Shown: piece by piece, positions 1 to 64,000 of the stretch
Layout of the letters: the number at the start of each line of letters is the position of its first letter
Numbering within the stretch: position 1 is the first letter of the stretch
NCBI GenBank assembly: GCA_902631395.1
Contig: CACOYM010000013.1
Location: 1-64,000 of the forward strand
Length of the DNA stretch: 64,000 nucleotides
DNA from: Halieaceae bacterium
GTDB taxonomy: Bacteria > Pseudomonadota > Gammaproteobacteria > Pseudomonadales > Halieaceae
Direction of reading: 5' to 3'
The notes under the pieces: generated by a model
What the model was told of the DNA's origin: nothing
Databases searched by the model: none
What the model saw: the letters and a program-made list of their open reading frames with translations, nothing else
Made by a program: the position numbers and the translations under genes

Positions 1-937
1 CAATGATGTAAAAGCCAGCTTGAGTTTGGCGGGTGCGATACCGATAGGTTTGGTCCGGGTCGGGTACCCACGCCGACACAAAGTAGTGTTGAAGCATCGC
101 AACCCACCCGCCGGTCAGATCGCCTTTAAAAGGTTCATCAGCCATGTCGTCGAAGTCAAACTTGGTAAAGCGCTGGTCCGGTTGGGTTAACGCTGATCCG
201 AGAAAGGGTTGCATGCCCATGCTGGATTCACTTCCTACAGGGGCCTTGGTGCTGTCTCTCTTTATTTGCGCAAAGGGTATGATCTGTGCAGCGTTATCAG
301 AGGTGTTGGTTATCTCGTGTACGACGGTTACGACGTGGCTTCCACGTGTGAACAGGAAACGCTTGATAACGTCGAGACTGCTATTGCTGCCTGAGTAGGT
401 CATTGCAACCTCAAGCGTGTCGTCCTCACCCAGCTCGTAAAATTTTTGTGTGCTTACGTATAGGGCGCGCTCTTGGTTATCTATGCCGTTGATTCCAACG
501 ATGCCGGACTGGGCGATGTAAGTGCGTTGCGCATTTCTCTCGAGTAACACGAACGGATCATCATTGTCGGTAAGAGTTTTCGGGTAGTTCTTCAGTGCGC
601 TACCGACGACATCACCACCCCTTAAATCTATCATGACCTTCAATGCGTCGGTGTGGACGGTAATGAGTTGTCTGTCAGAGCTATCTGCAGCGCTGAGAGA
701 TGTCGGTGAATGTGTTTGCGGTTCGAGATTGACGTCTTCGCTAACAGGCAAGTCACTGCCTGTTGTAGCGGCTATAGGCGCGCTGCTGAATCCATCTTCT
801 ATCGGAGCTGGCGCAACCATCGGAACGGTGGGAAGTGCCGCAGCTTGTCGTTCTTCAGTAAAGCGCGTCCACTCACCCAGCAGCATAAGCCCCAGTAAAA
901 TACTAGCGGCGATCAGGGCGTAACGAGGGATATCCAT
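1..937 (-). CDS. yidC: Membrane protein insertase YidC, N-terminal part (runs off the window)
   Basis: YidC inserts and folds inner-membrane proteins, alone or with SecYEG. Only the N-terminal 312 codons are present; the five-helix catalytic core lies beyond base 1. Translating the minus strand from the ATG at 937 gives MDIPRYALIAASILLGLML (first transmembrane helix), a low-complexity linker, and a beta-rich periplasmic domain. The segment GGWVAMLQHYFVSAWVP near the window edge is typical of the YidC periplasmic domain. The reading frame is uninterrupted over the whole visible part. It is the last gene of the minus-strand series rpmH-rnpA-yidD-yidC, 8 bp after yidD, as in most Proteobacteria. 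Identification is firm; the C-terminus cannot be judged. Confidence 0.96.
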   Translation of the reverse strand, partial: MDIPRYALIAASILLGLMLLGEWTRFTEERQAAALPTVPMVAPAPIEDGFSSAPIAATTGSDLPVSEDVNLEPQTHSPTSLSAADSSDRQLITVHTDALKVMIDLRGGDVVGSALKNYPKTLTDNDDPFVLLERNAQRTYIAQSGIVGINGIDNQERALYVSTQKFYELGEDDTLEVAMTYSGSNSSLDVIKRFLFTRGSHVVTVVHEITNTSDNAAQIIPFAQIKRDSTKAPVGSESSMGMQPFLGSALTQPDQRFTKFDFDDMADEPFKGDLTGGWVAMLQHYFVSAWVPDPDQTYRYRTRQTQAGFYII

Positions 938-945
938 TTTGGTCC

Positions 946-1212
946 TTAATGAGAATTTGGCGTTGCATCATGTGTAGGCACAGGATCATAACCTCCCTCG
1001 CACCACGGGTGGCAGCGCAGCAGTCTCCGGGTCGTTAGCCACAGGGCAGGTAAGGTACCGTGGCTCTTAAGAGCGTCAATCCCGTATTGCGAGCACGTAG
1101 GCGTGAAGCGGCAGCTTCTGCCAACCCAGGGGCTGAGCAAGAGCTGATAGCTCTTAATCAGTCGAATGATTGCGCGCCTCATACCGGCATCGATCGCTGT
1201 CCACAGGCTCAT
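946..1212 (-). CDS. yidD: Membrane protein insertion efficiency factor YidD
   Basis: Small membrane-associated protein (88 aa) that assists YidC-dependent insertion; its mechanism is not settled. The core CRFTPTCSQYGIDALKSHG and the later CHPWCEGGYDPVP are the family signature, with conserved cysteines. An N-terminal amphipathic stretch (residues about 9-35) is rich in Arg/Lys and aromatic residues. Its ATG shares one base with the rnpA stop (TAATG), so translation is probably coupled. Length fits the family (about 70-90 aa). It sits between rnpA and yidC as expected. Confidence 0.95.
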   Translation of the reverse strand: MSLWTAIDAGMRRAIIRLIKSYQLLLSPWVGRSCRFTPTCSQYGIDALKSHGTLPALWLTTRRLLRCHPWCEGGYDPVPTHDATPNSH

Positions 1213-1562
1213 TATGCGCAGGCCTTCCGCCTCAGATCAGCCCAAAGTTGCGTCAAGTCTCTCATGACCTCTGCGTTGTCCATGTCGTCTGCTGCTGGTC
1301 GAGCTAACACGACCAAGTCGAAGTTTTGCGTAAGCCTGTTATTACGGAACTGTTCTCGCACTAACCGCTTGAGTCGGTTTCGCCGAGTCGCTTTTTTTAC
1401 GTGCTTCTTGGCGATGATCACTCCGATTCTAGATCCGTTCATCTTGGTGTGCAGCGCTAATACAATAAACGCTGCGCTGCTGACTTTTAAGGCAGGCGCG
1501 TCAAAAACACGTCGGTAGTCTTCGGGTCGTGAGAGTCTTGCTGTTTTGGGAAAGTTAGGCAT
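1212..1562 (-). CDS. rnpA: Ribonuclease P protein component
   Basis: Protein subunit of RNase P, which with the RNA subunit removes 5' leaders from pre-tRNAs. The 116-aa product has the family signature AKKHVKKATRRNRLKRLVRE (about residues 51-70), the basic RNR helix that contacts RNA. The ATG at 1562 is preceded in frame by two stop codons (TGA TGA), which fixes it as the most upstream possible start. No Shine-Dalgarno sequence is visible; instead an inverted repeat GGGTCAT/ATGACCC sits right before the start. The gene begins 29 nt after the rpmH stop, so translation may depend on ribosomes arriving from rpmH. Confidence 0.96.
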   Translation of the reverse strand: MPNFPKTARLSRPEDYRRVFDAPALKVSSAAFIVLALHTKMNGSRIGVIIAKKHVKKATRRNRLKRLVREQFRNNRLTQNFDLVVLARPAADDMDNAEVMRDLTQLWADLRRKACA

Positions 1563-1580
1563 GGGTCATCAATGACCCGT
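1561..1580. promoter_or_regulatory. Inverted repeat covering the rnpA start region
   Basis: GGGTCAT (1563-1569) and ATGACCC (1572-1578) are perfect inverted copies, separated by only 2 nt; with a realistic loop they can form at least a 5-bp GC-rich stem. In the minus-strand transcript the structure lies between the rpmH stop and the rnpA ATG, where a ribosome-binding site would be expected. It could hold down free initiation at rnpA and tie it to rpmH translation. There is no T-tract, so it is not an intrinsic terminator. The function is inferred. Confidence 0.4.
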
Positions 1581-1591
1581 GCGGCAAATGT

Positions 1592-1726
1592 TTATGCGGA
1601 CAGTCGAGCTCTACCGCGAGCTCGGCGACGGGCCAGTATTTTCCGACCATTCTTGGAGGCCATCCGGGCGCGAAAGCCATGGTTGCGTTTACGCTTCAGA
1701 ACGCTAGGTTGAAATGTACGCTTCAT
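1592..1726 (-). CDS. rpmH: 50S ribosomal protein L34
   Basis: Tiny basic protein of the large ribosomal subunit. Minus-strand translation from the ATG at 1726 gives 44 aa beginning [19 protein letters not shown] and ending in RARLSA, the universally conserved L34 sequence at its usual length. A good Shine-Dalgarno (AGAGGA) lies 9 nt before the ATG. It is first in the rpmH-rnpA-yidD-yidC series and is driven by a strong sigma-70-like promoter about 110 bp upstream. Confidence 0.98.
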
Positions 1727-1837
1727 GACGATGTCCTCTTTGCCGGCGATAGGTTTTAGTCCGACCGCCTTCTATCTATATGATTTGCTTTCTGTGCGCA
1801 GAGCCCTTTGAGGAGGACCTGGTTATAAGGGGCGCGG

Positions 1838-1866
1838 AGTATAGGCGCGCTCTGCGGCCTTGGCAA
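1838..1866 (-). promoter_or_regulatory. Sigma-70-type promoter for rpmH
   Basis: Read on the minus strand: -35 TTGCCA (complement of 1861-1866), 17-bp spacer, -10 TATACT (complement of 1838-1843). Each hexamer matches 5 of 6 consensus bases and the spacing is ideal. It lies about 110 bp upstream of the rpmH ATG and points toward it, so it likely drives the whole rpmH-rnpA-yidD-yidC series. Confidence 0.7.
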
Positions 1867-2210
1867 GGGTCTGCAGATGGATCCTACGCTTACCTAGCTC
1901 CTTACGCAAAAAAGCTTATCCACGGGAATTGTGAGTAGGTGGGTAACGACTAAGGCTTCCTTATTGCCCCGCGCATGCTATGTTTAATGCGGCCTGGCCG
2001 TTTGCCGTAGCTTAAATTTGGGTTTGTACACGCAGCTTTCTCGGCAGGAAAGCTTTTAGGATATCACAGGTTTACCAAAAGATATATACAGGATATCCAC
2101 AGGCGTATTTTATTTTTGTTGCGTTATGGTAAATAATAGTTTACGCACACAAGGATATTATAAGGTATTGGTAAATAACAAAAAAAAATTCATTGATGGA
2201 AATCAATCTT

Positions 2211-2219
2211 TGTGGATAA
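2211..2219 (-). promoter_or_regulatory. Perfect DnaA box
   Basis: TGTGGATAA is the complement of TTATCCACA, the high-affinity DnaA-binding 9-mer. It lies at the edge of the AT-rich stretch and 132 bp upstream of the dnaA start codon, so it could serve both origin firing and dnaA autoregulation. Confidence 0.75.
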
Positions 2220-2290
2220 CTATATCCCGCTAGCTGGCAAGAGCGTAGCAGTTTCGGGGGTGTGCGCGAGCAACAGGAGCTGGCCAAACT

Positions 2291-2296
2291 TATAAT
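2291..2296 (+). promoter_or_regulatory. Candidate -10 element for dnaA
   Basis: TATAAT, a perfect -10 hexamer, lies 55 bp upstream of the dnaA TTG start. No convincing -35 hexamer was found at 16-18 bp spacing, so this is a tentative dnaA promoter only. Confidence 0.35.
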
Positions 2297-2350
2297 CGCA
2301 ATGAAAAACAGCGACAGTCAGAAATTAAGCAAAAAAGTTGGAGAATAGCG

Positions 2351-3736
2351 TTGGTTGCCCCTCAACCGTTAACAGACCCCTGGCAGCACTGCTTAAATCG
2401 CTTAGGTGGTGACATCCCCCCGCAGCAGTTCAATACTTGGATTCGGCCACTTCAAGCTGAATGGAAAGAGACTGGACTATCACTTGCTGCGCCCAATCGG
2501 TTTATTCGCGACTTTGTGGCGGAGAAGTATTTACCAATGATCAAAGCATATCTGCTTGATGTGGTGGCGCCAGCGTCCGCGCGAGCATCTATTATTGTGC
2601 AGGTGTCGCAGACGCCATCCCCTGCGGTTCGATCGGTTCTGCCCGCGACGACAGCTGAAGTGCAGGCGGTGCCCGCAGCTGCCGCTGTGCGTCCAGCACC
2701 CTCCGGATTGTTGTCGCCATCGAATTTGGTGGAGGGGTATACGTTTGAGCGCTTTGTGGAGGGAAAGAGTAACCAGTTGGCGCTTGCGGCAGCCCAACAG
2801 GTAGCAGAACATCCCGGGCACTCCTACAACCCACTGTTCTTGTATGGCGGAGTTGGGCTGGGCAAGACGCACTTGATGCATGCGGTTGGCAACGCAATGC
2901 GGCGCAGAAACCCTGAAGCGAAAATTGTTTACCTTCACTCAGAGCGGTTCGTAGCCGATATGGTTAAGGCGCTGCAACTGAATGCGATTAACGACTTTAA
3001 GCGGTTCTATAGATCGGTTGACGCACTTCTTATCGACGATATTCAGTTTTTTGCTAATAAGGACCGGTCTCAGGAGGAGTTTTTTCACACTTTCAATGCT
3101 TTGCTTGAGGGCGGTCAACAGATGATCCTGACTTGCGATCGATACCCTAAAGAGATTGAAGGGGTTGAGGAGCGGCTCAAATCACGTTTTGGTTGGGGCC
3201 TCACCGTGGCAGTTGAGCCCCCTGACCTAGAGACGCGGGTCGCCATCCTGATGAAAAAGGCAGAGCAAAGTCGTATTTCCTTGTCTCCCGAAGCCGCGTT
3301 TTTCATAGCTCAGCGGATACGGTCGAACGTTCGTGAGCTCGAGGGTGCGTTGAAACGAGTGACCGCCAGCGCCAATTTTACCGGTAGGCCCTTTGACGTA
3401 GAGCTGATCAAGGACAGCCTAAAGGATCTGCTTGCGCTGCAAGACAAGCAGGTGTCGCTTGATAACATCAAGCGAAAGGTGGCTGAATATTACAAGATAA
3501 AGGTGGCAGATTTAATGTCGAAGCGGCGCAATCGATCGGTTGCCAGGCCTCGCCAGGTGGCGATGGCTATCGCGAAGGAGCTTACGCAACATAGTCTTCC
3601 AGAAATTGGAGATGCTTTTGGTGGTCGAGACCACACGACAGTTCTGCACGCTTGTCGTAAAATTAGGGAGCTTAGGGATACTAGTCCCGATATAAGTGAG
3701 GATTACCAAAATCTGCTCAGGGCCCTGACAACCTGA
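2351..3736 (+). CDS. dnaA: Chromosomal replication initiator protein DnaA
   Basis: AAA+ ATPase that binds DnaA boxes and opens oriC. The 461-aa protein shows domain I (about 1-80, with WQHCLNRL and FNTWIRPL), a short variable linker (about 85-125), Walker A GGVGLGKT (166-173), Walker [10 protein letters not shown] (about 226-234) and the C-terminal DNA-binding signature [14 protein letters not shown] (424-437). The start codon is TTG at 2351: it is preceded by GGAG with 7-nt spacing, there is no ATG or GTG upstream that keeps the frame open sensibly, and the next internal ATG would remove domain I. It is first in dnaA-dnaN-recF-gyrB. The rare start codon may keep expression low. Confidence 0.97.
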
Positions 3737-3811
3737 TAACCGATGCTACCGGGCCGACCCGCCTGTAGGCAGTCTTTATCACCCAATAGACGACATAACG
3801 AGCTTAAAGAC

Positions 3812-4924
3812 ATGAAATTCTCCATTTCTCGTGACGCACTGATAAAGCCCCTTAATCTCGTGGCGGGGGTAGTGGAGAGGCGACAAACCCTTCCCATTTT
3901 GTCCAACGTCCTGCTGGTGCTGGAGGGCACGACATTATCCCTTACGGGCACAGACCTGGAGGTCGAGCTCATAGGGCGTGTTGATCTCGAAGCAGCGGGT
4001 GTTGATGGTGAGGTGACAGTGCCTGCCCGAAAGCTGGTTGATATTTGTAAGTCCTTGGCTGAGGGTTCCATAATAGAATTCTCTATGGACTCGGGCAAGG
4101 CTACTGTTAAGGCGGGCCGAAGCCGTTTTACGCTGTCTACCTTGCCTGCCGCAGATTTCCCAGCTGTTGAGGGAGGTGCTGGATCAGTATCGTTAGCCTT
4201 GGATCAGTCACTTGTTAAGCAGCTCATAGATGGTACGGCTTTTGCCATGGCTCAACAGGATGTTCGGTACTATCTGAACGGTTTGTACCTAGAAATTTTG
4301 GGCGGACGTATACGTGTGGTTGCGACAGACGGCCATAGGTTGGCGATGGCGACAGGTCCGCAGCGTGTAAATGCCGAGGATACGGGAGTGATTATTCCGC
4401 GTAAGGGCGTGCTCGAGCTGGCTCGCCTCCTAGATGGGGAAGCACCGCTGGAGCTGGCGATTGGTAGCAATCACATTCAAGCGGTAAACGAACAATTTAC
4501 CTTCACTTCTAAGCTCGTTGATGGCAAGTTCCCAGATTATGAGCGCGTCATCCCTAAAAATTCTGATAAATCAGTAATAGGCGATCGGACGGAATTGCGT
4601 CAAGCTTTTACCCGGACAGCCATCTTGTCTAATGAAAAATACCGGGGAGTTCGGTTAAAGCTGACAGAAAACAATCTGGACATTACCGCGAATAACCCAG
4701 AGCAGGAGCAAGCTGAGGAAGTGGTTGGGGTAGAGTATGCCGGTGCAGAGCTCGAGATTGGGTTCAATGTGAGCTACTTGCTCGATGTGCTAGGCGTCTT
4801 GGATCAACCACAAGTCCGGCTTTCTCTCTCAGATGAGGCGAGCTCGGCTTTGCTTGAGCATGCGGAATCACCCGTCGGCGAGGAGCCAGAGCGACTCTAT
4901 GTCGTAATGCCTATGCGGCTTTGA
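3812..4924 (+). CDS. dnaN: DNA polymerase III beta sliding clamp
   Basis: Ring-shaped processivity clamp that tethers DNA polymerase III to DNA. The 370-aa product starts MKFSISRDALIKPLNLVAGV and ends in the conserved VVMPMRL. Three repeated clamp domains of about 120 aa are expected and the length fits. The frame is open 23 codons further upstream, but that extension is unlike any clamp, whereas the ATG at 3812 matches the family start exactly. Its ribosome-binding site is weak. It lies 75 bp after dnaA and 19 bp before recF. Confidence 0.97.
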   Translation: MKFSISRDALIKPLNLVAGVVERRQTLPILSNVLLVLEGTTLSLTGTDLEVELIGRVDLEAAGVDGEVTVPARKLVDICKSLAEGSIIEFSMDSGKATVKAGRSRFTLSTLPAADFPAVEGGAGSVSLALDQSLVKQLIDGTAFAMAQQDVRYYLNGLYLEILGGRIRVVATDGHRLAMATGPQRVNAEDTGVIIPRKGVLELARLLDGEAPLELAIGSNHIQAVNEQFTFTSKLVDGKFPDYERVIPKNSDKSVIGDRTELRQAFTRTAILSNEKYRGVRLKLTENNLDITANNPEQEQAEEVVGVEYAGAELEIGFNVSYLLDVLGVLDQPQVRLSLSDEASSALLEHAESPVGEEPERLYVVMPMRL

Positions 4925-4943
4925 TTTGCAGCCTGCCTCTTAG

Positions 4944-6020
4944 ATGCTGGAGCATATCTCAATAGATCGTGTTCGGAATCTTTCTAACATTTCCATTGAT
5001 TTGTTCCCGGGCGCTACCGCACTATTTGGTGCCAACGGATCAGGGAAGACCAGTTTTTTAGAGGCGATTCATGTCTTGGGTGTGGGTAGGTCTTTTCGCA
5101 CCCGCCAATCCCAGCCGGTAATTCAGCATGGCCAAGAGGACTGCCGAGTGGTTTGCCGGATGCGCCGCCACGGCCGCTCATTCGCCATGGGCATTGAGAA
5201 ACATCGGGATAGCACCGTTCGCGCAAGAATCGATGGCGCAAACGTGGCGTCGCTGTCTGAGCTGGCCCGCGCACTGCCCCTAGTTTTGTTAGACACTGAC
5301 AGCATGGGGTTGGTAACCGGGCCGCCCGAAGGGCGCCGCAGGCTGCTTGACGGCACTTTGTTCCACGTGGAACAGTCTTTTTTGCCCCTTTGGCGGCGTT
5401 ACGCGCAAGCGATGCGACAGAGGAATGGCGGGCTGCGCCGTGGTATACTCGATATTGATGTCGCGTGGAGGCAAGAGCTCTCTGAGACTGGGGAGCGATT
5501 GACTGAGAGTCGATTGCGAGTGGCGGACGAATTGTCCGCACTACTCTCTGGCATAGCGCCACAGCTGTCTGCTGAGCTCGCCGATGTATCAGTTGCATTT
5601 CGGCCGGGCTGGGATCGACGGTTGAGTCTTTTGGAGGCACTAGAGCGCAACGCCAGTAGCGATGCTGGCCAGGGTTTCACTCAGGTTGGGCCGCACCGTG
5701 GCGATCTTCGATTTATGGTGGGCGGTGTGACGGCGGCTGACGTGTTATCTCGCGGCCAGCTAAAGCTGTTGTTGATCGCGCTGAAATTGGTACAAGGGCG
5801 ACTGATTGAAGAATGTGGCAGTGGGCAGCCAGTTTACCTAGTAGACGACCTCGCCGCTGAACTGGATCGTGCTCACTGTGCTAACGTGTGTGCACAGTTG
5901 GGTGTTAACCGACAGGTGATCTTAACCGCTGTTGATCGGGGGTCACTGGAGGCGGCGTGGGGCGATGGCCCTCTCCGATTGTTCCACGTGGAACAGGGCC
6001 ACATTGCACTGCAGGACTAG
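4944..6020 (+). CDS. recF: DNA replication and repair protein RecF
   Basis: SMC-like ATPase that helps RecOR load RecA at gapped DNA. The 358-aa product has Walker A GANGSGKT (29-36), the ABC signature LSRGQ (268-272) and Walker B YLVDD (298-302). Start ATG at 4944, 19 bp after dnaN. An unusual feature is that the coding sequence contains two perfect 16-bp parS palindromes (5359-5374 and 5980-5995); both are read in the same codon phase and encode the hexapeptide LFHVEQ (139-144 and 346-351). FHVE-like motifs are, as I recall, usual at these RecF positions, so the segregation sites appear to have been fitted onto conserved protein sequence. Confidence 0.96.
   Translation: MLEHISIDRVRNLSNISIDLFPGATALFGANGSGKTSFLEAIHVLGVGRSFRTRQSQPVIQHGQEDCRVVCRMRRHGRSFAMGIEKHRDSTVRARIDGANVASLSELARALPLVLLDTDSMGLVTGPPEGRRRLLDGTLFHVEQSFLPLWRRYAQAMRQRNGGLRRGILDIDVAWRQELSETGERLTESRLRVADELSALLSGIAPQLSAELADVSVAFRPGWDRRLSLLEALERNASSDAGQGFTQVGPHRGDLRFMVGGVTAADVLSRGQLKLLLIALKLVQGRLIEECGSGQPVYLVDDLAAELDRAHCANVCAQLGVNRQVILTAVDRGSLEAAWGDGPLRLFHVEQGHIALQD
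5359..5374. promoter_or_regulatory. parS chromosome-segregation site 1, inside recF
   Basis: TGTTCCACGTGGAACA is a perfect 16-bp palindrome. The known ParB target has the form TGTTTCACGTGAAACA, with TTCCACGTGGAA variants in pseudomonads. It is within recF, about 3.1 kb from the perfect DnaA box, as expected for origin-proximal parS. parAB would be expected beyond yidC, left of the window. Confidence 0.88.
5980..5995. promoter_or_regulatory. parS chromosome-segregation site 2, inside recF
   Basis: Identical 16-bp palindrome TGTTCCACGTGGAACA, 621 bp after site 1 (207 codons exactly), near the 3' end of recF. As in site 1 it encodes LFHVEQ. No third copy was found elsewhere in the window. Confidence 0.88.
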
Positions 6021-6023
6021 TAG

Positions 6024-8546
<2,523 letters not shown>

Positions 8547-8714
8547 GCTGCAACACTGCGACAACGTCGCATCGTTAAGTGGCGTGGCGACCCGGAGATG
8601 CGTTCACCTTGAGGCGGAGCGGAGCGCCTGGATGAGCGGACGGTAACCCGCGTGGGAGCTGTTTATCGGTGTTTTGTTGAGTGTCGCAGTCACACCTTTG
8701 GGCAAGGCTGGCCG

Positions 8715-10094
8715 TTAACTGTTGCTGTCCTCTGGTAACTGGGTTTGCTTCCCGTCATGCAGTTCATCCACCCGCATGGCCTCAAGTTCAGGCTCGATGG
8801 GAGACAGCGTCTCGGGGAAGGTTTTGTTTGCCCGCTTAGACAGTGTCTGAAATCGAGCGACCTTTCCTGCCAGACCTTGCTTGCCCTGTACAGCTTTGAC
8901 CGCGTCGTTGTACTTATTGGTCGCGGTGGACAGTGAGGCGCCTAATGACAACAGGCGATCACCCAGCAGGCAGACCGTGTTGTAAATGTCGCCCGCGCGC
9001 TCACTGATCTCCCGAGCCTCACGGTTGCTGTGTTCGATCATCCATAGATTGGCAACAGTGCGTAGAATGGGCATCAGGGTTGTATGAGATACCAGTACGA
9101 CGTTCTTTTGATAGCCGTGATTGAAGAGTTCTCGTTGTTCCCGCATCACCTCGATATATGCTGGCTCAACCGGCATGAACATCAGCACAAAGTCGGGACT
9201 TTGCATCCCTGGTAAGTTCGCATAATCCTTGGCTGACAGGGACTCGATATGCTGCTTTACAGATTTACCATGTGCGTCTAGCGCTGCAGCACGTTCAGCT
9301 TCGGTCTCTGCCGTGACTGCCCGCTCATAGTCGATAAGAGACACCTTGCTGTCGATGACCAAATTCTTGCCTTCAGGAAGCCGGATGACAAAGTCCGGTA
9401 GGTGCCGGTCCCCACGCTCATCTTTTATTGAAACTTGTGCATCGTAGTGTTCCCCGCGGCGCAAGCCCGCGAGTTCAAGCGTCTTTTCGAGTTGGGCTTC
9501 TCCCCAATTACCGACGAGTTTTTTGTCCCCTTTTAACGCTCGCGTCAGATTTTGCGCCTCACCTGACATCGACACCCCTACTGACTCCAGATGTTTGATC
9601 TGTTCGCTTAAAGAAGCGCTGTTGCGAACCATGTCCGAATGCACCTGATTCACGCGTGACTGAAAATTATCAATTTTTTCAGCCAGCGGTTTGAGAATGT
9701 TGTCGAGGCTTTTTTGATTGGTCACTTCCAGCGCTTTACCAGAGGATGCGAGTAGCTTCTGTCCAACGACCTCAAGCTCGGTCCGCAGAGCGGCGCGCGA
9801 TTCCTCAACCCATTTCATCTGCGACTCGTGGTGCGTTCCCCGCTCTGTCAGAGTTGCGGCTTGGGCGCTCAGCTGCGCCCTAAGTGTTGAGCAGTCTTTC
9901 AATAATTGCGCTATCTCTCCCTCTGCCGCTTCGGCCCGCTCTGTCGCTAAAGAGGCGGTCGTGCGGTTAGCGGCGATCTCCTGCTGGAGCGCATCCCGTT
10001 CGATTCGCTGTTTGCGGAGTTGATTGAGCGTAAAGCCTAGCCCTATGACACATGCGGCGATGACGCCAAGCGAGAACAATGTGGGGCCTGTCAT
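8715..10094 (-). CDS. rmuC: DNA recombination protein RmuC
   Basis: RmuC limits inversions between short inverted repeats and carries a PD-(D/E)XK nuclease-like fold. The 459-aa protein has an N-terminal membrane helix (about 5-22), a long coiled coil with E/A/L-rich heptads (about 28-200), then the RmuC domain with GNWGEAQLEKTLELAGL, FVIRLPEGKNLVIDSKVSL (putative catalytic D and K) and MPILRTVANLW. The ATG overlaps the glyS stop by 4 bp (ATGA), so the gene is read from the glyQ-glyS transcript. About 170 bp without a feature separate it from gyrB. Confidence 0.93.
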   Translation of the reverse strand: MTGPTLFSLGVIAACVIGLGFTLNQLRKQRIERDALQQEIAANRTTASLATERAEAAEGEIAQLLKDCSTLRAQLSAQAATLTERGTHHESQMKWVEESRAALRTELEVVGQKLLASSGKALEVTNQKSLDNILKPLAEKIDNFQSRVNQVHSDMVRNSASLSEQIKHLESVGVSMSGEAQNLTRALKGDKKLVGNWGEAQLEKTLELAGLRRGEHYDAQVSIKDERGDRHLPDFVIRLPEGKNLVIDSKVSLIDYERAVTAETEAERAAALDAHGKSVKQHIESLSAKDYANLPGMQSPDFVLMFMPVEPAYIEVMREQRELFNHGYQKNVVLVSHTTLMPILRTVANLWMIEHSNREAREISERAGDIYNTVCLLGDRLLSLGASLSTATNKYNDAVKAVQGKQGLAGKVARFQTLSKRANKTFPETLSPIEPELEAMRVDELHDGKQTQLPEDSNS

Positions 10095-12163
10095 TCTGTT
10101 GTGGCCAGCAACGCCAGATCTGCAAGTTGAGTGAAGAGTTGACGGAGCCGATTGAGAAGTCGGTACCGATTCTGGCGTTCCTCGGGTTTGTCGCTGTTTA
10201 CCATGACATGCTCAAAAAATGCGTCCACTGGACCACGCAGTTTCGCTAACTCATTCAGTGCGTCCCGGTAATTCCGCTCAGCTATTAATGGTTCGACTGC
10301 AGCATCGACAGCCGTTACCGCTTTATGTAATGCAGTTTCCGCCTCCTCGGTGAATAGTGAGGAGTCGGGCTGCTCGTCGTCCGATGAATTAGCTTTGGCC
10401 AGAATATTCGCGACACGCTTATTTGCTGCTGCGAGATGCTCCGCCGTTTCCGTTTGCGAAAATCTGGACAGCGCCCTCACACGCAGGTCAATGTCGAATA
10501 GGTCGCTAATCTCGGTGGCGAGTACTGCGCGAAGAACGGAGATGTGAATGCCCTCATCGTCATACCAGTTACCCAGCCGATCCAAAACATATTGCAGGAC
10601 GGTTGCGACGGTGTCGGGTTGGAGCTCTGTGGTGTGGTTTGATGCGGCTTGCTCTAGAAGCGCTTGTAATGGCGCTGGCTTCCCTTGGTCGATAAGTATT
10701 CTAATGACCGCTAATGATGCTCGCCGTAACGCAAAAGGGTCCTTTGAGCCTGATGGCGGCTGGCCGATACCAAAGATGCCGACAAGTGTATCGAGACGGT
10801 CTGCCAAGGCCACGGCTGACGCTGCCGCCGATGGAGGAAGGTGGTCTCCCGCAAAGCGGGGGAAGTAGTGGGATTCAATCGCCTCCGCTACCTCTGCCAT
10901 TTCACCGTCATGCGTAGCGTACTGGCGTCCTGCAACACCCTGGAGGTCTGGAAATTCCAACACCATTTCTGAGACGAGATCACATTTGCAGAGCTGTGCT
11001 GCTCGCGTTGTGATGCTTTGATCGGCGCTAATGATGGAAGCTATCTCCGACGCCAGCTGTGTGATGCGTTCGGTCTTATCGTATAGGCTGCCAAGCTGAT
11101 GCTGAAAAACGACACTGCTCAAACGCGCCTTCCGCGAAACCAAAGAGGTTTGCTTATCATTGTTAAAGAAAAATGCCGCATCACTAAGTCGAGGGTGAAT
11201 GACTCGCTCATTGCCAGAGATCACCTTGTCCGGCTGCTGACTTTCGATGTTGGAGACAGTGATGAATGCCGGTATCAGCGCGCCGTCTGACTCACGAGTC
11301 AGGTGGAAGTATTTTTGATGGGTCTTCATCGCTGAGATCAGCGCCTGAGAGGGCACTTCGAGAAACTTTTCGTCAAAGCTCCCACGCAGTGCGGCAGGCC
11401 ACTCAACTAGCCCCGTTACCTCATCGAGAAGATCTTTAGCCAGTGCGACGGACTCGCCCGGTTTAGCCAAAGCGCTCACTTGCTGAACGATCAGTTCTCG
11501 CCGCTCATTGGTGTCACACAATACGCGAGCCGACCGCAGTGTTTCTCGGTACTCCGCGGGTGACGGAATGTCTACCGGGAGGTTGTGATGAAACCGGTGC
11601 CCACGAGTTTCCCGCCCGCTTGTTAAATCAAATAAAGACAGTGGCAATACTTCTTTGCCCAGTAGCAGCACCAGCCACTGAACCGGCCTCAGAAATTCGT
11701 CCCTAGACCGACCCCAACGCATGCGTTTGGAGACGGGCATAGCTGCAACAGAGCTAGCTACAATCTCGGGTATGATAGAAGCGGCATTAGCACCTTTTTG
11801 CGAAACATGTGCGACAATGCGCTCCACACCTTGTTCTTCGACGATATCCAGCGCAGCGGTCGTCACACCTTGTTTTCTGGCGAACCCTTCCGCTGCCTTG
11901 GTCCACTGCCTGTCAGTATCGCGCGCTGCGCTCAAAGGTGGCCCAACCACGCTGTTATTCAGGTCCGGGCCTTTTATTTCTAGGCCCATTACGAGCACAG
12001 CGAGACGCCGCGGTGTTGAATAGTCGCAGGCGTGAGAAAACGACAACCCCTGTCCAGCCAGCCCCTCAGTGATGCCTTTACGCAACGCTTGCGCCATTCC
12101 TACAATTTCACCTGCTGGGAGCTCCTCGGTGCCCAGCTCGAAAAGTAAGTCGGTGGTGCTCAC
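10091..12163 (-). CDS. glyS: Glycine--tRNA ligase beta subunit
   Basis: Beta chain of the alpha2beta2 bacterial glycyl-tRNA synthetase; carries tRNA recognition. The 690-aa product opens with [17 protein letters not shown] and includes [22 protein letters not shown] and a C-terminal DALR-type anticodon-binding region ([13 protein letters not shown]). Length matches E. coli GlyS (689 aa). It overlaps glyQ by 4 bp upstream and rmuC by 4 bp downstream, forming a tight glyQ-glyS-rmuC unit. Confidence 0.97.
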
Positions 12164-13116
12164 GTTTCACCTTCTTGCTGTGTTTCCAGTTGTTCCAGTG
12201 CGGCCTCCGCCAGGTCTGGGTCGGCTTGCGGGAAGCCGAGTGCGCCGCGCACGGCAACATATGCCTCTGCCGCTGCTCTCGCGAGTGTTCTTACTCGAAG
12301 AATGTGCCTTTGACGTTCAGTGACACCGATAGCATGCCGACTGTCTAGCAAATTAAAGGTATGAGAGGCCTTCATGACATGCTCGTACGCCGGCAATGGC
12401 AACTTGTTTTGTGCTAGCCGCGTTGCTTCCCTCTCATAAAATTCGAATTGCGAGAACAGGTGATCAATGTCAGCCTCGAGAAAGTTGAAGGCAGACATTT
12501 CGACTTCGTTCTGGTGATACACATCACCATAGGACACCTTTGCTGCGGCCGTTTCTGCCCAAATGAGGTCGTAAACTGATTCGACACCCTGTAAGTACAT
12601 CGCGATTCGCTCAAGACCATAGGTGAGCTCGCCAGTGACCGGGTAGCATTCGAGTCCACCTGCCTGCTGAAAGTAGGTGAATTGGCTCACTTCCATGCCG
12701 TTTAACCAAACCTCCCAGCCCAGTCCCCATGCTCCAAGCGTTGGAGATTCCCAGTTGTCCTCAACGAAGCGGATATCGTGCACCAGCGGATCCACGCCCA
12801 GTGCGATGAGACTACCCAGATAGAGATCCTGAAAGTCAGTGGGTGAGGGCTTCATTACTACTTGAAACTGAAAATAGTGTTGAAGCCGGTTCGGGTTTTC
12901 ACCATAGCGGCCATCAGCCGGCCTGCGGCTTGGCTGTACATAAGCCGCGTTCCAGTTTTCTGGTCCCAGTGCACGCAAGAAAGTGGCTGGGTGGAATGTA
13001 CCGGCACCCACTTCCATATCGAGGGGTTGCAGAACCATGCATCCTTTTTCGGCCCAGTAGGTCTGTAGCCGCAGAATAATCTCTTGAAATGTCGCAGGTG
13101 CCACGAAACTATCCAC
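12160..13116 (-). CDS. glyQ: Glycine--tRNA ligase alpha subunit
   Basis: Alpha (catalytic, class II) chain of glycyl-tRNA synthetase. Signature stretches are [38 protein letters not shown] and [18 protein letters not shown]. The open frame extends to a GTG at 13179, but homologues begin about ten residues before the conserved [10 protein letters not shown], which matches the GTG at 13116; a further GTG at 13104 is possible. A promoter-like pair (TTGATT, 19-bp spacer, TATACT on the minus strand) lies just upstream of 13116, which also argues against the longer form. First gene of glyQ-glyS-rmuC. The start is uncertain, the identity is not. Confidence 0.95.
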
Positions 13117-13179
13117 TATAAATGGTGGCGTTAGTATAACTGCGTTGTCAGAGCCATAATCAATTTTCCAACTTCCCAC

Positions 13180-13902
13180 CGACGCGGTTGTCCGCCCTTG
13201 TGTCCAAGTTATCGAAACCCATATGGTTGAGGTGGAGGGTTATCTCCTTTGTTTATCTGATGCTGCTCGTGACGACCTGGTTGCCTATCTGATGATCTCG
13301 GAGGTTGCGCTGGTTTATAAAAGCTGGCTTGTATCGCCTCAACCGTCGAAAAAGAGTTGGGTGACGGTTGGGAAATTTTGAGCCAGCCTATCCCCGGTCC
13401 AATGCGCACCGTCGCTAAGCGGCCAGGCGACTGACGAACTCATTGCAGAAAAGGGCTATTTTTGGTGCCCACTCCTAGTGGTATCGAAAACTTCGCGCAG
13501 TTCGTTCAGGCTAGTGGTATTGCAGGCATCTTGCGTGATCAGCTACTCGCCAGTGAGCCCGCGGGGAAAACGCGCCCTCTCAAAGAATACCGTGTTTCAA
13601 AGCCTTGGTGCGGAACAAATTGGTGGATAAGCCAGCCGTTACGCTCGTAACTAATAATGGGTGCGATGCCGCACACATGTCGGGATTTCGCGCGACTCTC
13701 CTCTTGGCGGCGAGCTGCGTCTTTGAGCGACGACCCACACGAGGCACTCACTGTTATGAATTTAAGCGTAGAAGAAGTTGATTGCGGGGATTAAGCCCCA
13801 ACATCAGTGGCAGCACGAACGTTTTTTGCTGCCGACTCGGCAATAGCATCGAATGCTATAACTGGGCCGCACTGCCAGTGGGTCACCCAATAGGAGATCT
13901 TA
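13180..13902. other. Gene-poor spacer between glyQ and djlA
   Basis: About 720 bp with only short open frames on both strands and no recognisable protein. In Pseudomonas a DNA-3-methyladenine glycosylase gene (tag) and an acyltransferase gene lie beside glyQ; neither is visible here. The longest open stretches (for example a frame from the TTG at 13462) give no family I recognise and lack ribosome-binding sites. It may be decayed coding DNA. The right end carries the djlA promoter. Confidence 0.5.
13844..13862 (+). promoter_or_regulatory. Promoter-like element with inverted repeat upstream of djlA
   Basis: TAGCAT (13844-13849) and ATGCTA (13853-13858) form an inverted repeat, and the right arm runs into TGCTATAAC, an extended -10 element (TATAAC at 13857-13862) 41 bp before the djlA ATG. 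A DNA-binding regulator or simply the promoter may account for it. Confidence 0.4.
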
Positions 13903-14730
13903 ATGACACGCTTCACGGGTAAAATAATAGCTGGGGTCATCGGCTTCTTGGCCTTTGGCCTCGCTGGACTACTATTTGGTCTGGTGCTGGGTCACGCGTT
14001 TGACCGGGGGCTGTGGCGGGCTCTACAACTCTCCAGTCCTGAGGCCGTGCACATTATGCGCGACCAGTTTTTTGAGACTACCTTTATCTTACTGGGGTTC
14101 GTGGCGAAGGCCGATGGCAGGGTCTCCGAAGCCGAGATCGCCCAGGCGGAGTCTTTGTTTGCACAGCTACGCCTAACCGTAGCGCAACGTCGAACCGCAA
14201 TTGAGCGCTTCAAGACCGGCTCGGCCTCAGGTTTCGATCCAGCGCCTACTATTGAACGATTTTCTCAATGCCTTGGCCAGCGCCGCCAGGCACAACGCAC
14301 ACTCATGGCAATGTTAGTCAGTATCGCGCTTGCTGATGGCAGTTTTTCTGAGAAAGAGCGTGCCGCGATTTACCGGTTAGCTGGCCTATTGGGGTTACCG
14401 CACAGAGAGGTTGATCAGCTAATCTCTATGGCGAATGCTCAGGCGCAGTTTCAGCAGGGTAGATACAGGCGGTCCGGCGGAGGGGGCAGTTACACTGAGG
14501 CAAGTCATGAAGCTTCGCAGCTGGATACTGCATATGCTGCACTGGGCATTAACGCCAGTGCCAGTAACTCAGATATCAAGAGGCGTTACCGGAAACTTAT
14601 GAGCGAGAATCATCCTGACAAGCTGATCGCAGAAGGTGTCCCCGACGAGTTGCTCAAAGTGGCAACGGAGCGCGCTCAGGAAATCACGGCCGCTTACGAC
14701 GTCATTCAGAATGCTAGGGGCTTCAGATAG
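13903..14730 (+). CDS. djlA: Co-chaperone DjlA
   Basis: Membrane-anchored J-domain protein that stimulates DnaK, with a link to envelope stress in E. coli. The 275-aa product has one N-terminal glycine-rich transmembrane helix (about 8-30), a TerB-like helical domain (about 50-190, with the paired motifs KADGRVSEAEI and LADGSFSEKERA), a Gly/Ser/Tyr-rich linker and a C-terminal J domain from about 207 with HPDKL (HPD at 237-239). Length and order match E. coli DjlA (271 aa). A good Shine-Dalgarno (AGGAG) precedes the ATG. Convergent with trkH. Confidence 0.95.
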   Translation: MTRFTGKIIAGVIGFLAFGLAGLLFGLVLGHAFDRGLWRALQLSSPEAVHIMRDQFFETTFILLGFVAKADGRVSEAEIAQAESLFAQLRLTVAQRRTAIERFKTGSASGFDPAPTIERFSQCLGQRRQAQRTLMAMLVSIALADGSFSEKERAAIYRLAGLLGLPHREVDQLISMANAQAQFQQGRYRRSGGGGSYTEASHEASQLDTAYAALGINASASNSDIKRRYRKLMSENHPDKLIAEGVPDELLKVATERAQEITAAYDVIQNARGFR

Positions 14731-14763
14731 TTGAATTTTTTAATTAGCTCTGCTGAGGCCGCT

Positions 14764-16212
14764 TTAATCCCGCCAAAAAACGGGGGTGAGCAAAACGAGC
14801 AGAGTGAACACCTCTAACCGCCCCATTAACATGGCAAGACAGAGGATCAATTTCCCGGTTTCACTCACGGAAGCGTAATGGCTTGCTACTTCACCGAGAC
14901 CCGGTCCAAGGTTGTTCATGGTCGCGACGACGGCAGAGAAAGCAGAGATGAAATCCATTTCGGTCGCTAGTAGTGCCAGCCAAATCAACACAAAGCAAAA
15001 CATGTAAACCGCAAAAAAACTCCAGACCGCACTGATGACCTCGGGTTGGACTCTTCGAGAGTCTAATTTCAGTGGGATAACGGCGTTGGGGTGCAGCAGC
15101 TGACGCAGCTCCCGCATGCCCTGTTTGAATATGAGTAATATTCTCATCGCCTTCATGCCTCCTCCGGTGGATCCGACGCAGCCGCCCATGAAACTCAAAA
15201 TTAATAGAAATACAGGTAAAAAGAGTGGCCAGACTGAGAAATCTTGGGTGGTAAACCCGGTTGTTGTGGCGATTGATATCGTTTGAAACAGTCCGTGGAT
15301 AAGGCTGTCCTGATAGTTCAGTGTCTCCGTGTAAAGCAGGAGGCAACATACTATGGCAGTCGCTAGGCTGATTACCGCGATGAAAAAGCCTGCCTCGGAG
15401 TCACGCATGTATATCCGGATATCGCGTCGCTGCATTGCCATAAAATGCAACCCGAAATTTATTCCGGACAGCAACATAAAAATAGAGCTTACAAGTAGCA
15501 CGGCACTATCGTCGTAGTAACCTAAACTGGCATCGTGAGTTGAGAAACCCCCAATAGCCACTGTTGAGAAAGCGTGACATAACGCATCGAAAGCATGCAT
15601 TCCTGCCGCGCGATACGCCAAGGCGCAGGCGATAGTAAGCATCAAATAAATAGCGAAAAGGGCTTTAGCGGTCCCGGTTAAGCGCGGTGTTAATTTGCGA
15701 TCTTTCGATGGGCCTGCACTTTCGGCACGGTATAGCTGCATGCCGCCGATGCCTAGCATGGGCAGAATCGCCACTGCGAGCACGATTATTCCAATCCCTC
15801 CAAGCCACTGAAGGAACTGCCGGTAAAAGAGAAGGGATCGAGGTAACTCGTCTAGGCCAGTAATAATTGTAGCACCAGTCGTCGTTAGCCCAGAAATGGA
15901 TTCGAAAATGGCTTCTGTGGGTGAGAGCGCGATCTGAGGAGAGAGCCATAATGGTATGGCCCCAAACAAGCCAAGCACCAACCAGAATAAAGCGGTTACT
16001 ACAAAGCCATCGCGTATGCTTAGTTCTCGCGTCAAGTGGCGCGTTGGCAGCCACATTGTGACTCCAGAGAAAAGTGTGGCCGCAAAACCCGTTGCGAAAG
16101 CGGCAGCCGTTCCGTCGCTTGCTATAAACCCTATGAAGAATGATGGAAGCATCGTAGTGCTGAACAAGATCAGCAGCACCCCGATAATCTTGATGGCCAT
16201 CGCGAGCTGCAT
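14764..16212 (-). CDS. trkH: Trk potassium transporter, membrane subunit TrkH
   Basis: Ion-conducting subunit of the Trk K+ uptake system, gated by TrkA. The 482-aa protein is highly hydrophobic, with ten or more membrane helices in the four-fold M1-P-M2 layout. Filter-type loops are visible: SGLTTTGATI, STVAIGGFSTH, ATTTGFTTQDF and ATMNNLGPGLG. GGCVGSTGGGMKAMRIL is the typical intramembrane loop. Length equals E. coli TrkH (483 aa). Its ATG shares one base with the trkA stop, so the two are coupled. Confidence 0.96.
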   Translation of the reverse strand: MQLAMAIKIIGVLLILFSTTMLPSFFIGFIASDGTAAAFATGFAATLFSGVTMWLPTRHLTRELSIRDGFVVTALFWLVLGLFGAIPLWLSPQIALSPTEAIFESISGLTTTGATIITGLDELPRSLLFYRQFLQWLGGIGIIVLAVAILPMLGIGGMQLYRAESAGPSKDRKLTPRLTGTAKALFAIYLMLTIACALAYRAAGMHAFDALCHAFSTVAIGGFSTHDASLGYYDDSAVLLVSSIFMLLSGINFGLHFMAMQRRDIRIYMRDSEAGFFIAVISLATAIVCCLLLYTETLNYQDSLIHGLFQTISIATTTGFTTQDFSVWPLFLPVFLLILSFMGGCVGSTGGGMKAMRILLIFKQGMRELRQLLHPNAVIPLKLDSRRVQPEVISAVWSFFAVYMFCFVLIWLALLATEMDFISAFSAVVATMNNLGPGLGEVASHYASVSETGKLILCLAMLMGRLEVFTLLVLLTPVFWRD

Positions 16213-17588
16213 TAGATGAAGCCGAAACCTACCGCAAATAACTTTTCTACAGCTGAAATCTGAGTGCGTTTGGTGAGGAAAAGGATTACGTGGTCGTTGG
16301 CTTCCACCACAACATCATCGTGAGCGATCAGAACTCTGTCTCCTCTTAAGATTGCACCAACCGTGACACTTGAAGGAAGGCTTAGTTCGTCCAATCTTCG
16401 TCCAACCACCTTGGAAGACCGAGCGTCGCCATGAGCGGTAAGCTCAATCGCTTCTGCAGCACCCCTGCGTAACGAGTGCACGGCGCTGATATCGCCCTGC
16501 CTAACATGCATGAGAAGGCTGCTGATGGTCACTTGTTGTGGCGAAATGGCAATGTCAATTTCTTCGCTGATCAAGTCCGCATAAGCAGCATTGGTAATCA
16601 GTGTGATGACCTTTGCGGCGCCGAGCTTTTTAGCAAGCATTGACATCATGATGTTAGATTCATCGTTATCAGTTAGCGCACAAAAAACATCCGTGTTTTC
16701 GATATTTTCCTGCTTAAGCAGCAATGGTTCGTTACCGCTTCCGTGAAGCACAATGCTGTCTTCAAGCAAGTCGGATAGGGTTCTACAGCGATCGTGGGAA
16801 CGTTCGATAACCTTTACTTGGTATTGCTTTTCCAACCGCTGTGCGAGGGTCGCGCCAATATTCCCTCCCCCGGCAATCATGACCCGATGGTAGGGTTTAT
16901 CAATTTTGCGTAACTCTGACGTGACCTCCCTAATGTGTTCCCTTGCGGCGATGAAAAATACTTCATCGTTAGGTTCAACCACCGTCGTCCCTTCGGGGAT
17001 AATCGGATCGCCTCCAGCACGAAAAATGGCCGCGACACGCGTGTCAACGCGGGGCATATGCTCTCGAATTTCCTGAAGCTCGCGACCGACGATAGGCCCA
17101 CCGGCGAGCGCCTTGACAGCAACAAGACGAATGCGACCACCAGCAAAATCCAGGACTTGTAGAGAACCAGGATTGGCGATTAACTGCTCGATGTTGGTGG
17201 TGACAAGCTGTTCTGGCCCGATAATGACATCAACCGGGATGGCACCCGACTCGAACAAAGCATGATGCTCCACGAGGTAGCTCGCGGAGCGGACTCGGCT
17301 TATTTTGGTGGGTGTGCGATACAGCGTAAAAGCAACAGAGCAAGCGAGCATGTTGATTTCATCGCTGTCCGTTACCGCGATGAGCATATCGGCATTTTCC
17401 GCGCCCGCATCCATGAGGGTGCTTGGGTGTGCTCCATTCCCTAAAACAGTCCGGACATCCAGTCGTTCGGCAAGACGCTTAAGTGTAGACGTTTGCTCGT
17501 CTACGACAGTAATGTCGTTTTGTTCGTCAGCAAGATGCTCGGCGAGTGTGCCGCCGACCTGTCCCGCCCCGAGGATAATGATTTTCAC
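16212..17588 (-). CDS. trkA: Trk system potassium uptake protein TrkA
   Basis: Cytoplasmic NAD(H)-binding regulator of TrkH. It has two tandem RCK units, each with an N-terminal Rossmann fold (VKIIILGAGQVGGTLAEHLA; VMIAGGGNIGATLAQRLE) and a C-terminal RCK_C subdomain. An in-frame ATG exists at 17618, but the GTG at 17588 gives a 458-aa protein beginning exactly where known TrkA proteins begin, with AGAGG just upstream. It follows rsmB by about 70 bp and overlaps trkH. Confidence 0.95.
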   Translation of the reverse strand: MKIIILGAGQVGGTLAEHLADEQNDITVVDEQTSTLKRLAERLDVRTVLGNGAHPSTLMDAGAENADMLIAVTDSDEINMLACSVAFTLYRTPTKISRVRSASYLVEHHALFESGAIPVDVIIGPEQLVTTNIEQLIANPGSLQVLDFAGGRIRLVAVKALAGGPIVGRELQEIREHMPRVDTRVAAIFRAGGDPIIPEGTTVVEPNDEVFFIAAREHIREVTSELRKIDKPYHRVMIAGGGNIGATLAQRLEKQYQVKVIERSHDRCRTLSDLLEDSIVLHGSGNEPLLLKQENIENTDVFCALTDNDESNIMMSMLAKKLGAAKVITLITNAAYADLISEEIDIAISPQQVTISSLLMHVRQGDISAVHSLRRGAAEAIELTAHGDARSSKVVGRRLDELSLPSSVTVGAILRGDRVLIAHDDVVVEANDHVILFLTKRTQISAVEKLFAVGFGFI

Positions 17589-17656
17589 CGGCCTCTGGAC
17601 CCTCTCAACGACCCGCATACACGATAAACCAAGTCAAACCCGCCAATCCATGTGGA

Positions 17657-18985
17657 TTACTTACGTTGGGCTGGGGCCCGATTGGGTAAACCCGAGGGCT
17701 TCTCAACAAGTGAAAAAAAGAGGCCGTCAGTACTGTGGGGCTTGGGCAAAGTTTGCCAACCATGTTCTGTCGCGATGCCCGTCGGGAGCGCCACCCCGGC
17801 AACGTTCATTTGTTGATCTCTAGTGAAACGAGCGATTACGTCGTCATTCTCTGCTCGAAGAACAGAGCAGGTCACGTAGAGCAACCGACCGCCAGGCTTT
17901 AACAGCGGCCAAAGCCCCTGCAGGATGGCGAACTGCTGATCGGCAAAAAACGCAATATCGTTAGCCTGCCGCAGGATTTTGACGTCCGGGTTACGGCGAA
18001 TGACGCCAGTTGCAGAGCAGGGGACATCAGCGAGGATGGCATCGAAGCTCTCTGGCTCAAGTGTCTCAGGCGGTGCGCTGGCATCACCGACGAGCACAGT
18101 CATGGGTAAACGCAGTCGCTTACTGTTTTCATGAATAAGCTGTAGTCGCGACTCGGAGATATCCATCGCCACCAGTTCTACCAGCTGCGGTTGCTGCTCT
18201 GAGATGTGACACGCTTTTCCCCCTGGCGCAGCGCAGGCATCTAGAATCCGCTCGCCAGATTGCGGCGATAGGAGCCCCGCTGCAAATTGGGCAGCGAGAT
18301 CCTGTACGCTCACCCACCCCTCAGCGAAATAAGGCAACGCTCCGACATCCACCGGTGTGGTTAGCACTAGTCCGTCCTCACAGGCGTGCTCGCTCTCTGC
18401 ACCGATGCCGGCTTCTGCAAGAATCGTGGTATAGCGATCTCTGCCTGCTTGCCGGCGGTTAACTCGCAATGCCATCGGCGCTTTGCTGCGAGCAGCTGTC
18501 GCAATCTGCAGGAACTGCTCCGGATATTGATGAATCAGGCTTTCGAACAACCACTGTGGCAGGGCATGTAGCGCAGATGTCGAGATCCCTTCTTTATTGT
18601 TGGGGTCTCGGCGTTGGTGGGCTCGCAGCACACCATTCACCAAACCTTTAGCCCACTGCTTATTGAGCTCTCGGGTGCCGCCAACGGTCTCTGATACGAC
18701 TGCGTGAGCGGGAGTCCGTAGGTGGTCTAGCTCGTAAATACCAATGCAGATTAGCGCAAGAACATCCTGATCTTTCCGGTGCAGAGGCCTGTCTAGGTAC
18801 TGCGCGCTAAGTGCTACCAAATAAGGCCATTCGCGCAGTGTGCCGTATACGAGTTCCCGGCATAGCGGGCGACGCTTTTCACTTATCTGTGACAGCGTGT
18901 CTCGAAAAAAATGGTTGAGAGATTCCCCGCCAAGTACCCTAGAAATAGTGCGTGCTGCCGTGGCCCGCGGTGACCGCATTGTCAT
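17657..18985 (-). CDS. rsmB: 16S rRNA (cytosine-967 C5)-methyltransferase RsmB
   Basis: SAM-dependent enzyme that methylates C967 of 16S rRNA. The 442-aa product has an N-terminal NusB-like RNA-binding domain (about 1-140, LVYGTLREWPYL and NGVLRAH) and a Rossmann methyltransferase domain with DACAAPGGKACHI (SAM loop), LADVPCSATGVIRRNPDVK (PC catalytic motif) and LLYVTCSVLRAEND (TC motif, nucleophilic Cys). Overlaps the fmt stop by 4 bp. The def-fmt-rsmB-trkA-trkH order is the Pseudomonas order. Confidence 0.96.
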   Translation of the reverse strand: MTMRSPRATAARTISRVLGGESLNHFFRDTLSQISEKRRPLCRELVYGTLREWPYLVALSAQYLDRPLHRKDQDVLALICIGIYELDHLRTPAHAVVSETVGGTRELNKQWAKGLVNGVLRAHQRRDPNNKEGISTSALHALPQWLFESLIHQYPEQFLQIATAARSKAPMALRVNRRQAGRDRYTTILAEAGIGAESEHACEDGLVLTTPVDVGALPYFAEGWVSVQDLAAQFAAGLLSPQSGERILDACAAPGGKACHISEQQPQLVELVAMDISESRLQLIHENSKRLRLPMTVLVGDASAPPETLEPESFDAILADVPCSATGVIRRNPDVKILRQANDIAFFADQQFAILQGLWPLLKPGGRLLYVTCSVLRAENDDVIARFTRDQQMNVAGVALPTGIATEHGWQTLPKPHSTDGLFFSLVEKPSGLPNRAPAQRK

Positions 18986-19944
18986 ACTTCTTCAGGGGGT
19001 GTCAGCTGCACGCCCGGCTTCAGGCGATCACGATGGCCATTAATTAGCGTTGATATAGGCTGTGCTTTTGCGCCTGGTAGCTGTGCCTCGGTGATTATCA
19101 ATACGCCGTCGCCGCAGCGGACCCTCAGGCCGCGGTCGTCCGCCGAGAGAATGTCGCCTGCCGCTCCTGATGACGAGCCCTCTTCGGTGTGCGCTGACAA
19201 AATTTTAAACCGATCTTCGCCAAGCAATGTGTAGCATCCCGGCACTGGGTTAAAAGCGCGAATACGCCGCCATACCGTATCAGCGCTCTCGTTCCAGTCG
19301 ATAGCACTTTCGGCCTTATCTATTTTATGGGCGTAACTGGCCAGCTCATGCTTCTGCGGTATCGCTGACGACATGAGAGGCTCGAAGTCGCTGAGGTTAT
19401 CTGCTAATGCTGACGCACCCAGCGCTGCCAGTTCATCGAGAAGCATGCCGCCAGTATGGTAATCGCGAATAGTCATGCTGTAGGCTGAAAGAATGGGACC
19501 GGTATCCAGTCCTGGCTCCATCGCCATGATGCTGACACCGGTATCGCTGTCACCAGACTCAATCGCGCGCTGCACTGGCGCTGCCCCTCGCCACCGGGGT
19601 AGGAGAGACGCGTGGACATTGATGCAACCTAATCTGGGGATATCGAGTGCGGCTGCTGGCAGAATCAGGCCATATGCCACAACAACCATCAAATCTGCTG
19701 CGAAACTGCGGAGCACTGACTGTGCTCCCTTAGATTTGAGTGAGTCGGGCTGCCAAACAGGCAAGTCTGCTGTCAGCGCCATTTTTTTGACCGGTGATGC
19801 TTGCAGCTGTTTCCCTCGACCCGCGCGTCGGTCGGGCTGCGTCAACACCGAGACAATTTCATGGGGGCTGGCGATTAATCGCTCTAGGTGCACTGCCGCG
19901 AAATCAGGTGTGCCAGCGAAAATAAGTTTTAAAGATTTGGGCAT
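18982..19944 (-). CDS. fmt: Methionyl-tRNA formyltransferase
   Basis: Transfers a formyl group from 10-formyl-THF to initiator Met-tRNA. The 320-aa protein has the formyltransferase fold with IFAGTPDFAAVHLERLI, the hallmark INVHASLLPRWRGAAPVQRA (Asn/His active-site residues), and the C-terminal OB-like domain (FNPVPGCYT, GDGVLIITEAQLPGAK). Length fits (E. coli 315). It lies 3 bp after def, with which it acts: Fmt adds and Def later removes the formyl group. Confidence 0.97.
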   Translation of the reverse strand: MPKSLKLIFAGTPDFAAVHLERLIASPHEIVSVLTQPDRRAGRGKQLQASPVKKMALTADLPVWQPDSLKSKGAQSVLRSFAADLMVVVAYGLILPAAALDIPRLGCINVHASLLPRWRGAAPVQRAIESGDSDTGVSIMAMEPGLDTGPILSAYSMTIRDYHTGGMLLDELAALGASALADNLSDFEPLMSSAIPQKHELASYAHKIDKAESAIDWNESADTVWRRIRAFNPVPGCYTLLGEDRFKILSAHTEEGSSSGAAGDILSADDRGLRVRCGDGVLIITEAQLPGAKAQPISTLINGHRDRLKPGVQLTPPEEV

Positions 19945-19947
19945 GGA

Positions 19948-20454
19948 TTAGGAGCGAAGTTTCTGTTCTTTTACAAGCTTGCTGCGAATCCGCTGGCGCT
20001 TTAAAGGTGATAGGTAGTCCACAAACAGTTTGCCCTCAAGGTGGTCAATTTCGTGCTGCAAACAAATACCCATCAATCCCTCAAGACGGTCGGTAAAAAG
20101 CTGGCCTTCCCGGTCCAGCGCGGAAACTTCTATGACCCTCGGGCGCTCGATCGTTTCGTAGAATCCGGGGACAGAAAGGCAGCCTTCGTCATAGGCGCCC
20201 AGATCCTCGTCAATAACTGTGATCTCTGGATTAATAAACACTCTTGGGTCGGAGTGGTCCTCGGTCAAATCAATCACGATGACGCGCTCGTGTACATCGA
20301 CCTGGCTAGCCGCGAGCCCGATCCCCGGCGCGGCGTACATTGTCTCAAACATATCGTCGACCAGCGTCTGTATTCTCGAATCAACCTGACTGACTGGTGC
20401 TGCCTGCTTACGTAGCCTGGGGTCAGGAAACTCAAGAATGTTCAGTAATGCCAT
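19948..20454 (-). CDS. def: Peptide deformylase
   Basis: Metalloenzyme that removes the N-formyl group from new proteins. All three motifs are present in the 168-aa product: GIGLAASQ (about 44-51), EGCLSVPG (metal ligand Cys92) and [12 protein letters not shown] (His134 and His138 ligands, Glu135 catalytic). Length matches E. coli Def (169 aa). First gene of def-fmt-rsmB-trkA-trkH. Confidence 0.97.
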
Positions 20455-20985
20455 TTGGTAGGTCCGGTTTTAGAGTCAACGGGGCGGCAAAAGTGTTCGG
20501 GTTTGGTCTTGTCCTGCTGCTACGTTCGTCGCAGACTGAAATTATACCGCGATGCGAAGCCGCTGTTTCACGAGACCCGCAGCGGGCTGGGCGCAGGGCC
20601 TCTAATTTTAAAAGAGGAGGGTAGTGGTGCAAGAGATTGAAGATTGAAGGCGATGCAATTTCTGAGCCCCGAAGTTCGTTTGGCACAAAAGTCAGATGGC
20701 GCAACGGGTGTGCGACGTGACGCCCACGTGGCAAACAAAGCTAGAAGAGGACAAGGGAGTTATGACTTTGAGCGTAAGCAAGTGGATGCTGGGTATCTGG
20801 CGCTTTCTAACTGGGTTGGCAAGTGGACCACTGCCTGCGCTATCTTGCCGACCTCGAGGTCGCAGAAAAGGTGGTGAGGGCACCTCACGGCTACTGAGCG
20901 CTTTCCTGAATCCGGACGCACCACGAATGGCGGCGTTTATGCGCTCTGGTGTATGGTGTGTCTCCATCTCTTAACACACACGCTC
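20455..20985. other. Spacer between def and tsaC, where dprA is usually found
   Basis: About 530 bp with no gene I can support. In Pseudomonas a LysM-protein gene and dprA occupy this interval. A plus-strand frame at 20823-20897 reads LRYLADLEVAEKVVRAPHGY before a stop, loosely like the C-terminal winged-helix end of DprA, but the preceding sequence in that frame has a stop and no DprA features. It may hold a decayed remnant or only regulatory DNA for the divergent def and tsaC genes. Confidence 0.4.
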
Positions 20986-21564
20986 ATGGCATTTGAGAAT
21001 TCAGATACAGTGCATCCTAGCTGGCGTGCGCCGTATTTTGCATCGCTCCTTCGTGAGGGGGCGGTTGTCGCCTGTCCCGCCGAGGGCGTCTGGGGATTAA
21101 GTTGCGACCCGAACAACGAAACAGCCGTCTTCGATGTGTTGGCCATGAAGGATCGCTCGGCGAGTAAGGGTCTGATTGTTGTTGCAGATCGGCCTGAGGT
21201 GTTTGGGTGCTTATTAGAGGGGTTGCCTGTTGACCAACGTGATGCGATTGAGGCCTCCTGGCCGGGGCCTAGTACTTGGCTCGTCCCCAACCGCAATGTT
21301 TTCCCCGATTGGATAACTGGTGACAGTGACGAAGTTGCTATCCGGGTGACGTCTGCGCCCGCACTCTCTGCCGTGTGCCGCACGTTTGGTGGAGCACTGG
21401 TCTCGACCAGTGCAAACCCCACTGGTCTGGCGCCACCCCACGCGCTGTGGGAAGTGCGCCGTTATTTCGGTCTGGCACTGCCTGCGATGCCGGGGTTTAT
21501 TGACCCCAAGGGTAAACCGTCAACAATACGACGGGCGAGTGACGGAATGGTTATTCGCGCATAA
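20986..21564 (+). CDS. tsaC: Threonylcarbamoyl-AMP synthase TsaC (YrdC/Sua5 family)
   Basis: Makes threonylcarbamoyl-AMP from Thr, bicarbonate and ATP for the t6A37 tRNA modification. The product has the YrdC core: VVACPAEGVWGLSCDPNN, KGLIVVADR, WPGPSTWLVP, VAIRVT and LVSTSANPTG. The frame is open to an ATG at 20953, but the ATG at 20986 yields 192 aa, close to E. coli TsaC (190 aa). It is followed by hemF and aroE, the usual tsaC-hemF-aroE order. Confidence 0.94.
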   Translation: MAFENSDTVHPSWRAPYFASLLREGAVVACPAEGVWGLSCDPNNETAVFDVLAMKDRSASKGLIVVADRPEVFGCLLEGLPVDQRDAIEASWPGPSTWLVPNRNVFPDWITGDSDEVAIRVTSAPALSAVCRTFGGALVSTSANPTGLAPPHALWEVRRYFGLALPAMPGFIDPKGKPSTIRRASDGMVIRA

Positions 21565-21588
21565 CCGAGGCGACACTTAAAAGAATAA

Positions 21589-22530
<942 letters not shown>

Positions 22531-22607
22531 GTGCGACACGATGGTTAACAAAATGCGACAATGGTCGAACCTAAGCGCCGATCGGCACTACGGGGGGTAG
22601 CAAAGGC

Positions 22608-23456
22608 ATGGCTACCTGCCACATCCCCCGAGAGTACGCCGTTGTGGGTAATCCGATTTCCCACAGCCGCTCCCCGCAGATACACTCTGTTTTCGCTCAG
22701 CAAACAGGCCGCCACATTGATTACCGTGCGGAGCTTGTTTCACCGGATGATTTTGAGCGATGGGTTGCCGATTTTTTTGCTCAGGAGGGCCTCGGCCTTA
22801 ATGTAACCTTACCTTTTAAAACGCGTGCTTTTGAGCTGGCTGACGTTTCTTCCCTTAGGGCACAGTCCGCGCGTGCCGCAAATTTTCTCATGCGCGACGG
22901 TGAGGGTCGAATTGTCGCCGACAATACTGATGGCAAGGGTCTGGTAAGAGACATAACCGTGGGGGCTGGCTGGTCATTGGCAGACGCCCGCATTTTGTTG
23001 ATCGGCGCTGGCGGCGCGGTAAAAGGAGTTATTCCTGCTTTGCTTGAGGCTGGCCCAAAACATATCCAAATCGTTAATCGCACTGCCGAACGAGCCGAAG
23101 CAGTCGCTGATGAGTGGCGTTCGCTAGGCGCGCCGGTGTTCGGTGCGGGCTTGGCGTCTGCGGCGTCCGGTGTGTGGGATATCGTGATCAATGGCACCAG
23201 CACGGGGCTCTCGGGCGGGATGCCAATGCTGCCAGATCTCCTGCAAATGGCCCCGACATGCTGTTGCTACGACATGGCGTATGCTGACAAACCCACGCCC
23301 TTTATGTTGTGGGCGACGGAGCAAGGGGCTGCCGCGACACGCGATGGGCTGGGGATGTTGGTTGAGCAGGCCGCAGAAAGTTTTTACTTATGGATGGGTG
23401 ATTATCCCAACACGCAGCCTGTAATTGACCTGTTACGCAGGACTCCGCGAATCTAA
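22608..23456 (+). CDS. aroE: Shikimate dehydrogenase (NADP+)
   Basis: Reduces 3-dehydroshikimate to shikimate in aromatic amino-acid synthesis. The 282-aa product has the substrate motif VVGNPISHSRSP (about 13-24), NVTLPFK with the catalytic Lys, ADNTDGKG with the catalytic Asp, the nucleotide-binding GAGGAVKG, and a C-terminal DGLGMLVEQAA. Ends 2 bp before the convergent carbonic-anhydrase-like gene. Confidence 0.95.
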   Translation: MATCHIPREYAVVGNPISHSRSPQIHSVFAQQTGRHIDYRAELVSPDDFERWVADFFAQEGLGLNVTLPFKTRAFELADVSSLRAQSARAANFLMRDGEGRIVADNTDGKGLVRDITVGAGWSLADARILLIGAGGAVKGVIPALLEAGPKHIQIVNRTAERAEAVADEWRSLGAPVFGAGLASAASGVWDIVINGTSTGLSGGMPMLPDLLQMAPTCCCYDMAYADKPTPFMLWATEQGAAATRDGLGMLVEQAAESFYLWMGDYPNTQPVIDLLRRTPRI

Positions 23457-23458
23457 CT

Positions 23459-24022
23459 TCAGGCGCTTTCGCCGAGGTAGCGTTTCTTGAGTGTGACATA
23501 GCCCTGGGCGCTATATGGTAGAAACTCCACTTCCTGCTCTGTCAGGGGCCGCACCTCTCTCGCGGGGCTCCCAGCGAAGAGGGTGTGAGTGCGCAGACGC
23601 TTACCGGGCGTTACTAGCGCGCCGGCGGCAATAATGACGTCGTCTTCCACTGTCACGTGATCCATAATAACCGCTCCCATCCCAACGAGAACACGATCGC
23701 CCACCGAACAGCCGTGCAGCAGAGCGCGGTGTCCAACCGTCACATCGTCGCCAATGCGCAGAGGCAAGCCACCGGGGTTATAGGGCCCATCATGCGTAAC
23801 GTGGAGTATCGTCCCATCTTGAATGTTGGTGCGAGCACCGATGCGGATAATCTGCACGTCGCCTCGAATCGCTGCGTGCGGCCACACACTCACATCATCC
23901 CCAAGGCACACATCACCCATCACTACGGCGGTGGGATCTATCATAACTCTCTCACCAAGCTCTGGTATTACACCTAGCGCGTGTCGAATGTTGTCCTCTC
24001 CGCGAAAAGAGCCGTTCTTCAC
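23459..24022 (-). CDS. Gamma-carbonic-anhydrase-family protein (YrdA-like)
   Basis: Left-handed beta-helix hexapeptide protein of the gamma-carbonic anhydrase superfamily; YrdA-type members bind a metal but many lack proven CO2 hydration activity. The 187-aa product shows repeated hexapeptide turns and the conserved IRGDVQIIRIGARTNIQDGT, LHVTH, VTVGHRALLHGC and VLVGMGAVIMD, in which the three metal-ligand histidines are present. Convergent with aroE at a 2-bp distance. The yrdA homologue also lies beside aroE in other Gammaproteobacteria. Confidence 0.9.
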   Translation of the reverse strand: MKNGSFRGEDNIRHALGVIPELGERVMIDPTAVVMGDVCLGDDVSVWPHAAIRGDVQIIRIGARTNIQDGTILHVTHDGPYNPGGLPLRIGDDVTVGHRALLHGCSVGDRVLVGMGAVIMDHVTVEDDVIIAAGALVTPGKRLRTHTLFAGSPAREVRPLTEQEVEFLPYSAQGYVTLKKRYLGESA

Positions 24023-24165
24023 TGCTTTGTCTCCACGTTGTGTCGGGGCGTTGCTGAGTCTTCATGAGTCACGTCAGCGGCGGGCACATTTTCCGCTTTG
24101 CCATCAGGATTGTTACACTTAAAAAGCCGCTGCATGTTGGGGCGGTTTATTAGAGCGGAGCGAGT

Positions 24166-24411
24166 ATGTCGGATTCCGGCAAAGAACCCAAATCGAGGCC
24201 AAGGTTTGTTGCAGGCGCAGTTTGCCCCAGTTGCGGAGTGGTTGATCGAATGGTTGTCGATGCTAATGCGGATCATCGCCGCTGCGTGGCTTGCGATTTT
24301 GTTGAGGCACGCCCCGATGCACCGGTTGAGCAACCTGCTACGCGCGTTACACGGGCATCGGCCCGCCGCGTTGAAACGGCGGCAGAAGCGGTAAAATTGC
24401 TGGACAACTAA
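24166..24411 (+). CDS. yheV: YheV-family putative zinc-ribbon protein
   Basis: Small protein (81 aa) of unknown role with a predicted metal-binding ribbon. RFVAGAVCPSCG followed by RRCVACDF gives two CxxC pairs (Cys20/23 and Cys40/43), the hallmark of the YheV family (DUF2387). The C-terminal 35 residues are charged and look disordered. E. coli YheV is 66 aa. A weak GAGCG stretch precedes the ATG. A larger open frame on the opposite strand is judged to be its shadow. Confidence 0.8.
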   Translation: MSDSGKEPKSRPRFVAGAVCPSCGVVDRMVVDANADHRRCVACDFVEARPDAPVEQPATRVTRASARRVETAAEAVKLLDN

Positions 24412-24445
24412 AGGAGTTAGCACATCCACACAAGGTTTAAATATA

Positions 24446-24462
24446 GCCCCCACTTATGGGGC
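24446..24462. other. Short GC hairpin after yheV
   Basis: GCCCC (24446-24450) and GGGGC (24458-24462) can pair over a 7-nt loop, 35 bp after the yheV stop. There is no T-tract, so it is at most a weak terminator or mRNA-end structure. Confidence 0.3.
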
Positions 24463-24540
24463 GAATTCGTAAAAAGCATTGGTATTCACTCGAGCGTGCG
24501 ACGACTATAAGCATGGTTGCTGGCTGTTACCAGTCGCCCG

Positions 24541-24567
24541 TTGATTTCACCTCAACTTCGCTATAAT
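24541..24567 (+). promoter_or_regulatory. Candidate promoter for the cytochrome oxidase cluster
   Basis: TTGATT (24541-24546), a 15-bp spacer and a perfect TATAAT (24562-24567) lie about 70 bp upstream of coxB. The spacing is short of ideal but the -10 is perfect and the position fits the start of a multi-gene transcript. Confidence 0.5.
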
Positions 24568-24638
24568 CCCGCGACTTTTTTGCCCCCCCAGTGGCTAGGG
24601 GATAAGCGCCACGCACATATATTCGGAGATCGCGCGCA

Positions 24639-25433
24639 ATGAGGAAACGTGTCGCAGGCCTGATTCTGGCGTTTTTGTCGCCGATGTCGGTCGCACAGAA
24701 TCAGGTCAATATGTCGCCGGGTGTCACGGAGATTGGCGCCGACATTTTTGAGCTCCACATGTTGATCATGTGGATTTGCGTGGTAATTGGCATCGCGGTG
24801 TTTGCAGTGATGTTTTATTCGATTTACGCGCATCGAAAATCGAAGGGCCACCAGGCTGCACAGTTCCACGAGAGTACTAAAGTGGAAGTTGCATGGACCG
24901 TCGTCCCCTTTCTGATCCTAATAGCTATGGCGGTTCCCGCGACCTCGACGCTATTAGAGGTCTACGACAACGATGAGGCCGAGCTCGATATCCTGATAAC
25001 TGGATATCAGTGGAAGTGGAAGTACGAGTATTTGGACGAGTCCGGTGAGCCCGTCGCATTTTTCTCTAATCTCGCGACACCACAGGAAGAGATCTACAAC
25101 ACCGACCAAAAAGGCGATAACTACTTACTCGAGGTCGATGAGCCACTGGTGCTCCCGACCAACACAAAGGTCCGTTTTCTGGTGACGGCAAATGATGTTA
25201 TTCATTCATGGTGGGTTCCTGAAATCGCTGTAAAACGCGACGCAATTCCCGGATTCATAAATGAAGCGTGGACACGTGTTCCCGAGGAAGGCATTTACCG
25301 CGGGCAGTGCACTGAATTGTGCGGTGCGTATCACGGCTTTATGCCAGTTGAGGTGCATGCGGTCTCACGTCCGGAGTTTGACGCTTGGATGGCGGCCAAG
25401 CGCGGTGATCTCACCGGCATGACGAACGGTTAA
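24639..25433 (+). CDS. coxB: Cytochrome c oxidase subunit II
   Basis: CuA-bearing subunit of the aa3-type terminal oxidase; accepts electrons from cytochrome c. The 264-aa product has a signal peptide (cleaved near VAQ/NQ), two membrane helices (about 40-62 and 84-105) and a cupredoxin domain with all CuA ligands: His189, Cys224, Glu226, Cys228, His232 and Met235 (CTELCGAYHGFM). There is no C-terminal cytochrome c domain, so it is not of the caa3 type. First gene of the cox cluster, with a GGAG site 8 nt before the ATG. Confidence 0.97.
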   Translation: MRKRVAGLILAFLSPMSVAQNQVNMSPGVTEIGADIFELHMLIMWICVVIGIAVFAVMFYSIYAHRKSKGHQAAQFHESTKVEVAWTVVPFLILIAMAVPATSTLLEVYDNDEAELDILITGYQWKWKYEYLDESGEPVAFFSNLATPQEEIYNTDQKGDNYLLEVDEPLVLPTNTKVRFLVTANDVIHSWWVPEIAVKRDAIPGFINEAWTRVPEEGIYRGQCTELCGAYHGFMPVEVHAVSRPEFDAWMAAKRGDLTGMTNG

Positions 25434-25447
25434 GGGGTAGAGACAAG

Positions 25448-27028
25448 ATGGGTGATCATCATCACGGACCTGCTCAGGGTATTTCTCGCTGGTTGTTTAC
25501 CACAAACCACAAGGACATTGGCACAATGTATCTGTGGTTTTCCTTTGCCATGTTTTTACTTGGTGGCTTTTTCGCGATGGTTATTCGCGCTGAGTTGTTC
25601 CAGCCCGGCATGCAGTTGGTCGAGCCCGGTTTCTTCAATCAAATGACGACTTTGCATGGACTAGTGATGGTGTTTGGCGCCATCATGCCGTCCTTTGTTG
25701 GGCTGGCGAACTGGCTGATTCCCATGATGATCGGCGCGCCAGACATGGCGCTGCCGCGCATGAACAATTGGAGCTTTTGGATCCTACCTCCTGCATTCCT
25801 GATGCTGGCTTCAACTCTTTTTATGGAGGGCGGTGCGCCGGCCTTCGGTTGGACGTTCTACGCGCCCTTGTCGACGACTTATGCAGCGCCCTCGGTCACT
25901 TTCTTTATTTTTGCGATCCACGTTCTTGGTGTGTCTTCTATCATGGGCTCGATCAACATTATCGCCACAGTGATGAACATGCGGGCGCCGGGCATGACTT
26001 ACATGAAGATGCCACTATTCGTCTGGACGTGGTTGATTACCGCTTTCCTGCTCGTTGCGGTAATGCCCGTTTTGGCAGGTGCTGTCACGATGATGTTAAT
26101 GGATATCCATTTTGGCACAAGCTTCTTTAGCGCTGCGGGTGGTGGTGACCCGGTATTGTTCCAGCACATATTCTGGTTCTTCGGCCACCCCGAGGTCTAT
26201 ATCATTATCCTCCCGGCTTTCGGCGTGGTATCGCAGATCATTCCCGCGTTTTCAAGAAAGCCGCTGTTCGGTTACGCCTCCATGGTTTACGCCACGGCAT
26301 CTATTGCGTTTTTGTCATTCGTCGTTTGGGCGCACCACATGTACACGGTCGGCATGCCTATCGCAGGTGAGCTATTCTTTATGTACGCGACAATGCTGAT
26401 TGCTGTCCCGACTGGCGTGAAGGTTTTTAACTGGATCTCCACCATGTGGCGCGGTGCTCTGAGTTTCGAGACACCTATGCTGTTCTGTATTGGGTTCTTG
26501 ATCCTGTTCACACTGGGTGGGTTTACCGGCCTCATGTTGTCGATTGCACCGGCTGACTTCCAGTACCACGATACCTATTTTGTAGTGGCGCATTTTCATT
26601 ACGTTATGGTGGCAGGCGCTGTCTTCTCCATGACCGCGGCGATTTACTACTGGCTTCCGAAGTGGTGCGGCCGCATGTACAACGAGACAATGGGTAAGAC
26701 GCATTTCTGGATTTCCTTCATTGGCTTCAATATAACCTTCTTTCCGCAGCATTTTGTAGGCCTTGCAGGTATGCCCCGTCGAATTCCGGATTACGCGCTG
26801 CAGTTTGCCGACTTCAATATGATGTCGTCGATTGGCGCGTTCATTTACGGCGCGTCTCAGTTGCTGTTCCTTTACAACGTTGTTGCCACAATTGTCGCTG
26901 GTAAGTCTGTCAGTGACGAAAAAGTATGGGACGGCGCAGAGGGACTCGAATGGACGGTGCCGACGCCAGCGCCTTACCACACCTTTGAAGAGCCACCTTT
27001 GGTGCCTAAACCTGTTGGCACGATTTAA
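25448..27028 (+). CDS. coxA: Cytochrome c oxidase subunit I
   Basis: Catalytic subunit with heme a and the heme a3-CuB centre. The 526-aa protein has about twelve membrane helices. Visible ligands are TTLHGLVMVFG (low-spin heme), WFFGHPEVYIIILP (CuB His and the cross-linked Tyr), WAHHMYTVG (CuB His pair) and VVAHFHYVMVAGAVF (heme ligands). The conserved Glu of the A1-type D channel lies in the HPEVYI region. SD GGGGTAG precedes the ATG. It needs heme A, although ctaA and ctaB are not in this cluster. Confidence 0.98.
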   Translation: MGDHHHGPAQGISRWLFTTNHKDIGTMYLWFSFAMFLLGGFFAMVIRAELFQPGMQLVEPGFFNQMTTLHGLVMVFGAIMPSFVGLANWLIPMMIGAPDMALPRMNNWSFWILPPAFLMLASTLFMEGGAPAFGWTFYAPLSTTYAAPSVTFFIFAIHVLGVSSIMGSINIIATVMNMRAPGMTYMKMPLFVWTWLITAFLLVAVMPVLAGAVTMMLMDIHFGTSFFSAAGGGDPVLFQHIFWFFGHPEVYIIILPAFGVVSQIIPAFSRKPLFGYASMVYATASIAFLSFVVWAHHMYTVGMPIAGELFFMYATMLIAVPTGVKVFNWISTMWRGALSFETPMLFCIGFLILFTLGGFTGLMLSIAPADFQYHDTYFVVAHFHYVMVAGAVFSMTAAIYYWLPKWCGRMYNETMGKTHFWISFIGFNITFFPQHFVGLAGMPRRIPDYALQFADFNMMSSIGAFIYGASQLLFLYNVVATIVAGKSVSDEKVWDGAEGLEWTVPTPAPYHTFEEPPLVPKPVGTI

Positions 27029-27055
27029 CCGGTTCGGCGTAGGTGGGGGTCTGAG

Positions 27056-27622
27056 GTGAGCAGTTTCCGATTAAGTCGCATACCGGCAATCGACACAGCA
27101 CTGAAGTTGGTGACGATTTCCGCGGTAATGTTTGCCTTTGTATTCGTCGTCATGGTCCCGCTCTATAATGTTTTATGTGACGCACTAGGCATCAACGGCA
27201 AGACATCGAGTCAGGTTTATACCGCTGTTCCTGCTGCTGTCGATGAGAGCCGGGAGGTAACTGTTCAATTTGTTGTGATCAACAACGACGGCATGCCATG
27301 GTCGTTTGCACCGACAACGCGGGTCATGCGCGTTCATCCGGGCGCAGCTAACGGCGTTGTTTTCACCGCGTCAAATCCTACGGATCAGAGCATGGTAGCG
27401 CAGGCCATACCTAGTATCTCCCCTAGTCGAGCCGCCGCTTATTTCCACAAGACCGAGTGTTTTTGCTTCGAGCAGCAAGCACTTGCAGCGCGGGATGGTG
27501 CGGAGATGCCGCTGCAGTTTATTGTTGATCAGGGGCTGCCGCGCGACATTCGCACCATTACCCTTTCGTATACATTATTCGATGTAACCGACACGGTTAC
27601 CGACGGACTTGCCGCGCGGTAG
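27056..27622 (+). CDS. ctaG: Cytochrome c oxidase assembly protein CtaG (Cox11 family)
   Basis: Membrane-anchored copper chaperone that delivers copper to CuB of subunit I. The 188-aa product has one N-terminal helix (about 14-38) and a periplasmic domain with the copper motif TECFCFEQQ (Cys135 and Cys137). The start is GTG at 27056, 27 bp after coxA. Position between coxA and coxC is the standard one. Confidence 0.95.
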   Translation: MSSFRLSRIPAIDTALKLVTISAVMFAFVFVVMVPLYNVLCDALGINGKTSSQVYTAVPAAVDESREVTVQFVVINNDGMPWSFAPTTRVMRVHPGAANGVVFTASNPTDQSMVAQAIPSISPSRAAAYFHKTECFCFEQQALAARDGAEMPLQFIVDQGLPRDIRTITLSYTLFDVTDTVTDGLAAR

Positions 27623-27643
27623 TAAGCGACTGAGGAGAGAAAC

Positions 27644-28624
27644 ATGTCTAGCTCATCATCCGCCTCAGCACGTCACGAAAAATACTACGTGCCCGAATCC
27701 TCGAGCTTGGCGGTTAGGGCAACTATCGGCCTGATACTTTCTGTTTTTGGTGCCGCACTTGTGCTCAATGATATGACCTACGGCAGTGGTGACGAGCCCA
27801 GCGCATCTGTTTGGGTGCTGGCGGTCGGGCTGATGTTTTTTACCTTTACGCTGGCCAGCTGGTTTGGGACAGCGATCAGGGAAAATCTAAAGGGCATGAA
27901 TAGCAACCAGTTACACCAGAGCTATGTCCTAGGGATGTTTTGGTTCATTTTTTCCGAGGTGATGTTTTTTGCGGCGTTTTTCGGCGCCTTACTCTATGTC
28001 CGCCAGTTTGTCGGTCCATGGCTCGCGGGCGAGGGCGATGGCGGCCGGATGAATGGGCTGCTATGGCCCGGGTTTGAATTTGCCTGGCCCCCCGTGACGA
28101 CACCGCAAGAAGTGGTAGGAGGCGTCGATGCACAGGTGATTGCCAACAACGGTGCCTTTGTTTCCCAGGAAAAGTCCATGGCGCCAGCCGATGCGCATGC
28201 CTGGTATGCCTGGCTACCCATGTGGAACACGCTGATTCTTTTGTCCTCCAGCGCCACCGTGCACGTAGCGCACACTGCTATTCTTGCTGACCGCCGGCGA
28301 GAGTTTAACCGTTGGCTGGGTATTACTGTAGGTCTCGCTGTGATTTTTCTCGGCCTGCAGGCCGCGGAATACTACGAAGCCTATGTGCTATACGGCCTGA
28401 CTCTGAACTCCGGTATTTATGGCTCCACCTTTTTTATGCTCACTGGATTTCACGGTTTTCACGTGGCGATGGGAATGACCATGCTACTGATCCAGCTGGT
28501 TCGCTCCGTAAGGAGAGAGCATTTCACTGCGACAGACCACTTTGGCTTCGAAGCTTCTAGCTGGTACTGGCATTTTGTTGATGTGGTTTGGGTGTTCCTT
28601 TTCTTGTTTGTCTACATTCTTTGA
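27644..28624 (+). CDS. coxC: Cytochrome c oxidase subunit III
   Basis: Seven-helix accessory subunit that stabilises the oxidase. The 326-aa protein has NQLHQSYVLGMFWFIFSE, FFAAFFGALLY, HTAILADRRREF and the C-terminal WYWHFVDVVWVFLFLFVYI. A polar insert of about 60 aa (around residues 125-185) in the first large loop makes it longer than the usual 260-270 aa; inserts of this kind occur in related oxidases. Strong ribosome-binding site GAGGAG. A terminator follows directly. Confidence 0.95.
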   Translation: MSSSSSASARHEKYYVPESSSLAVRATIGLILSVFGAALVLNDMTYGSGDEPSASVWVLAVGLMFFTFTLASWFGTAIRENLKGMNSNQLHQSYVLGMFWFIFSEVMFFAAFFGALLYVRQFVGPWLAGEGDGGRMNGLLWPGFEFAWPPVTTPQEVVGGVDAQVIANNGAFVSQEKSMAPADAHAWYAWLPMWNTLILLSSSATVHVAHTAILADRRREFNRWLGITVGLAVIFLGLQAAEYYEAYVLYGLTLNSGIYGSTFFMLTGFHGFHVAMGMTMLLIQLVRSVRREHFTATDHFGFEASSWYWHFVDVVWVFLFLFVYIL

Positions 28625-28638
28625 CGTGCTCTTCACGT

Positions 28639-28667
28639 AAAAAAAGGGCGCTGCGGCGCCTTTTTTT
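28639..28667. terminator. Bidirectional rho-independent terminator after coxC
   Basis: A run of A, a GC stem (GGCGC, loop, GCGCC) and seven T follow the coxC stop by 15 bp. The A and T runs flank the stem symmetrically, so it can end transcription from both sides: coxC on the plus strand and the DUF2909 gene on the minus strand. Confidence 0.85.
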
Positions 28668-28799
28668 GGTGGATGACAGACTTTAGTTTGCGTTGCTGCG
28701 GTGACCTCTACGAAAGCTTGACTTTTGAAGTGCCGCTGTGGCGCCAGCGATAGACCGGTAAGGCACTGCAAAGAAGAGGAAAGTTCGCTTAAAGAACGT

Positions 28800-29036
28800 T
28801 CACCGCTCAACCACCTCAGGGCCAGGATCCCAGGGATTTTGGTGTCCTAGCTGCCCTGAGATAACGCCATAAAGAATGACGAGTAGCAGACATATGCCCA
28901 GCCCGAGACGGACACCAAGAGACGTAAATAGCCTTTTTTTGTCAGGGCTACCCTGATCGGACATCAGAAAGACCAGGCCCGACGCAAGACTGGCTACAAG
29001 CGCTATCATGAGCAAAATAATAAGTGTCTTGAGCAT
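28800..29036 (-). CDS. Twin-transmembrane protein (DUF2909 family)
   Basis: Small inner-membrane protein of unknown role found in cytochrome oxidase clusters. From the ATG at 29036 it is 78 aa: MLKTLIILLMIALVASLASG (helix 1), a short loop with MSDQGSPDKKR, then LGVRLGLGICLLLVILYGVI (helix 2) and a polar tail. The frame is open upstream to 29183 but that part is not membrane-like and overlaps the divergent SURF1 gene. It is on the opposite strand to its neighbours, as the corresponding gene is in Pseudomonas. Confidence 0.85.
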   Translation of the reverse strand: MLKTLIILLMIALVASLASGLVFLMSDQGSPDKKRLFTSLGVRLGLGICLLLVILYGVISGQLGHQNPWDPGPEVVER

Positions 29037-29106
29037 CGGCGACTTCCTTTTGGCGTTCGCTGCTGCACATCGTAAACCGAAGCGTGCGTAAAGTAGAAAA
29101 TGAAAA

Positions 29107-29880
29107 GTGCATCCCATGCAGTTTAATCGAAGGCTCGGACCGCTAGTATTAAGCGGTGATGTTCGGGCTGTGCTCGCGGGCATCGTATTAATGGCACTTC
29201 TGATGAACCTGGGGTTGTGGCAATTAGGCCGCGCGTCAGAAAAATCAGCGCTGCAAGCCCGATGGGAGAAGCGAAAGGCATTGCCACCAGTGTCGCCGGC
29301 AACGTTGCTGACAGAGCTGCCTCAGGAGAGGGCTGATCGCCAGGTTGCCTGGGAGGGACAGCTTTCACAAGATCAGTACTTATTGCTGGACAACCGACTG
29401 CACCGTGGGCGACCGGGATATCACGTAATCGCCTTGGCGAGTGCAGAAGGCTCGCTCGTCCCAGTCAATCTTGGCTGGATCGCAGGTGATCCGGCACGTC
29501 AGTTCCTGCCTGTGCCAAACCTGCCTGCGGGAAAGGTGCTGTTAACCGGGCGCGTTTATGTGCCAAGTGGCAAACCGCTAATGATGCAAAAGCCCGTCGC
29601 GCCGGCGTCTTTACCGGCGCCAGTGCAGACTCTCTACTGGGACAACTGGTCAGCTGAATTGGCAGACCTTATAGGCCAGCCTTTGCTACCCTTTGAGGTT
29701 CGAATTGAGCCAAACTCGCCTGTGGCTCTGGCCGCTGAGTGGCCGATCGTGAATCAGTCGTCCTCGCAACATATTGGATATGCCGTGCAGTGGTTCGCGA
29801 TGGCGGGTGTATTGCTGTTGATTGGTTGCTGGCGCCTGACCAATGTCGGCGAGTTGTTAGCAAGGCGGAATAGAGTATGA
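29107..29880 (+). CDS. SURF1-family cytochrome oxidase assembly protein
   Basis: SURF1/Shy1 proteins help insert heme a into subunit I. The 257-aa protein has one helix at each end (about 20-40 and 230-247). The motifs LGLWQLGRASEKSALQA, LDNRLHRGRPGYHVIAL and PVNLGWIAGD are typical, as is the ending NQSSSQHIGYAVQWFAMAG. The start may be GTG at 29107 or ATG at 29116; neither has a clear ribosome-binding site. Overlaps the next gene by 4 bp (ATGA). Confidence 0.92.
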   Translation: MHPMQFNRRLGPLVLSGDVRAVLAGIVLMALLMNLGLWQLGRASEKSALQARWEKRKALPPVSPATLLTELPQERADRQVAWEGQLSQDQYLLLDNRLHRGRPGYHVIALASAEGSLVPVNLGWIAGDPARQFLPVPNLPAGKVLLTGRVYVPSGKPLMMQKPVAPASLPAPVQTLYWDNWSAELADLIGQPLLPFEVRIEPNSPVALAAEWPIVNQSSSQHIGYAVQWFAMAGVLLLIGCWRLTNVGELLARRNRV

Positions 29881-30539
29881 CGGGGCAAGCGAGTGAGTTG
29901 AGTCAGCGCCGGGCGCGCCGCGTGTTATTGCTTATTGCGGGCATACCCTTGGGGATGATGCTGGCCGCGACGGTCCTATGGTGGGCGGTCCAGCAAGGTT
30001 ATGTAGATATTCTGGGCAGCGTGGGCACCGCAAACCACGGCGAATTGATTAATCCACCGCGCCCGCTTTACGACTTCGTGTTCCAGCACGAAGGCGTCGC
30101 GGAGACACTGTGGGAGGATATGCCAGCGAAGTGGCGTTTGCTGGTGGTACAGCGCGGCGAGGTATGCGGGGAGCTGTGTCAGCAGCAGCTGTATCAAACG
30201 CGACAAATTCATATCGCGTTGGGCAAGGACTTTAACCGTGTGGGGCGTGTTCTGCTAGGCAACGTCGGGACAGCTTCAGTGACCATAGCGCCCACGGAAG
30301 GAGTTGTTGACACGCCGCGGGATTTCCCTACGTGGCTCGAGCAACAGCACGTCGGTGTGACGCCGTTGACCCTTGCTGAGAGCGCACTGGACAAGTTGGT
30401 TCCAGAAACACTCGATCAGCCTGGGCAATGGTACGTCGTCGACCCAGCCGGCTGGATCATGATGCGCGTAGCAGATGACTTGCATTACAAGGATGTAATC
30501 AGTGATCTGCGATTCTTACTAAAGCACTCGGGGGGCTGA
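29877..30539 (+). CDS. Membrane-anchored Sco-like protein of the cox cluster
   Basis: 220-aa protein with an N-terminal helix (about 15-38) and a periplasmic domain. KWRLLVVQRGEVCGELC carries a CxxxC pair (Cys97 and Cys101) at the place where Sco proteins have their copper-binding CxxxC, and the rest looks like a divergent thioredoxin fold. The distal copper-ligand His of true Sco proteins (present in the next gene as MEHSANVM) is not evident. The unannotated gene PA0111 of Pseudomonas occupies the same place. Overlaps SURF1 by 4 bp and lies 6 bp before the next Sco gene. A role in oxidase copper or thiol chemistry is inferred. Confidence 0.7.
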   Translation: MTGQASELSQRRARRVLLLIAGIPLGMMLAATVLWWAVQQGYVDILGSVGTANHGELINPPRPLYDFVFQHEGVAETLWEDMPAKWRLLVVQRGEVCGELCQQQLYQTRQIHIALGKDFNRVGRVLLGNVGTASVTIAPTEGVVDTPRDFPTWLEQQHVGVTPLTLAESALDKLVPETLDQPGQWYVVDPAGWIMMRVADDLHYKDVISDLRFLLKHSGG

Positions 30540-30545
30540 GGCTTC

Positions 30546-31196
30546 GTGGTTGGGTCGACTCAAAAGGGCGTTCGTTGGACGATTACCGGTGTCCTGTTAT
30601 TTATGGCCATCGTGGTCACGAGCTTTATTCATCGCGTAGGCGAACCCCGTGTCATGACTTTGGCGGAAACGCGGGCTAACGGATTATTTTTATTCGACAC
30701 ACCCCGGGACCCCGGCGACTTCTCGCTCATTGATCACAACGGATCGCCTTTCACCGAGAGGGACCTGATCAATCATTGGACACTCATCTTTTTTGGCTTC
30801 ACCCACTGTCCTGATATTTGCCCTACCACAATGGCGAATCTCGCAGAATTGAAGGCACAGCTGGTCGGCACCGAGGCCAGTGATGCACGTGTCGTGATGT
30901 TGTCAGTTGATCCGGCACGTGACACACCCGATCGTCTCGCTCAATACGCGCCGTATTTCCATTCTGATTTCATCGGTGTCACCGGAGACTTCGCTGATGT
31001 TCTGAATTTTGCACAGCGGCTTAACGCACCTTTTCGTAAAGTCAGTGAGCCTGATGGCGCATACCAAATGGAACACAGCGCCAATGTCATGCTGATGAAC
31101 CCACGCGGCGACTATCACGGGTTTTTTAGGGCGCCGCTTGATGTTCCCAAAATGCGGGTAACCTTACGCTCTACTCAGTACTTGTGGGAGCACTGA
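30546..31196 (+). CDS. SCO1/SenC-family copper chaperone
   Basis: Sco proteins deliver copper to, or reduce the cysteines of, the CuA site. The 216-aa product has an N-terminal anchor (about 11-30) and a thioredoxin-like domain with FFGFTHCPDICPTTMANL (Cys88 and Cys92) and the third ligand His177 in QMEHSANVML. Start is GTG at 30546. In Pseudomonas ctaA and ctaB stand between this gene and its upstream neighbour; here the two are 6 bp apart. polA follows after 4 bp. Confidence 0.94.
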   Translation: MVGSTQKGVRWTITGVLLFMAIVVTSFIHRVGEPRVMTLAETRANGLFLFDTPRDPGDFSLIDHNGSPFTERDLINHWTLIFFGFTHCPDICPTTMANLAELKAQLVGTEASDARVVMLSVDPARDTPDRLAQYAPYFHSDFIGVTGDFADVLNFAQRLNAPFRKVSEPDGAYQMEHSANVMLMNPRGDYHGFFRAPLDVPKMRVTLRSTQYLWEH

Positions 31197-31200
31197 CCCC

Positions 31201-33960
31201 ATGGTTAACCGACTGATATTGGTCGACGGGTCCTCATATTTATTTCGGGCCTATCACGCGTTGCCGGCGCTCACTAATTCTAAAGGCACTAACACCGGTG
31301 CAGCGAAGGGCGTCATCGGTATGATCCGAAAGTTGGTTTCAGACTATGCTAGTGACCAAGTGGTGGTGATATTTGATGCCAAAGGTCCCACCTTTCGAAA
31401 TGAGATCTACCCAGAATATAAGGCCAATCGGCCGCCGATGCCCGACGAACTGCGCGAGCAGATTGAGCCGATTCATCAAACAATCCGTGCAATGGGGTTG
31501 CCCCTAATTTGCATTAGTGGGGTCGAGGCCGATGATGTGATCGGCACGTTGTCAGTTCAGGCGGCCGCTCAGCAGCGTGAAGTCGTCATCTCCACGAGCG
31601 ATAAAGATATGGCTCAGCTGGTGAATGACCACGTCACGCTGATTAACACCATGAATGACACCACTATGGATTATGGTGGCGTGGTGGAAAAGTTTGGTGT
31701 TCCCCCCAACCTGATTATTGATTTGCTGGCACTCATGGGTGACAAGGTAGATAACATCCCGGGTGTGGCCGGCGTGGGCGAGAAAACCGCAACTGCATTG
31801 TTGCAAAACCTGGGAGGGATTGACGCTATTTTCACTCAGCTGGAGGCGGTACCTAACTTACCCATACGAGGCGCCAAAAGCTTGGCGGCGAAGCTGGCCG
31901 ATGCGAAAGGCGACGCCAAGCTCAGTTACGAGCTGGCCACGATTAAGACAGATTGTGATTTGGGTCTCATGGAAGGCGACCTCCATTCCAGCGCTCCTGA
32001 TCAGGATGCTTTGATCCGATTGTTTCGTCAGCTGGAGTTCAAAGCCTGGCTGGATGATCTAGTGCAAGGCGGTGGTGGTTCGGCGTCTTCGGCATCAAAC
32101 GAGCAGAGTGCAGAGGATGCTCTGGTTGCTGAGCCTGTAAGGGCCAGCGAAACAGTCGACGTCTCGACTGTGCTTGATCAGGCTGCTTTTGATCTTTGGC
32201 TAACGAAGCTGCAGGGGGCTCCGCTATTTGCTTTTGATACCGAAACGACCAGTCTGGATTACATGGCCGCCGAGGTTGTAGGCGTCTCCTTCGCTGTGGA
32301 GGCGGGTGCAGCGGCCTATGTACCGCTGGCGCATGATTATCCGGGCGCTCCGGATCAACTTAACAGAGATTCCGTGCTGGAGGCGCTGAAGCCCCTGCTG
32401 GAAGATGACAGCGTTGCCAAAGTGGGTCAGCACTTGAAGTACGACGCCAATGTGCTGGCTAACCACGGCATAACCTTGCGTGGTATTCATGATGATACGA
32501 TGCTCGAATCTTATGTTCTTGATGCTACAGGTAGCCGTCACGACCTCGATACGCTGGCTTTAAAGTACCTCGGGCAGAGCACAATTCATTTTGAAGACAT
32601 CGCAGGTAGGGGGGTTAAGCAGCTTACTTTCAATCAGGTGCCCATTGAGCAGGCTGCGCCTTACGCGGCCGAGGATGCTGAGGTGACGCTCCGGCTGCAT
32701 CAGCTGTTGTCAGGGACGCTCAAGCGGGAACCCGCGCTATTACAGCTTTATCGTGAACTAGAAATCCCGTTGGTTCCGGTTTTGTCCCGGATTGAGCGCA
32801 ACGGCGCCCTCGTTTGTCGTGACACCTTGGCCACCCATAGTCGGGAACTGGGCGAGCGCATCGTCGCGCTGGAGTCTCAGGCCCATGAGTTGGCTGGAGG
32901 GCCCTTTAATTTAGGTTCGCCTAAACAGCTAGGTGAAATTCTGTTTAACCAGTTGGAGCTGCCCGTTCTTAGAAAGACACCTAAGGGAGCGCCATCGACG
33001 GCAGAGGACGTCTTGGCGGAGCTGGCGCTGGACTACTCGCTGCCGGCGGTCTTGATGGAATACCGCGGTCTCAGCAAGTTGAAATCCACTTACACAGATA
33101 AATTACCGGAGATGATTGACCCGCGGACGGGGCGGGTACATACCTCTTATCACCAAGCGGTTACAGCGACGGGTCGCCTCTCTTCTTCCGATCCAAACCT
33201 GCAGAATATTCCGATCCGTACGGAGGAGGGCCGGCGTATCCGCCAGGCCTTTATTGCCGCAGAGGGGCATCAGATTGTGGCAGCAGACTATTCCCAGATT
33301 GAGCTGCGCATCATGGCCCACCTTTCTCAGGACAGCGGCTTGCTCACGGCTTTTGCCGAGGGTTTAGATGTGCACAGTGCGACAGCCGCGGAAGTCTTCG
33401 GCGTTGAGATCGATGCCGTGTCCGGCGAACAGCGGCGGAAAGCCAAGGCCATTAATTTTGGCCTGATCTATGGCATGTCAGCTTTCGGCTTGGGCAAGCA
33501 ATTGGGTATCGGTCGAAACGAGGCGCAGGAATACATCGACCTGTATTTCGCGCGTTACCCAGGTGTCGCGGACTATATGGCTCGTACCCGAGAGGCGGCC
33601 CATGGAGTAGGATACGTCGAGACGCTCAGAGGCCGTCGGCTATATCTGCCTGAAATTAATGCCCGCAATCGCCAGCGTCAGCAGGCTGCGGAGCGAACAG
33701 CGATCAATGCGCCGATGCAAGGCACGGCCGCAGACATCATCAAGATGGCAATGTTGGCTGTCGATGAATGGTTGATCGATTCGAAGGTCGGTGCGCGGCT
33801 CATCATGCAGGTTCATGACGAATTGGTTTTTGAGGTTGAGGCTGGCGCAGTACACGATCTGTGTGAAACGGTTAGTCAGTTGATGTCGGGTGTCGGCATG
33901 CTGGACGTGCCGCTATTGGTCGAGGCGGGCACTGGCGATAACTGGGACCAGGCTCACTGA
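31201..33960 (+). CDS. polA: DNA polymerase I
   Basis: Repair and Okazaki-fragment-processing polymerase. The 919-aa protein keeps all three domains: 5' nuclease (about 1-290, LVDGSSYLFRAYHALP, GDKVDNIPGVAGVGEKTA), 3'-5' proofreading exonuclease (FAFDTETTSL from about 344, KYDANVL, DATGSRHDLDTLA; the acidic residues are intact) and polymerase (DPNLQNIPIRTEEGRRIR, DYSQIELRIMAHLS near 696, FGLIYGMSAFGL, QVHDELVFEV near 870). ATG at 31201, only 4 bp after the Sco gene, so it may be read from the cox transcript. Confidence 0.98.
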   Translation: MVNRLILVDGSSYLFRAYHALPALTNSKGTNTGAAKGVIGMIRKLVSDYASDQVVVIFDAKGPTFRNEIYPEYKANRPPMPDELREQIEPIHQTIRAMGLPLICISGVEADDVIGTLSVQAAAQQREVVISTSDKDMAQLVNDHVTLINTMNDTTMDYGGVVEKFGVPPNLIIDLLALMGDKVDNIPGVAGVGEKTATALLQNLGGIDAIFTQLEAVPNLPIRGAKSLAAKLADAKGDAKLSYELATIKTDCDLGLMEGDLHSSAPDQDALIRLFRQLEFKAWLDDLVQGGGGSASSASNEQSAEDALVAEPVRASETVDVSTVLDQAAFDLWLTKLQGAPLFAFDTETTSLDYMAAEVVGVSFAVEAGAAAYVPLAHDYPGAPDQLNRDSVLEALKPLLEDDSVAKVGQHLKYDANVLANHGITLRGIHDDTMLESYVLDATGSRHDLDTLALKYLGQSTIHFEDIAGRGVKQLTFNQVPIEQAAPYAAEDAEVTLRLHQLLSGTLKREPALLQLYRELEIPLVPVLSRIERNGALVCRDTLATHSRELGERIVALESQAHELAGGPFNLGSPKQLGEILFNQLELPVLRKTPKGAPSTAEDVLAELALDYSLPAVLMEYRGLSKLKSTYTDKLPEMIDPRTGRVHTSYHQAVTATGRLSSSDPNLQNIPIRTEEGRRIRQAFIAAEGHQIVAADYSQIELRIMAHLSQDSGLLTAFAEGLDVHSATAAEVFGVEIDAVSGEQRRKAKAINFGLIYGMSAFGLGKQLGIGRNEAQEYIDLYFARYPGVADYMARTREAAHGVGYVETLRGRRLYLPEINARNRQRQQAAERTAINAPMQGTAADIIKMAMLAVDEWLIDSKVGARLIMQVHDELVFEVEAGAVHDLCETVSQLMSGVGMLDVPLLVEAGTGDNWDQAH

Positions 33961-33972
33961 TCGCTCAGTGAG
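33953..33972. other. Perfect hairpin overlapping the polA stop codon
   Basis: CTCACTGA (33953-33960), loop TCGC, TCAGTGAG (33965-33972): an 8-bp perfect stem that contains the polA TGA. No T-tract follows, so it is not a classical terminator, but it lies between the convergent polA and engB genes and could protect or pause both mRNA ends. Confidence 0.45.
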
Positions 33973-33996
33973 TCTCTGCCGGATGAGTCTGGTGTG

Positions 33997-34629
33997 TCAG
34001 AAAACAGAACCTTCTGTCAGCCAATAGTTGAGTTGTCGACGGAGTTCATCAACACCTTGCCGCTTTAGAGACGAGAAAAGCTGCACGCTAACCAGTTCGG
34101 ATTGCGCTGAGAGCTCGGCTCGCACGGAGAGTAGCGCGTTCTGCGCAGGCCCTCGTTTAAGCTTGTCCGCTTTCGTTAGCAGGATGTGAACAGGCATGCT
34201 TGCCGTGACCGACCAGCCCAGAATCTGCTTGTCGGGGTCCATCAGTGGATGTCGGATGTCCATCAGCATCACCAGCCCGCGCAAGCTCTCTCGATATTGC
34301 AGATAGCGTTCTAACTCCTGATTCCACTGTTTTTTCACGGCCAAAGGCACTTTGGCGAAGCCGTAACCTGGAAGATCAACCAGTCGTTGATGATCGCTGA
34401 GCGAGAAGAAGTTAATTAGTTGCGTCCGTCCTGGTGTTCGCGATGTTCTCGCCAACTTCCCTTGTTCGGTGAGCGTATTGATGGCACTTGATTTGCCGGA
34501 ATTCGAGCGGCCGGCAAAGGCCACTTCAGAACCGGCATCAGTCGGTGCATTTTCAATTGCACTGGCGCTTTGCAGAAAGGTAGCGTTACGGAAGGTGACG
34601 GGCGCGAAAGCGCCCTGAGAGTCGGTCAT
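33997..34629 (-). CDS. engB: Ribosome biogenesis GTP-binding protein EngB (YihA/YsxC)
   Basis: Essential small GTPase needed for 50S subunit assembly. The 210-aa product has G1 [14 protein letters not shown]2 region [15 protein letters not shown]3 [11 protein letters not shown]4 LTKADKL and G5-like [12 protein letters not shown]. Length matches the family. Convergent with polA; the polA-engB-cytochrome-dsbA neighbourhood is the same in Pseudomonas. Confidence 0.96.
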
Positions 34630-34637
34630 TTTGCGAT

Positions 34638-34665
34638 TTGTGCCAGGACACGGAACGTCTATAAT
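34638..34665 (+). promoter_or_regulatory. Candidate promoter for the c5-c4-dsbA cluster
   Basis: TTGTGC (34638-34643), a 16-bp spacer and a perfect TATAAT (34660-34665) lie about 150 bp upstream of the cytochrome c5 ATG and read toward it. This would leave a 5' leader of about 140 nt. Confidence 0.5.
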
Positions 34666-34815
34666 GCCACGCTCTCGATCCTTGTGTGCAGGGTTGTGAG
34701 GCGTCTTAGCCTTGGTTTGGAGTCCCTGCGATTTGTGGGTGAGCTACTGAAGTTGATAAGGCGTCCGGGGTTCTCGCTATTAATCCACGTTTAGTCCGGC
34801 GGAGGCATTAACGAA

Positions 34816-35172
34816 ATGAGGGGCGGCTTCGCTAAAAACGACTGGCAGGCGTTTTTCTTGGCCATTACTTTGGCAAGCTGCTCTGGCGGTGACGATTCTA
34901 TATCTCCGGCTGTCGTTAAGGCAGCGTCTGGTGGGACACCGCCACCTCAATATGCAACCTCTTGTGGAGCTTGCCATGCGGTTGGAGTGGCTGGCGCTCC
35001 CAAAACAGGGGATTCCGAGGCTTGGGTAGCACGTTTAAATGCGAGGGGTATGGATGGCCTCATAGCATCCGTTCGGAACGGAGTGAACGCCATGCCCCCT
35101 GGGGGATTGTGCAATAGTTGTAGTGACGAGGAGCACGCGGAGTTAATCAATTACATGGCTGCTGCGAATTAG
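34816..35172 (+). CDS. Cytochrome c5-type lipoprotein
   Basis: 118-aa monoheme cytochrome. The N-terminus ends in FFLAITLASC, a lipobox with Cys22, so it is probably a lipid-anchored periplasmic protein. CGACH (50-54) binds heme; Met92 in NAMPPGG is the likely sixth ligand; LCNSC (Cys99/Cys102) is the disulfide pair typical of c5 cytochromes. It is followed 3 bp later by a cytochrome c4, and both are candidate electron donors to the aa3 oxidase encoded upstream. Confidence 0.88.
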   Translation: MRGGFAKNDWQAFFLAITLASCSGGDDSISPAVVKAASGGTPPPQYATSCGACHAVGVAGAPKTGDSEAWVARLNARGMDGLIASVRNGVNAMPPGGLCNSCSDEEHAELINYMAAAN

Positions 35173-35175
35173 TAA

Positions 35176-35832
35176 ATGAAGATAGGTGCAATTATGTTCA
35201 CGGGGTTTGTAAGACTGTTGGTATTTGCTGTAGCGCTGGTTGGCGCCAAAGTCAGCTTTGCTGCAGGGGACGCACAAGCAGGGCAGCAAAAGGCAGCAAT
35301 GTGCCTAGGCTGTCACGGCGTCGATGGCAACAGTCTAGTACCCAACTTCCCCAAATTAGCCGGCCTCGGGGAAAAATATTTGCTGAAACAGATGCAGGAC
35401 ATTCGGGACGGTCGTCGGCCAGTGGCCCTTATGGCGGGGCAGGTAGACAATATGACCGACCAAGACTTGTCTGATATAGCTGCATTTTATAACTCTCAGG
35501 CCAGATCTGGCTCTCAAACAGACCCGGAGAAATTGGCCCTGGGCCGCAAGGTCTACCTCGCTGGAATAGCGGAGAGGCAAGTGCCCGCCTGTGCAGCCTG
35601 CCATAGCCCTACCGGTAACGGAAATGGTCCCGCTGGTTACCCTGCACTTGGGGGTCAGCATGCTGAGTACACTGCCGCTCAGCTAAAGATGTTCCGAAAG
35701 GGGTATGAGGATGCGGCTGGTCGCACGAACGGTGGTGAAGCCAAGATTATGCGAACAACAGCGTTCCGTATGAGTGATATGGAGATCGACGCGGTAGCTA
35801 GTTATATTGCTGGCTTACAGCCCTCTCCATGA
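35176..35832 (+). CDS. Cytochrome c4 (diheme)
   Basis: 218-aa exported diheme cytochrome, with a signal peptide (about 1-30, ending SFAAGD) and two homologous heme domains: CLGCH (43-47) and CAACH (139-143), each followed by a Met-containing region (ALMAGQVDNMTDQDLSDIA; AFRMSDMEIDAVA). Cytochrome c4 carries electrons to terminal oxidases in pseudomonads. Overlaps the open frame of dsbA by 4 bp; the preferred dsbA start is 50 bp downstream. Confidence 0.93.
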   Translation: MKIGAIMFTGFVRLLVFAVALVGAKVSFAAGDAQAGQQKAAMCLGCHGVDGNSLVPNFPKLAGLGEKYLLKQMQDIRDGRRPVALMAGQVDNMTDQDLSDIAAFYNSQARSGSQTDPEKLALGRKVYLAGIAERQVPACAACHSPTGNGNGPAGYPALGGQHAEYTAAQLKMFRKGYEDAAGRTNGGEAKIMRTTAFRMSDMEIDAVASYIAGLQPSP

Positions 35833-35882
35833 GACATTTGGGGCTAAGGCTCCCGCAGACCTATCTGACTAGGAACGAAGAT

Positions 35883-36536
35883 ATGACTAGCGCTCGTACC
35901 CGAACCGAATCAAGGACGCGGTCATTGTTTGCATTGGTTCTAGTGCTTTTTACCGCGGCATCCTTTGCAGATGAGCGTTGGGTAGAGGGGGAGCACTATC
36001 AAACCTTGAATCCTCCCGTGGCGGTGGGGCACGGTAATGATGTCGTCGTGACGGAGTTTTTTTGGTACGGATGCGGCCATTGCTATACCTTTGAGCCAAT
36101 GCTGACCGCGTGGGGCAAGCAGTTGCCCGAGGGTGCGGTCGTCAAACCATCGCCTGCTGTTTGGAACGAGCCGATGCGCATGCATGCTAAGGCTTACTTC
36201 GTCGCCAAAGTACTCGAGGTTGAAGCGACAATGCACCCGGTTATATTTGATGCCATGCACGTTCAGAGGAAGCGCCTAACATCTCGGCTTGAGCTGCGCG
36301 ACTTGTTCGAGGTTAACGGAGTCGATCCCGCACGGTTCGACAAGGCCTTCGAGTCATTTGGAGTGGATTCTCAGGTACGACAGGCTGACGCCCGAGCTCG
36401 ATCAGCCAAAATATCAGGTACACCTTCCTTAATGGTCGCCGGCAAATATTTGATTGAAACCCGCTCTGCTGGCAGCCAGACTAACATGCTAGAGATTGCA
36501 CGCTTCCTTATTGACAAGGAACTTGCAGCGCGCTAG
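35883..36536 (+). CDS. dsbA: Thiol:disulfide interchange protein DsbA
   Basis: Periplasmic oxidant that forms disulfides in exported proteins. From the ATG at 35883 it is 217 aa with a signal peptide (SLFALVLVLFTAASFADE), a thioredoxin fold with the active site FFWYGCGHCYTFEP (CGHC, Cys64/Cys67) and the cis-Pro loop SGTPSLMVAGKY. The frame is open to 35829, but the chosen ATG has the better ribosome-binding site (AGGAACGAAG). Its stop abuts the stop of the convergent Lrp-type gene with no base between. Confidence 0.95.
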   Translation: MTSARTRTESRTRSLFALVLVLFTAASFADERWVEGEHYQTLNPPVAVGHGNDVVVTEFFWYGCGHCYTFEPMLTAWGKQLPEGAVVKPSPAVWNEPMRMHAKAYFVAKVLEVEATMHPVIFDAMHVQRKRLTSRLELRDLFEVNGVDPARFDKAFESFGVDSQVRQADARARSAKISGTPSLMVAGKYLIETRSAGSQTNMLEIARFLIDKELAAR

Positions 36537-37022
36537 TCAGTCACCGGGCACCGATACAGCGGTCCGAGTCACTACGCGGCGCAGCTCGAAACTGGAGTGA
36601 ACCCCTGTGACTCCGGGGATGCGCGTTAACTGACCCAGTAGGAACTGCTCATAGTGAGTCATATCTCTAACCACCGCTTTGAGCAGGTAGTCGGCGCTCT
36701 GTCCAGTCACAACACAACAGTCCACCACTTCCGGCAAAACTTGGATTGTGCTCTCAAATACCTCGAATCGCTCTGGAGTGTGGCGATCCATCGTGACGCT
36801 GATGTGAGCAGTTAAGTTTAAGCCCAGTTTTTTGGGATCCACCATCGCAACCTGATGGGTGATTACACCCTCAGTCATCAGCCGCCTCACACGTCGAGCG
36901 CAGGGGCTCGGCGACAAACCCACCCGCTCTGCAAGCTCCAAATTACTGAGCCCAGCGTCCTCTTGTAGCACCCGGAGAATGCGGCGGTCCAGCCGGTCTA
37001 TATTGAAAGCGGAATGCTCCAT
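36537..37022 (-). CDS. Lrp/AsnC-family transcriptional regulator
   Basis: 161-aa regulator with an N-terminal winged helix-turn-helix (about 8-60: LDRRILRVLQEDAGLSNLEL, RVGLSPSPCARRVRRL) and a C-terminal RAM ligand-binding domain (about 70-150, DYLLKAVVRDMTHYEQFLL, GVTGVHSSFELRRV). Such proteins sense amino acids as octamers. It is divergent from leuA, so leucine-pathway control is a reasonable guess. Two 11-bp direct repeats in the shared spacer are candidate sites. The exact ligand is unknown. Confidence 0.92.
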   Translation of the reverse strand: MEHSAFNIDRLDRRILRVLQEDAGLSNLELAERVGLSPSPCARRVRRLMTEGVITHQVAMVDPKKLGLNLTAHISVTMDRHTPERFEVFESTIQVLPEVVDCCVVTGQSADYLLKAVVRDMTHYEQFLLGQLTRIPGVTGVHSSFELRRVVTRTAVSVPGD

Positions 37023-37065
37023 TTATTCGCCCTTAAAATATAAAAAAATACAACTATAACGACTA

Positions 37066-37116
37066 TATTAGTGATTTTCGCTAAAAAAATTCCCCATCAG
37101 GGCATTATTAGTGATT
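37066..37116. promoter_or_regulatory. Paired 11-bp direct repeats between the Lrp-type gene and leuA
   Basis: TATTAGTGATT occurs at 37066-37076 and 37106-37116, exactly 40 bp apart (about four helical turns), in an otherwise AT-rich 151-bp divergent spacer. The second copy lies just before TATATA (about 37126-37131), a possible leuA -10. Same-face repeats at whole-turn spacing fit an oligomeric regulator such as Lrp. Confidence 0.5.
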
Positions 37117-37173
37117 AATGCTTTCTATATACCGCTACACTACACGAAACTCTGACGGCATTAGGACAAAACC

Positions 37174-38862
37174 GTGGCAGATCCCATGACCAGACAACGC
37201 TTTGATCACAGCAAATACCGCCCTTTTAAACCAATAGCGAAAACAGACCGACGTTGGCCGGATCAAGTGATCACGCAAGCCCCCCAATGGTGCTCAGTTG
37301 ACTTACGAGACGGTAACCAGGCGTTGGTGGAGCCGATGAACGCAGAGCAGAAACTGCGGCTGTGGGAGCTGCTTTTGTCCATCGGCTTCACGCAGATCGA
37401 GGTCGGCTTCCCGTCTGCTTCCAGTCACGATTTTGCTTTTTTACGAAAGTTGATCGATGAGAACCGTATCCCTGATAGCGTAACCGTGCAGGTGCTGACA
37501 CAGGCTAGGCCAGATCTGATTGAGAAAACGTTTTTGGCCCTGGAGGGAGTCAAGCGCGCCGTCGTGCACTTTTACAACAGCACATCTACGGTTCAGCGGG
37601 CGCACGTATTTGGCCTCGATCAGAATGGTATACGGGACATCGCTGTCAACGGCGCCCGCCTTATCAAGGAAGCGGCAGATGCGCGCCCTGAGACGGAATG
37701 GGTCTTCGAGTACAGCCCGGAGAGTTTTACCGGCACGGAGCTGGATTTCGCCGTCTCGGTATGTGATGCCGTTAATGAAGTGCTGGCACCCACACCGGGA
37801 AAGCCGGTCATCATTAACTTGCCTGCAACGGTCGAGATGAGTACGCCCAATGTCTATGCAGATCAGATTGAGTGGTTCTGTGACCATATTCAAAACCGAG
37901 ATGCGTTGGTCATCTCATTGCACACTCACAATGATCGCGGTTGCGCGGTGGCTGCTGCAGAGCTCGGCGTCATGGCCGGCGCGGACCGGGTTGAGGGCAC
38001 TTTGCTTGGTAACGGTGAGCGAACTGGTAACATGGACATCATGATCATGGCCATGAATCTGTATGCCCAAGGTGTTGATCCGGAGCTCGATTTCGCGCGC
38101 ATGGATGAAATCTGCACAGTCGCTCGGGAGTGCACGCAATTGCCTGTGCATCCTCGTCACCCCTACGCCGGTGAGCTCGTGTTTACCGCGTTTTCGGGTA
38201 GCCATCAGGATGCCATACACAAATGCCTCTCAAAACGTGAGGAAAATACGGCCTGGGACGTGGCTTATTTGCCTATTGATCCCGCAGACATTGGTCGAAC
38301 GTATCAAGAAGTGATTCGCATCAACAGCCAGTCTGGCAAAGGTGGTGTTGCGCACGTGTTGCGCCGCGATTATGGGCTCGAATTGCCTCGTTGGTTGCAA
38401 GTAGACTTTAGTGCGGCGGTCCAGGACTTGGCTGAAGACAGCGAAGCTGAGGTTTCTGGCGAGGACATTCTCAAGCTCTTCAGCGATACCTACCTGACCA
38501 CGGCGGATCGCTGGCGACTCGGTAACTATCAGCTATCGCGTCAGAATGAGTCCGATGGTCTTGAGGTCACGCTTCATGGCTCTCAGGGTGACGTAGCACT
38601 GACTGGAAAGGGCAATGGCGTTGTCGATGCTTTTGTTCAGGCAATGGAAAAGCTGACCGGCCTCCACATTGTGGTGGTGGAGTATTCTGAGCATACGCTG
38701 GGGCAGAGCGCAGACGCGGAGGCTGTGTGCTACGTGCAACTGAACATCGATGGCGAAAGACCCTGCGGTGTGGGCCGCAGTCACGACATTGTTCAGGCTT
38801 CGCTTTCGGCCATTTTGTCAGCGCTTGACACTCGCGGATTGGTTTTGGCCAACGCCGCCTGA
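37174..38862 (+). CDS. leuA: 2-isopropylmalate synthase
   Basis: First step of leucine synthesis: acetyl-CoA plus 2-oxoisovalerate. The 562-aa protein has the DRE-TIM barrel with APQWCSVDLRDGNQALVEPM (metal and catalytic residues), SLHTHNDRGCAVAAAELGV, EGTLLGNGERTGN, and a C-terminal LeuA allosteric domain (about 430-562, feedback by leucine). Its length and layout fit the longer LeuA type found in pseudomonads. Start is GTG at 37174 with AGGA upstream; an in-frame ATG at 37186 is the alternative. Confidence 0.95.
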   Translation: MADPMTRQRFDHSKYRPFKPIAKTDRRWPDQVITQAPQWCSVDLRDGNQALVEPMNAEQKLRLWELLLSIGFTQIEVGFPSASSHDFAFLRKLIDENRIPDSVTVQVLTQARPDLIEKTFLALEGVKRAVVHFYNSTSTVQRAHVFGLDQNGIRDIAVNGARLIKEAADARPETEWVFEYSPESFTGTELDFAVSVCDAVNEVLAPTPGKPVIINLPATVEMSTPNVYADQIEWFCDHIQNRDALVISLHTHNDRGCAVAAAELGVMAGADRVEGTLLGNGERTGNMDIMIMAMNLYAQGVDPELDFARMDEICTVARECTQLPVHPRHPYAGELVFTAFSGSHQDAIHKCLSKREENTAWDVAYLPIDPADIGRTYQEVIRINSQSGKGGVAHVLRRDYGLELPRWLQVDFSAAVQDLAEDSEAEVSGEDILKLFSDTYLTTADRWRLGNYQLSRQNESDGLEVTLHGSQGDVALTGKGNGVVDAFVQAMEKLTGLHIVVVEYSEHTLGQSADAEAVCYVQLNIDGERPCGVGRSHDIVQASLSAILSALDTRGLVLANAA

Positions 38863-38899
38863 CGCATTTGTTTAACTACAGCTTCGAGCATTTTGCTGA

Positions 38900-39835
38900 A
38901 TGTTGTCGGCGAGCCTCACTACTCTCCAGAAACTGATGAGTCTAGACTGGCCCTTAGCCAATGCGAGAGGGAAATATCCGCGAGGTTTAAAGCCACTCGC
39001 ATTTTGCCTGCTACTTTTAATCCTGGCAGGCTGCTCTGCGACGCAGTTCATCTACAATCGTGTCGATATCTTGGTACGTTGGTATCTTGATGACTATGTG
39101 TCGTTGGATCGCGATCAGCAAAAACGGTTTGATGGTCGGCTCAAGACCTTCCTAGAATGGCACCGCAGAGAAGAGCTTCCGGCCTACGTTGTGCTCCTCG
39201 ATGACGCGCTCACTATTCTTGATAACGGCTTACCGCTCTCTGCCACAAGACGCATGGCTAATCGTATTGAGGCGGCCGTTACACGCTTTCAAAACCCTTT
39301 TCTTGAGCTCTTATTAAGTGCCGGCAGGGATTTGCGGCCTGATCAGCGAGCGGAATTTATCCAAAATATGATGGCCAAGCAGGAGGAGTTCGAAGCTGAC
39401 CGGCTGACGCGAAGTGATGATGAGTATCGCGAGGACCTAGAGAAGCTCTTCGATAAACAGCTTAGCCGTTATATTGGCCCGCTCTCTATTGCTCAAACCG
39501 ATCGCATCACGGCGGGTGTCACTGAGATGACGCGTCTTGACCGATTTTGGCTAGAGGATCGCCGTATATGGATAGAAGCCCTGTCCACTATTCTACTGCA
39601 GGCAGACGCTGATTGGCCTGACCAGGTGCGTGCACTGATTGCAGGGCGCGAAGAAGCTTTACTGCCGGCCTACCGGCAAGGGATAGACCACAACGGCGAA
39701 GTTATTTTGCAGCTCTCACGGGACGTGCTGATGTCCCGCGCAGACAAGCAGGATCGCAAGTTACGCGGCAAGCTACAGTCTTTGCGTGATGACCTTGCTA
39801 CGCTGGTGGAACAAAATGGCTCATCACATAAATAG
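38900..39835 (+). CDS. Lipoprotein of the DUF6279 type
   Basis: Predicted outer-membrane or periplasmic lipoprotein of unknown function. A hydrophobic run PLAFCLLLLILAGC ends in a lipobox Cys (residue 45 from the first ATG). The mature part is all-helical and highly charged, beginning SATQFIYNRVDILVRWYLDD with the motif VSLDRDQQKRFDGRLKTFLEWHR, which I recall as the DUF6279 signature. An ATG at 38936 would give a signal of more usual length, so the start is uncertain. Stands alone between leuA and the convergent ilvD. Confidence 0.75.
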   Translation: MLSASLTTLQKLMSLDWPLANARGKYPRGLKPLAFCLLLLILAGCSATQFIYNRVDILVRWYLDDYVSLDRDQQKRFDGRLKTFLEWHRREELPAYVVLLDDALTILDNGLPLSATRRMANRIEAAVTRFQNPFLELLLSAGRDLRPDQRAEFIQNMMAKQEEFEADRLTRSDDEYREDLEKLFDKQLSRYIGPLSIAQTDRITAGVTEMTRLDRFWLEDRRIWIEALSTILLQADADWPDQVRALIAGREEALLPAYRQGIDHNGEVILQLSRDVLMSRADKQDRKLRGKLQSLRDDLATLVEQNGSSHK

Positions 39836-39883
39836 CAGAGGTAGGCATTGACAGCGGACGTGAGTGGGTAGGTGGCTCGGCGA

Positions 39884-41728
39884 TTACGCGTCGATCAATG
39901 AGCGGTCACGGATGGCGCCCTTGTCGGCGCTGGTCACCATGCTGGCGTATACCTTGAGAGCAGTGGACACCTGCCTTGGCCGATCTTCAACTGGTTGCCA
40001 TGCCCGGTCCCGCTGATTCATACCTTCACGCCGCTCAGCCAGTGTTGCCTCGTCGAGCTTCGCATTGATTGTTCTCGACGGGATATCTATTTCGATCAGA
40101 TCACCCTGCTCAATCAATGCAATCGCGCCACCACCAGCAGCCTCCGGAGAGACATGGCCGATGGACAGGCCCGAGGAGCCGCCAGAGAACCGACCATCCG
40201 TTATCAGTGCACAGGTTTTCCCCAGCCCCTTAGATTTTAGGTAGCTGGTTGGGTAAAGCATTTCTTGCATACCCGGTCCGCCGCGAGGTCCCTCGTAACG
40301 GACGATTACAACATCACCTGCTTTGACCCGATCCTCAAGAATGTCGGCGACTGCTGCCTCTTGGCTCTCACAGACGTGCGCTGGTCCGATGAAGTGCAAA
40401 GATCCCTCGTCCACACCTGCTGTTTTCACAACACAGCCCTGCTCAGCGATGTTGCCAAACAAAACCGCCAGCCCCCCTTCTTGAGAATAGGCGTGTGCCA
40501 TTTCCCGAACGCAGCCACCAACTCGGTCAGTGTCGAGGCTCGGCCAACGCAGATTCTGACTGAAAGCCTGCTGAGTCGGAATGCCGGCAGGGCCTGCTGC
40601 ATACCATGTGCAGACCTCTTCCTCCTTGGTTTGCATTATGTCCCAGTGAGCCAGTGCATCCCCTAGGCTAGCACTGTGAACTGTCGGACAGTCGAGATGT
40701 AAAAGGTCTGCCCTAGCGAGCTCACCTAGAATTGCCATCACCCCACCCGCACGGTGCACGTCCTCCATGTGGTACAGCGGTGTGCTGGGCGCGACCTTGC
40801 ACAGCTGAGGGATCTTGCGCGATAGTTTGTCGATCGCTGCCATGTCAAAGTTGACATCGGCTTCTTGTGCCGCCGCCAATAAATGCAGGATGGTGTTGGT
40901 AGAGCCACCCATCGCAATATCTAGGCTCATCGCATTTTCAAAAGCTCGGTAACTAGCAATATTCCGGGGCAGCGCAGTGGAATCATCCTGCTCGTACCAA
41001 CGTCGAGCGAGATCCACAACGAGGCGGCCTGCTCGCAGAAACAACTGCTCTCGATCGGCGTGCGTTGCCAGAAGCGAGCCGTTACCCGGCAGACTGAGGC
41101 CTAGCGCTTCGGTTAGACAGTTCATAGAATTGGCCGTAAACATGCCCGAGCAGGATCCGCACGTGGGGCAAGCAGAACGCTCGTAGACTTCCACCGTAGC
41201 ATCATCAGCGCTTGAGTCCGCGGCGATCACCATCGCGTCGACAAGGTCAAGCTTGTGCTCGGACAGTGCAGTTTTGCCGGCTTCCATAGGTCCGCCCGAT
41301 ACAAATACGACTGGGATATTGAGCCGCATTGCTGCGTTGAGCATGCCGGGCGTGATCTTGTCGCAGTTGGAAATACAAACCATCGCATCAGCGCAGTGTG
41401 CATTCACCATGTATTCCACTGAGTCCGAAATCAGATCTCGCGATGGCAGGCTGTAGAGCATACCGTCATGGCCCATGGCGATGCCATCGTCCACGGCGAT
41501 CGTATTGAATTCCTTGGCGACTCCGCCTGCGGCCTCGATTTCCCTTGCCACAAGCTGGCCGAGATCCTTTAGGTGAACGTGACCTGGCACGAACTGTGTG
41601 AAGGAATTCACGACCGCGATGATGGGCTTTTCAAAATCCTCGTCCTTCATTCCGGTGGCTCGCCACAACGCGCGCGCACCTGCCATATTTCGGCCTGCGG
41701 TAGAGGTGCGGGAACGATATTGCGGCAT
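39884..41728 (-). CDS. ilvD: Dihydroxy-acid dehydratase
   Basis: Fe-S enzyme of valine and isoleucine synthesis. The 614-aa product has [53 protein letters not shown] (cluster cysteines) and [20 protein letters not shown]. Length equals E. coli IlvD (616 aa). A strong ribosome-binding site (AGGAG) precedes the ATG. Faces leuA and is near ilvE, so the branched-chain genes are clustered but in separate transcripts. Confidence 0.98.
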
Positions 41729-41787
41729 CGAACTCTCCTGGGGTTTAGGTTGGGAGCGGTTAGCTTAACACTGGCAAGCTAGCTGGG

Positions 41788-43086
41788 TTAAACGGCGCGC
41801 TTCAATATTGCGGAATTACGCTGCCAGTTATATAGCTGTTGTTTCGCAATGGGGAGCAGCTTTGGCGCAGCGAGCTCAAAGCCTTGTTCCAGAAACCAGT
41901 GAGTGCTTTGCGTTGTGAGCACAAAAACCTCAGTTAAAGAGAGCCGAGAAGCTTTGAGGATCAGCTCGTTAAGCAATTGTTTTGCTCGGCCCGCCCCACG
42001 GTAATCGGGATGAGTTGCGACGCAAGCGATTTCACCAGCACCGGTTTCGGCGAAGGGGTACAGGGCTGCACAGGCTATGACACGCCCGTCCCGCTCAAGG
42101 ATGGAGAAGTGATGGATCTCTTCTTCAAGACGCTCTCGAGATCGTTTGACTAAAGCACCGCTCTCCTCCAGTGGGCGGATCAATTCCATAATGCTGGCAA
42201 TGTCGTCAATCTCTGCCCCCCGGGCTTGTTCATACGGGTCCTGTGCGATCAACGTTCCTGCGCCATCATGGGTAAAGAGCTCCTCGAGTAGTGCACCCTT
42301 GCGATGAAAGGTTAGCAGATGGCCACGGGTGACGCCTTGTGAGCAGGCTCGGCAAGCGGCATCTCGAAGTCGCCGCTGCTCCTCATCCAGAACGGAAAGA
42401 TTTTTCGCCGACGCAATCGTGCACTGCCTTATCAGGTTGCCGTCTTCGTCCTCCAGTCCCGCATGTCGATCTAAGAAAATCAGTTTGTCGGCGCCGATCG
42501 CTACTGCGACGGCTTCGGCTGTATCGCTTGCACTGACGCTTAGTAGTTCCCCGGCGGGTGAATATCCGAGCGGAGATATTAGCGCGACAGCATCGTTATC
42601 CAAAATTGCTTGCACGCCCTTCACATCAATTCGCCGCACAGTTCCGCTGTGCAGATAGTGGACGCCCTTGCGAATGCCGATTGGCCTCGCCGTGACGAAA
42701 TTTCCTGCCATCACACGAATTTGTGCGGCTTTGAGGGGAGTATTTGGCAGGCCCATGGAGAGTAATCGCTCTATCTGAACCTGCTGTTTGGCGGCGGCAT
42801 CGCAGGCAGCGGCCAAGGTGAGGTCGTCGGTGACACGAATACCCTCTTTGAGTACGACGGGGTGATCTTTAGGCAGCGCTGAATCTATCGCTTCCCGCGT
42901 CGCATGAACCAATACCAAGTGGACGCCCAGAAAATGCAGTAACGCCATATCGTGCAACAAAGTCATCAGGTTGGGTGATTCGAGCGCACCATTTCCCAGA
43001 TACACCACGAAGATTCGCCCGCGGTGTGCCTTAATATAGGGGCCTGTGTGGCGAAACCAGTTGATGTGATTTTCTGTGTCCATCAT
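41788..43086 (-). CDS. argA: Amino-acid N-acetyltransferase (N-acetylglutamate synthase)
   Basis: First enzyme of arginine synthesis. It has an N-terminal amino-acid-kinase-like domain (about 15-290, RIFVVYLGNGALESPNLMTL, RRIDVKGVQAILDNDAVALI) that binds the inhibitor arginine and a C-terminal GNAT domain with CVATHPDYRGAGRAKQLLNE. The frame opens at 43164, but the double ATG at 43083-43086 gives 432-433 aa, close to E. coli ArgA (443), and drops an arginine-rich tail unlike the family. No good ribosome-binding site is seen. Confidence 0.94.
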   Translation of the reverse strand: MMDTENHINWFRHTGPYIKAHRGRIFVVYLGNGALESPNLMTLLHDMALLHFLGVHLVLVHATREAIDSALPKDHPVVLKEGIRVTDDLTLAAACDAAAKQQVQIERLLSMGLPNTPLKAAQIRVMAGNFVTARPIGIRKGVHYLHSGTVRRIDVKGVQAILDNDAVALISPLGYSPAGELLSVSASDTAEAVAVAIGADKLIFLDRHAGLEDEDGNLIRQCTIASAKNLSVLDEEQRRLRDAACRACSQGVTRGHLLTFHRKGALLEELFTHDGAGTLIAQDPYEQARGAEIDDIASIMELIRPLEESGALVKRSRERLEEEIHHFSILERDGRVIACAALYPFAETGAGEIACVATHPDYRGAGRAKQLLNELILKASRLSLTEVFVLTTQSTHWFLEQGFELAAPKLLPIAKQQLYNWQRNSAILKRAV

Positions 43087-43845
43087 TTTGTGTTTATGAG
43101 ATTCAGTTAACCTGCAGTGACGTTTTACCGATTTAACGAGGCGGCATGCTACCCGAGTCGCCACACCCTAAGAAAGGGAAAAAAATCGCGCTACTTCGGC
43201 CGGTCACCAACGATTGACAGGTAGGGGCAACAGTGCCGACACGCTTCTCGCATCGCCCAAAGAGTCATGATCGATAAACGCTGACATCTTCTGGCATGCC
43301 CAGCCAATGGCTGTCGATCCTTAATTGCAGCGGTCGCTGACCTGCATTGCGACTGGATGTCCTGATGAAGACCCCCGATGCAGACAGTCTCGAATTGGCG
43401 GTTCTAGGTATGAGCGCAAAACCCAATCGGCCGTAATGCAACGCTGTACGGTTTAATCTGAAGCGCGACTCTGGCGGTATTGTGGATAGCGAGCTTGTCG
43501 TGCAATTTTGGGTTACGGTTCACGCAAGAGGCAACGATGACCTGACAGGGCTACCTGAAGTGGCGCGGCTATTGGAAGCTCTTGGCAGTTAACGTTATTT
43601 TTTGTTAGACCGGAACGCGAGTTGTGTAGAGTGCATAGCTACAGTATCGGGGCGCTATCCCATTTTTGGCGTTGTAAGGGCGTCCACCCAAAGTGGTAAT
43701 CAAGTAATTTCAGGATTTGTATAAGCATGTTCGGTGCCTCACGGAATCATTATTACCGGGGCCACAGTCGGGTTAGAATTTGGCCGCTGCGCGGAACGCG
43801 TTGGTGCCTCGACGCGAGCGACGGTAAAAAAACAGAGGAAGCGAT
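43087..43845. other. Gene-poor spacer between argA and ilvE, possibly decayed coding DNA
   Basis: About 760 bp without a gene I can support. On the minus strand about 43270-43510 is open for some 80 codons without a start codon. On the plus strand a frame with one stop (TAA near 43435) reads LELAVLGMSAKPNRP, then continues ...VVQFWVTVHARGNDDLTGLP... to a stop near 43592. Neither matches a family I know. Part of it may be a broken gene. The last 110 bp lead into ilvE. Confidence 0.4.
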
Positions 43846-44772
43846 ATGGATCTCTCACAACTTTCAGGCCACATCTGGCTAGATGGCGAGATGGTGCCCT
43901 GGCAAGATGCACGCGTGCATGTGCTGACACATACCTTCCACTACGGCCTAGGCTGCTTTGAGGGAGTGCGTGCTTATAAAACCCCTGAAGGCCCGGCAAT
44001 CTTCCGATTGAGCGAGCACACCGACCGCTTGTTCCGCTCTGCGCACATTCTGCGGATGGATATGCCCTTTGATAAGCAGACGCTGAACGAGGCGCAGCTT
44101 GACGTAGTCAGGGCAAATGGTCTTGATGAAGCCTATATTCGACCCATGTGTTTTCTTGGGTCCGAGGGCATGGGACTCCGCGCTGACAACCTAAAGTCAC
44201 ATGTCATGGTGGCTTCTTGGGCATGGCCTTCCTATATGGATCCCGAGGCGAGGGATCGTGGCATTCGCATAGCTACTTCCAGCTTCACCCGTCACCACGT
44301 TAACATCACGATGTGCAAAGCCAAGGCCAATGGGAATTACATAAACTCGATACTGGCGCTTCGCGAGGCAACAGAGGCTGGCTTTGAGGAAGCCTTGTTG
44401 CTCGATAACGAGGGCTACGTGGCAGAAGGCAGCGGGGAAAATTTCTTCCTTGTCCGAGACGGTGTGCTTTACACGCCAGAGCTGACCTCATGTCTTGAGG
44501 GCATTACCCGAGACAGCATATTGCGCATCGCAGCGGATCAGGGCCTAACCGTGAAGGAGAAGCGCATTACCCGAGATGAAGTTTATATCGCAGATGAGGC
44601 GTTTTTTACGGGCACCGCGGCGGAGGTCGTCCCGATCCGGGAGCTCGATAACAGAGCGATTGGCAGCGGCGCGCGGGGCCCGGTCACGAAAAAACTGCAA
44701 AGCATCTATTTTGAGGCCGTGCGGGGCAGGCATGCTGATTACGCCGAGTGGTTGGCACTGGTATCGGATTAA
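43846..44772 (+). CDS. ilvE: Branched-chain amino-acid aminotransferase
   Basis: PLP enzyme (fold type IV) for the last step of Leu, Ile and Val synthesis. The 308-aa protein has HTFHYGLGCFEGVRAY, the PLP lysine Lys160 in CKAKANGNYINS, EGSGENFFLV and CLEGITRDSILRIA, plus the phosphate-binding FFTGTAAEVVPI. Length matches E. coli IlvE (309 aa). Strong ribosome-binding site AGAGGAAG. Confidence 0.97.
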   Translation: MDLSQLSGHIWLDGEMVPWQDARVHVLTHTFHYGLGCFEGVRAYKTPEGPAIFRLSEHTDRLFRSAHILRMDMPFDKQTLNEAQLDVVRANGLDEAYIRPMCFLGSEGMGLRADNLKSHVMVASWAWPSYMDPEARDRGIRIATSSFTRHHVNITMCKAKANGNYINSILALREATEAGFEEALLLDNEGYVAEGSGENFFLVRDGVLYTPELTSCLEGITRDSILRIAADQGLTVKEKRITRDEVYIADEAFFTGTAAEVVPIRELDNRAIGSGARGPVTKKLQSIYFEAVRGRHADYAEWLALVSD

Positions 44773-44955
44773 TATCCTGCTTGCGATGGGCGTCATTTCA
44801 CTCGCTTCGTCGGTTGCGAGAGTGGTCTAGGTTGTTTTGGTTGCGGCGGTAGAAGCTCTATCAGTGCCGTTGGCCTTCTTCATTTGGCTATGAAGGAAAA
44901 GCCATTTTAACCGCAGCTTCAACAATGACCTCGGAGCGAACCTGAGGAGCATCAC

Positions 44956-45762
44956 ATGGAAACTCTCTCCAGAGGTATTAAGTATCGGCACTGGCCAGTT
45001 GAAAACCCGAAAGCATGCGTGCTTCTTGTCCACGGTCTGGCTGAACATTCTGGTCGTTATGAGCATGTGGCGGCGCGATTCAATGCGCGTGGTGTCGCTA
45101 TAGTAGGCCCGGATCACATCGGCCATGGCGCTTCGCCTGGATTGCGTTGTCACCTCGATCGTTTCGATGAGTATATAGCGCCGCTGACTTCGCTGAGAGC
45201 ATATATCGCCGATTGGTACCCCGAGACACCGGTGTTCTTGCTGGGACACAGCATGGGCGGATTGATCGCCGTCCACGTACTACTGGAAGCTCAGGATGAT
45301 TATCGGGGCGCCATGTTTTCGGGACCTGCGTTTATGACGGACAGTACAGTACCCTCCATGACCATTTGGATAGCCCGGTTGCTACGGCGCCTGTTTCCCA
45401 AGATGGGCATGCTGACGCTCAATGCACAGGAAGTCAGTAGAGATCCGGCAGTGGTCGCTGATTACATTGCTGATCCATTGGTATTTGGCGGGAAAATTAC
45501 GGCTTCGCTTGGGCTCGAGATATTGGATGCGATGAAGCTCGCCATCCGGAGAGCGGGGGAACTGACATTGCCCGTTTATATTGCCCATGGTGATGCCGAT
45601 GTTATGGCGGCGCCAGAGGGGTCCAAGACGTTTTATGAGGGCCTCTCCTCAGCGGACAAAACACTCGACTTCTGGGCGAGCCTCTACCATGAAATTTTCC
45701 GTGAGCCAGAAGCAGAAGAGGTCATCGCTCGTTACGTATCGTGGCTAGAGGCGCATTTGTGA
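44956..45762 (+). CDS. Alpha/beta hydrolase, monoacylglycerol lipase-like
   Basis: 268-aa serine hydrolase with a full triad: Ser99 in GHSMGG, Asp215 in HGDADVM and His245 in YHEIF; LLVHGLAEHSGRY holds the oxyanion HG. These motifs are those of monoglyceride lipases and lysophospholipases (hydrolase_4 family). No signal peptide. Ribosome-binding site GAGGAG. Its stop overlaps the GTG start of rfbD by 4 bp (GTGA), so it is translated together with dTDP-rhamnose genes, which is unusual; the true substrate is unknown. Confidence 0.85.
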   Translation: METLSRGIKYRHWPVENPKACVLLVHGLAEHSGRYEHVAARFNARGVAIVGPDHIGHGASPGLRCHLDRFDEYIAPLTSLRAYIADWYPETPVFLLGHSMGGLIAVHVLLEAQDDYRGAMFSGPAFMTDSTVPSMTIWIARLLRRLFPKMGMLTLNAQEVSRDPAVVADYIADPLVFGGKITASLGLEILDAMKLAIRRAGELTLPVYIAHGDADVMAAPEGSKTFYEGLSSADKTLDFWASLYHEIFREPEAEEVIARYVSWLEAHL

Positions 45763-46649
45763 GTGACATTCGTGCGCTAGTCCTCGGTGCTGGCGGACAG
45801 CTCGGCCAAACATGCATGGCCGTCTCGCCCCCAAATGTGAGCGCTATCGGATTGGCGCGGTCAGAGTGTGACATTACAGACCCTGTAGCACTGAAGCAGG
45901 CAGTGTCCGACTTACGCCCACAGGTGGTGATCAATTCCGCCGCGTATACTGCTGTGGACCAAGCCGAGGAAGAAGCTGATGCGGCGCGCGCGGCTAACGC
46001 TGATGCACCGGCGCTGATCGCCGATTTGTGCGCGCAGTATCAGTCGCGCCTCATTCACCTTTCTACGGATTTCGTTTTTGACGGAAGAGGCCACAAGCCT
46101 TACCTCCCGGAGGCGCAGCCGGCGCCGCTCGGTGTTTATGGTCATACAAAGTGGCAGGGTGAGCAGGCTGTTCTCGAGCGCGGCGCTCACGGTGTCGTAT
46201 TAAGGACAAGTTGGGTTTACGCGTCTGGCGGTCGCAATTTCGTATCAACGATGCTACGTCTTATGCGTGCTCGTGGCGAGGTAAAGGTCGTCAGTGACCA
46301 GATTGGTTGCCCTACCTCGACGCGAGGTCTTGCCGAGATCTGTTGGGCGCTTGCCCTAAATCAAGGTGCTGCCGGTGTATTTCACTGGTCTGATGCGGGT
46401 GCTATCAGCTGGTTTGATTTCGCCTGTGCCATTCGCGATGAGGCGTTAAAGCTTGGTTTACTCTCGGAGCCAGTGGTTGTCGAGCCGATCACCAGCGAAG
46501 CGTTTCCGACAAAAGCGCAGCGGCCGGCATATAGCGTGCTGGATGCCAGTGCAACCTGTTTGAAGCTGGGCGTGTCACAGCAACCCTGGCGCGACGCACT
46601 CCGCGACATGCTACGGTCACTGCAATCAGATCAGGAGCAGACCGTATGA
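45759..46649 (+). CDS. rfbD: dTDP-4-dehydrorhamnose reductase
   Basis: Last step to dTDP-L-rhamnose. SDR-type protein of 296 aa with the Rossmann motif LVLGAGGQLGQT, NSAAYTAVDQAEEE, STDFVFDG and the active site GVYGHTKWQGEQ (Tyr/Lys), then RTSWVYASGGRNFV. The GTG at 45759 is chosen because it overlaps the hydrolase stop (GTGA) and sits at the family start; the frame is open 6 codons more. Overlaps rfbB by 4 bp. Confidence 0.94.
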   Translation: MSDIRALVLGAGGQLGQTCMAVSPPNVSAIGLARSECDITDPVALKQAVSDLRPQVVINSAAYTAVDQAEEEADAARAANADAPALIADLCAQYQSRLIHLSTDFVFDGRGHKPYLPEAQPAPLGVYGHTKWQGEQAVLERGAHGVVLRTSWVYASGGRNFVSTMLRLMRARGEVKVVSDQIGCPTSTRGLAEICWALALNQGAAGVFHWSDAGAISWFDFACAIRDEALKLGLLSEPVVVEPITSEAFPTKAQRPAYSVLDASATCLKLGVSQQPWRDALRDMLRSLQSDQEQTV

Positions 46650-47722
46650 CCCGATCTCTAATGATCACCGGTGGAGCAGGTTTTATTGGTGTGAACTTCG
46701 TATACCACTGGGCCAATCGCCATCCTGAAGATCGCATCGTAGTGCTGGATGCTCTGACTTACGCAGGCAATCGCGCCAGCCTGACGCCACTCGAGCAAAG
46801 TGGGCGCATTGCGTTTGTCGCCGGAGATATCTGCGATGCAGCACTGGTTGCGAAAGTCATGGCTGACCACGCGGTGGACACCATTGTGCATTTTGCAGCG
46901 GAGAGCCATGTGGACCGTTCAATTACGGGGCCCGATGCCTTTATCCGCACCAACATTGAAGGCACTCATAGCTTGCTAGCGGCTGCCCGGCAGGCTTGGT
47001 TGACTGGCGCTGGCCGTGACCACCGCTTTCACCATGTCTCGACTGACGAGGTATACGGTTCACTGGATCTCGGCGACTCCGCCTTTTCCGAAATGACACG
47101 TTATGAGCCGAACTCTCCTTACTCAGCGAGTAAGGCCGCGAGTGATCATTTGGTGCGCGCTTATCAGCATACCTACGGTCTCCAGGTCACGATCAGCAAT
47201 TGCTCCAATAACTATGGCCCCTACCATTTCCCGGAGAAGTTGATCCCGCTCTGTCTCACGCGGATTTTGGACGGCGGTGCGATTCCCGTATACGGCGACG
47301 GCAGCAACATTCGTGACTGGCTGTACGTTGAGGATCACGCGCGAGGCATCGCCAGTATCTTGGAGTCAGGGACGCCGGGTGAGGTTTATAACATTGGCGG
47401 CCATAATGAGTGGGCGAATCTCGATATCGTCAATCTCTTGTGCCGCGTCATGGATGATCGCTTCACGCAGACGCCGGAATTGACCGCCCGTTTTCCCAAC
47501 GCCCCTCAGGCTAGTGGCAACCGCAGTGAATCACTCGTTCAATTTGTCACCGACCGGGCCGGACACGACTGGCGATACGCCATTGATGCATCGAAGATCG
47601 AGCAGGAACTCGGTTTTGTGCCTGACGAAACCTTTGGGACCGGGCTCGCTAAGACGGTGGACTGGTATTTGGCCAACGAGGCATGGTGGCGGCCGCTGCT
47701 TGAGCGGGCGGCAGCCCGTTGA
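46646..47722 (+). CDS. rfbB: dTDP-glucose 4,6-dehydratase
   Basis: Second step to dTDP-L-rhamnose, NAD-dependent extended SDR. The 358-aa product shows MITGGAGFIGVNFVYHW (NAD site), FAAESHVDRSI, VSTDEVYGSL, SPYSASKAASDHLVRAY (catalytic Tyr and Lys) and NCSNNYGPYHFPEKLIP. Length fits (E. coli 361). ATGA overlap with rfbD. Convergent with rfbC, 35 bp away. Confidence 0.97.
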   Translation: MTRSLMITGGAGFIGVNFVYHWANRHPEDRIVVLDALTYAGNRASLTPLEQSGRIAFVAGDICDAALVAKVMADHAVDTIVHFAAESHVDRSITGPDAFIRTNIEGTHSLLAAARQAWLTGAGRDHRFHHVSTDEVYGSLDLGDSAFSEMTRYEPNSPYSASKAASDHLVRAYQHTYGLQVTISNCSNNYGPYHFPEKLIPLCLTRILDGGAIPVYGDGSNIRDWLYVEDHARGIASILESGTPGEVYNIGGHNEWANLDIVNLLCRVMDDRFTQTPELTARFPNAPQASGNRSESLVQFVTDRAGHDWRYAIDASKIEQELGFVPDETFGTGLAKTVDWYLANEAWWRPLLERAAAR

Positions 47723-47757
47723 GGGTAACGCAAGCGGCGAGAGCGATTGAGCGCTTC

Positions 47758-48315
47758 TTATACCAGCCCGGTATACAGCGGGCAGTTTTCCCACGATACG
47801 CCGGCTTGGTCTTTGGCTGAAAGCCGGGGTGTGGTGCCGTCTGGGATCGGCCATTGCACACCAATGGTCGGGTCGTCCCAGGCCAGCGACAGTTCGCTCT
47901 CTGGATGGTAGTAGTCGGTGCACTTATAAAGGAAGTCTGCAAACTCAGTCAGCACAAAGAAGCCGTGTGCGCAGCCTTGGGGCACCCACAGCTGCTCCTG
48001 TCCTTTGGCCGTCAAAGTGACGCCGTACCATTGGCCACAGCTGGGTGAGTCTGCCCGGCAGTCAACCACCACATCAAACACCGCACCTGAGGTCACGCGG
48101 ACCAGCTTCCCCTGTGGTTGCTCGGTTTGTAGGTGCAGTCCGCGGAGAATGCCACGGGCTGAGCGGCTATGATTGTCCTGGACAAACGGGAGCGTGATGC
48201 CAATGTCGGCGTAGCGTTCCGAGTGCCAGGTTTCTAGAAAAAAACCGCGCTCGTCGCTGTGGACTGCAGGCGAAATAAGCTTCACGCCCGACAGAGGTGT
48301 GCCCTCAGCCCTCAT
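47758..48315 (-). CDS. rfbC: dTDP-4-dehydrorhamnose 3,5-epimerase
   Basis: Third step to dTDP-L-rhamnose; cupin fold. It contains [29 protein letters not shown] (catalytic His), [21 protein letters not shown] and [12 protein letters not shown] (Tyr). The ATG at 48315 gives 185 aa, the usual size, and overlaps the rfbA stop by 11 bp; an open frame to 48369 lies inside rfbA and is ignored. Completes the pathway with rfbA, rfbB and rfbD. Confidence 0.95.
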
Positions 48316-49213
48316 CAAAAACCGGACCGTCGTTGCTGACGATGGTTTCCAAATAGGCGCCGTAACCACTTTTCACGAGTGGCACTGCTAAAGTCAGTAC
48401 CTGTTCCGCGTCGATGTAGCCAAGGCGATACGCGATCTCTTCCAGACAAGCGACTTTGAGTCCTTGTCGTTCTTCAATAACGCGAATGTAGTTCCCTGCA
48501 TCGAGTAAGGATTGGTGGGTTCCGGTATCTAGCCATGCCGTGCCCTGCCCCATGACCTCGACCTGTAGCGTACCGCACTTCAGATAGTGACGGTTGACGT
48601 CGGTGATTTCGAGCTCGCCGCGGGAAGAGGGAGAGATACTCTTAGTGACTGAAATAACGTCATTGTTATAAAAGTAAAGGCCGGTTACGGCGTAATTTGA
48701 TCGCGGTTGCTTGGGTTTTTCTTCGATTCCGATTGCCACACCATCGTCGCTAAACTCGACTACACCGTAGCGTTCCGGATCCTGAACGTAGTACGCAAAT
48801 ACTGACGCGCCATCGGTGCGTTGCGCTGCTCGGCGAAGCTTCTTCGTGAGCCCGGCGCCGTAGAAAATGTTGTCGCCCAGCACCAGGCAAACGGGGCTTT
48901 TGCCTATGAAGTCCTCGCCTAGCAAGAAAGCCTGAGCGAGGCCATCAGGGCTGTGTTGAATCGTGTACTGGATCTGAATTCCCCACTGATTCCCATCTCC
49001 CAAAAGGTCGGCGTAGGCAATCTGGTCCCGCGGTGTGGTGATAATCAAGATGTCTGTTATGCCCGATTGCATCAGCGTGGCGAGGGGGTAATAGATCATA
49101 GGTTTGTCATAGACCGGCATAAGTTGCTTACTGACAGTCGTAGTGAGCGGATACAGGCGTGTTCCAGACCCGCCAGCGAGGATGATGCCTTTAAATGCTG
49201 TTTGTTCTGTCAT
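48305..49213 (-). CDS. rfbA: Glucose-1-phosphate thymidylyltransferase
   Basis: First step to dTDP-L-rhamnose: Glc-1-P plus dTTP. The 302-aa nucleotidyltransferase has [20 protein letters not shown] (signature), [41 protein letters not shown] and [20 protein letters not shown]. Length fits RmlA (about 293). Transcribed away from the glycosyltransferase cassette to its right. Confidence 0.97.
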
Positions 49214-49412
49214 AGCTCAGGATCGGCTCAAGGGGCGGTGAGTTTACAGCCCGTTGGCAGAGTTGGCGAGGCACCGCTAGACTGAGCGTAACTGTACTTT
49301 GCCGTGTGGCGCCATTATTGTGACACGGCGACTGCCATTACATTTTTCCCGCCTGGAGCGCCCTATCAACGCACCCTTGCATACGTCTGAGATCAGCTCA
49401 GCCAGCGCAGAT

Positions 49413-50651
49413 ATGGCCGGTGAGGCACCCTTGCGCATCGCTCTGCTGGGTTACCGCTCAGCGCCATTTTCAGGTGGTCAGGGCGTCTACCTTCGGTACC
49501 TTAGTCAGGCGCTTGCCACGCTGGGACATCAGGTTACAGTGATCTCGGGCCCGCCTTACCCGCAGCTTGTTGACGGCGTCACACTGGTTGAGTTGCCCGG
49601 TCTCGACTTATATGCCCGAGAGTCCATGGCGATACCGCTCTATGAGTTGCGTGACCCGCTTGAGCGTCGCGAATGGATCAGTAAGCTGACGGGCGGGTTT
49701 GCAGAGCCGTGGACATTTGGCCAGCGCGTTCGCGACTGGTTGCTAGCACGTGCCAGTGACTTCGATGTGGTGCATGACAACCAGACACTGGCTGATGGCA
49801 TACTGGATATACAGCGATCGGGCATACCCGTCGTGACCACCATTCACCACCCCATTACGCGCGATCTTCGCGTCGCGCTCTCGAAGGAACCGCGCTGGTG
49901 GCGTCGCCTATTGATTCGCCGCTGGCACATGTTTCTGTCGATGCAAGCGCGTGTGGCGTCTCAGCTGAACCATATCGTGACGGTGTCGCAGTTTTCCGCT
50001 ATCGATATCGCCACTGATTTTGGTGTGATGCCGAATGCGATCAAAGTGGTCCCAAATGGGGTGGATACCTCCCTTTTCAGACCGCTTCCAGCCATTTCGC
50101 GTCGACCACGCCAGATTATCGCGACGGCCTCTGCAGACGCGCCGCTGAAAGGGCTTGCAACTTTGCTGCAAGCGTACAAGAGATTGGCAGATGCCGACTC
50201 ATCCTGCGAGCTAGTGTTGATAGCGCGACTGAGACCCGGTGGTGACACCGAGGCTCTAATAGAACGTCTCGATCTGCAGAGCCGGATCCGCTTTGTGGGT
50301 GATGTCAGCCATGAGGATATTAATCGACTGTATGCTGAGAGCGCGGTGGCAGTAGTACCGTCTCTATATGAGGGTTTTGGTTTGCCTGCGGTTGAGGCCA
50401 TGGCTGCCGGTATTCCCCTCGTGTCGACCGATGGCGGTGCTCTGAGAGAGGTTGTTGGGGAAGGAGGCCTGCAGGTTCCGGCTGGTGATAGCGACGCACT
50501 TGCCGACGCGATTGATCGCTTATTGTGTGATCCCGAACTGGCGGAGACGGTCGCGCAACGGGGGCTCGATCGTGCGCGGCAGCGGTTCTGTTGGTCGGTA
50601 TGTGCTGCTCATATGGTGCGCCTTTATCGCGAGACCAGTGTCATATGCTAA
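49413..50651 (+). CDS. Glycosyltransferase family 4 protein
   Basis: GT-B-fold glycosyltransferase, about 412 aa, probably cytoplasmic. N-terminal half: RIALLGYRSAPFSGGQGVYL, then HDNQTLADGILDIQ and TTIHHPITRDL. C-terminal half: VVPNGVDTSLFRP and PSLYEGFGLPAVEAMAAGIP (nucleotide-sugar EGFG..E motif). The frame opens at a TTG (49299), but the ATG at 49413 is nearer the conserved start. The next gene begins 7 bp before its stop. HDNQTL and TTIHHPIT are features I recall from a set of actinobacterial GT4 proteins that share this gene order. With the rfb genes adjacent, a rhamnosyl or similar transfer is possible but unproven. Confidence 0.85.
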   Translation: MAGEAPLRIALLGYRSAPFSGGQGVYLRYLSQALATLGHQVTVISGPPYPQLVDGVTLVELPGLDLYARESMAIPLYELRDPLERREWISKLTGGFAEPWTFGQRVRDWLLARASDFDVVHDNQTLADGILDIQRSGIPVVTTIHHPITRDLRVALSKEPRWWRRLLIRRWHMFLSMQARVASQLNHIVTVSQFSAIDIATDFGVMPNAIKVVPNGVDTSLFRPLPAISRRPRQIIATASADAPLKGLATLLQAYKRLADADSSCELVLIARLRPGGDTEALIERLDLQSRIRFVGDVSHEDINRLYAESAVAVVPSLYEGFGLPAVEAMAAGIPLVSTDGGALREVVGEGGLQVPAGDSDALADAIDRLLCDPELAETVAQRGLDRARQRFCWSVCAAHMVRLYRETSVIC

Positions 50652-51385
50652 CCGTTGATATAGAAAAATTGGTTATTGCGCCAGGCCAGACCTGCCTGGA
50701 TGTGGGCTGCGGTGAGGGGCGGCACACACTAGCGGTTTATCTCTTGGATGGTGTCTTGTCGATCGGCGTTGATGTGTCCGAGCGGGACCTTGCGACTGCT
50801 AAAGGGCGCGTTGTGGATATGCGGCCTCATGCGCCGGGAGGTGCGGTGGGCTTTGCGGCGGGTGATGCGACGGCGCTTCCCATGGCAGACGAAACAATCG
50901 ACGTGGTGATAGCCAGTGAAATTTTGGAACACATTTACAATTATCTCTCCGTGCTTGAAGAAGCGATGCGGGTGCTGAAGCCAGGAGGGCGCCTATGCGT
51001 CAGCGTGCCGAGACAGTGGCCAGAATGGGTCTGTTGGCAACTCAGTGAGGGTTACCGTAAGACTCCCGGAGGCCATATCCGCATTTTTGACTCGACCCAT
51101 TTGCGCCGCGAGATTGAGCAGCAGGGGTTCACCTATGTTGGTGGAGGCAGCGCACATGCGCTGCATGTGCCTTACTGGTGGCTGAAATGCCTCTTTTGGC
51201 AGCGGGAGCAGGAACCCCGGGTGGTTCGTGCATATCACAAACTATTGGTCTGGGATCTCATGCGTCGTCCGTGGTTGACCCGCATGTTCGATGCTGTGTT
51301 CAACCCGATTTTAGGTAAAAGCATTGTGCTTTATTTTGTCAAACCACTGCCCGACGGGGCGACGTCGCAGGGTGCTGTGACATGA
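50645..51385 (+). CDS. Class I SAM-dependent methyltransferase of the GT4 cassette
   Basis: 246-aa Rossmann methyltransferase. SAM motif I is CLDVGCGEGRH (about 17-27), acidic motif GVDVSERDL, GDATALPM, IASEILEHI and the post-motif VLKPGGRLCVSVP. The C-terminal part (HALHVPYWWLKC; LLVWDLMRRPWLTRM) is specific to this subgroup rather than to general Methyltransf_11 proteins. ATG at 50645 overlaps the GT4 stop (ATGCTAA) and its own end overlaps the next gene by 4 bp, so the three genes are coupled. The acceptor is unknown. Confidence 0.85.
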   Translation: MLTVDIEKLVIAPGQTCLDVGCGEGRHTLAVYLLDGVLSIGVDVSERDLATAKGRVVDMRPHAPGGAVGFAAGDATALPMADETIDVVIASEILEHIYNYLSVLEEAMRVLKPGGRLCVSVPRQWPEWVCWQLSEGYRKTPGGHIRIFDSTHLRREIEQQGFTYVGGGSAHALHVPYWWLKCLFWQREQEPRVVRAYHKLLVWDLMRRPWLTRMFDAVFNPILGKSIVLYFVKPLPDGATSQGAVT

Positions 51386-52422
51386 ATGCTCCGGTGTTTG
51401 CTGCCGGTGTATTCCCCACGCAATGGCTGCGGCCCACAGTCGAGTTTTTACTTAACACCCAGCGGTCATCGGGGGAAATCCCTTGGTTTGAGGGTGGTCA
51501 TACCGATCCATGGGATCACACAGAGGCCACAATGGGCCTCACTATTGCGGGCGAATGGTCCGCCGCTGAGCGTGCCTACCATTGGTTAGCTGATATGCAG
51601 CTTGAAGATGGAAGTTGGTGGGCTTGCTATCGAGACGAGCGGCCCGATGAATCAGTTGAGAGGCGTGAAACGAATTATGTGGCCTATGTTGCCACTGGCG
51701 TTTGGCATCATTTTTTGGTCACTGGCGACAGCGGTTTTTTGCGAACCATGCTCCCCGTTGTGCAGCGGGCCATTGATTTTGTTTTGCAATATCAGGGACC
51801 AGAGGGAGAGGTTGACTGGGCGGTAGATTCAACGGGTGCACCGCTGGGGGATGCGTTGGTTGCAGGCTGTAGCTCGATCTATAAGTCGCTCGAGTGCGCC
51901 ATCTTGATAGCCGAAACCCTCGGTCAACCGGCCTTGTCTTGGCGATCAGCTAGAGCTCGCTTAGGTTACGCGTTGAGACATTATCCGACCCGTTTTGACC
52001 GAACCTGGGAGAGCAAGTCCCGCTATGCAATGGACTGGTTCTACCCGGTTCTTGCTGGTTGGGTGATGGGAAAAGCTGCGCGCGAGTGGCTGTCTGCTAG
52101 GTGGGACGAATTTGTCGAGCCGGGAATTGGCTGCCGGTGTGAAAACCACCAACCCTGGGCAACGGTGGCAGAATCTTGTGAGCTTACCTTGGCGTTACTC
52201 GCCGCGGGTCAGCGAGATCAGGCAATAGACCTCTTTGGTTGGTTGGCGCAGTGGCGCGATACCGACGGCGTCTGGTGGACGGGTTATCAGTTCGTTGAGC
52301 AGGTGCTCTGGCCGCTGGAAAAGCCAACCTGGACCGCAGGTGCTGTGCTGCTCGCTGCTGATGCGCTTGCGGAGCACACCTCTGCCAGCTCGCTATTTCT
52401 AAAAACTGCGCTCCGAGATTGA
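51382..52422 (+). CDS. Alpha/alpha-barrel protein, 'prenyltransferase-like', of the GT4 cassette
   Basis: 346-aa protein rich in Trp and Tyr, with repeated helix-pair segments containing DGSWWACYR, GEIPWFEGGHTDPWDH, NYVAYVATGVWHHFL, SRYAMDWFYPVLAGW and DTDGVWWTGYQF. This pattern fits the six-hairpin or prenyltransferase/squalene-cyclase toroid fold. The DxDD motif of class II terpene cyclases is not present, so real cyclase activity is doubtful. No signal peptide or membrane helix is evident. Homologues annotated 'prenyltransferase' accompany the same GT4 and methyltransferase genes in Actinobacteria, as far as I recall. It might be a glycan-processing enzyme or a binding protein. Confidence 0.7.
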   Translation: MNAPVFAAGVFPTQWLRPTVEFLLNTQRSSGEIPWFEGGHTDPWDHTEATMGLTIAGEWSAAERAYHWLADMQLEDGSWWACYRDERPDESVERRETNYVAYVATGVWHHFLVTGDSGFLRTMLPVVQRAIDFVLQYQGPEGEVDWAVDSTGAPLGDALVAGCSSIYKSLECAILIAETLGQPALSWRSARARLGYALRHYPTRFDRTWESKSRYAMDWFYPVLAGWVMGKAAREWLSARWDEFVEPGIGCRCENHQPWATVAESCELTLALLAAGQRDQAIDLFGWLAQWRDTDGVWWTGYQFVEQVLWPLEKPTWTAGAVLLAADALAEHTSASSLFLKTALRD

Positions 52423-52456
52423 CCGTTCAGTATAGGCTCAGGGGGCGCTGGCGCAG

Positions 52457-52484
52457 TTTTGTAAGCTGCAAAACAGCTGCAAAA
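52457..52484. other. Inverted repeat between the convergent cassette genes
   Basis: TTTTG-TA-AGCTG, loop CAAAA, CAGCT-G-CAAAA: nested inverted repeats forming a two-part stem in the 177-bp spacer between the alpha/alpha-barrel gene and the convergent methyltransferase. It could end transcription from both sides, although T-tracts are short. Confidence 0.4.
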
Positions 52485-52599
52485 TCGGAATGAAATTGAC
52501 GTCTCGGATTGAAGCTGCGCCGCTATCTCGCCATTCCTTAGAGGGTATTTTCGGTGCTTACGGTTTGGTGCCCCATTACTAGGGGTGTTGGAGACGCCA

Positions 52600-53271
52600 C
52601 TATGGTGCGATGCGAGTTAGTCCTCGAAGGCTGTCTGTGGTACTAAGGGGTTCGAAAAGTCCTGATTGTGAGGCCAGTTGCCAGATCGTGAAGGGCGCCA
52701 CTCCGCCTGAGGCGGCGTCGGGGAAGACATCATGGATGGCCAAAATGCCCCCGGGTCGTATATGAGTCGCCCAGGCGCGGTAGTCGGTGAGTGCCGCTTC
52801 CAAGCTGTGGCCACCATCAATAAAAACCATGCCTAGGCCTGCCTGCCAGTGAGTTGCGAGTTGTCCACTGCTTGCAACAATCGGCACCACGGACTCCTCG
52901 AGCCCGGCTTGGGCAATGTTGTGTCTGAACTCGGTAAACGTATCCACTCGCCCTGTCGTATCGGTCAAGGCTGGATCATGATGGCTTTCCCCTGGTTGGT
53001 GTTCCTCTGAGCCCCGATGGTGATCGACGGCATACACGACGGTACTATTTAGCCGAGCCGCCTGCGCTAGCCAAAGCGTTGACCGTCCGCAGTAACTACC
53101 GATCTCGAGAATGGGGCCGATTCTCGCCGCCGTGGCCGCCCAATTGTAGAGTTGCCGACCTTCATGTTCCGGCAGAAAGCCCCTCACTGATTCATCAGGG
53201 GCCTGAGCAGGCGGGTAAGATGCGGGCTCAGACACAGCGTACGGTGTCGACTTATGCGCTGCGCTACTCAA
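52600..53271 (-). CDS. Class I SAM-dependent methyltransferase (Methyltransf_24 type)
   Basis: 223-aa methyltransferase with SAM motif ILEIGSYCGRSTLWLA (about 54-69), VDHHRGSEEHQPGESHHDP (82-100), LGMVFIDGGHSLEAALTDY and AIHDVFPDAASGG (HD acid/base pair). The DHHRGSEE..HHDP stretch is a distinctive subgroup mark that I recall from actinobacterial proteins accompanying the same GT4 cassette. The start is TTG at 53271, overlapping the tolC stop by 8 bp; a GTG at 53235 is the alternative. It therefore follows tolC in one transcript and faces the other three cassette genes. The substrate is unknown. Confidence 0.8.
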   Translation of the reverse strand: MSSAAHKSTPYAVSEPASYPPAQAPDESVRGFLPEHEGRQLYNWAATAARIGPILEIGSYCGRSTLWLAQAARLNSTVVYAVDHHRGSEEHQPGESHHDPALTDTTGRVDTFTEFRHNIAQAGLEESVVPIVASSGQLATHWQAGLGMVFIDGGHSLEAALTDYRAWATHIRPGGILAIHDVFPDAASGGVAPFTIWQLASQSGLFEPLSTTDSLRGLTRIAP

Positions 53272-54712
53272 CGCCTAAGGCGGTTGGTGCGGGTGGGGCT
53301 AGTAAAAAGCCCTCCAGTCGCGCGATGTCCTCGGGCGATAGCGTGCCCGCAACTTCTTTCAGGCGGAGAGAGTTGATGATGAAGTCATATCGGCTGTTGG
53401 CGTAGTCACGCTGCGCGGCAAAGAGCATGTTTTGGGCGTTCAGTACATCGACGATATTTCGTGTGCCGACCTCATAGCCTGCCTGTGTGGCATCGAGGGC
53501 GCTTTGGCTAGAAACGATCGATTGTTTACGCGCCATGACGCGAGACACATCGGATACTACCGTCATGTGGAGTGACCGTGCCTGCGTCACGGTATTGCGC
53601 GTAAGATTGATGCGCGATTCCCGTGCTGCGTTGAATTGCTCCGCGGCTCGCCGTCGGTTTGCGCTGATCGCGCCGCCCGAGGATAACGGTAGATCAAAGC
53701 GGATTTGCCAGGTCTCGTTGGTCTGCTCGGAGTTGGGTGGGAAAATAAAATCGCTTTCCGTATTCTGTCGGATATCGCCAGTAGTTTCACTGTCCTGATA
53801 ACGATAGCTGGCGGTGACGGTTGGCACGTGGCCCATTCGCAACGAAGTGGCGTTTTGCCTGGCAGCTTCCTCGGCATACCGTGCCGCGGCGAGGCGATAA
53901 TTATTTAACATAGCGAAATCAACCCAAGCTGCCCGGTTGCCTGGCTCGGGGGTTTTCGGATCAAATTCCTCGCCCAGTACAAAGAGCTTCCCTGGTGCTT
54001 GCCCTGTCAATACAGACAGATTTTCTCTCGCGACCGCTACATTGTTTTCATCGACGATGCGCGTAACTTGCGCCAGATCGCGAGCAGCTTCTGCTTCATA
54101 CACGTCGGTAATAGCAATCAAGCCGACCTCAAAGCGTTGTCGGGTTTGCTCAAGTTGGCGTTCAAAAGCGCGCTCCTGTGCCTGTGAAGCGCGGAGATTG
54201 TCCTGCGCTCTCAGGACACCGAAATAGGCCTGCACGACTCTTACGATGAGATCCTGTTGCGCAGCAGACAGATTCGCTTCAGCTTGTTGCGATGTTTCTT
54301 TGCCGGCTTTCCAACCAAACCAAGCTGATAGGTCAAACAGCGTCTGCGACAGGGTCACATCGTATCCGTCTGTTTCGGTCTCGGTGACGGTAGTGACATC
54401 GATCTGATCGAAGGACGGGTTCAAGGGATTATTGTTAAAGACCAGATTGGGCCGTGTGGAATCCGTTTCTGAGTCGGAATATGAGTATCCCGCGCGAGCT
54501 TGCGGGAGTAGGGGCGCTAGCGCCAACTTTTCTAGCTCGAGGTCGGCGTTATATTGCGCCACCTGAGCTTTAAGTTGCGCGTCATTCTCGAGTGCCAGTT
54601 CGTAGATATCGACCAGCGTCTCAGCATTAGAAGTGGCTGCAAAGGTGCCAGCGGTAAGTAAGGTAACGAGTCTGGTGAAGAAGCTGGCGATGGGACGATG
54701 CAGTGCAGGCAT
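53264..54712 (-). CDS. tolC: TolC-family outer-membrane efflux protein
   Basis: Outer-membrane channel of tripartite efflux pumps and type I secretion. About 482 aa from the ATG at 54712: signal peptide ending TSNAETLVDIYELALENDAQ, then two tandem OEP repeats (about 30-230 and 240-460) with coiled-coil helices (QAEANLSAAQQDLIVRVVQA; GTRNIVDVLNAQNMLFAAQR). The open frame reaches 54754; the later ATG gives a normal signal peptide. Divergent from yqiB as in Pseudomonas, but nudF, usually between them, is missing. The methyltransferase overlaps its end. Confidence 0.94.
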   Translation of the reverse strand: MPALHRPIASFFTRLVTLLTAGTFAATSNAETLVDIYELALENDAQLKAQVAQYNADLELEKLALAPLLPQARAGYSYSDSETDSTRPNLVFNNNPLNPSFDQIDVTTVTETETDGYDVTLSQTLFDLSAWFGWKAGKETSQQAEANLSAAQQDLIVRVVQAYFGVLRAQDNLRASQAQERAFERQLEQTRQRFEVGLIAITDVYEAEAARDLAQVTRIVDENNVAVARENLSVLTGQAPGKLFVLGEEFDPKTPEPGNRAAWVDFAMLNNYRLAAARYAEEAARQNATSLRMGHVPTVTASYRYQDSETTGDIRQNTESDFIFPPNSEQTNETWQIRFDLPLSSGGAISANRRRAAEQFNAARESRINLTRNTVTQARSLHMTVVSDVSRVMARKQSIVSSQSALDATQAGYEVGTRNIVDVLNAQNMLFAAQRDYANSRYDFIINSLRLKEVAGTLSPEDIARLEGFLLAPPAPTALGVE

Positions 54713-54833
54713 AGCTTCGGGTTCTGCGTTATTTACGGACGGCGAGTCTACCACTCTGCAAGCCCTTTTGGCGGCCCCAAAACCAACAACATTTGGCAGT
54801 CCCCGCAGTGAGTTGGCTTGCTACACTTACCCT

Positions 54834-55313
54834 ATGTCAAACCGCATCACGCATTCCAGCGCGCCGCGTCGCCTTCGCAAGGGCTATCAATTAGACCTGG
54901 CTGACCTGCATGCCCATTGTGAGGCGAACTATCACCGATTGATGCGACTTTTCCCCAGTTACGAGCAACAAACTCGGTGCAATTTTGAGGCCGGAGACGC
55001 GCAGATCGAGCTCGAAGTCACTGCTCGAGATCGCTACACCACAGACATGCGGCTTCGTTATCAGGGCGCTGTTTACCAGCTTGGCTCAGCGAGCGCTTTA
55101 GATCTGCGGCTCTATCACGATGCTCGCATGGCCGAAGTCGTGCATTGCAGCACATCGAGACGTTTTGAGGCCCGTTACCGGTATCCGAATCCGGAGATGC
55201 TGCAGCGTGACGAGAAATTTCAGCAGAACCGCTTCGCTGCAGAGCTCATGGAGTTTTGTCTAAATAACGGTCGCTCAACGGACGCGCCCTTGACTGGCAT
55301 AGAACAGCGTTGA
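54834..55313 (+). CDS. yqiB: YqiB-family conserved protein (DUF1249)
   Basis: 159-aa cytoplasmic protein of unknown function, widespread next to cpdA. Family features: DLHAHCEANYHRLMRLFP, ARDRYTTDMRLRY, DLRLYHDARMAEVVHC, FEARYRYPNPEMLQRDEKFQ and NRFAAELMEFCL. The open frame extends 67 codons upstream into tolC antisense; the ATG at 54834 is the family start. Its stop overlaps the start of the cpdA pseudogene by 4 bp, showing the ancestral yqiB-cpdA coupling. Confidence 0.9.
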   Translation: MSNRITHSSAPRRLRKGYQLDLADLHAHCEANYHRLMRLFPSYEQQTRCNFEAGDAQIELEVTARDRYTTDMRLRYQGAVYQLGSASALDLRLYHDARMAEVVHCSTSRRFEARYRYPNPEMLQRDEKFQQNRFAAELMEFCLNNGRSTDAPLTGIEQR

Positions 55314-56017
55314 CCATAAGTGCGTTGGCTGGGCAGATGCGTCTCGATGACGCCTATATCAATCGCATCGTCCAACTGTCAGATACGCATCTTATGGCAT
55401 CGCCGGGCGGCGGCACCTTCTTCGCACTTTATACTGAGAACTCTGTGGCTGCGCTCTGCCGCTCATTGGCATATCTGTCAGTAATTGACGCATTGCTGCT
55501 CACCGGCGATCTCGTTGTTTATGGGATGGGGGAAGCCTACCAACGTCTTGATCAGGTTGTTTCAGCGCTCTGCGTCCCGAGCTTCTGGCTCTCTGAAAAT
55601 CACAATGCGGTTTGATCCGAGGGGTATTCTTTGCCTGGCTATGTAAAGAGGAGTATTCATCTGCCGCACTGGGATGTTCTAATGCTTAATACTTTGCATG
55701 CTGGTGCTGTAGCCGCCTGTGTGTCCGAGAGTGAATTGTAAGCGTGGTAACATGCCATTGCATTGGCGGACACCACTGAGCGGCCGTTTTTGGCGACAAC
55801 GCATCACCCGTTTTTGCCGGTGGGTTCCGAGAGGGTTAGGAAGGTCGGCGTGCAGAATTCGTTAGAAGCACTCAAGGTATTCACGGTGTTGAGGGAGCGG
55901 GCAGTCGTGGTGTCAGGGCATGTTAATAAGGGCTCCGCGCAGGCGCATCGGGGCTTAAATTGCCTGAAGTCGCCTTTAAGCTGCGTGCAATTCGCACCCA
56001 AATCGCCACAGTTTTAG
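55310..56017 (+). pseudogene. cpdA: Decayed 3',5'-cyclic AMP phosphodiesterase CpdA
   Basis: The whole region reads in one frame as a CpdA homologue interrupted by three stop codons: TGA 55613-55615, TAA 55739-55741 and TAA 55748-55750, before a final TAG at 56015. Metallophosphoesterase motifs: RIVQLSDTHL and LLTGDLV are intact, GNHD has become ENHN, ATTHHPFLPVGS is kept, and GHVH has become GHVN. CpdA-like ends LSCVQFAPKS. No frameshift is needed, and two metal-binding motifs are lost, so this is real decay rather than a sequencing slip. It keeps its ancestral place between yqiB and parE. cAMP breakdown by this enzyme is presumably lost. Confidence 0.88.
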
Positions 56018-56243
56018 GTAGACGCGGTGGCGCAAGGGCGCCGTGGGGTGAGATTTAAAGTTAATGAATTCTGAAAAACAGTGGTGTGCCGTGTGAGCGA
56101 TAATATTTTCTCGGTTGATCTGAACTCACCAGGTTGTGCATAGGCATTATAAGTGCAAGCTCGTGCATCTCGGGTAAAGGTTTACTCTGTGAAAGATAGC
56201 GGTGAGCCAGCCCGCATAGATTGATTGGAACTTATGGTGAAGC

Positions 56244-58133
56244 ATGACGAATTATAACGCCGACGCCATTGAGGTGTTGGTTGGGCTGGAGCCTGTTCGC
56301 AAACGTCCGGGTATGTATACCGACACCACTCGCCCTAACCATTTGGCGCAGGAAGTCATCGATAACTCGGTCGATGAGGCACTTGCTGGGCATTGCAGTA
56401 AGATCGACGTTGTGCTTCATGCCGATGGTGCGCTCAGCGTGACAGACGACGGACGCGGCATGCCCGTTGACTTGCATCCTGAACAAAATTTGCCAGGCGT
56501 GGAGGTGATCCTTTCTACCCTTCACGCAGGTGGAAAATTTTCGGACGATAGCTATCAGTTCAGTGGCGGCTTGCACGGTGTAGGCGTGTCCGTGGTGAAT
56601 GCCTTGTCGCAACTGTTGGAGGTCACTATCCGACGCGATGGGAATGTGCACACCATGGCCTTTTCTGGGGGTGATAAGACCGCCGACTTAAAAGTCATCG
56701 GTAACTGCGGCAAACGCAACACGGGCACCGGGATTCGTTTTAAGCCTGACCCGCAGTACTTTGATTCAGCCAATTTTTCATTGTCTAAACTGAGTCACGC
56801 ACTGCGGGCTAAGGCCGTGCTGTGTCCCGGTCTTGAGGTCACCCTCACTGACGAAAAAAAGAAAGTGAAAACCGAATGGCACTATGAGGACGGCATCTCT
56901 GACTATGTGGCGGATGCCACCATCGATTTCCCAGTGGTACCCGAGACGCCGTTCAGATGGCATTTCGAGGGAGAGACCGAAGCGGTGGACTGGGCTATAC
57001 AGTGGCTGCTCGAGGGCGGTGAGGTCGTTGCAGAGTCCTATGTAAACCTGATTCCCACGCCGCAAGGTGGCACTCACGTGAATGGTTTGCGCTCCGGTTT
57101 GTTGGACGCCATGCGTGAATTCTGTGAGTTGCGCAGCCTGTTACCCCGAGGGGTCAAGCTGACCGCCGAGGACGTGTGGGACCGTTGCTGTTTTGTGTTG
57201 TCATCGAAGCTACGGGACCCGCAGTTCTCGGGCCAGACGAAGGAGCGCCTGTCTTCGCGTGAGGCGGCCGGATTCGTCTCGTGTGTCGCGAAGGACGCTT
57301 TTGGCCTTTGGCTGAATCAGCATACCTCCGACGCAGAACGGCTCGCCCAGCTATGTATCGAGCGAGCCCAGAGCCGCCTCCGCTCGGCCAAGAAAGTCGT
57401 GCGGAAGAAAGTCTCGTCTGGCCCTGCACTGCCGGGAAAGTTAGCGGATTGCTCGAGCGAGGACCCGGAGCGCGGTGAGCTATTTCTCGTCGAGGGCGAT
57501 TCGGCGGGGGGCTCGGCCAAGCAGGCGCGCGATCGTGAAAATCAGGCGATCCTGCCGCTTAGGGGTAAGATTTTGAATACCTGGGAGGTGGACGCCGCTG
57601 AAATTCTGGCGTCCCAGGAGGTCAATAACATTTCAGTGGCGTTGGGTATCGATCCGGGTAGTTCAGACCTCAGTCAATTGCGATATCACAAGGTATGCAT
57701 TTTGGCCGATGCTGACTCCGATGGCCTACACATCGCCACGTTGATTTGTGCCCTGTTTTTGCGGCATTTCCGCTCATTGGTGCAAGCCGGACACGTGTTT
57801 GTGGCGATGCCGCCGCTCTACCGTATTGATGTGGGTAAAGAGGTACACTACGCGCTTGATGAATCAGAGAAGAACGGTATTCTCGATCGCCTTGAGGCGG
57901 AGAACAAACGCGCCAAACCCACGGTACAGCGCTTTAAAGGATTGGGTGAGATGAATCCGCCGCAGCTGCGCGAGACCACGATGGACCCTGTTACGCGACG
58001 CTTGGTGCAGTTGGTGCTCGATGAAGACAGCGGCACCGACAGCATGTTTGATCTATTGTTAGCGAAAAAGCGTGCTGGTGACCGGAAGTCATGGCTTGAA
58101 GCGAAAGGTGACCTAGCCGACATCACGAGCTAA
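56244..58133 (+). CDS. parE: DNA topoisomerase IV subunit B
   Basis: ATPase subunit of topoisomerase IV, which separates linked daughter chromosomes. The 629-aa protein has the GHKL site ([36 protein letters not shown]) and TOPRIM motifs [20 protein letters not shown] and DADSDGLHIATLI. It lacks the large insert seen in GyrB at 6-8.5 kb, and PLRGKILNTWEV is the ParE form. Length equals E. coli ParE (630 aa). parC, often nearby, does not follow within the window. Confidence 0.97.
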   Translation: MTNYNADAIEVLVGLEPVRKRPGMYTDTTRPNHLAQEVIDNSVDEALAGHCSKIDVVLHADGALSVTDDGRGMPVDLHPEQNLPGVEVILSTLHAGGKFSDDSYQFSGGLHGVGVSVVNALSQLLEVTIRRDGNVHTMAFSGGDKTADLKVIGNCGKRNTGTGIRFKPDPQYFDSANFSLSKLSHALRAKAVLCPGLEVTLTDEKKKVKTEWHYEDGISDYVADATIDFPVVPETPFRWHFEGETEAVDWAIQWLLEGGEVVAESYVNLIPTPQGGTHVNGLRSGLLDAMREFCELRSLLPRGVKLTAEDVWDRCCFVLSSKLRDPQFSGQTKERLSSREAAGFVSCVAKDAFGLWLNQHTSDAERLAQLCIERAQSRLRSAKKVVRKKVSSGPALPGKLADCSSEDPERGELFLVEGDSAGGSAKQARDRENQAILPLRGKILNTWEVDAAEILASQEVNNISVALGIDPGSSDLSQLRYHKVCILADADSDGLHIATLICALFLRHFRSLVQAGHVFVAMPPLYRIDVGKEVHYALDESEKNGILDRLEAENKRAKPTVQRFKGLGEMNPPQLRETTMDPVTRRLVQLVLDEDSGTDSMFDLLLAKKRAGDRKSWLEAKGDLADITS

Positions 58134-58429
58134 TGTATAGCTTACCGTGTGCAGTGTTACGCTGTGACTATGCGCGCCCTGTGTTGAATCTTAGATCTCA
58201 CGCCGCAAACCAACAATCTTTGGCCAGTCTGGAGTGGGCGAGGCGTTATCCTTTTTCACTATTTGTTCACCCGCGTTTTTCATTAAAGTGAGTTGCGAGT
58301 AGCGATACTTCCATAAAATCTGGCGGTAGCGGCGCGGCGGTGCGATGTCGTCGAGTCCAGACGCTGCAAGACCCCGTATAGTCAGCAATCTTGCCGAACG
58401 TTGCGTCGGCGCGCAAAGGAGGACAGACG

Positions 58430-59002
58430 ATGAAAACGCGTTTCGCATTGGCTTTTACCGCGGCAATACTGGCGTCCCCGCTGACGCTTGCAGATTGGCG
58501 AGTTGGGCCCGACTCTCGGATCCAGTTTGTGTCGATCAAGAACAACACGATTGGCGAGGTCAGTCACTTCGAGACCCTTGCCGGCACCGTTACTGATGCG
58601 GGTGAGGTTGAGGTGCGGGTGGCGCTGGATTCGGTGGAGACAAACATCGGTATCCGAAATGAGCGGATGAAGAAGATGCTGTTCGAGGTCGGTTTCTACC
58701 CTGAAGCCGTGATTGCTGCGCAACTGGATGCTGAAGCTGTCGCCGCACTGTCTGATGGCGGGATCACTAGTGTGGCGCTTCAAATCGATTTACATGGCCA
58801 GACCGTGACCAAAGACGCGCAATTAATCGTCGCGGTCACGGACCGTGGTTTGAGCGCGACGACTACGAAGCCAATACTGCTTACGGCGGCGGAATTTGGA
58901 TTGGAGGCTGGTGTGGTCGCGCTTCAACAGATCGCCGGCCTCAAAGCTATCAGCCAGGTGATTCCCGTTACGGTCTCGTTGCAACTGATCTCCGAGGACT
59001 AA
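58430..59002 (+). CDS. YceI-family exported protein
   Basis: 190-aa periplasmic lipocalin-like protein; YceI barrels bind long isoprenoid chains in known structures, and the physiological role is unclear. Signal peptide MKTRFALAFTAAILASPLTLA, then the YceI core (DSRIQFVSIKNNTIGEVSHF, VALDSVETNIGIRNERMKKM). A textbook ribosome-binding site AAAGGAGG lies 7 nt before the ATG at 58430, which decides the start over an open frame from 58391. Ends 6 bp before the convergent multiheme gene. Confidence 0.9.
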   Translation: MKTRFALAFTAAILASPLTLADWRVGPDSRIQFVSIKNNTIGEVSHFETLAGTVTDAGEVEVRVALDSVETNIGIRNERMKKMLFEVGFYPEAVIAAQLDAEAVAALSDGGITSVALQIDLHGQTVTKDAQLIVAVTDRGLSATTTKPILLTAAEFGLEAGVVALQQIAGLKAISQVIPVTVSLQLISED

Positions 59003-59008
59003 TCCTGT

Positions 59009-61318
59009 TTACTGCAGCCCAGCGGCTTGGGCTGTATGGCGTAACGCGTCGCGATAGCGACTAGCCGCCTGCACTTCCCCGGCTTGCTGGCTGTACTGCA
59101 TGAGGGCAGCAAGCACATTAAGTTGACCTGGCGCAGCATGGTTTACGGCTTTGAGTGTCGCGATTGCCTGGGCGGGCAATCCATGGTCATGCTGTGCCAC
59201 TGCGTAAACGTAGTGGTAGTAGCCTGGCGGTTCTTCGAGTGAAGCTGCTTCTTCCAGGGCTATAAGGGCCGCTCCGCTATTGCCTTCTCGCACTTCTAGC
59301 AACGCAAGACTAAACCAAAGTGATGCGTCCTCTTCACTCAGCTGTATCCCGCTTTCCAACGTTGCGCGCGCAGCGATCTCTTTGCCCTGAGCGCGGTAGA
59401 GGTCTGCGAGATTCACTCGGCTGGCACTTGCTTGAGGGTTTTTCTCAAGGGCCGAGATGAGAAGAGCTTCGGCGTCCGCGGTTTCGCCGCGCGCTTGCTG
59501 GAAGCCACTCAATTGAGTCAGTACTGACGGCATGTCTAGATGTTGGGACTGCACATAAATGTATTCGGCGAAGAGAGCGTCCAGAGGGTCAGCAGCTTGC
59601 GGTTGTCCATCTTTGGAGGCTCGTTGTCCGGAGGGGCCTGCCGTTGCAGACTCTGTCGGGCCGGCCGTTGTCGGCACCAAACCCGCTAACTGTTCTGCTG
59701 CCATCATTCTCACTGCAAGTACCGGATCTTGGCTCAGTGGCATCAAGCGTTCGAGCTGTTGCTCTGGTGGAAGTTGCCTCGTTGCCTCTGCTGCAGCCAA
59801 ACGGATTAGGGGGTCGTCACTTTCCAACCACAAGGGGAGCGAGGGCATGAGCCTCTCGGGCAGCAACCGGCCTAGTTGTGTGATCGCGGAGGCGCGCAGT
59901 ATAGCGGTGTTTTTTTTGTTGTTGCCCGTTTCCAGCAACACCGGTGCGGCGCGCACATCACCTCTGTCTGCGGCGTGGAACGCACGCGCAGGGTGGCTCC
60001 TGCGGTCTGCGAACTGCACACCCCAATCCATCAGGGCTGAATAGGCCCAGTCCGCAGTTTGGTCGGTGTGGCATTGGTTGCAGGCATTTGGTGCGCCTGT
60101 GCTTATCGAGATGTCCGGCCGCGGGATGCGCATGCTGTGATCGCGCCGAGAATCGACTCCCATGTATATCTGGCTCGGCATGTGGCACTCAACGCAAGCA
60201 GCACCGGCCGATTCAATCTGGTGTCGGTGATGTGTGCGGTTGTCGTAGGTGCTGGCCAGATGACATTGTGTACACACGCCGTTTCCCTGCACAACTAACT
60301 GGTTGCTGTGTGGGTTATGACAGTTGCTGCAGACCACGCCGGCTTGATGCATCTTGCTCTGGATGAATGAGCCGTGCACATAGACCTCGTTGCGGATCTG
60401 CCCATCAGGCCAGTAGAGCGGCTCTTCAATAATCGCCAAGCGATGGGTATCCAATAGCGGCTTGCCCGGATGGTATTCGCCCAGAGTGCCTCGCCGGGCG
60501 TGACACCGCGCGCAGCTATCAATCTGATGACTCGAACTGGGAGGTTTAGCGCGCTGTGCTATATCGGCGCCCTCACTCCACTGCCATTCGCCTCTTGCCT
60601 TCAGGCTCATTGCGAATCCGGTCTGAGCGGGAGACAGGCCTCCAGCGTAGGCGAGCGCAACGTGCTTACTACCAGGGCCGTGACAAGCCTCACAGCCCAC
60701 ATCGATTTGCTCGTAGTGGGTATCAAATCGGTCGTTCACCGCGTCGTAGCGTTTCTCAACGTCGGTGCTATGGCATTCCGCACAACTAGTATTCCAGTTA
60801 AAGAGGACGCCCGTCCAATGCAAAGGGTCACCGGCCGCGATGCGCTCGTCCGGGTAGAGGTGATACCAGCGCTGCCCACCTTCGCTTTCAGATCGGGTAT
60901 CCCAAGCGATGGACAGCGCCTGCAAGCGACCTTTACCGAGCGGCAGCAAATACTGCTGAAGGGGCTCAACTCCGAATACATACTCGACGGGAAATGTTTC
61001 TAGCTCGCCGGCGGCGTTGTCGGCCTCGATGAAAAAGGCGTCCCCTTTTCGGCTGAACGTCGTGGTCACACCAAAATAATCAAAGGTCGCATTATTGAAG
61101 TCTCCCAGAACCGTCGCGGGCGTGGCTTCTTGCATGGCCAGGTCATGATGCGACTCTGTCCAGTCGGTATTAGCTTGCGCATGACAGCCAGTACAGGCGG
61201 CATTGCCTAGATATGCGGTGCTGTCAGCCCATAAGCTGCTATGTGTGGCCAGCACCAAGACCAAGGTTACAAAAAATCTGCTAAGGCGATGGCAGCAGAT
61301 GATATCCACGGACACCAA
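59009..61318 (-). CDS. Octaheme c-type cytochrome with HEAT-like and TPR-like C-terminal regions
   Basis: 769-aa exported protein. After a signal peptide (FFVTLVLVLATHSSLWA) come eight CxxCH heme motifs at about residues 42, 179, 209, 269, 330, 349, 375 and 413, with many extra His as distal ligands (SHHDLAM, THHRHQ, RRDHSMRIP), a layout like cytochrome c554 and related octaheme proteins. Residues about 460-545 form HEAT-like helices (ASAITQLGRLL, LIRLAAAEATRQL) and about 590-760 TPR-like helix pairs (LADLYRAQGKEIAARATLES). The start is TTG at 61318 or GTG at 61315 (GAGGGGG upstream). An electron-transfer or reductase role is inferred; its partner is the gene 10 bp upstream. Confidence 0.82.
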   Translation of the reverse strand: MVSVDIICCHRLSRFFVTLVLVLATHSSLWADSTAYLGNAACTGCHAQANTDWTESHHDLAMQEATPATVLGDFNNATFDYFGVTTTFSRKGDAFFIEADNAAGELETFPVEYVFGVEPLQQYLLPLGKGRLQALSIAWDTRSESEGGQRWYHLYPDERIAAGDPLHWTGVLFNWNTSCAECHSTDVEKRYDAVNDRFDTHYEQIDVGCEACHGPGSKHVALAYAGGLSPAQTGFAMSLKARGEWQWSEGADIAQRAKPPSSSHQIDSCARCHARRGTLGEYHPGKPLLDTHRLAIIEEPLYWPDGQIRNEVYVHGSFIQSKMHQAGVVCSNCHNPHSNQLVVQGNGVCTQCHLASTYDNRTHHRHQIESAGAACVECHMPSQIYMGVDSRRDHSMRIPRPDISISTGAPNACNQCHTDQTADWAYSALMDWGVQFADRRSHPARAFHAADRGDVRAAPVLLETGNNKKNTAILRASAITQLGRLLPERLMPSLPLWLESDDPLIRLAAAEATRQLPPEQQLERLMPLSQDPVLAVRMMAAEQLAGLVPTTAGPTESATAGPSGQRASKDGQPQAADPLDALFAEYIYVQSQHLDMPSVLTQLSGFQQARGETADAEALLISALEKNPQASASRVNLADLYRAQGKEIAARATLESGIQLSEEDASLWFSLALLEVREGNSGAALIALEEAASLEEPPGYYHYVYAVAQHDHGLPAQAIATLKAVNHAAPGQLNVLAALMQYSQQAGEVQAASRYRDALRHTAQAAGLQ

Positions 61319-61328
61319 TTAAGCCCCC

Positions 61329-62171
61329 TCAGGGCAAGCCCAACGGAATCGATGCGGAGTAAGGGCTGGTGACGTCTCCCAAATAATCGATGTTGAGATG
61401 AAGATTGATTTTGGGCCAGTGGTTTACGTGGGTCGCAGAGGTCAGATCCATTAGTGCATAAAAGTCTGCAAGCACTGACTCAGACATACTGAGCGTTATG
61501 GTGTATTGCAAATTGTAATCAATAGAGTTGCCAGAAGATAAATCAGCGCCTTTCGCTTGATTTAGAGTCCTATAGCTCTGATTGAAGTGATGATGTAACC
61601 GGAGGTAATCGAATATCAGATCGCCTGAATAAGCGTGCTTGCTCGGCCAGACAACGCCCGTTAAAAAATCAGCGTTGTGCTGCGCACCGATGTCCGGAGC
61701 GCGCCTTAAAAAGGCACCGGCCCTGATTCGTTCTGGGCTCTCCCCGCCCGAACTCGCCATAAACTTGACGTTATAACGTGCGTTCTTGCTGAGGTTTTGT
61801 TCTGGCGTTTCAGGTGATCCACCCGGAAAATAAATCTCAGTCCAATACCAATAACTCTCATCGTCATAAATGGTGCCTGCCCAGTTGCCCGCCATAATCG
61901 GCAAAGTGAGATAAAAATCTGACTCAAAACGCCAAATAGGGTAGTAGCGGTCAGGATGCTGGTATGGGGCCAGTGCTTTGGAATCCTGTCCCAGCGCCTC
62001 AAGTTTTGCTCTGAGCGCCAAAAAGTTATCTTTTACTCCGCTCGCCCACGCTGGCTCCCCATCCTTGAAAGCTGTCAGCGTATGGGTCCACCCAATCAAG
62101 TGCCAGAGCGTAGTCACCGCAAGAATGGCGTGAAGTGAGAGCGGTCTGCTTCGGATGCGGCTCGTTTTCAA
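61329..62171 (-). CDS. Unrecognised exported protein encoded with the octaheme cytochrome
   Basis: 280-aa protein I cannot assign. The N-terminus (MKTSRIRSRPLSLHAILAV, TTLWHLIGWTHTLTAF) looks like a signal peptide or anchor. The rest is rich in Tyr, Trp and Asp with beta-type alternation (DRYYPIWRFESDFYLTLPIM, DDESYWYWTEIYFPGG) and includes HHHFNQSYRTLN. It has no cysteine-based heme motif. Its stop overlaps the ribosome-binding site of the cytochrome gene 10 bp downstream, so the two are very likely co-transcribed and may act together outside the inner membrane. Confidence 0.6.
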   Translation of the reverse strand: MKTSRIRSRPLSLHAILAVTTLWHLIGWTHTLTAFKDGEPAWASGVKDNFLALRAKLEALGQDSKALAPYQHPDRYYPIWRFESDFYLTLPIMAGNWAGTIYDDESYWYWTEIYFPGGSPETPEQNLSKNARYNVKFMASSGGESPERIRAGAFLRRAPDIGAQHNADFLTGVVWPSKHAYSGDLIFDYLRLHHHFNQSYRTLNQAKGADLSSGNSIDYNLQYTITLSMSESVLADFYALMDLTSATHVNHWPKINLHLNIDYLGDVTSPYSASIPLGLP

Positions 62172-62361
62172 GTTAGTGCGAATGGCAGTCTTGTATGTGT
62201 CTCACCACTATATCACTGGTATCCGCTGGTACGACGATTGGCGGTCGGTTGTTTTGGTTAGCCACCTACATAATAAGCAGGCGCGGATCGGCTTTGTGGA
62301 ATGTCGCCATTCGCCACTCGCCATTCGCCTGTTGGGTCGGCTAAGCTCGCGGGATTATTAG

Positions 62362-63084
62362 ATGAACAGATATTTGAAGCCTATGCATATTGGTATCTTG
62401 CGCACTGACTCCGTTAGGCCCGAGTGGGTACCCACCTACGGCGAATACCCAGACATGTTTGAACGCCTACTTTTAGCTGAGGACAACGACCTGAGGTTTA
62501 CCACCTGGAACGTAGAAGCCGGTGAGCTGCCCGGCAGTGTTGGGGCGGCAGATGGCTTCTTGATAACGGGCAGTAAGAGCAGCGTTTACGACGACAAGGA
62601 CTGGATTCGCGCTCTGGAAAGTTTTGTGCGTGAGTGCCATGCCGCACGGCGCAAGATAATTGGGATCTGTTTCGGACACCAGCTTGTGGCGCAGGCGCTC
62701 GGCGGCTCGGTGGGCAAGTCGGACAAGGGCTGGGGCGTAGGTGTGAATTGCTACAATGTTGACCTAACGACTTTTGATCTAGCCGATGGGGATCAATTTT
62801 GCCTGCTTGCCTCACATCAAGATCAGGTGATGGTTATGCCGCCCGGGGCCCAGCTGATCGCCACCAATGACCACTGTGAGGTGGCAGGCATGACTCTGGG
62901 AAATCATATTCTGACATTCCAGGGCCATCCCGAATTTACTCCGGAGTATTCGCGGGAGATTATGAGCCTTCGCTACGACATGATCGGTGCTGATCGAGTG
63001 GCCGCGGGCATGGCGAGCTTTGAGTCGCACCAGCACGAGGGATATCGCGTCGCGCGCTGGATGTTGGCCTTTCTTAAACGTTAG
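62362..63084 (+). CDS. Class I glutamine amidotransferase-like protein
   Basis: 240-aa GATase-1 domain protein with an intact triad: Cys103 in GICFGHQL, His189 and Glu191 in FQGHPEFT. The first part (HIGILRTDSVRPEW, GEYPDMFERLL) and DGFLITGSKSSVYDDKDWI are those of stand-alone GuaA-like amidotransferases of unknown acceptor, not of GMP synthase itself. No synthetase partner is adjacent. Convergent with the glyoxalase gene at 3 bp. Confidence 0.88.
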   Translation: MNRYLKPMHIGILRTDSVRPEWVPTYGEYPDMFERLLLAEDNDLRFTTWNVEAGELPGSVGAADGFLITGSKSSVYDDKDWIRALESFVRECHAARRKIIGICFGHQLVAQALGGSVGKSDKGWGVGVNCYNVDLTTFDLADGDQFCLLASHQDQVMVMPPGAQLIATNDHCEVAGMTLGNHILTFQGHPEFTPEYSREIMSLRYDMIGADRVAAGMASFESHQHEGYRVARWMLAFLKR

Positions 63085-63087
63085 GCG

Positions 63088-63528
63088 TTACCACTCGCCG
63101 ATGTTGTCCATCGACTGCCACGGCTCTTGAATCGGTAAAGCGTCACCGGACTGCAATAACTCAACCGAGATCCCGTCGGGCGAGCGAACAAATGCCATTC
63201 GCCCGTCACGGGGTGGACGGTTCAGGGTGACGCCTTTATCAAGGAGTTGCTGGCAGGTCGCGTAAATATCGTCTACCTGATACGCCAGATGCCCAAAATT
63301 GCGCCCACTATCGTAGGTTTCGGGATCCCAATTGTAGGTGATCTCCACCGACGGTGCCTGATACGCCTTGTCAGCCTCCATATCATCGGGCGCGCTAAGA
63401 AAGACCAGCGTGAAGCGGCCGGAATCGCTGTCATGCCGATAGGCCTCAACCAACCCCAGCTTGTCGACAAAGAAGTCGAGTGTGTCATCCAGATTTGCGG
63501 CGCGGATCATTGTGTGGAGGTATCGCAT
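63088..63528 (-). CDS. gloA: Lactoylglutathione lyase-like VOC protein
   Basis: Glyoxalase I-type enzyme that detoxifies methylglyoxal-glutathione adducts. From the ATG at 63528 it is 146 aa with MRYLHTMIRAANLDDTLDFF, YRHDSDSGRFTLVFLSAP, VEITYNWDPETYDSGRNFGH and VRSPDGISVELLQ; His and Glu metal ligands (LHTMI, VEITYN, FGHLA, VELLQ) are in place. GGGAG just before this ATG decides the start over an open frame from 63624. Other VOC activities cannot be excluded. Confidence 0.85.
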   Translation of the reverse strand: MRYLHTMIRAANLDDTLDFFVDKLGLVEAYRHDSDSGRFTLVFLSAPDDMEADKAYQAPSVEITYNWDPETYDSGRNFGHLAYQVDDIYATCQQLLDKGVTLNRPPRDGRMAFVRSPDGISVELLQSGDALPIQEPWQSMDNIGEW

Positions 63529-63638
63529 GGGGCTCTCCCAATTCCGAAATGAAGATTTTAGGTCAAGTTCCACCTGCTGGCGAAGACTGCGATACACTTC
63601 ATAGCCCCCCATATTTAAACCCATTGGATAATTGCTCT

Positions 63639-64000
63639 ATGTGGTTCCGCGCGCTTCGGACTTACCGTTTACCTAGCCGGCTTGGTATCGATGCCGAGGA
63701 GCTGGAGCGTCGCCTGCAGACGCGTATTTTTTCTGCCTGCACGCCCGCGCAGGCGAGCAGCTTGGGGTGGGTACCGGCGCTGGATGACTCAGCTTCGGCG
63801 CTTGTGCATGCAGCCGGCCCTTATTGGGTGGTTCGCCTAAAACGAGAGGAGAAGCTCCTGCCCGCGACGGTGGTGCGTGAGCAAGCCAACGGCCGATGCG
63901 CACAAATTGCCAAGGCTCAAGGCCGCAAGGTCAGCCGCCGTGAGCGGCTGGCGGTGACCGATGAGGTGACGCAAGATCTGTTGCCACGCGCTTTTTCCCG
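63639..64000 (+). CDS. rdgC: Recombination-associated protein RdgC, N-terminal part (runs off the window)
   Basis: RdgC forms a DNA-encircling dimer ring that limits RecA activity. The 120 visible codons from the ATG at 63639 read MWFRALRTYRLPSRLGIDAE, LGWVPALDDSASALVHAAG, RLKREEKLLPATVVREQ and DEVTQDLLPRAFS, matching the start of E. coli RdgC closely. The rest of the roughly 300-aa protein is beyond the window. Confidence 0.93.
   Translation, partial: MWFRALRTYRLPSRLGIDAEELERRLQTRIFSACTPAQASSLGWVPALDDSASALVHAAGPYWVVRLKREEKLLPATVVREQANGRCAQIAKAQGRKVSRRERLAVTDEVTQDLLPRAFS

What the first reader, a model, noticed from the sequence alone, without database searches (positions are those of the whole stretch)
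49413..53271. Four-gene GT4 / methyltransferase / alpha-alpha-barrel / methyltransferase cassette of unknown function
Seen: three overlapping plus-strand genes (GT4, SAM methyltransferase, Trp-rich barrel protein) face a second SAM methyltransferase, all beside a complete dTDP-rhamnose set. From memory: the same four families, with shared subgroup motifs (HDNQTL and TTIHHPIT in the GT; YWWLKC and LLVWDLMRRP in the first methyltransferase; GGHTDPWDH and SRYAMDWFYPVL in the barrel; DHHRGSEE and HHDP in the second methyltransferase), occur together in Actinobacteria. Inference: a conserved system making or editing a methylated glycoside or glycolipid that has crossed phyla, with no function I know of.
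Basis: partly seen in the sequence, partly recalled or inferred. Interest (0 to 1): 0.8.

Follow-up and report, generated by a model that had tools for sequence, protein, structure and literature searches.

The report
Mycobacterial-type methylmannan genes in marine gammaproteobacteria
The four genes match, in family and order, the set with which some mycobacteria build and recycle an internal sugar chain of methylated mannose; here they sit in a marine bacterium and in many relatives which, where checked, lack the mycobacterial type of fatty-acid factory that the chain was thought to serve.

Summary
[quoted passage not shown] predicted fold TM 0.93), minus-strand methyltransferase = MeT1 (48% to 6g7d), plus-strand methyltransferase = putative pMeT3. 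Catalytic residues are kept. Of 95 MmpH-bearing genomes among 293 sampled from the order, 89 have all four families and 95 have MeT1, including 9 where it lies 20-63 kb away. The chromosomal site (ilvE ... tolC/parE) is old; the rhamnose genes are optional neighbours. Low-GC genomes of 0.9-1.3 Mb keep the set. A FAS I marker, the enzyme MMP was linked to, was absent from 31 of 31 carriers searched. Best reading: an intracellular alpha-1,4-linked 3-O-methylmannan made by ManT and MeT3, capped by MeT1, cut by MmpH to prime new chains. Product, sugar donor and role are unproven, and transfer direction is unresolved. Known kind, new host group; my searches listed no report of it in Proteobacteria.

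The parts
49413..50651 (+). ManT homologue: GT4 alpha-(1->4)-mannosyltransferase (predicted)
   Evidence: phmmer to 7qsg E 1.5e-102; G15, H142, K240, E313, E321 (numbering of PMC9883506) invariant in 98 of 98 homologues, window included; base-contact D293 not conserved
50645..51385 (+). MeT3: putative 3-O-methyltransferase (pMeT3 homologue), class I SAM methyltransferase
   Evidence: PF08241; position and homology to the same-place gene in Nonomuraea, 43-44%; AlphaFold pLDDT 93.2, best solved folds AtmM, SpnF, TleD and RebM at TM about 0.6
51382..52422 (+). MmpH homologue: (alpha/alpha)6-barrel MMP endo-alpha-1,4-mannosidase (predicted)
   Evidence: phmmer to 7qsj E 2.3e-92; AlphaFold pLDDT 93.2, Foldseek TM 0.93 to 7qsj; catalytic D42, D45, E264 present
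52600..53271 (-). MeT1 homologue: reducing-end 1-O-methyltransferase (predicted)
   Evidence: phmmer to 6g7d E 2.1e-52; found in 95 of 95 MmpH-bearing genomes of the order sample

Best explanation
The cassette encodes an intracellular methylmannose-polysaccharide (MMP-type) cycle. ManT adds alpha-(1->4) mannoses, probably from GDP-mannose, to a short methylmannoside; MeT3 methylates O-3 of the added mannoses; MeT1 methylates the free reducing-end O-1; MmpH cuts the mature chain internally into fragments that serve as primers for ManT and substrates for MeT1, so the polymer is replicated from its own pieces. Shown by others, on the mycobacterial enzymes: ManT, MmpH and MeT1 activities, and the need for MmpH (M. 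smegmatis mutant). Shown here: homology, residue conservation, synteny and co-occurrence. Inferred: the activities in this organism, the 3-O step by MeT3 (putative in mycobacteria too), the product, and that the polymer stays in the cytosol. My guess for its role, weaker (about 0.3): a soluble carrier for long acyl chains, tuning membrane lipid supply, perhaps in the cold, in a cell without FAS I.
For: Homology over nearly full length to 7qsg, 7qsj and 6g7d at 45-48% identity. Predicted barrel TM 0.93 to MmpH; the other listed hits have TMq 0.54-0.79. MmpH: E262, E265, W49, M215, Y219 in 109 of 109; D47 in 108 (E in one). Same gene order as in Nonomuraea and in the M. hassiacum locus-tag order manT-pmeT3-mmpH-meT1. 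Of 293 genomes of the order: MmpH 95, MeT1 97, MeT3 93, ManT 91; MeT1 in 95 of 95 MmpH carriers, all four in 89. MeT1 unlinked (another contig, or more than 10 kb away) in 21 of 95. GDP-mannose pyrophosphorylase present in the own genome. No fifth recurrent partner seen among the neighbours.
Against: No product or activity has been measured here. ManT's proposed guanine-contact Asp293 is His in the window and Asp in only 5 of 98 homologues, so the nucleotide of the donor is open. Two proposed MmpH subsite residues differ in the window (T163 to A, F102 to Y). The 3-O-methyltransferase is putative even in mycobacteria. ManT needs an acceptor of three or more mannoses in vitro, so the first primer is unexplained. 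The cytosolic location rests on inspection: a crude hydropathy check could not tell these proteins from TolC.
Confidence: 0.85

Rival explanations
1. Same enzyme logic, different sugar: the chain is built from another activated hexose or deoxyhexose (for example dTDP-rhamnose from the neighbouring rml set) and methylated.
For: rml genes adjoin the cluster in many Halieaceae (RmlA in 40 of 80 loci); ManT base-contact D293 not conserved.
Against: No rml beside the cluster in four congeners (L019, L033, L035, L036) and in 8 of 9 other-family loci of the order with long flanks (L022-L027, L029-L031; only L026 has it); most MmpH sugar-site residues conserved; a GDP-mannose synthesis enzyme is present.
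Confidence: 0.08
2. An exported or LPS-linked 3-O-methylmannan, like the alpha-1,2 3-O-methylmannose O-chain of Oligotropha named in PMC9883506.
For: Neighbours in many loci are envelope genes: tolC, waaA, an hldE-like gene, a lipid A acyltransferase, rml.
Against: No polymer export or ligation gene was recognised among the recurrent neighbours; the mycobacterial MMP is described as cytoplasmic.
Confidence: 0.06
3. A degradation cassette for methylated algal mannans, with the barrel as the catabolic enzyme.
For: Marine polysaccharide-eating host group (recalled); weak similarity of the barrel to amylase-type and GH95 models (TIGR01577 E 1.9e-10, far below cut-off; PF22124 E 0.004).
Against: Close co-occurrence with a mannosyltransferase and two methyltransferases; no transporter recurs in a large share of the loci; no obvious signal peptide by eye.
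Confidence: 0.03

Closest known systems
MMP biosynthesis cluster manT-pmeT3-mmpH-meT1 of non-tuberculous mycobacteria (M. hassiacum MHAS_04402-04405; PMC9883506)
   Same: Families (three tested directly, pMeT3 through Nonomuraea), gene order, catalytic residues, barrel fold.
   Different: Gram-negative marine host in which a FAS I marker was not found; MeT1 relocated in part of the order; ManT base contact D293 seldom kept.
GH15/GH125 (alpha/alpha)6 glycosidases (clan GH-L)
   Same: Barrel fold and catalytic-base position, as PMC9883506 describes for MmpH.
   Different: Low sequence identity (10-18% in the listed Foldseek hits after MmpH; not all of these are GH15/GH125); the barrel passes no Pfam or NCBIfam cut-off.
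MGLP (6-O-methylglucose lipopolysaccharide) system
   Same: The other polymethylated polysaccharide of mycobacteria.
   Different: Glucose chain and different enzymes; PMC9883506 gives 28-33% identity between ManT and the mycobacterial alpha-1,4-glycosyltransferases. Not searched for here.

Membership tests
MMP biosynthesis cluster | ManT homologue with catalytic residues | tested here: met
   E 1.5e-102 to 7qsg; G15, H142, K240, E313, E321 in 98 of 98
MMP biosynthesis cluster | GDP-mannose base contact (Asp293) | tested here: inconclusive
   His in window; T 56, H 23, N 7, D 5, Q 2 of 98 (five commonest residues); the contact was itself inferred from PimA in the paper
MMP biosynthesis cluster | MmpH with catalytic Asp47/Asp50 and Glu262 in an (alpha/alpha)6 barrel | tested here: met
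   D42, D45, E264 in window; TM 0.93 to 7qsj
MMP biosynthesis cluster | MeT1 1-O-methyltransferase | tested here: met
   E 2.1e-52 to 6g7d; homology only, activity and active site not tested
MMP biosynthesis cluster | pMeT3 methyltransferase in the cluster | tested here: met
   Homologue at the same place in Nonomuraea, 43-44%; not compared with the mycobacterial pMeT3 itself, whose sequence no call gave
MMP biosynthesis cluster | Four genes together in this order | tested here: met
   Window; 59 of 80 named loci
MMP biosynthesis cluster | Product: 3-O-methylmannose polymer, alpha-1,4-linked, 1-O-methyl cap | not testable with these tools
   Needs chemistry
MMP as FAS I modulator | Host has FAS I | tested here: not met
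   PF08354 (one FAS I domain, a proxy) in 0 of 1 (own) and 0 of 30 carriers; the control C. glutamicum rings
GH15 glucoamylase | Curated GH15-type model passed | tested here: not met
   TIGR01577 40 bits against cut-off 820.7; TIGR01535 14.1 against 741.9; no Pfam GH15 hit

The most novel reading that the evidence does not exclude
MMP-type methylmannan, so far treated as an actinobacterial and mainly mycobacterial speciality, is an old and core intracellular polymer of a large part of the marine Gammaproteobacteria, kept even in 0.9-1.3 Mb genomes, and its function has nothing to do with FAS I.
Probability: 0.4. Interest if true: 0.75.

Novelty: new member of a known kind. Interest (0 to 1): 0.52.

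Why it matters
MMP's physiological role is unsettled; the leading idea ties it to mycobacterial fatty-acid metabolism and FAS I. A natural set of carriers without a FAS I marker, some of them named cultured strains, separates the polymer from that background and gives simple organisms in which to test the role. It also bears on annotation: a barrel with weak amylase-like similarity in these marine genomes is more likely a methylmannan-recycling enzyme than a degrader of algal glycans.

Tried and rejected
Rejected: prenyltransferase/terpene cyclase reading of the barrel (my first paper search, held no paper; TIGR03463 only 17.9 bits against a cut-off of 851). Rejected: rhamnose set as part of the system. 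Rejected: recent mobile acquisition; GC 0.55-0.57 is like the surroundings and the site is shared across families. Looked for and not found: a fifth recurrent gene. Inconclusive: donor-recipient direction. MmpH and ManT trees (33 rows each, only two Actinobacteria, several long branches) put M. hassiacum with Nonomuraea but do not root the split. Trees for MeT1 and MeT3 were not built. Not discriminating: hydropathy check for signal peptides. The promoter and terminator scan gave 3 promoter-like sites (2.1 expected) and 6 terminator-like sites (3.7 expected), nothing to build on. The 2019 PNAS paper on MeT1 (DOI recalled) is not held, so MeT1 active-site residues were not checked against it.

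Full report
What is there. Four genes at 49413-53271: GT4 (49413-50651, +), SAM methyltransferase (50645-51385, +), barrel protein (51382-52422, +) and a convergent SAM methyltransferase (52600-53271, -). The three plus genes overlap by 7 and 4 bases. The window lies in a 2.3 Mb draft (88.8% complete). A sister genome in the same genus (G016) matches the contig of marine gammaproteobacterium HTCC2080 by length and position, and the loci nearest to the window are labelled Luminiphilus or Halieaceae. The genus name for the window itself is inferred.

Identity. Sequence search of solved structures points to three of the four: the barrel matches 7qsj, 'Methylmannose polysaccharide hydrolase (MmpH)', E 2.3e-92; the GT4 matches 7qsg, E 1.5e-102; the minus-strand methyltransferase matches 6g7d, E 2.1e-52, the only hit up to E 0.01. 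PMC9883506 (I read the outline, abstract, Introduction, all of Results, Discussion and found passages of Methods) describes the four-gene cluster manT-pmeT3-mmpH-meT1 of non-tuberculous mycobacteria; its locus tags MHAS_04402-04405 run in the order found here. That 7qsg is ManT and 6g7d is MeT1 I infer (and partly recall); the molecule names in the PDB table are generic or differ. The fourth, pMeT3, has no close solved homologue (best E 1.1e-11); the window's version matches the gene at the same place in Nonomuraea gerenzanensis at 43-44%.

Mechanism, as published for M. hassiacum and M. smegmatis: MmpH cuts MMP (11-14 alpha-1,4-linked 3-O-methylmannoses, 1-O-methyl cap) into fragments of 4-5 and 7-8 units; ManT extends these with GDP-mannose; MeT1 caps free reducing ends; pMeT3 is thought to methylate O-3; an mmpH mutant makes no MMP and grows more slowly at 15 C. 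The transfer of this scheme to the window is inference.

Residues. I extracted stop-free, near full-length homologues from the window and 120 held loci and aligned them with M. hassiacum (truncated or stop-bearing copies were dropped: 109 MmpH, 98 ManT, 100 MeT3 and 97 MeT1 kept; several loci are the same genome reached by two tools, so the counts are not independent). MmpH: Glu262, Glu265, Trp49, Met215 and Tyr219 in 109 of 109; Asp47 in 108 (Glu in one); Trp315 in 108; Thr163 in 107; Asn101 in 104; Phe102 in 75 (Tyr in 31); Asp50 in 95, Asn in 14, among them Nonomuraea. The paper found activity much reduced with either Asp47Ala or Asp50Ala; the natural D50N variants favour Asp47 as the acid, which the paper's figure legend also labels as the putative one. 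ManT: Gly15, His142, Lys240, Glu313, Gly314, Phe315 and Glu321 in 98 of 98. Against: the proposed guanine contact Asp293 is kept in only 5 of 98 and is His in the window; Thr163 and Phe102 of MmpH are Ala and Tyr in the window.

Structures. AlphaFold2 of the window barrel: pLDDT 93.2, pTM 0.93; Foldseek against PDB: 7qsj first, TM 0.93, E 1.3e-35; the next entry has E 7.4e-9. MeT3: pLDDT 93.2, class I methyltransferase, best hits AtmM, SpnF, TleD and RebM at TM about 0.6. AtmM is named a D-glucose O-methyltransferase, in line with a sugar O-methyltransferase but not proof of one.

Co-occurrence. One draw of 293 genomes of the order was searched with four profiles: MmpH 95, MeT1 97, MeT3 93, ManT 91. 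MeT1 is in 95 of 95 MmpH carriers (in G433 only as a partial match); the two extra are drafts 70% and 88% complete. MeT3 is in 92 of 95, ManT in 89 of 95, all four in 89. At least three of the six carriers without a ManT hit have MmpH or MeT3 within 300 bases of a contig start (G047, G513, G527). In 74 of 95 MeT1 starts within 10 kb of MmpH, in 9 it is 20-63 kb away on the same contig, in 12 on another contig, so linkage alone does not explain the co-occurrence. The Fisher p of 6e-76 ignores shared descent and is not used as a probability.

Synteny. Of 80 named loci, 59 show ManT+ MeT3+ MmpH+ MeT1-; 13 lack a neighbouring MeT1; 8 lack ManT, or ManT and MeT3. Seven of those 8 are cut by a contig end; the eighth, L058, has murI- and ribD-like frames and a shortened MeT3 there (names by eye). 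Eleven of the 13 genomes without a neighbouring MeT1 were searched, with G053, and 12 of 12 have it elsewhere; L092 (contig end) and L103 were not searched.

Site and age. ilvE upstream and tolC/parE downstream flank the cluster in the window's genus and, wholly or in part, in three other families (L023 and L027 with all three, L026 with tolC and parE). This, with ordinary GC, speaks for long residence. In a class-level draw MmpH occurs in 8 of the 368 other genomes, all 8 outside the order; in a phylum-level draw of 299, in the own genome, one of the order (G051) and one outside it (G169). Of those 8, six have all four genes in the fetched stretch; G646 and G654 lack MeT1 there, G654 close to a contig end. 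Three carriers are 0.9, 1.2 and 1.3 Mb genomes (96-97% complete; local GC 0.31-0.34) with ilvE beside manT. One of these also has a phosphomannomutase/phosphoglucomutase next to ilvE (L145). Size and GC fit SAR86 as described in PMC11582366 (passages seen), but the lineage was not tested.

Fatty-acid link. PMC2674218 (passages seen) states that both polymethylated polysaccharides bind acyl chains and regulate FAS-I in vitro, and also that its own MGLP mutants cast doubt on such a role in vivo. PMC9883506 speaks of fatty-acid metabolism in general and does not name FAS I. PF08354, a FAS I helical domain used here as a marker, was not found in the own genome (88.8% complete) or in 30 carriers of 94-100% completeness, while the control C. 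glutamicum rings. A link of MMP to FAS I is therefore unlikely in these hosts. PMC9883506 lists Streptomyces griseus as making an acetylated MMP; that it lacks FAS I is recalled.

Neighbours. Recurrent neighbours are housekeeping or envelope genes: tolC, rml, waaA, an hldE-like kinase, glnE, DUF1249, parE (not every recurrent cluster was named by a family search). GDP-mannose pyrophosphorylase (TIGR01479) is elsewhere in the own genome. No fifth partner that could make the first primer was seen.

Literature. Searches for 'methylmannose' with 'gammaproteobacteria' and 'polymethylated polysaccharide' with 'marine' held no paper; the listings (40 of 230 shown; 12 of 3,430 shown) show no title that reports MMP genes outside Actinobacteria. 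PMC9883506 has no occurrence of a word beginning 'proteobacteria'; PMC10100682 on Halieaceae genomes (searched for terms only) has none of 'methylmannose', 'MMP' or 'mannosidase'. The library lacks most subscription journals, the 2019 PNAS paper among them, so priority is not established.

Verdict. A known pathway in a new and broad host group. What is surprising is where it is, how strictly the four are kept together, and that the hosts show no FAS I marker.

Noticed in passing
L141 (G639), L145 (G776), L146 (G879): Genomes of 0.9-1.3 Mb with local GC 0.31-0.34 keep all four genes beside ilvE; the 0.9 Mb copy is strongly diverged (28-40% identity).
   Followed up: partly
MmpH homologues, column of M. 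hassiacum Asp50: Natural Asp-to-Asn change in 14 of 109, Nonomuraea included, while Asp47 is Asp or Glu in all: points to Asp47 as the catalytic acid.
   Followed up: partly
L024:9486-9668: A second, partial C-terminal MmpH copy between MmpH and MeT1 in G040.
   Followed up: no
L058:1-2031: MeT3 shortened and ManT missing; murI- and ribD-like frames upstream (named by eye). Assembly chimera or gene loss.
   Followed up: no
SAR86 genomes (PMC11582366): The paper reports 'glucoamylases (sga1)' in a majority of SAR86 genomes; some of these calls could be MmpH. Untested.
   Followed up: no
window:59009-61318 (-): A 769-aa multihaem-cytochrome-like protein (PF14522); a similar protein recurs in 18 of the 85 loci (match judged by eye).
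   Followed up: no
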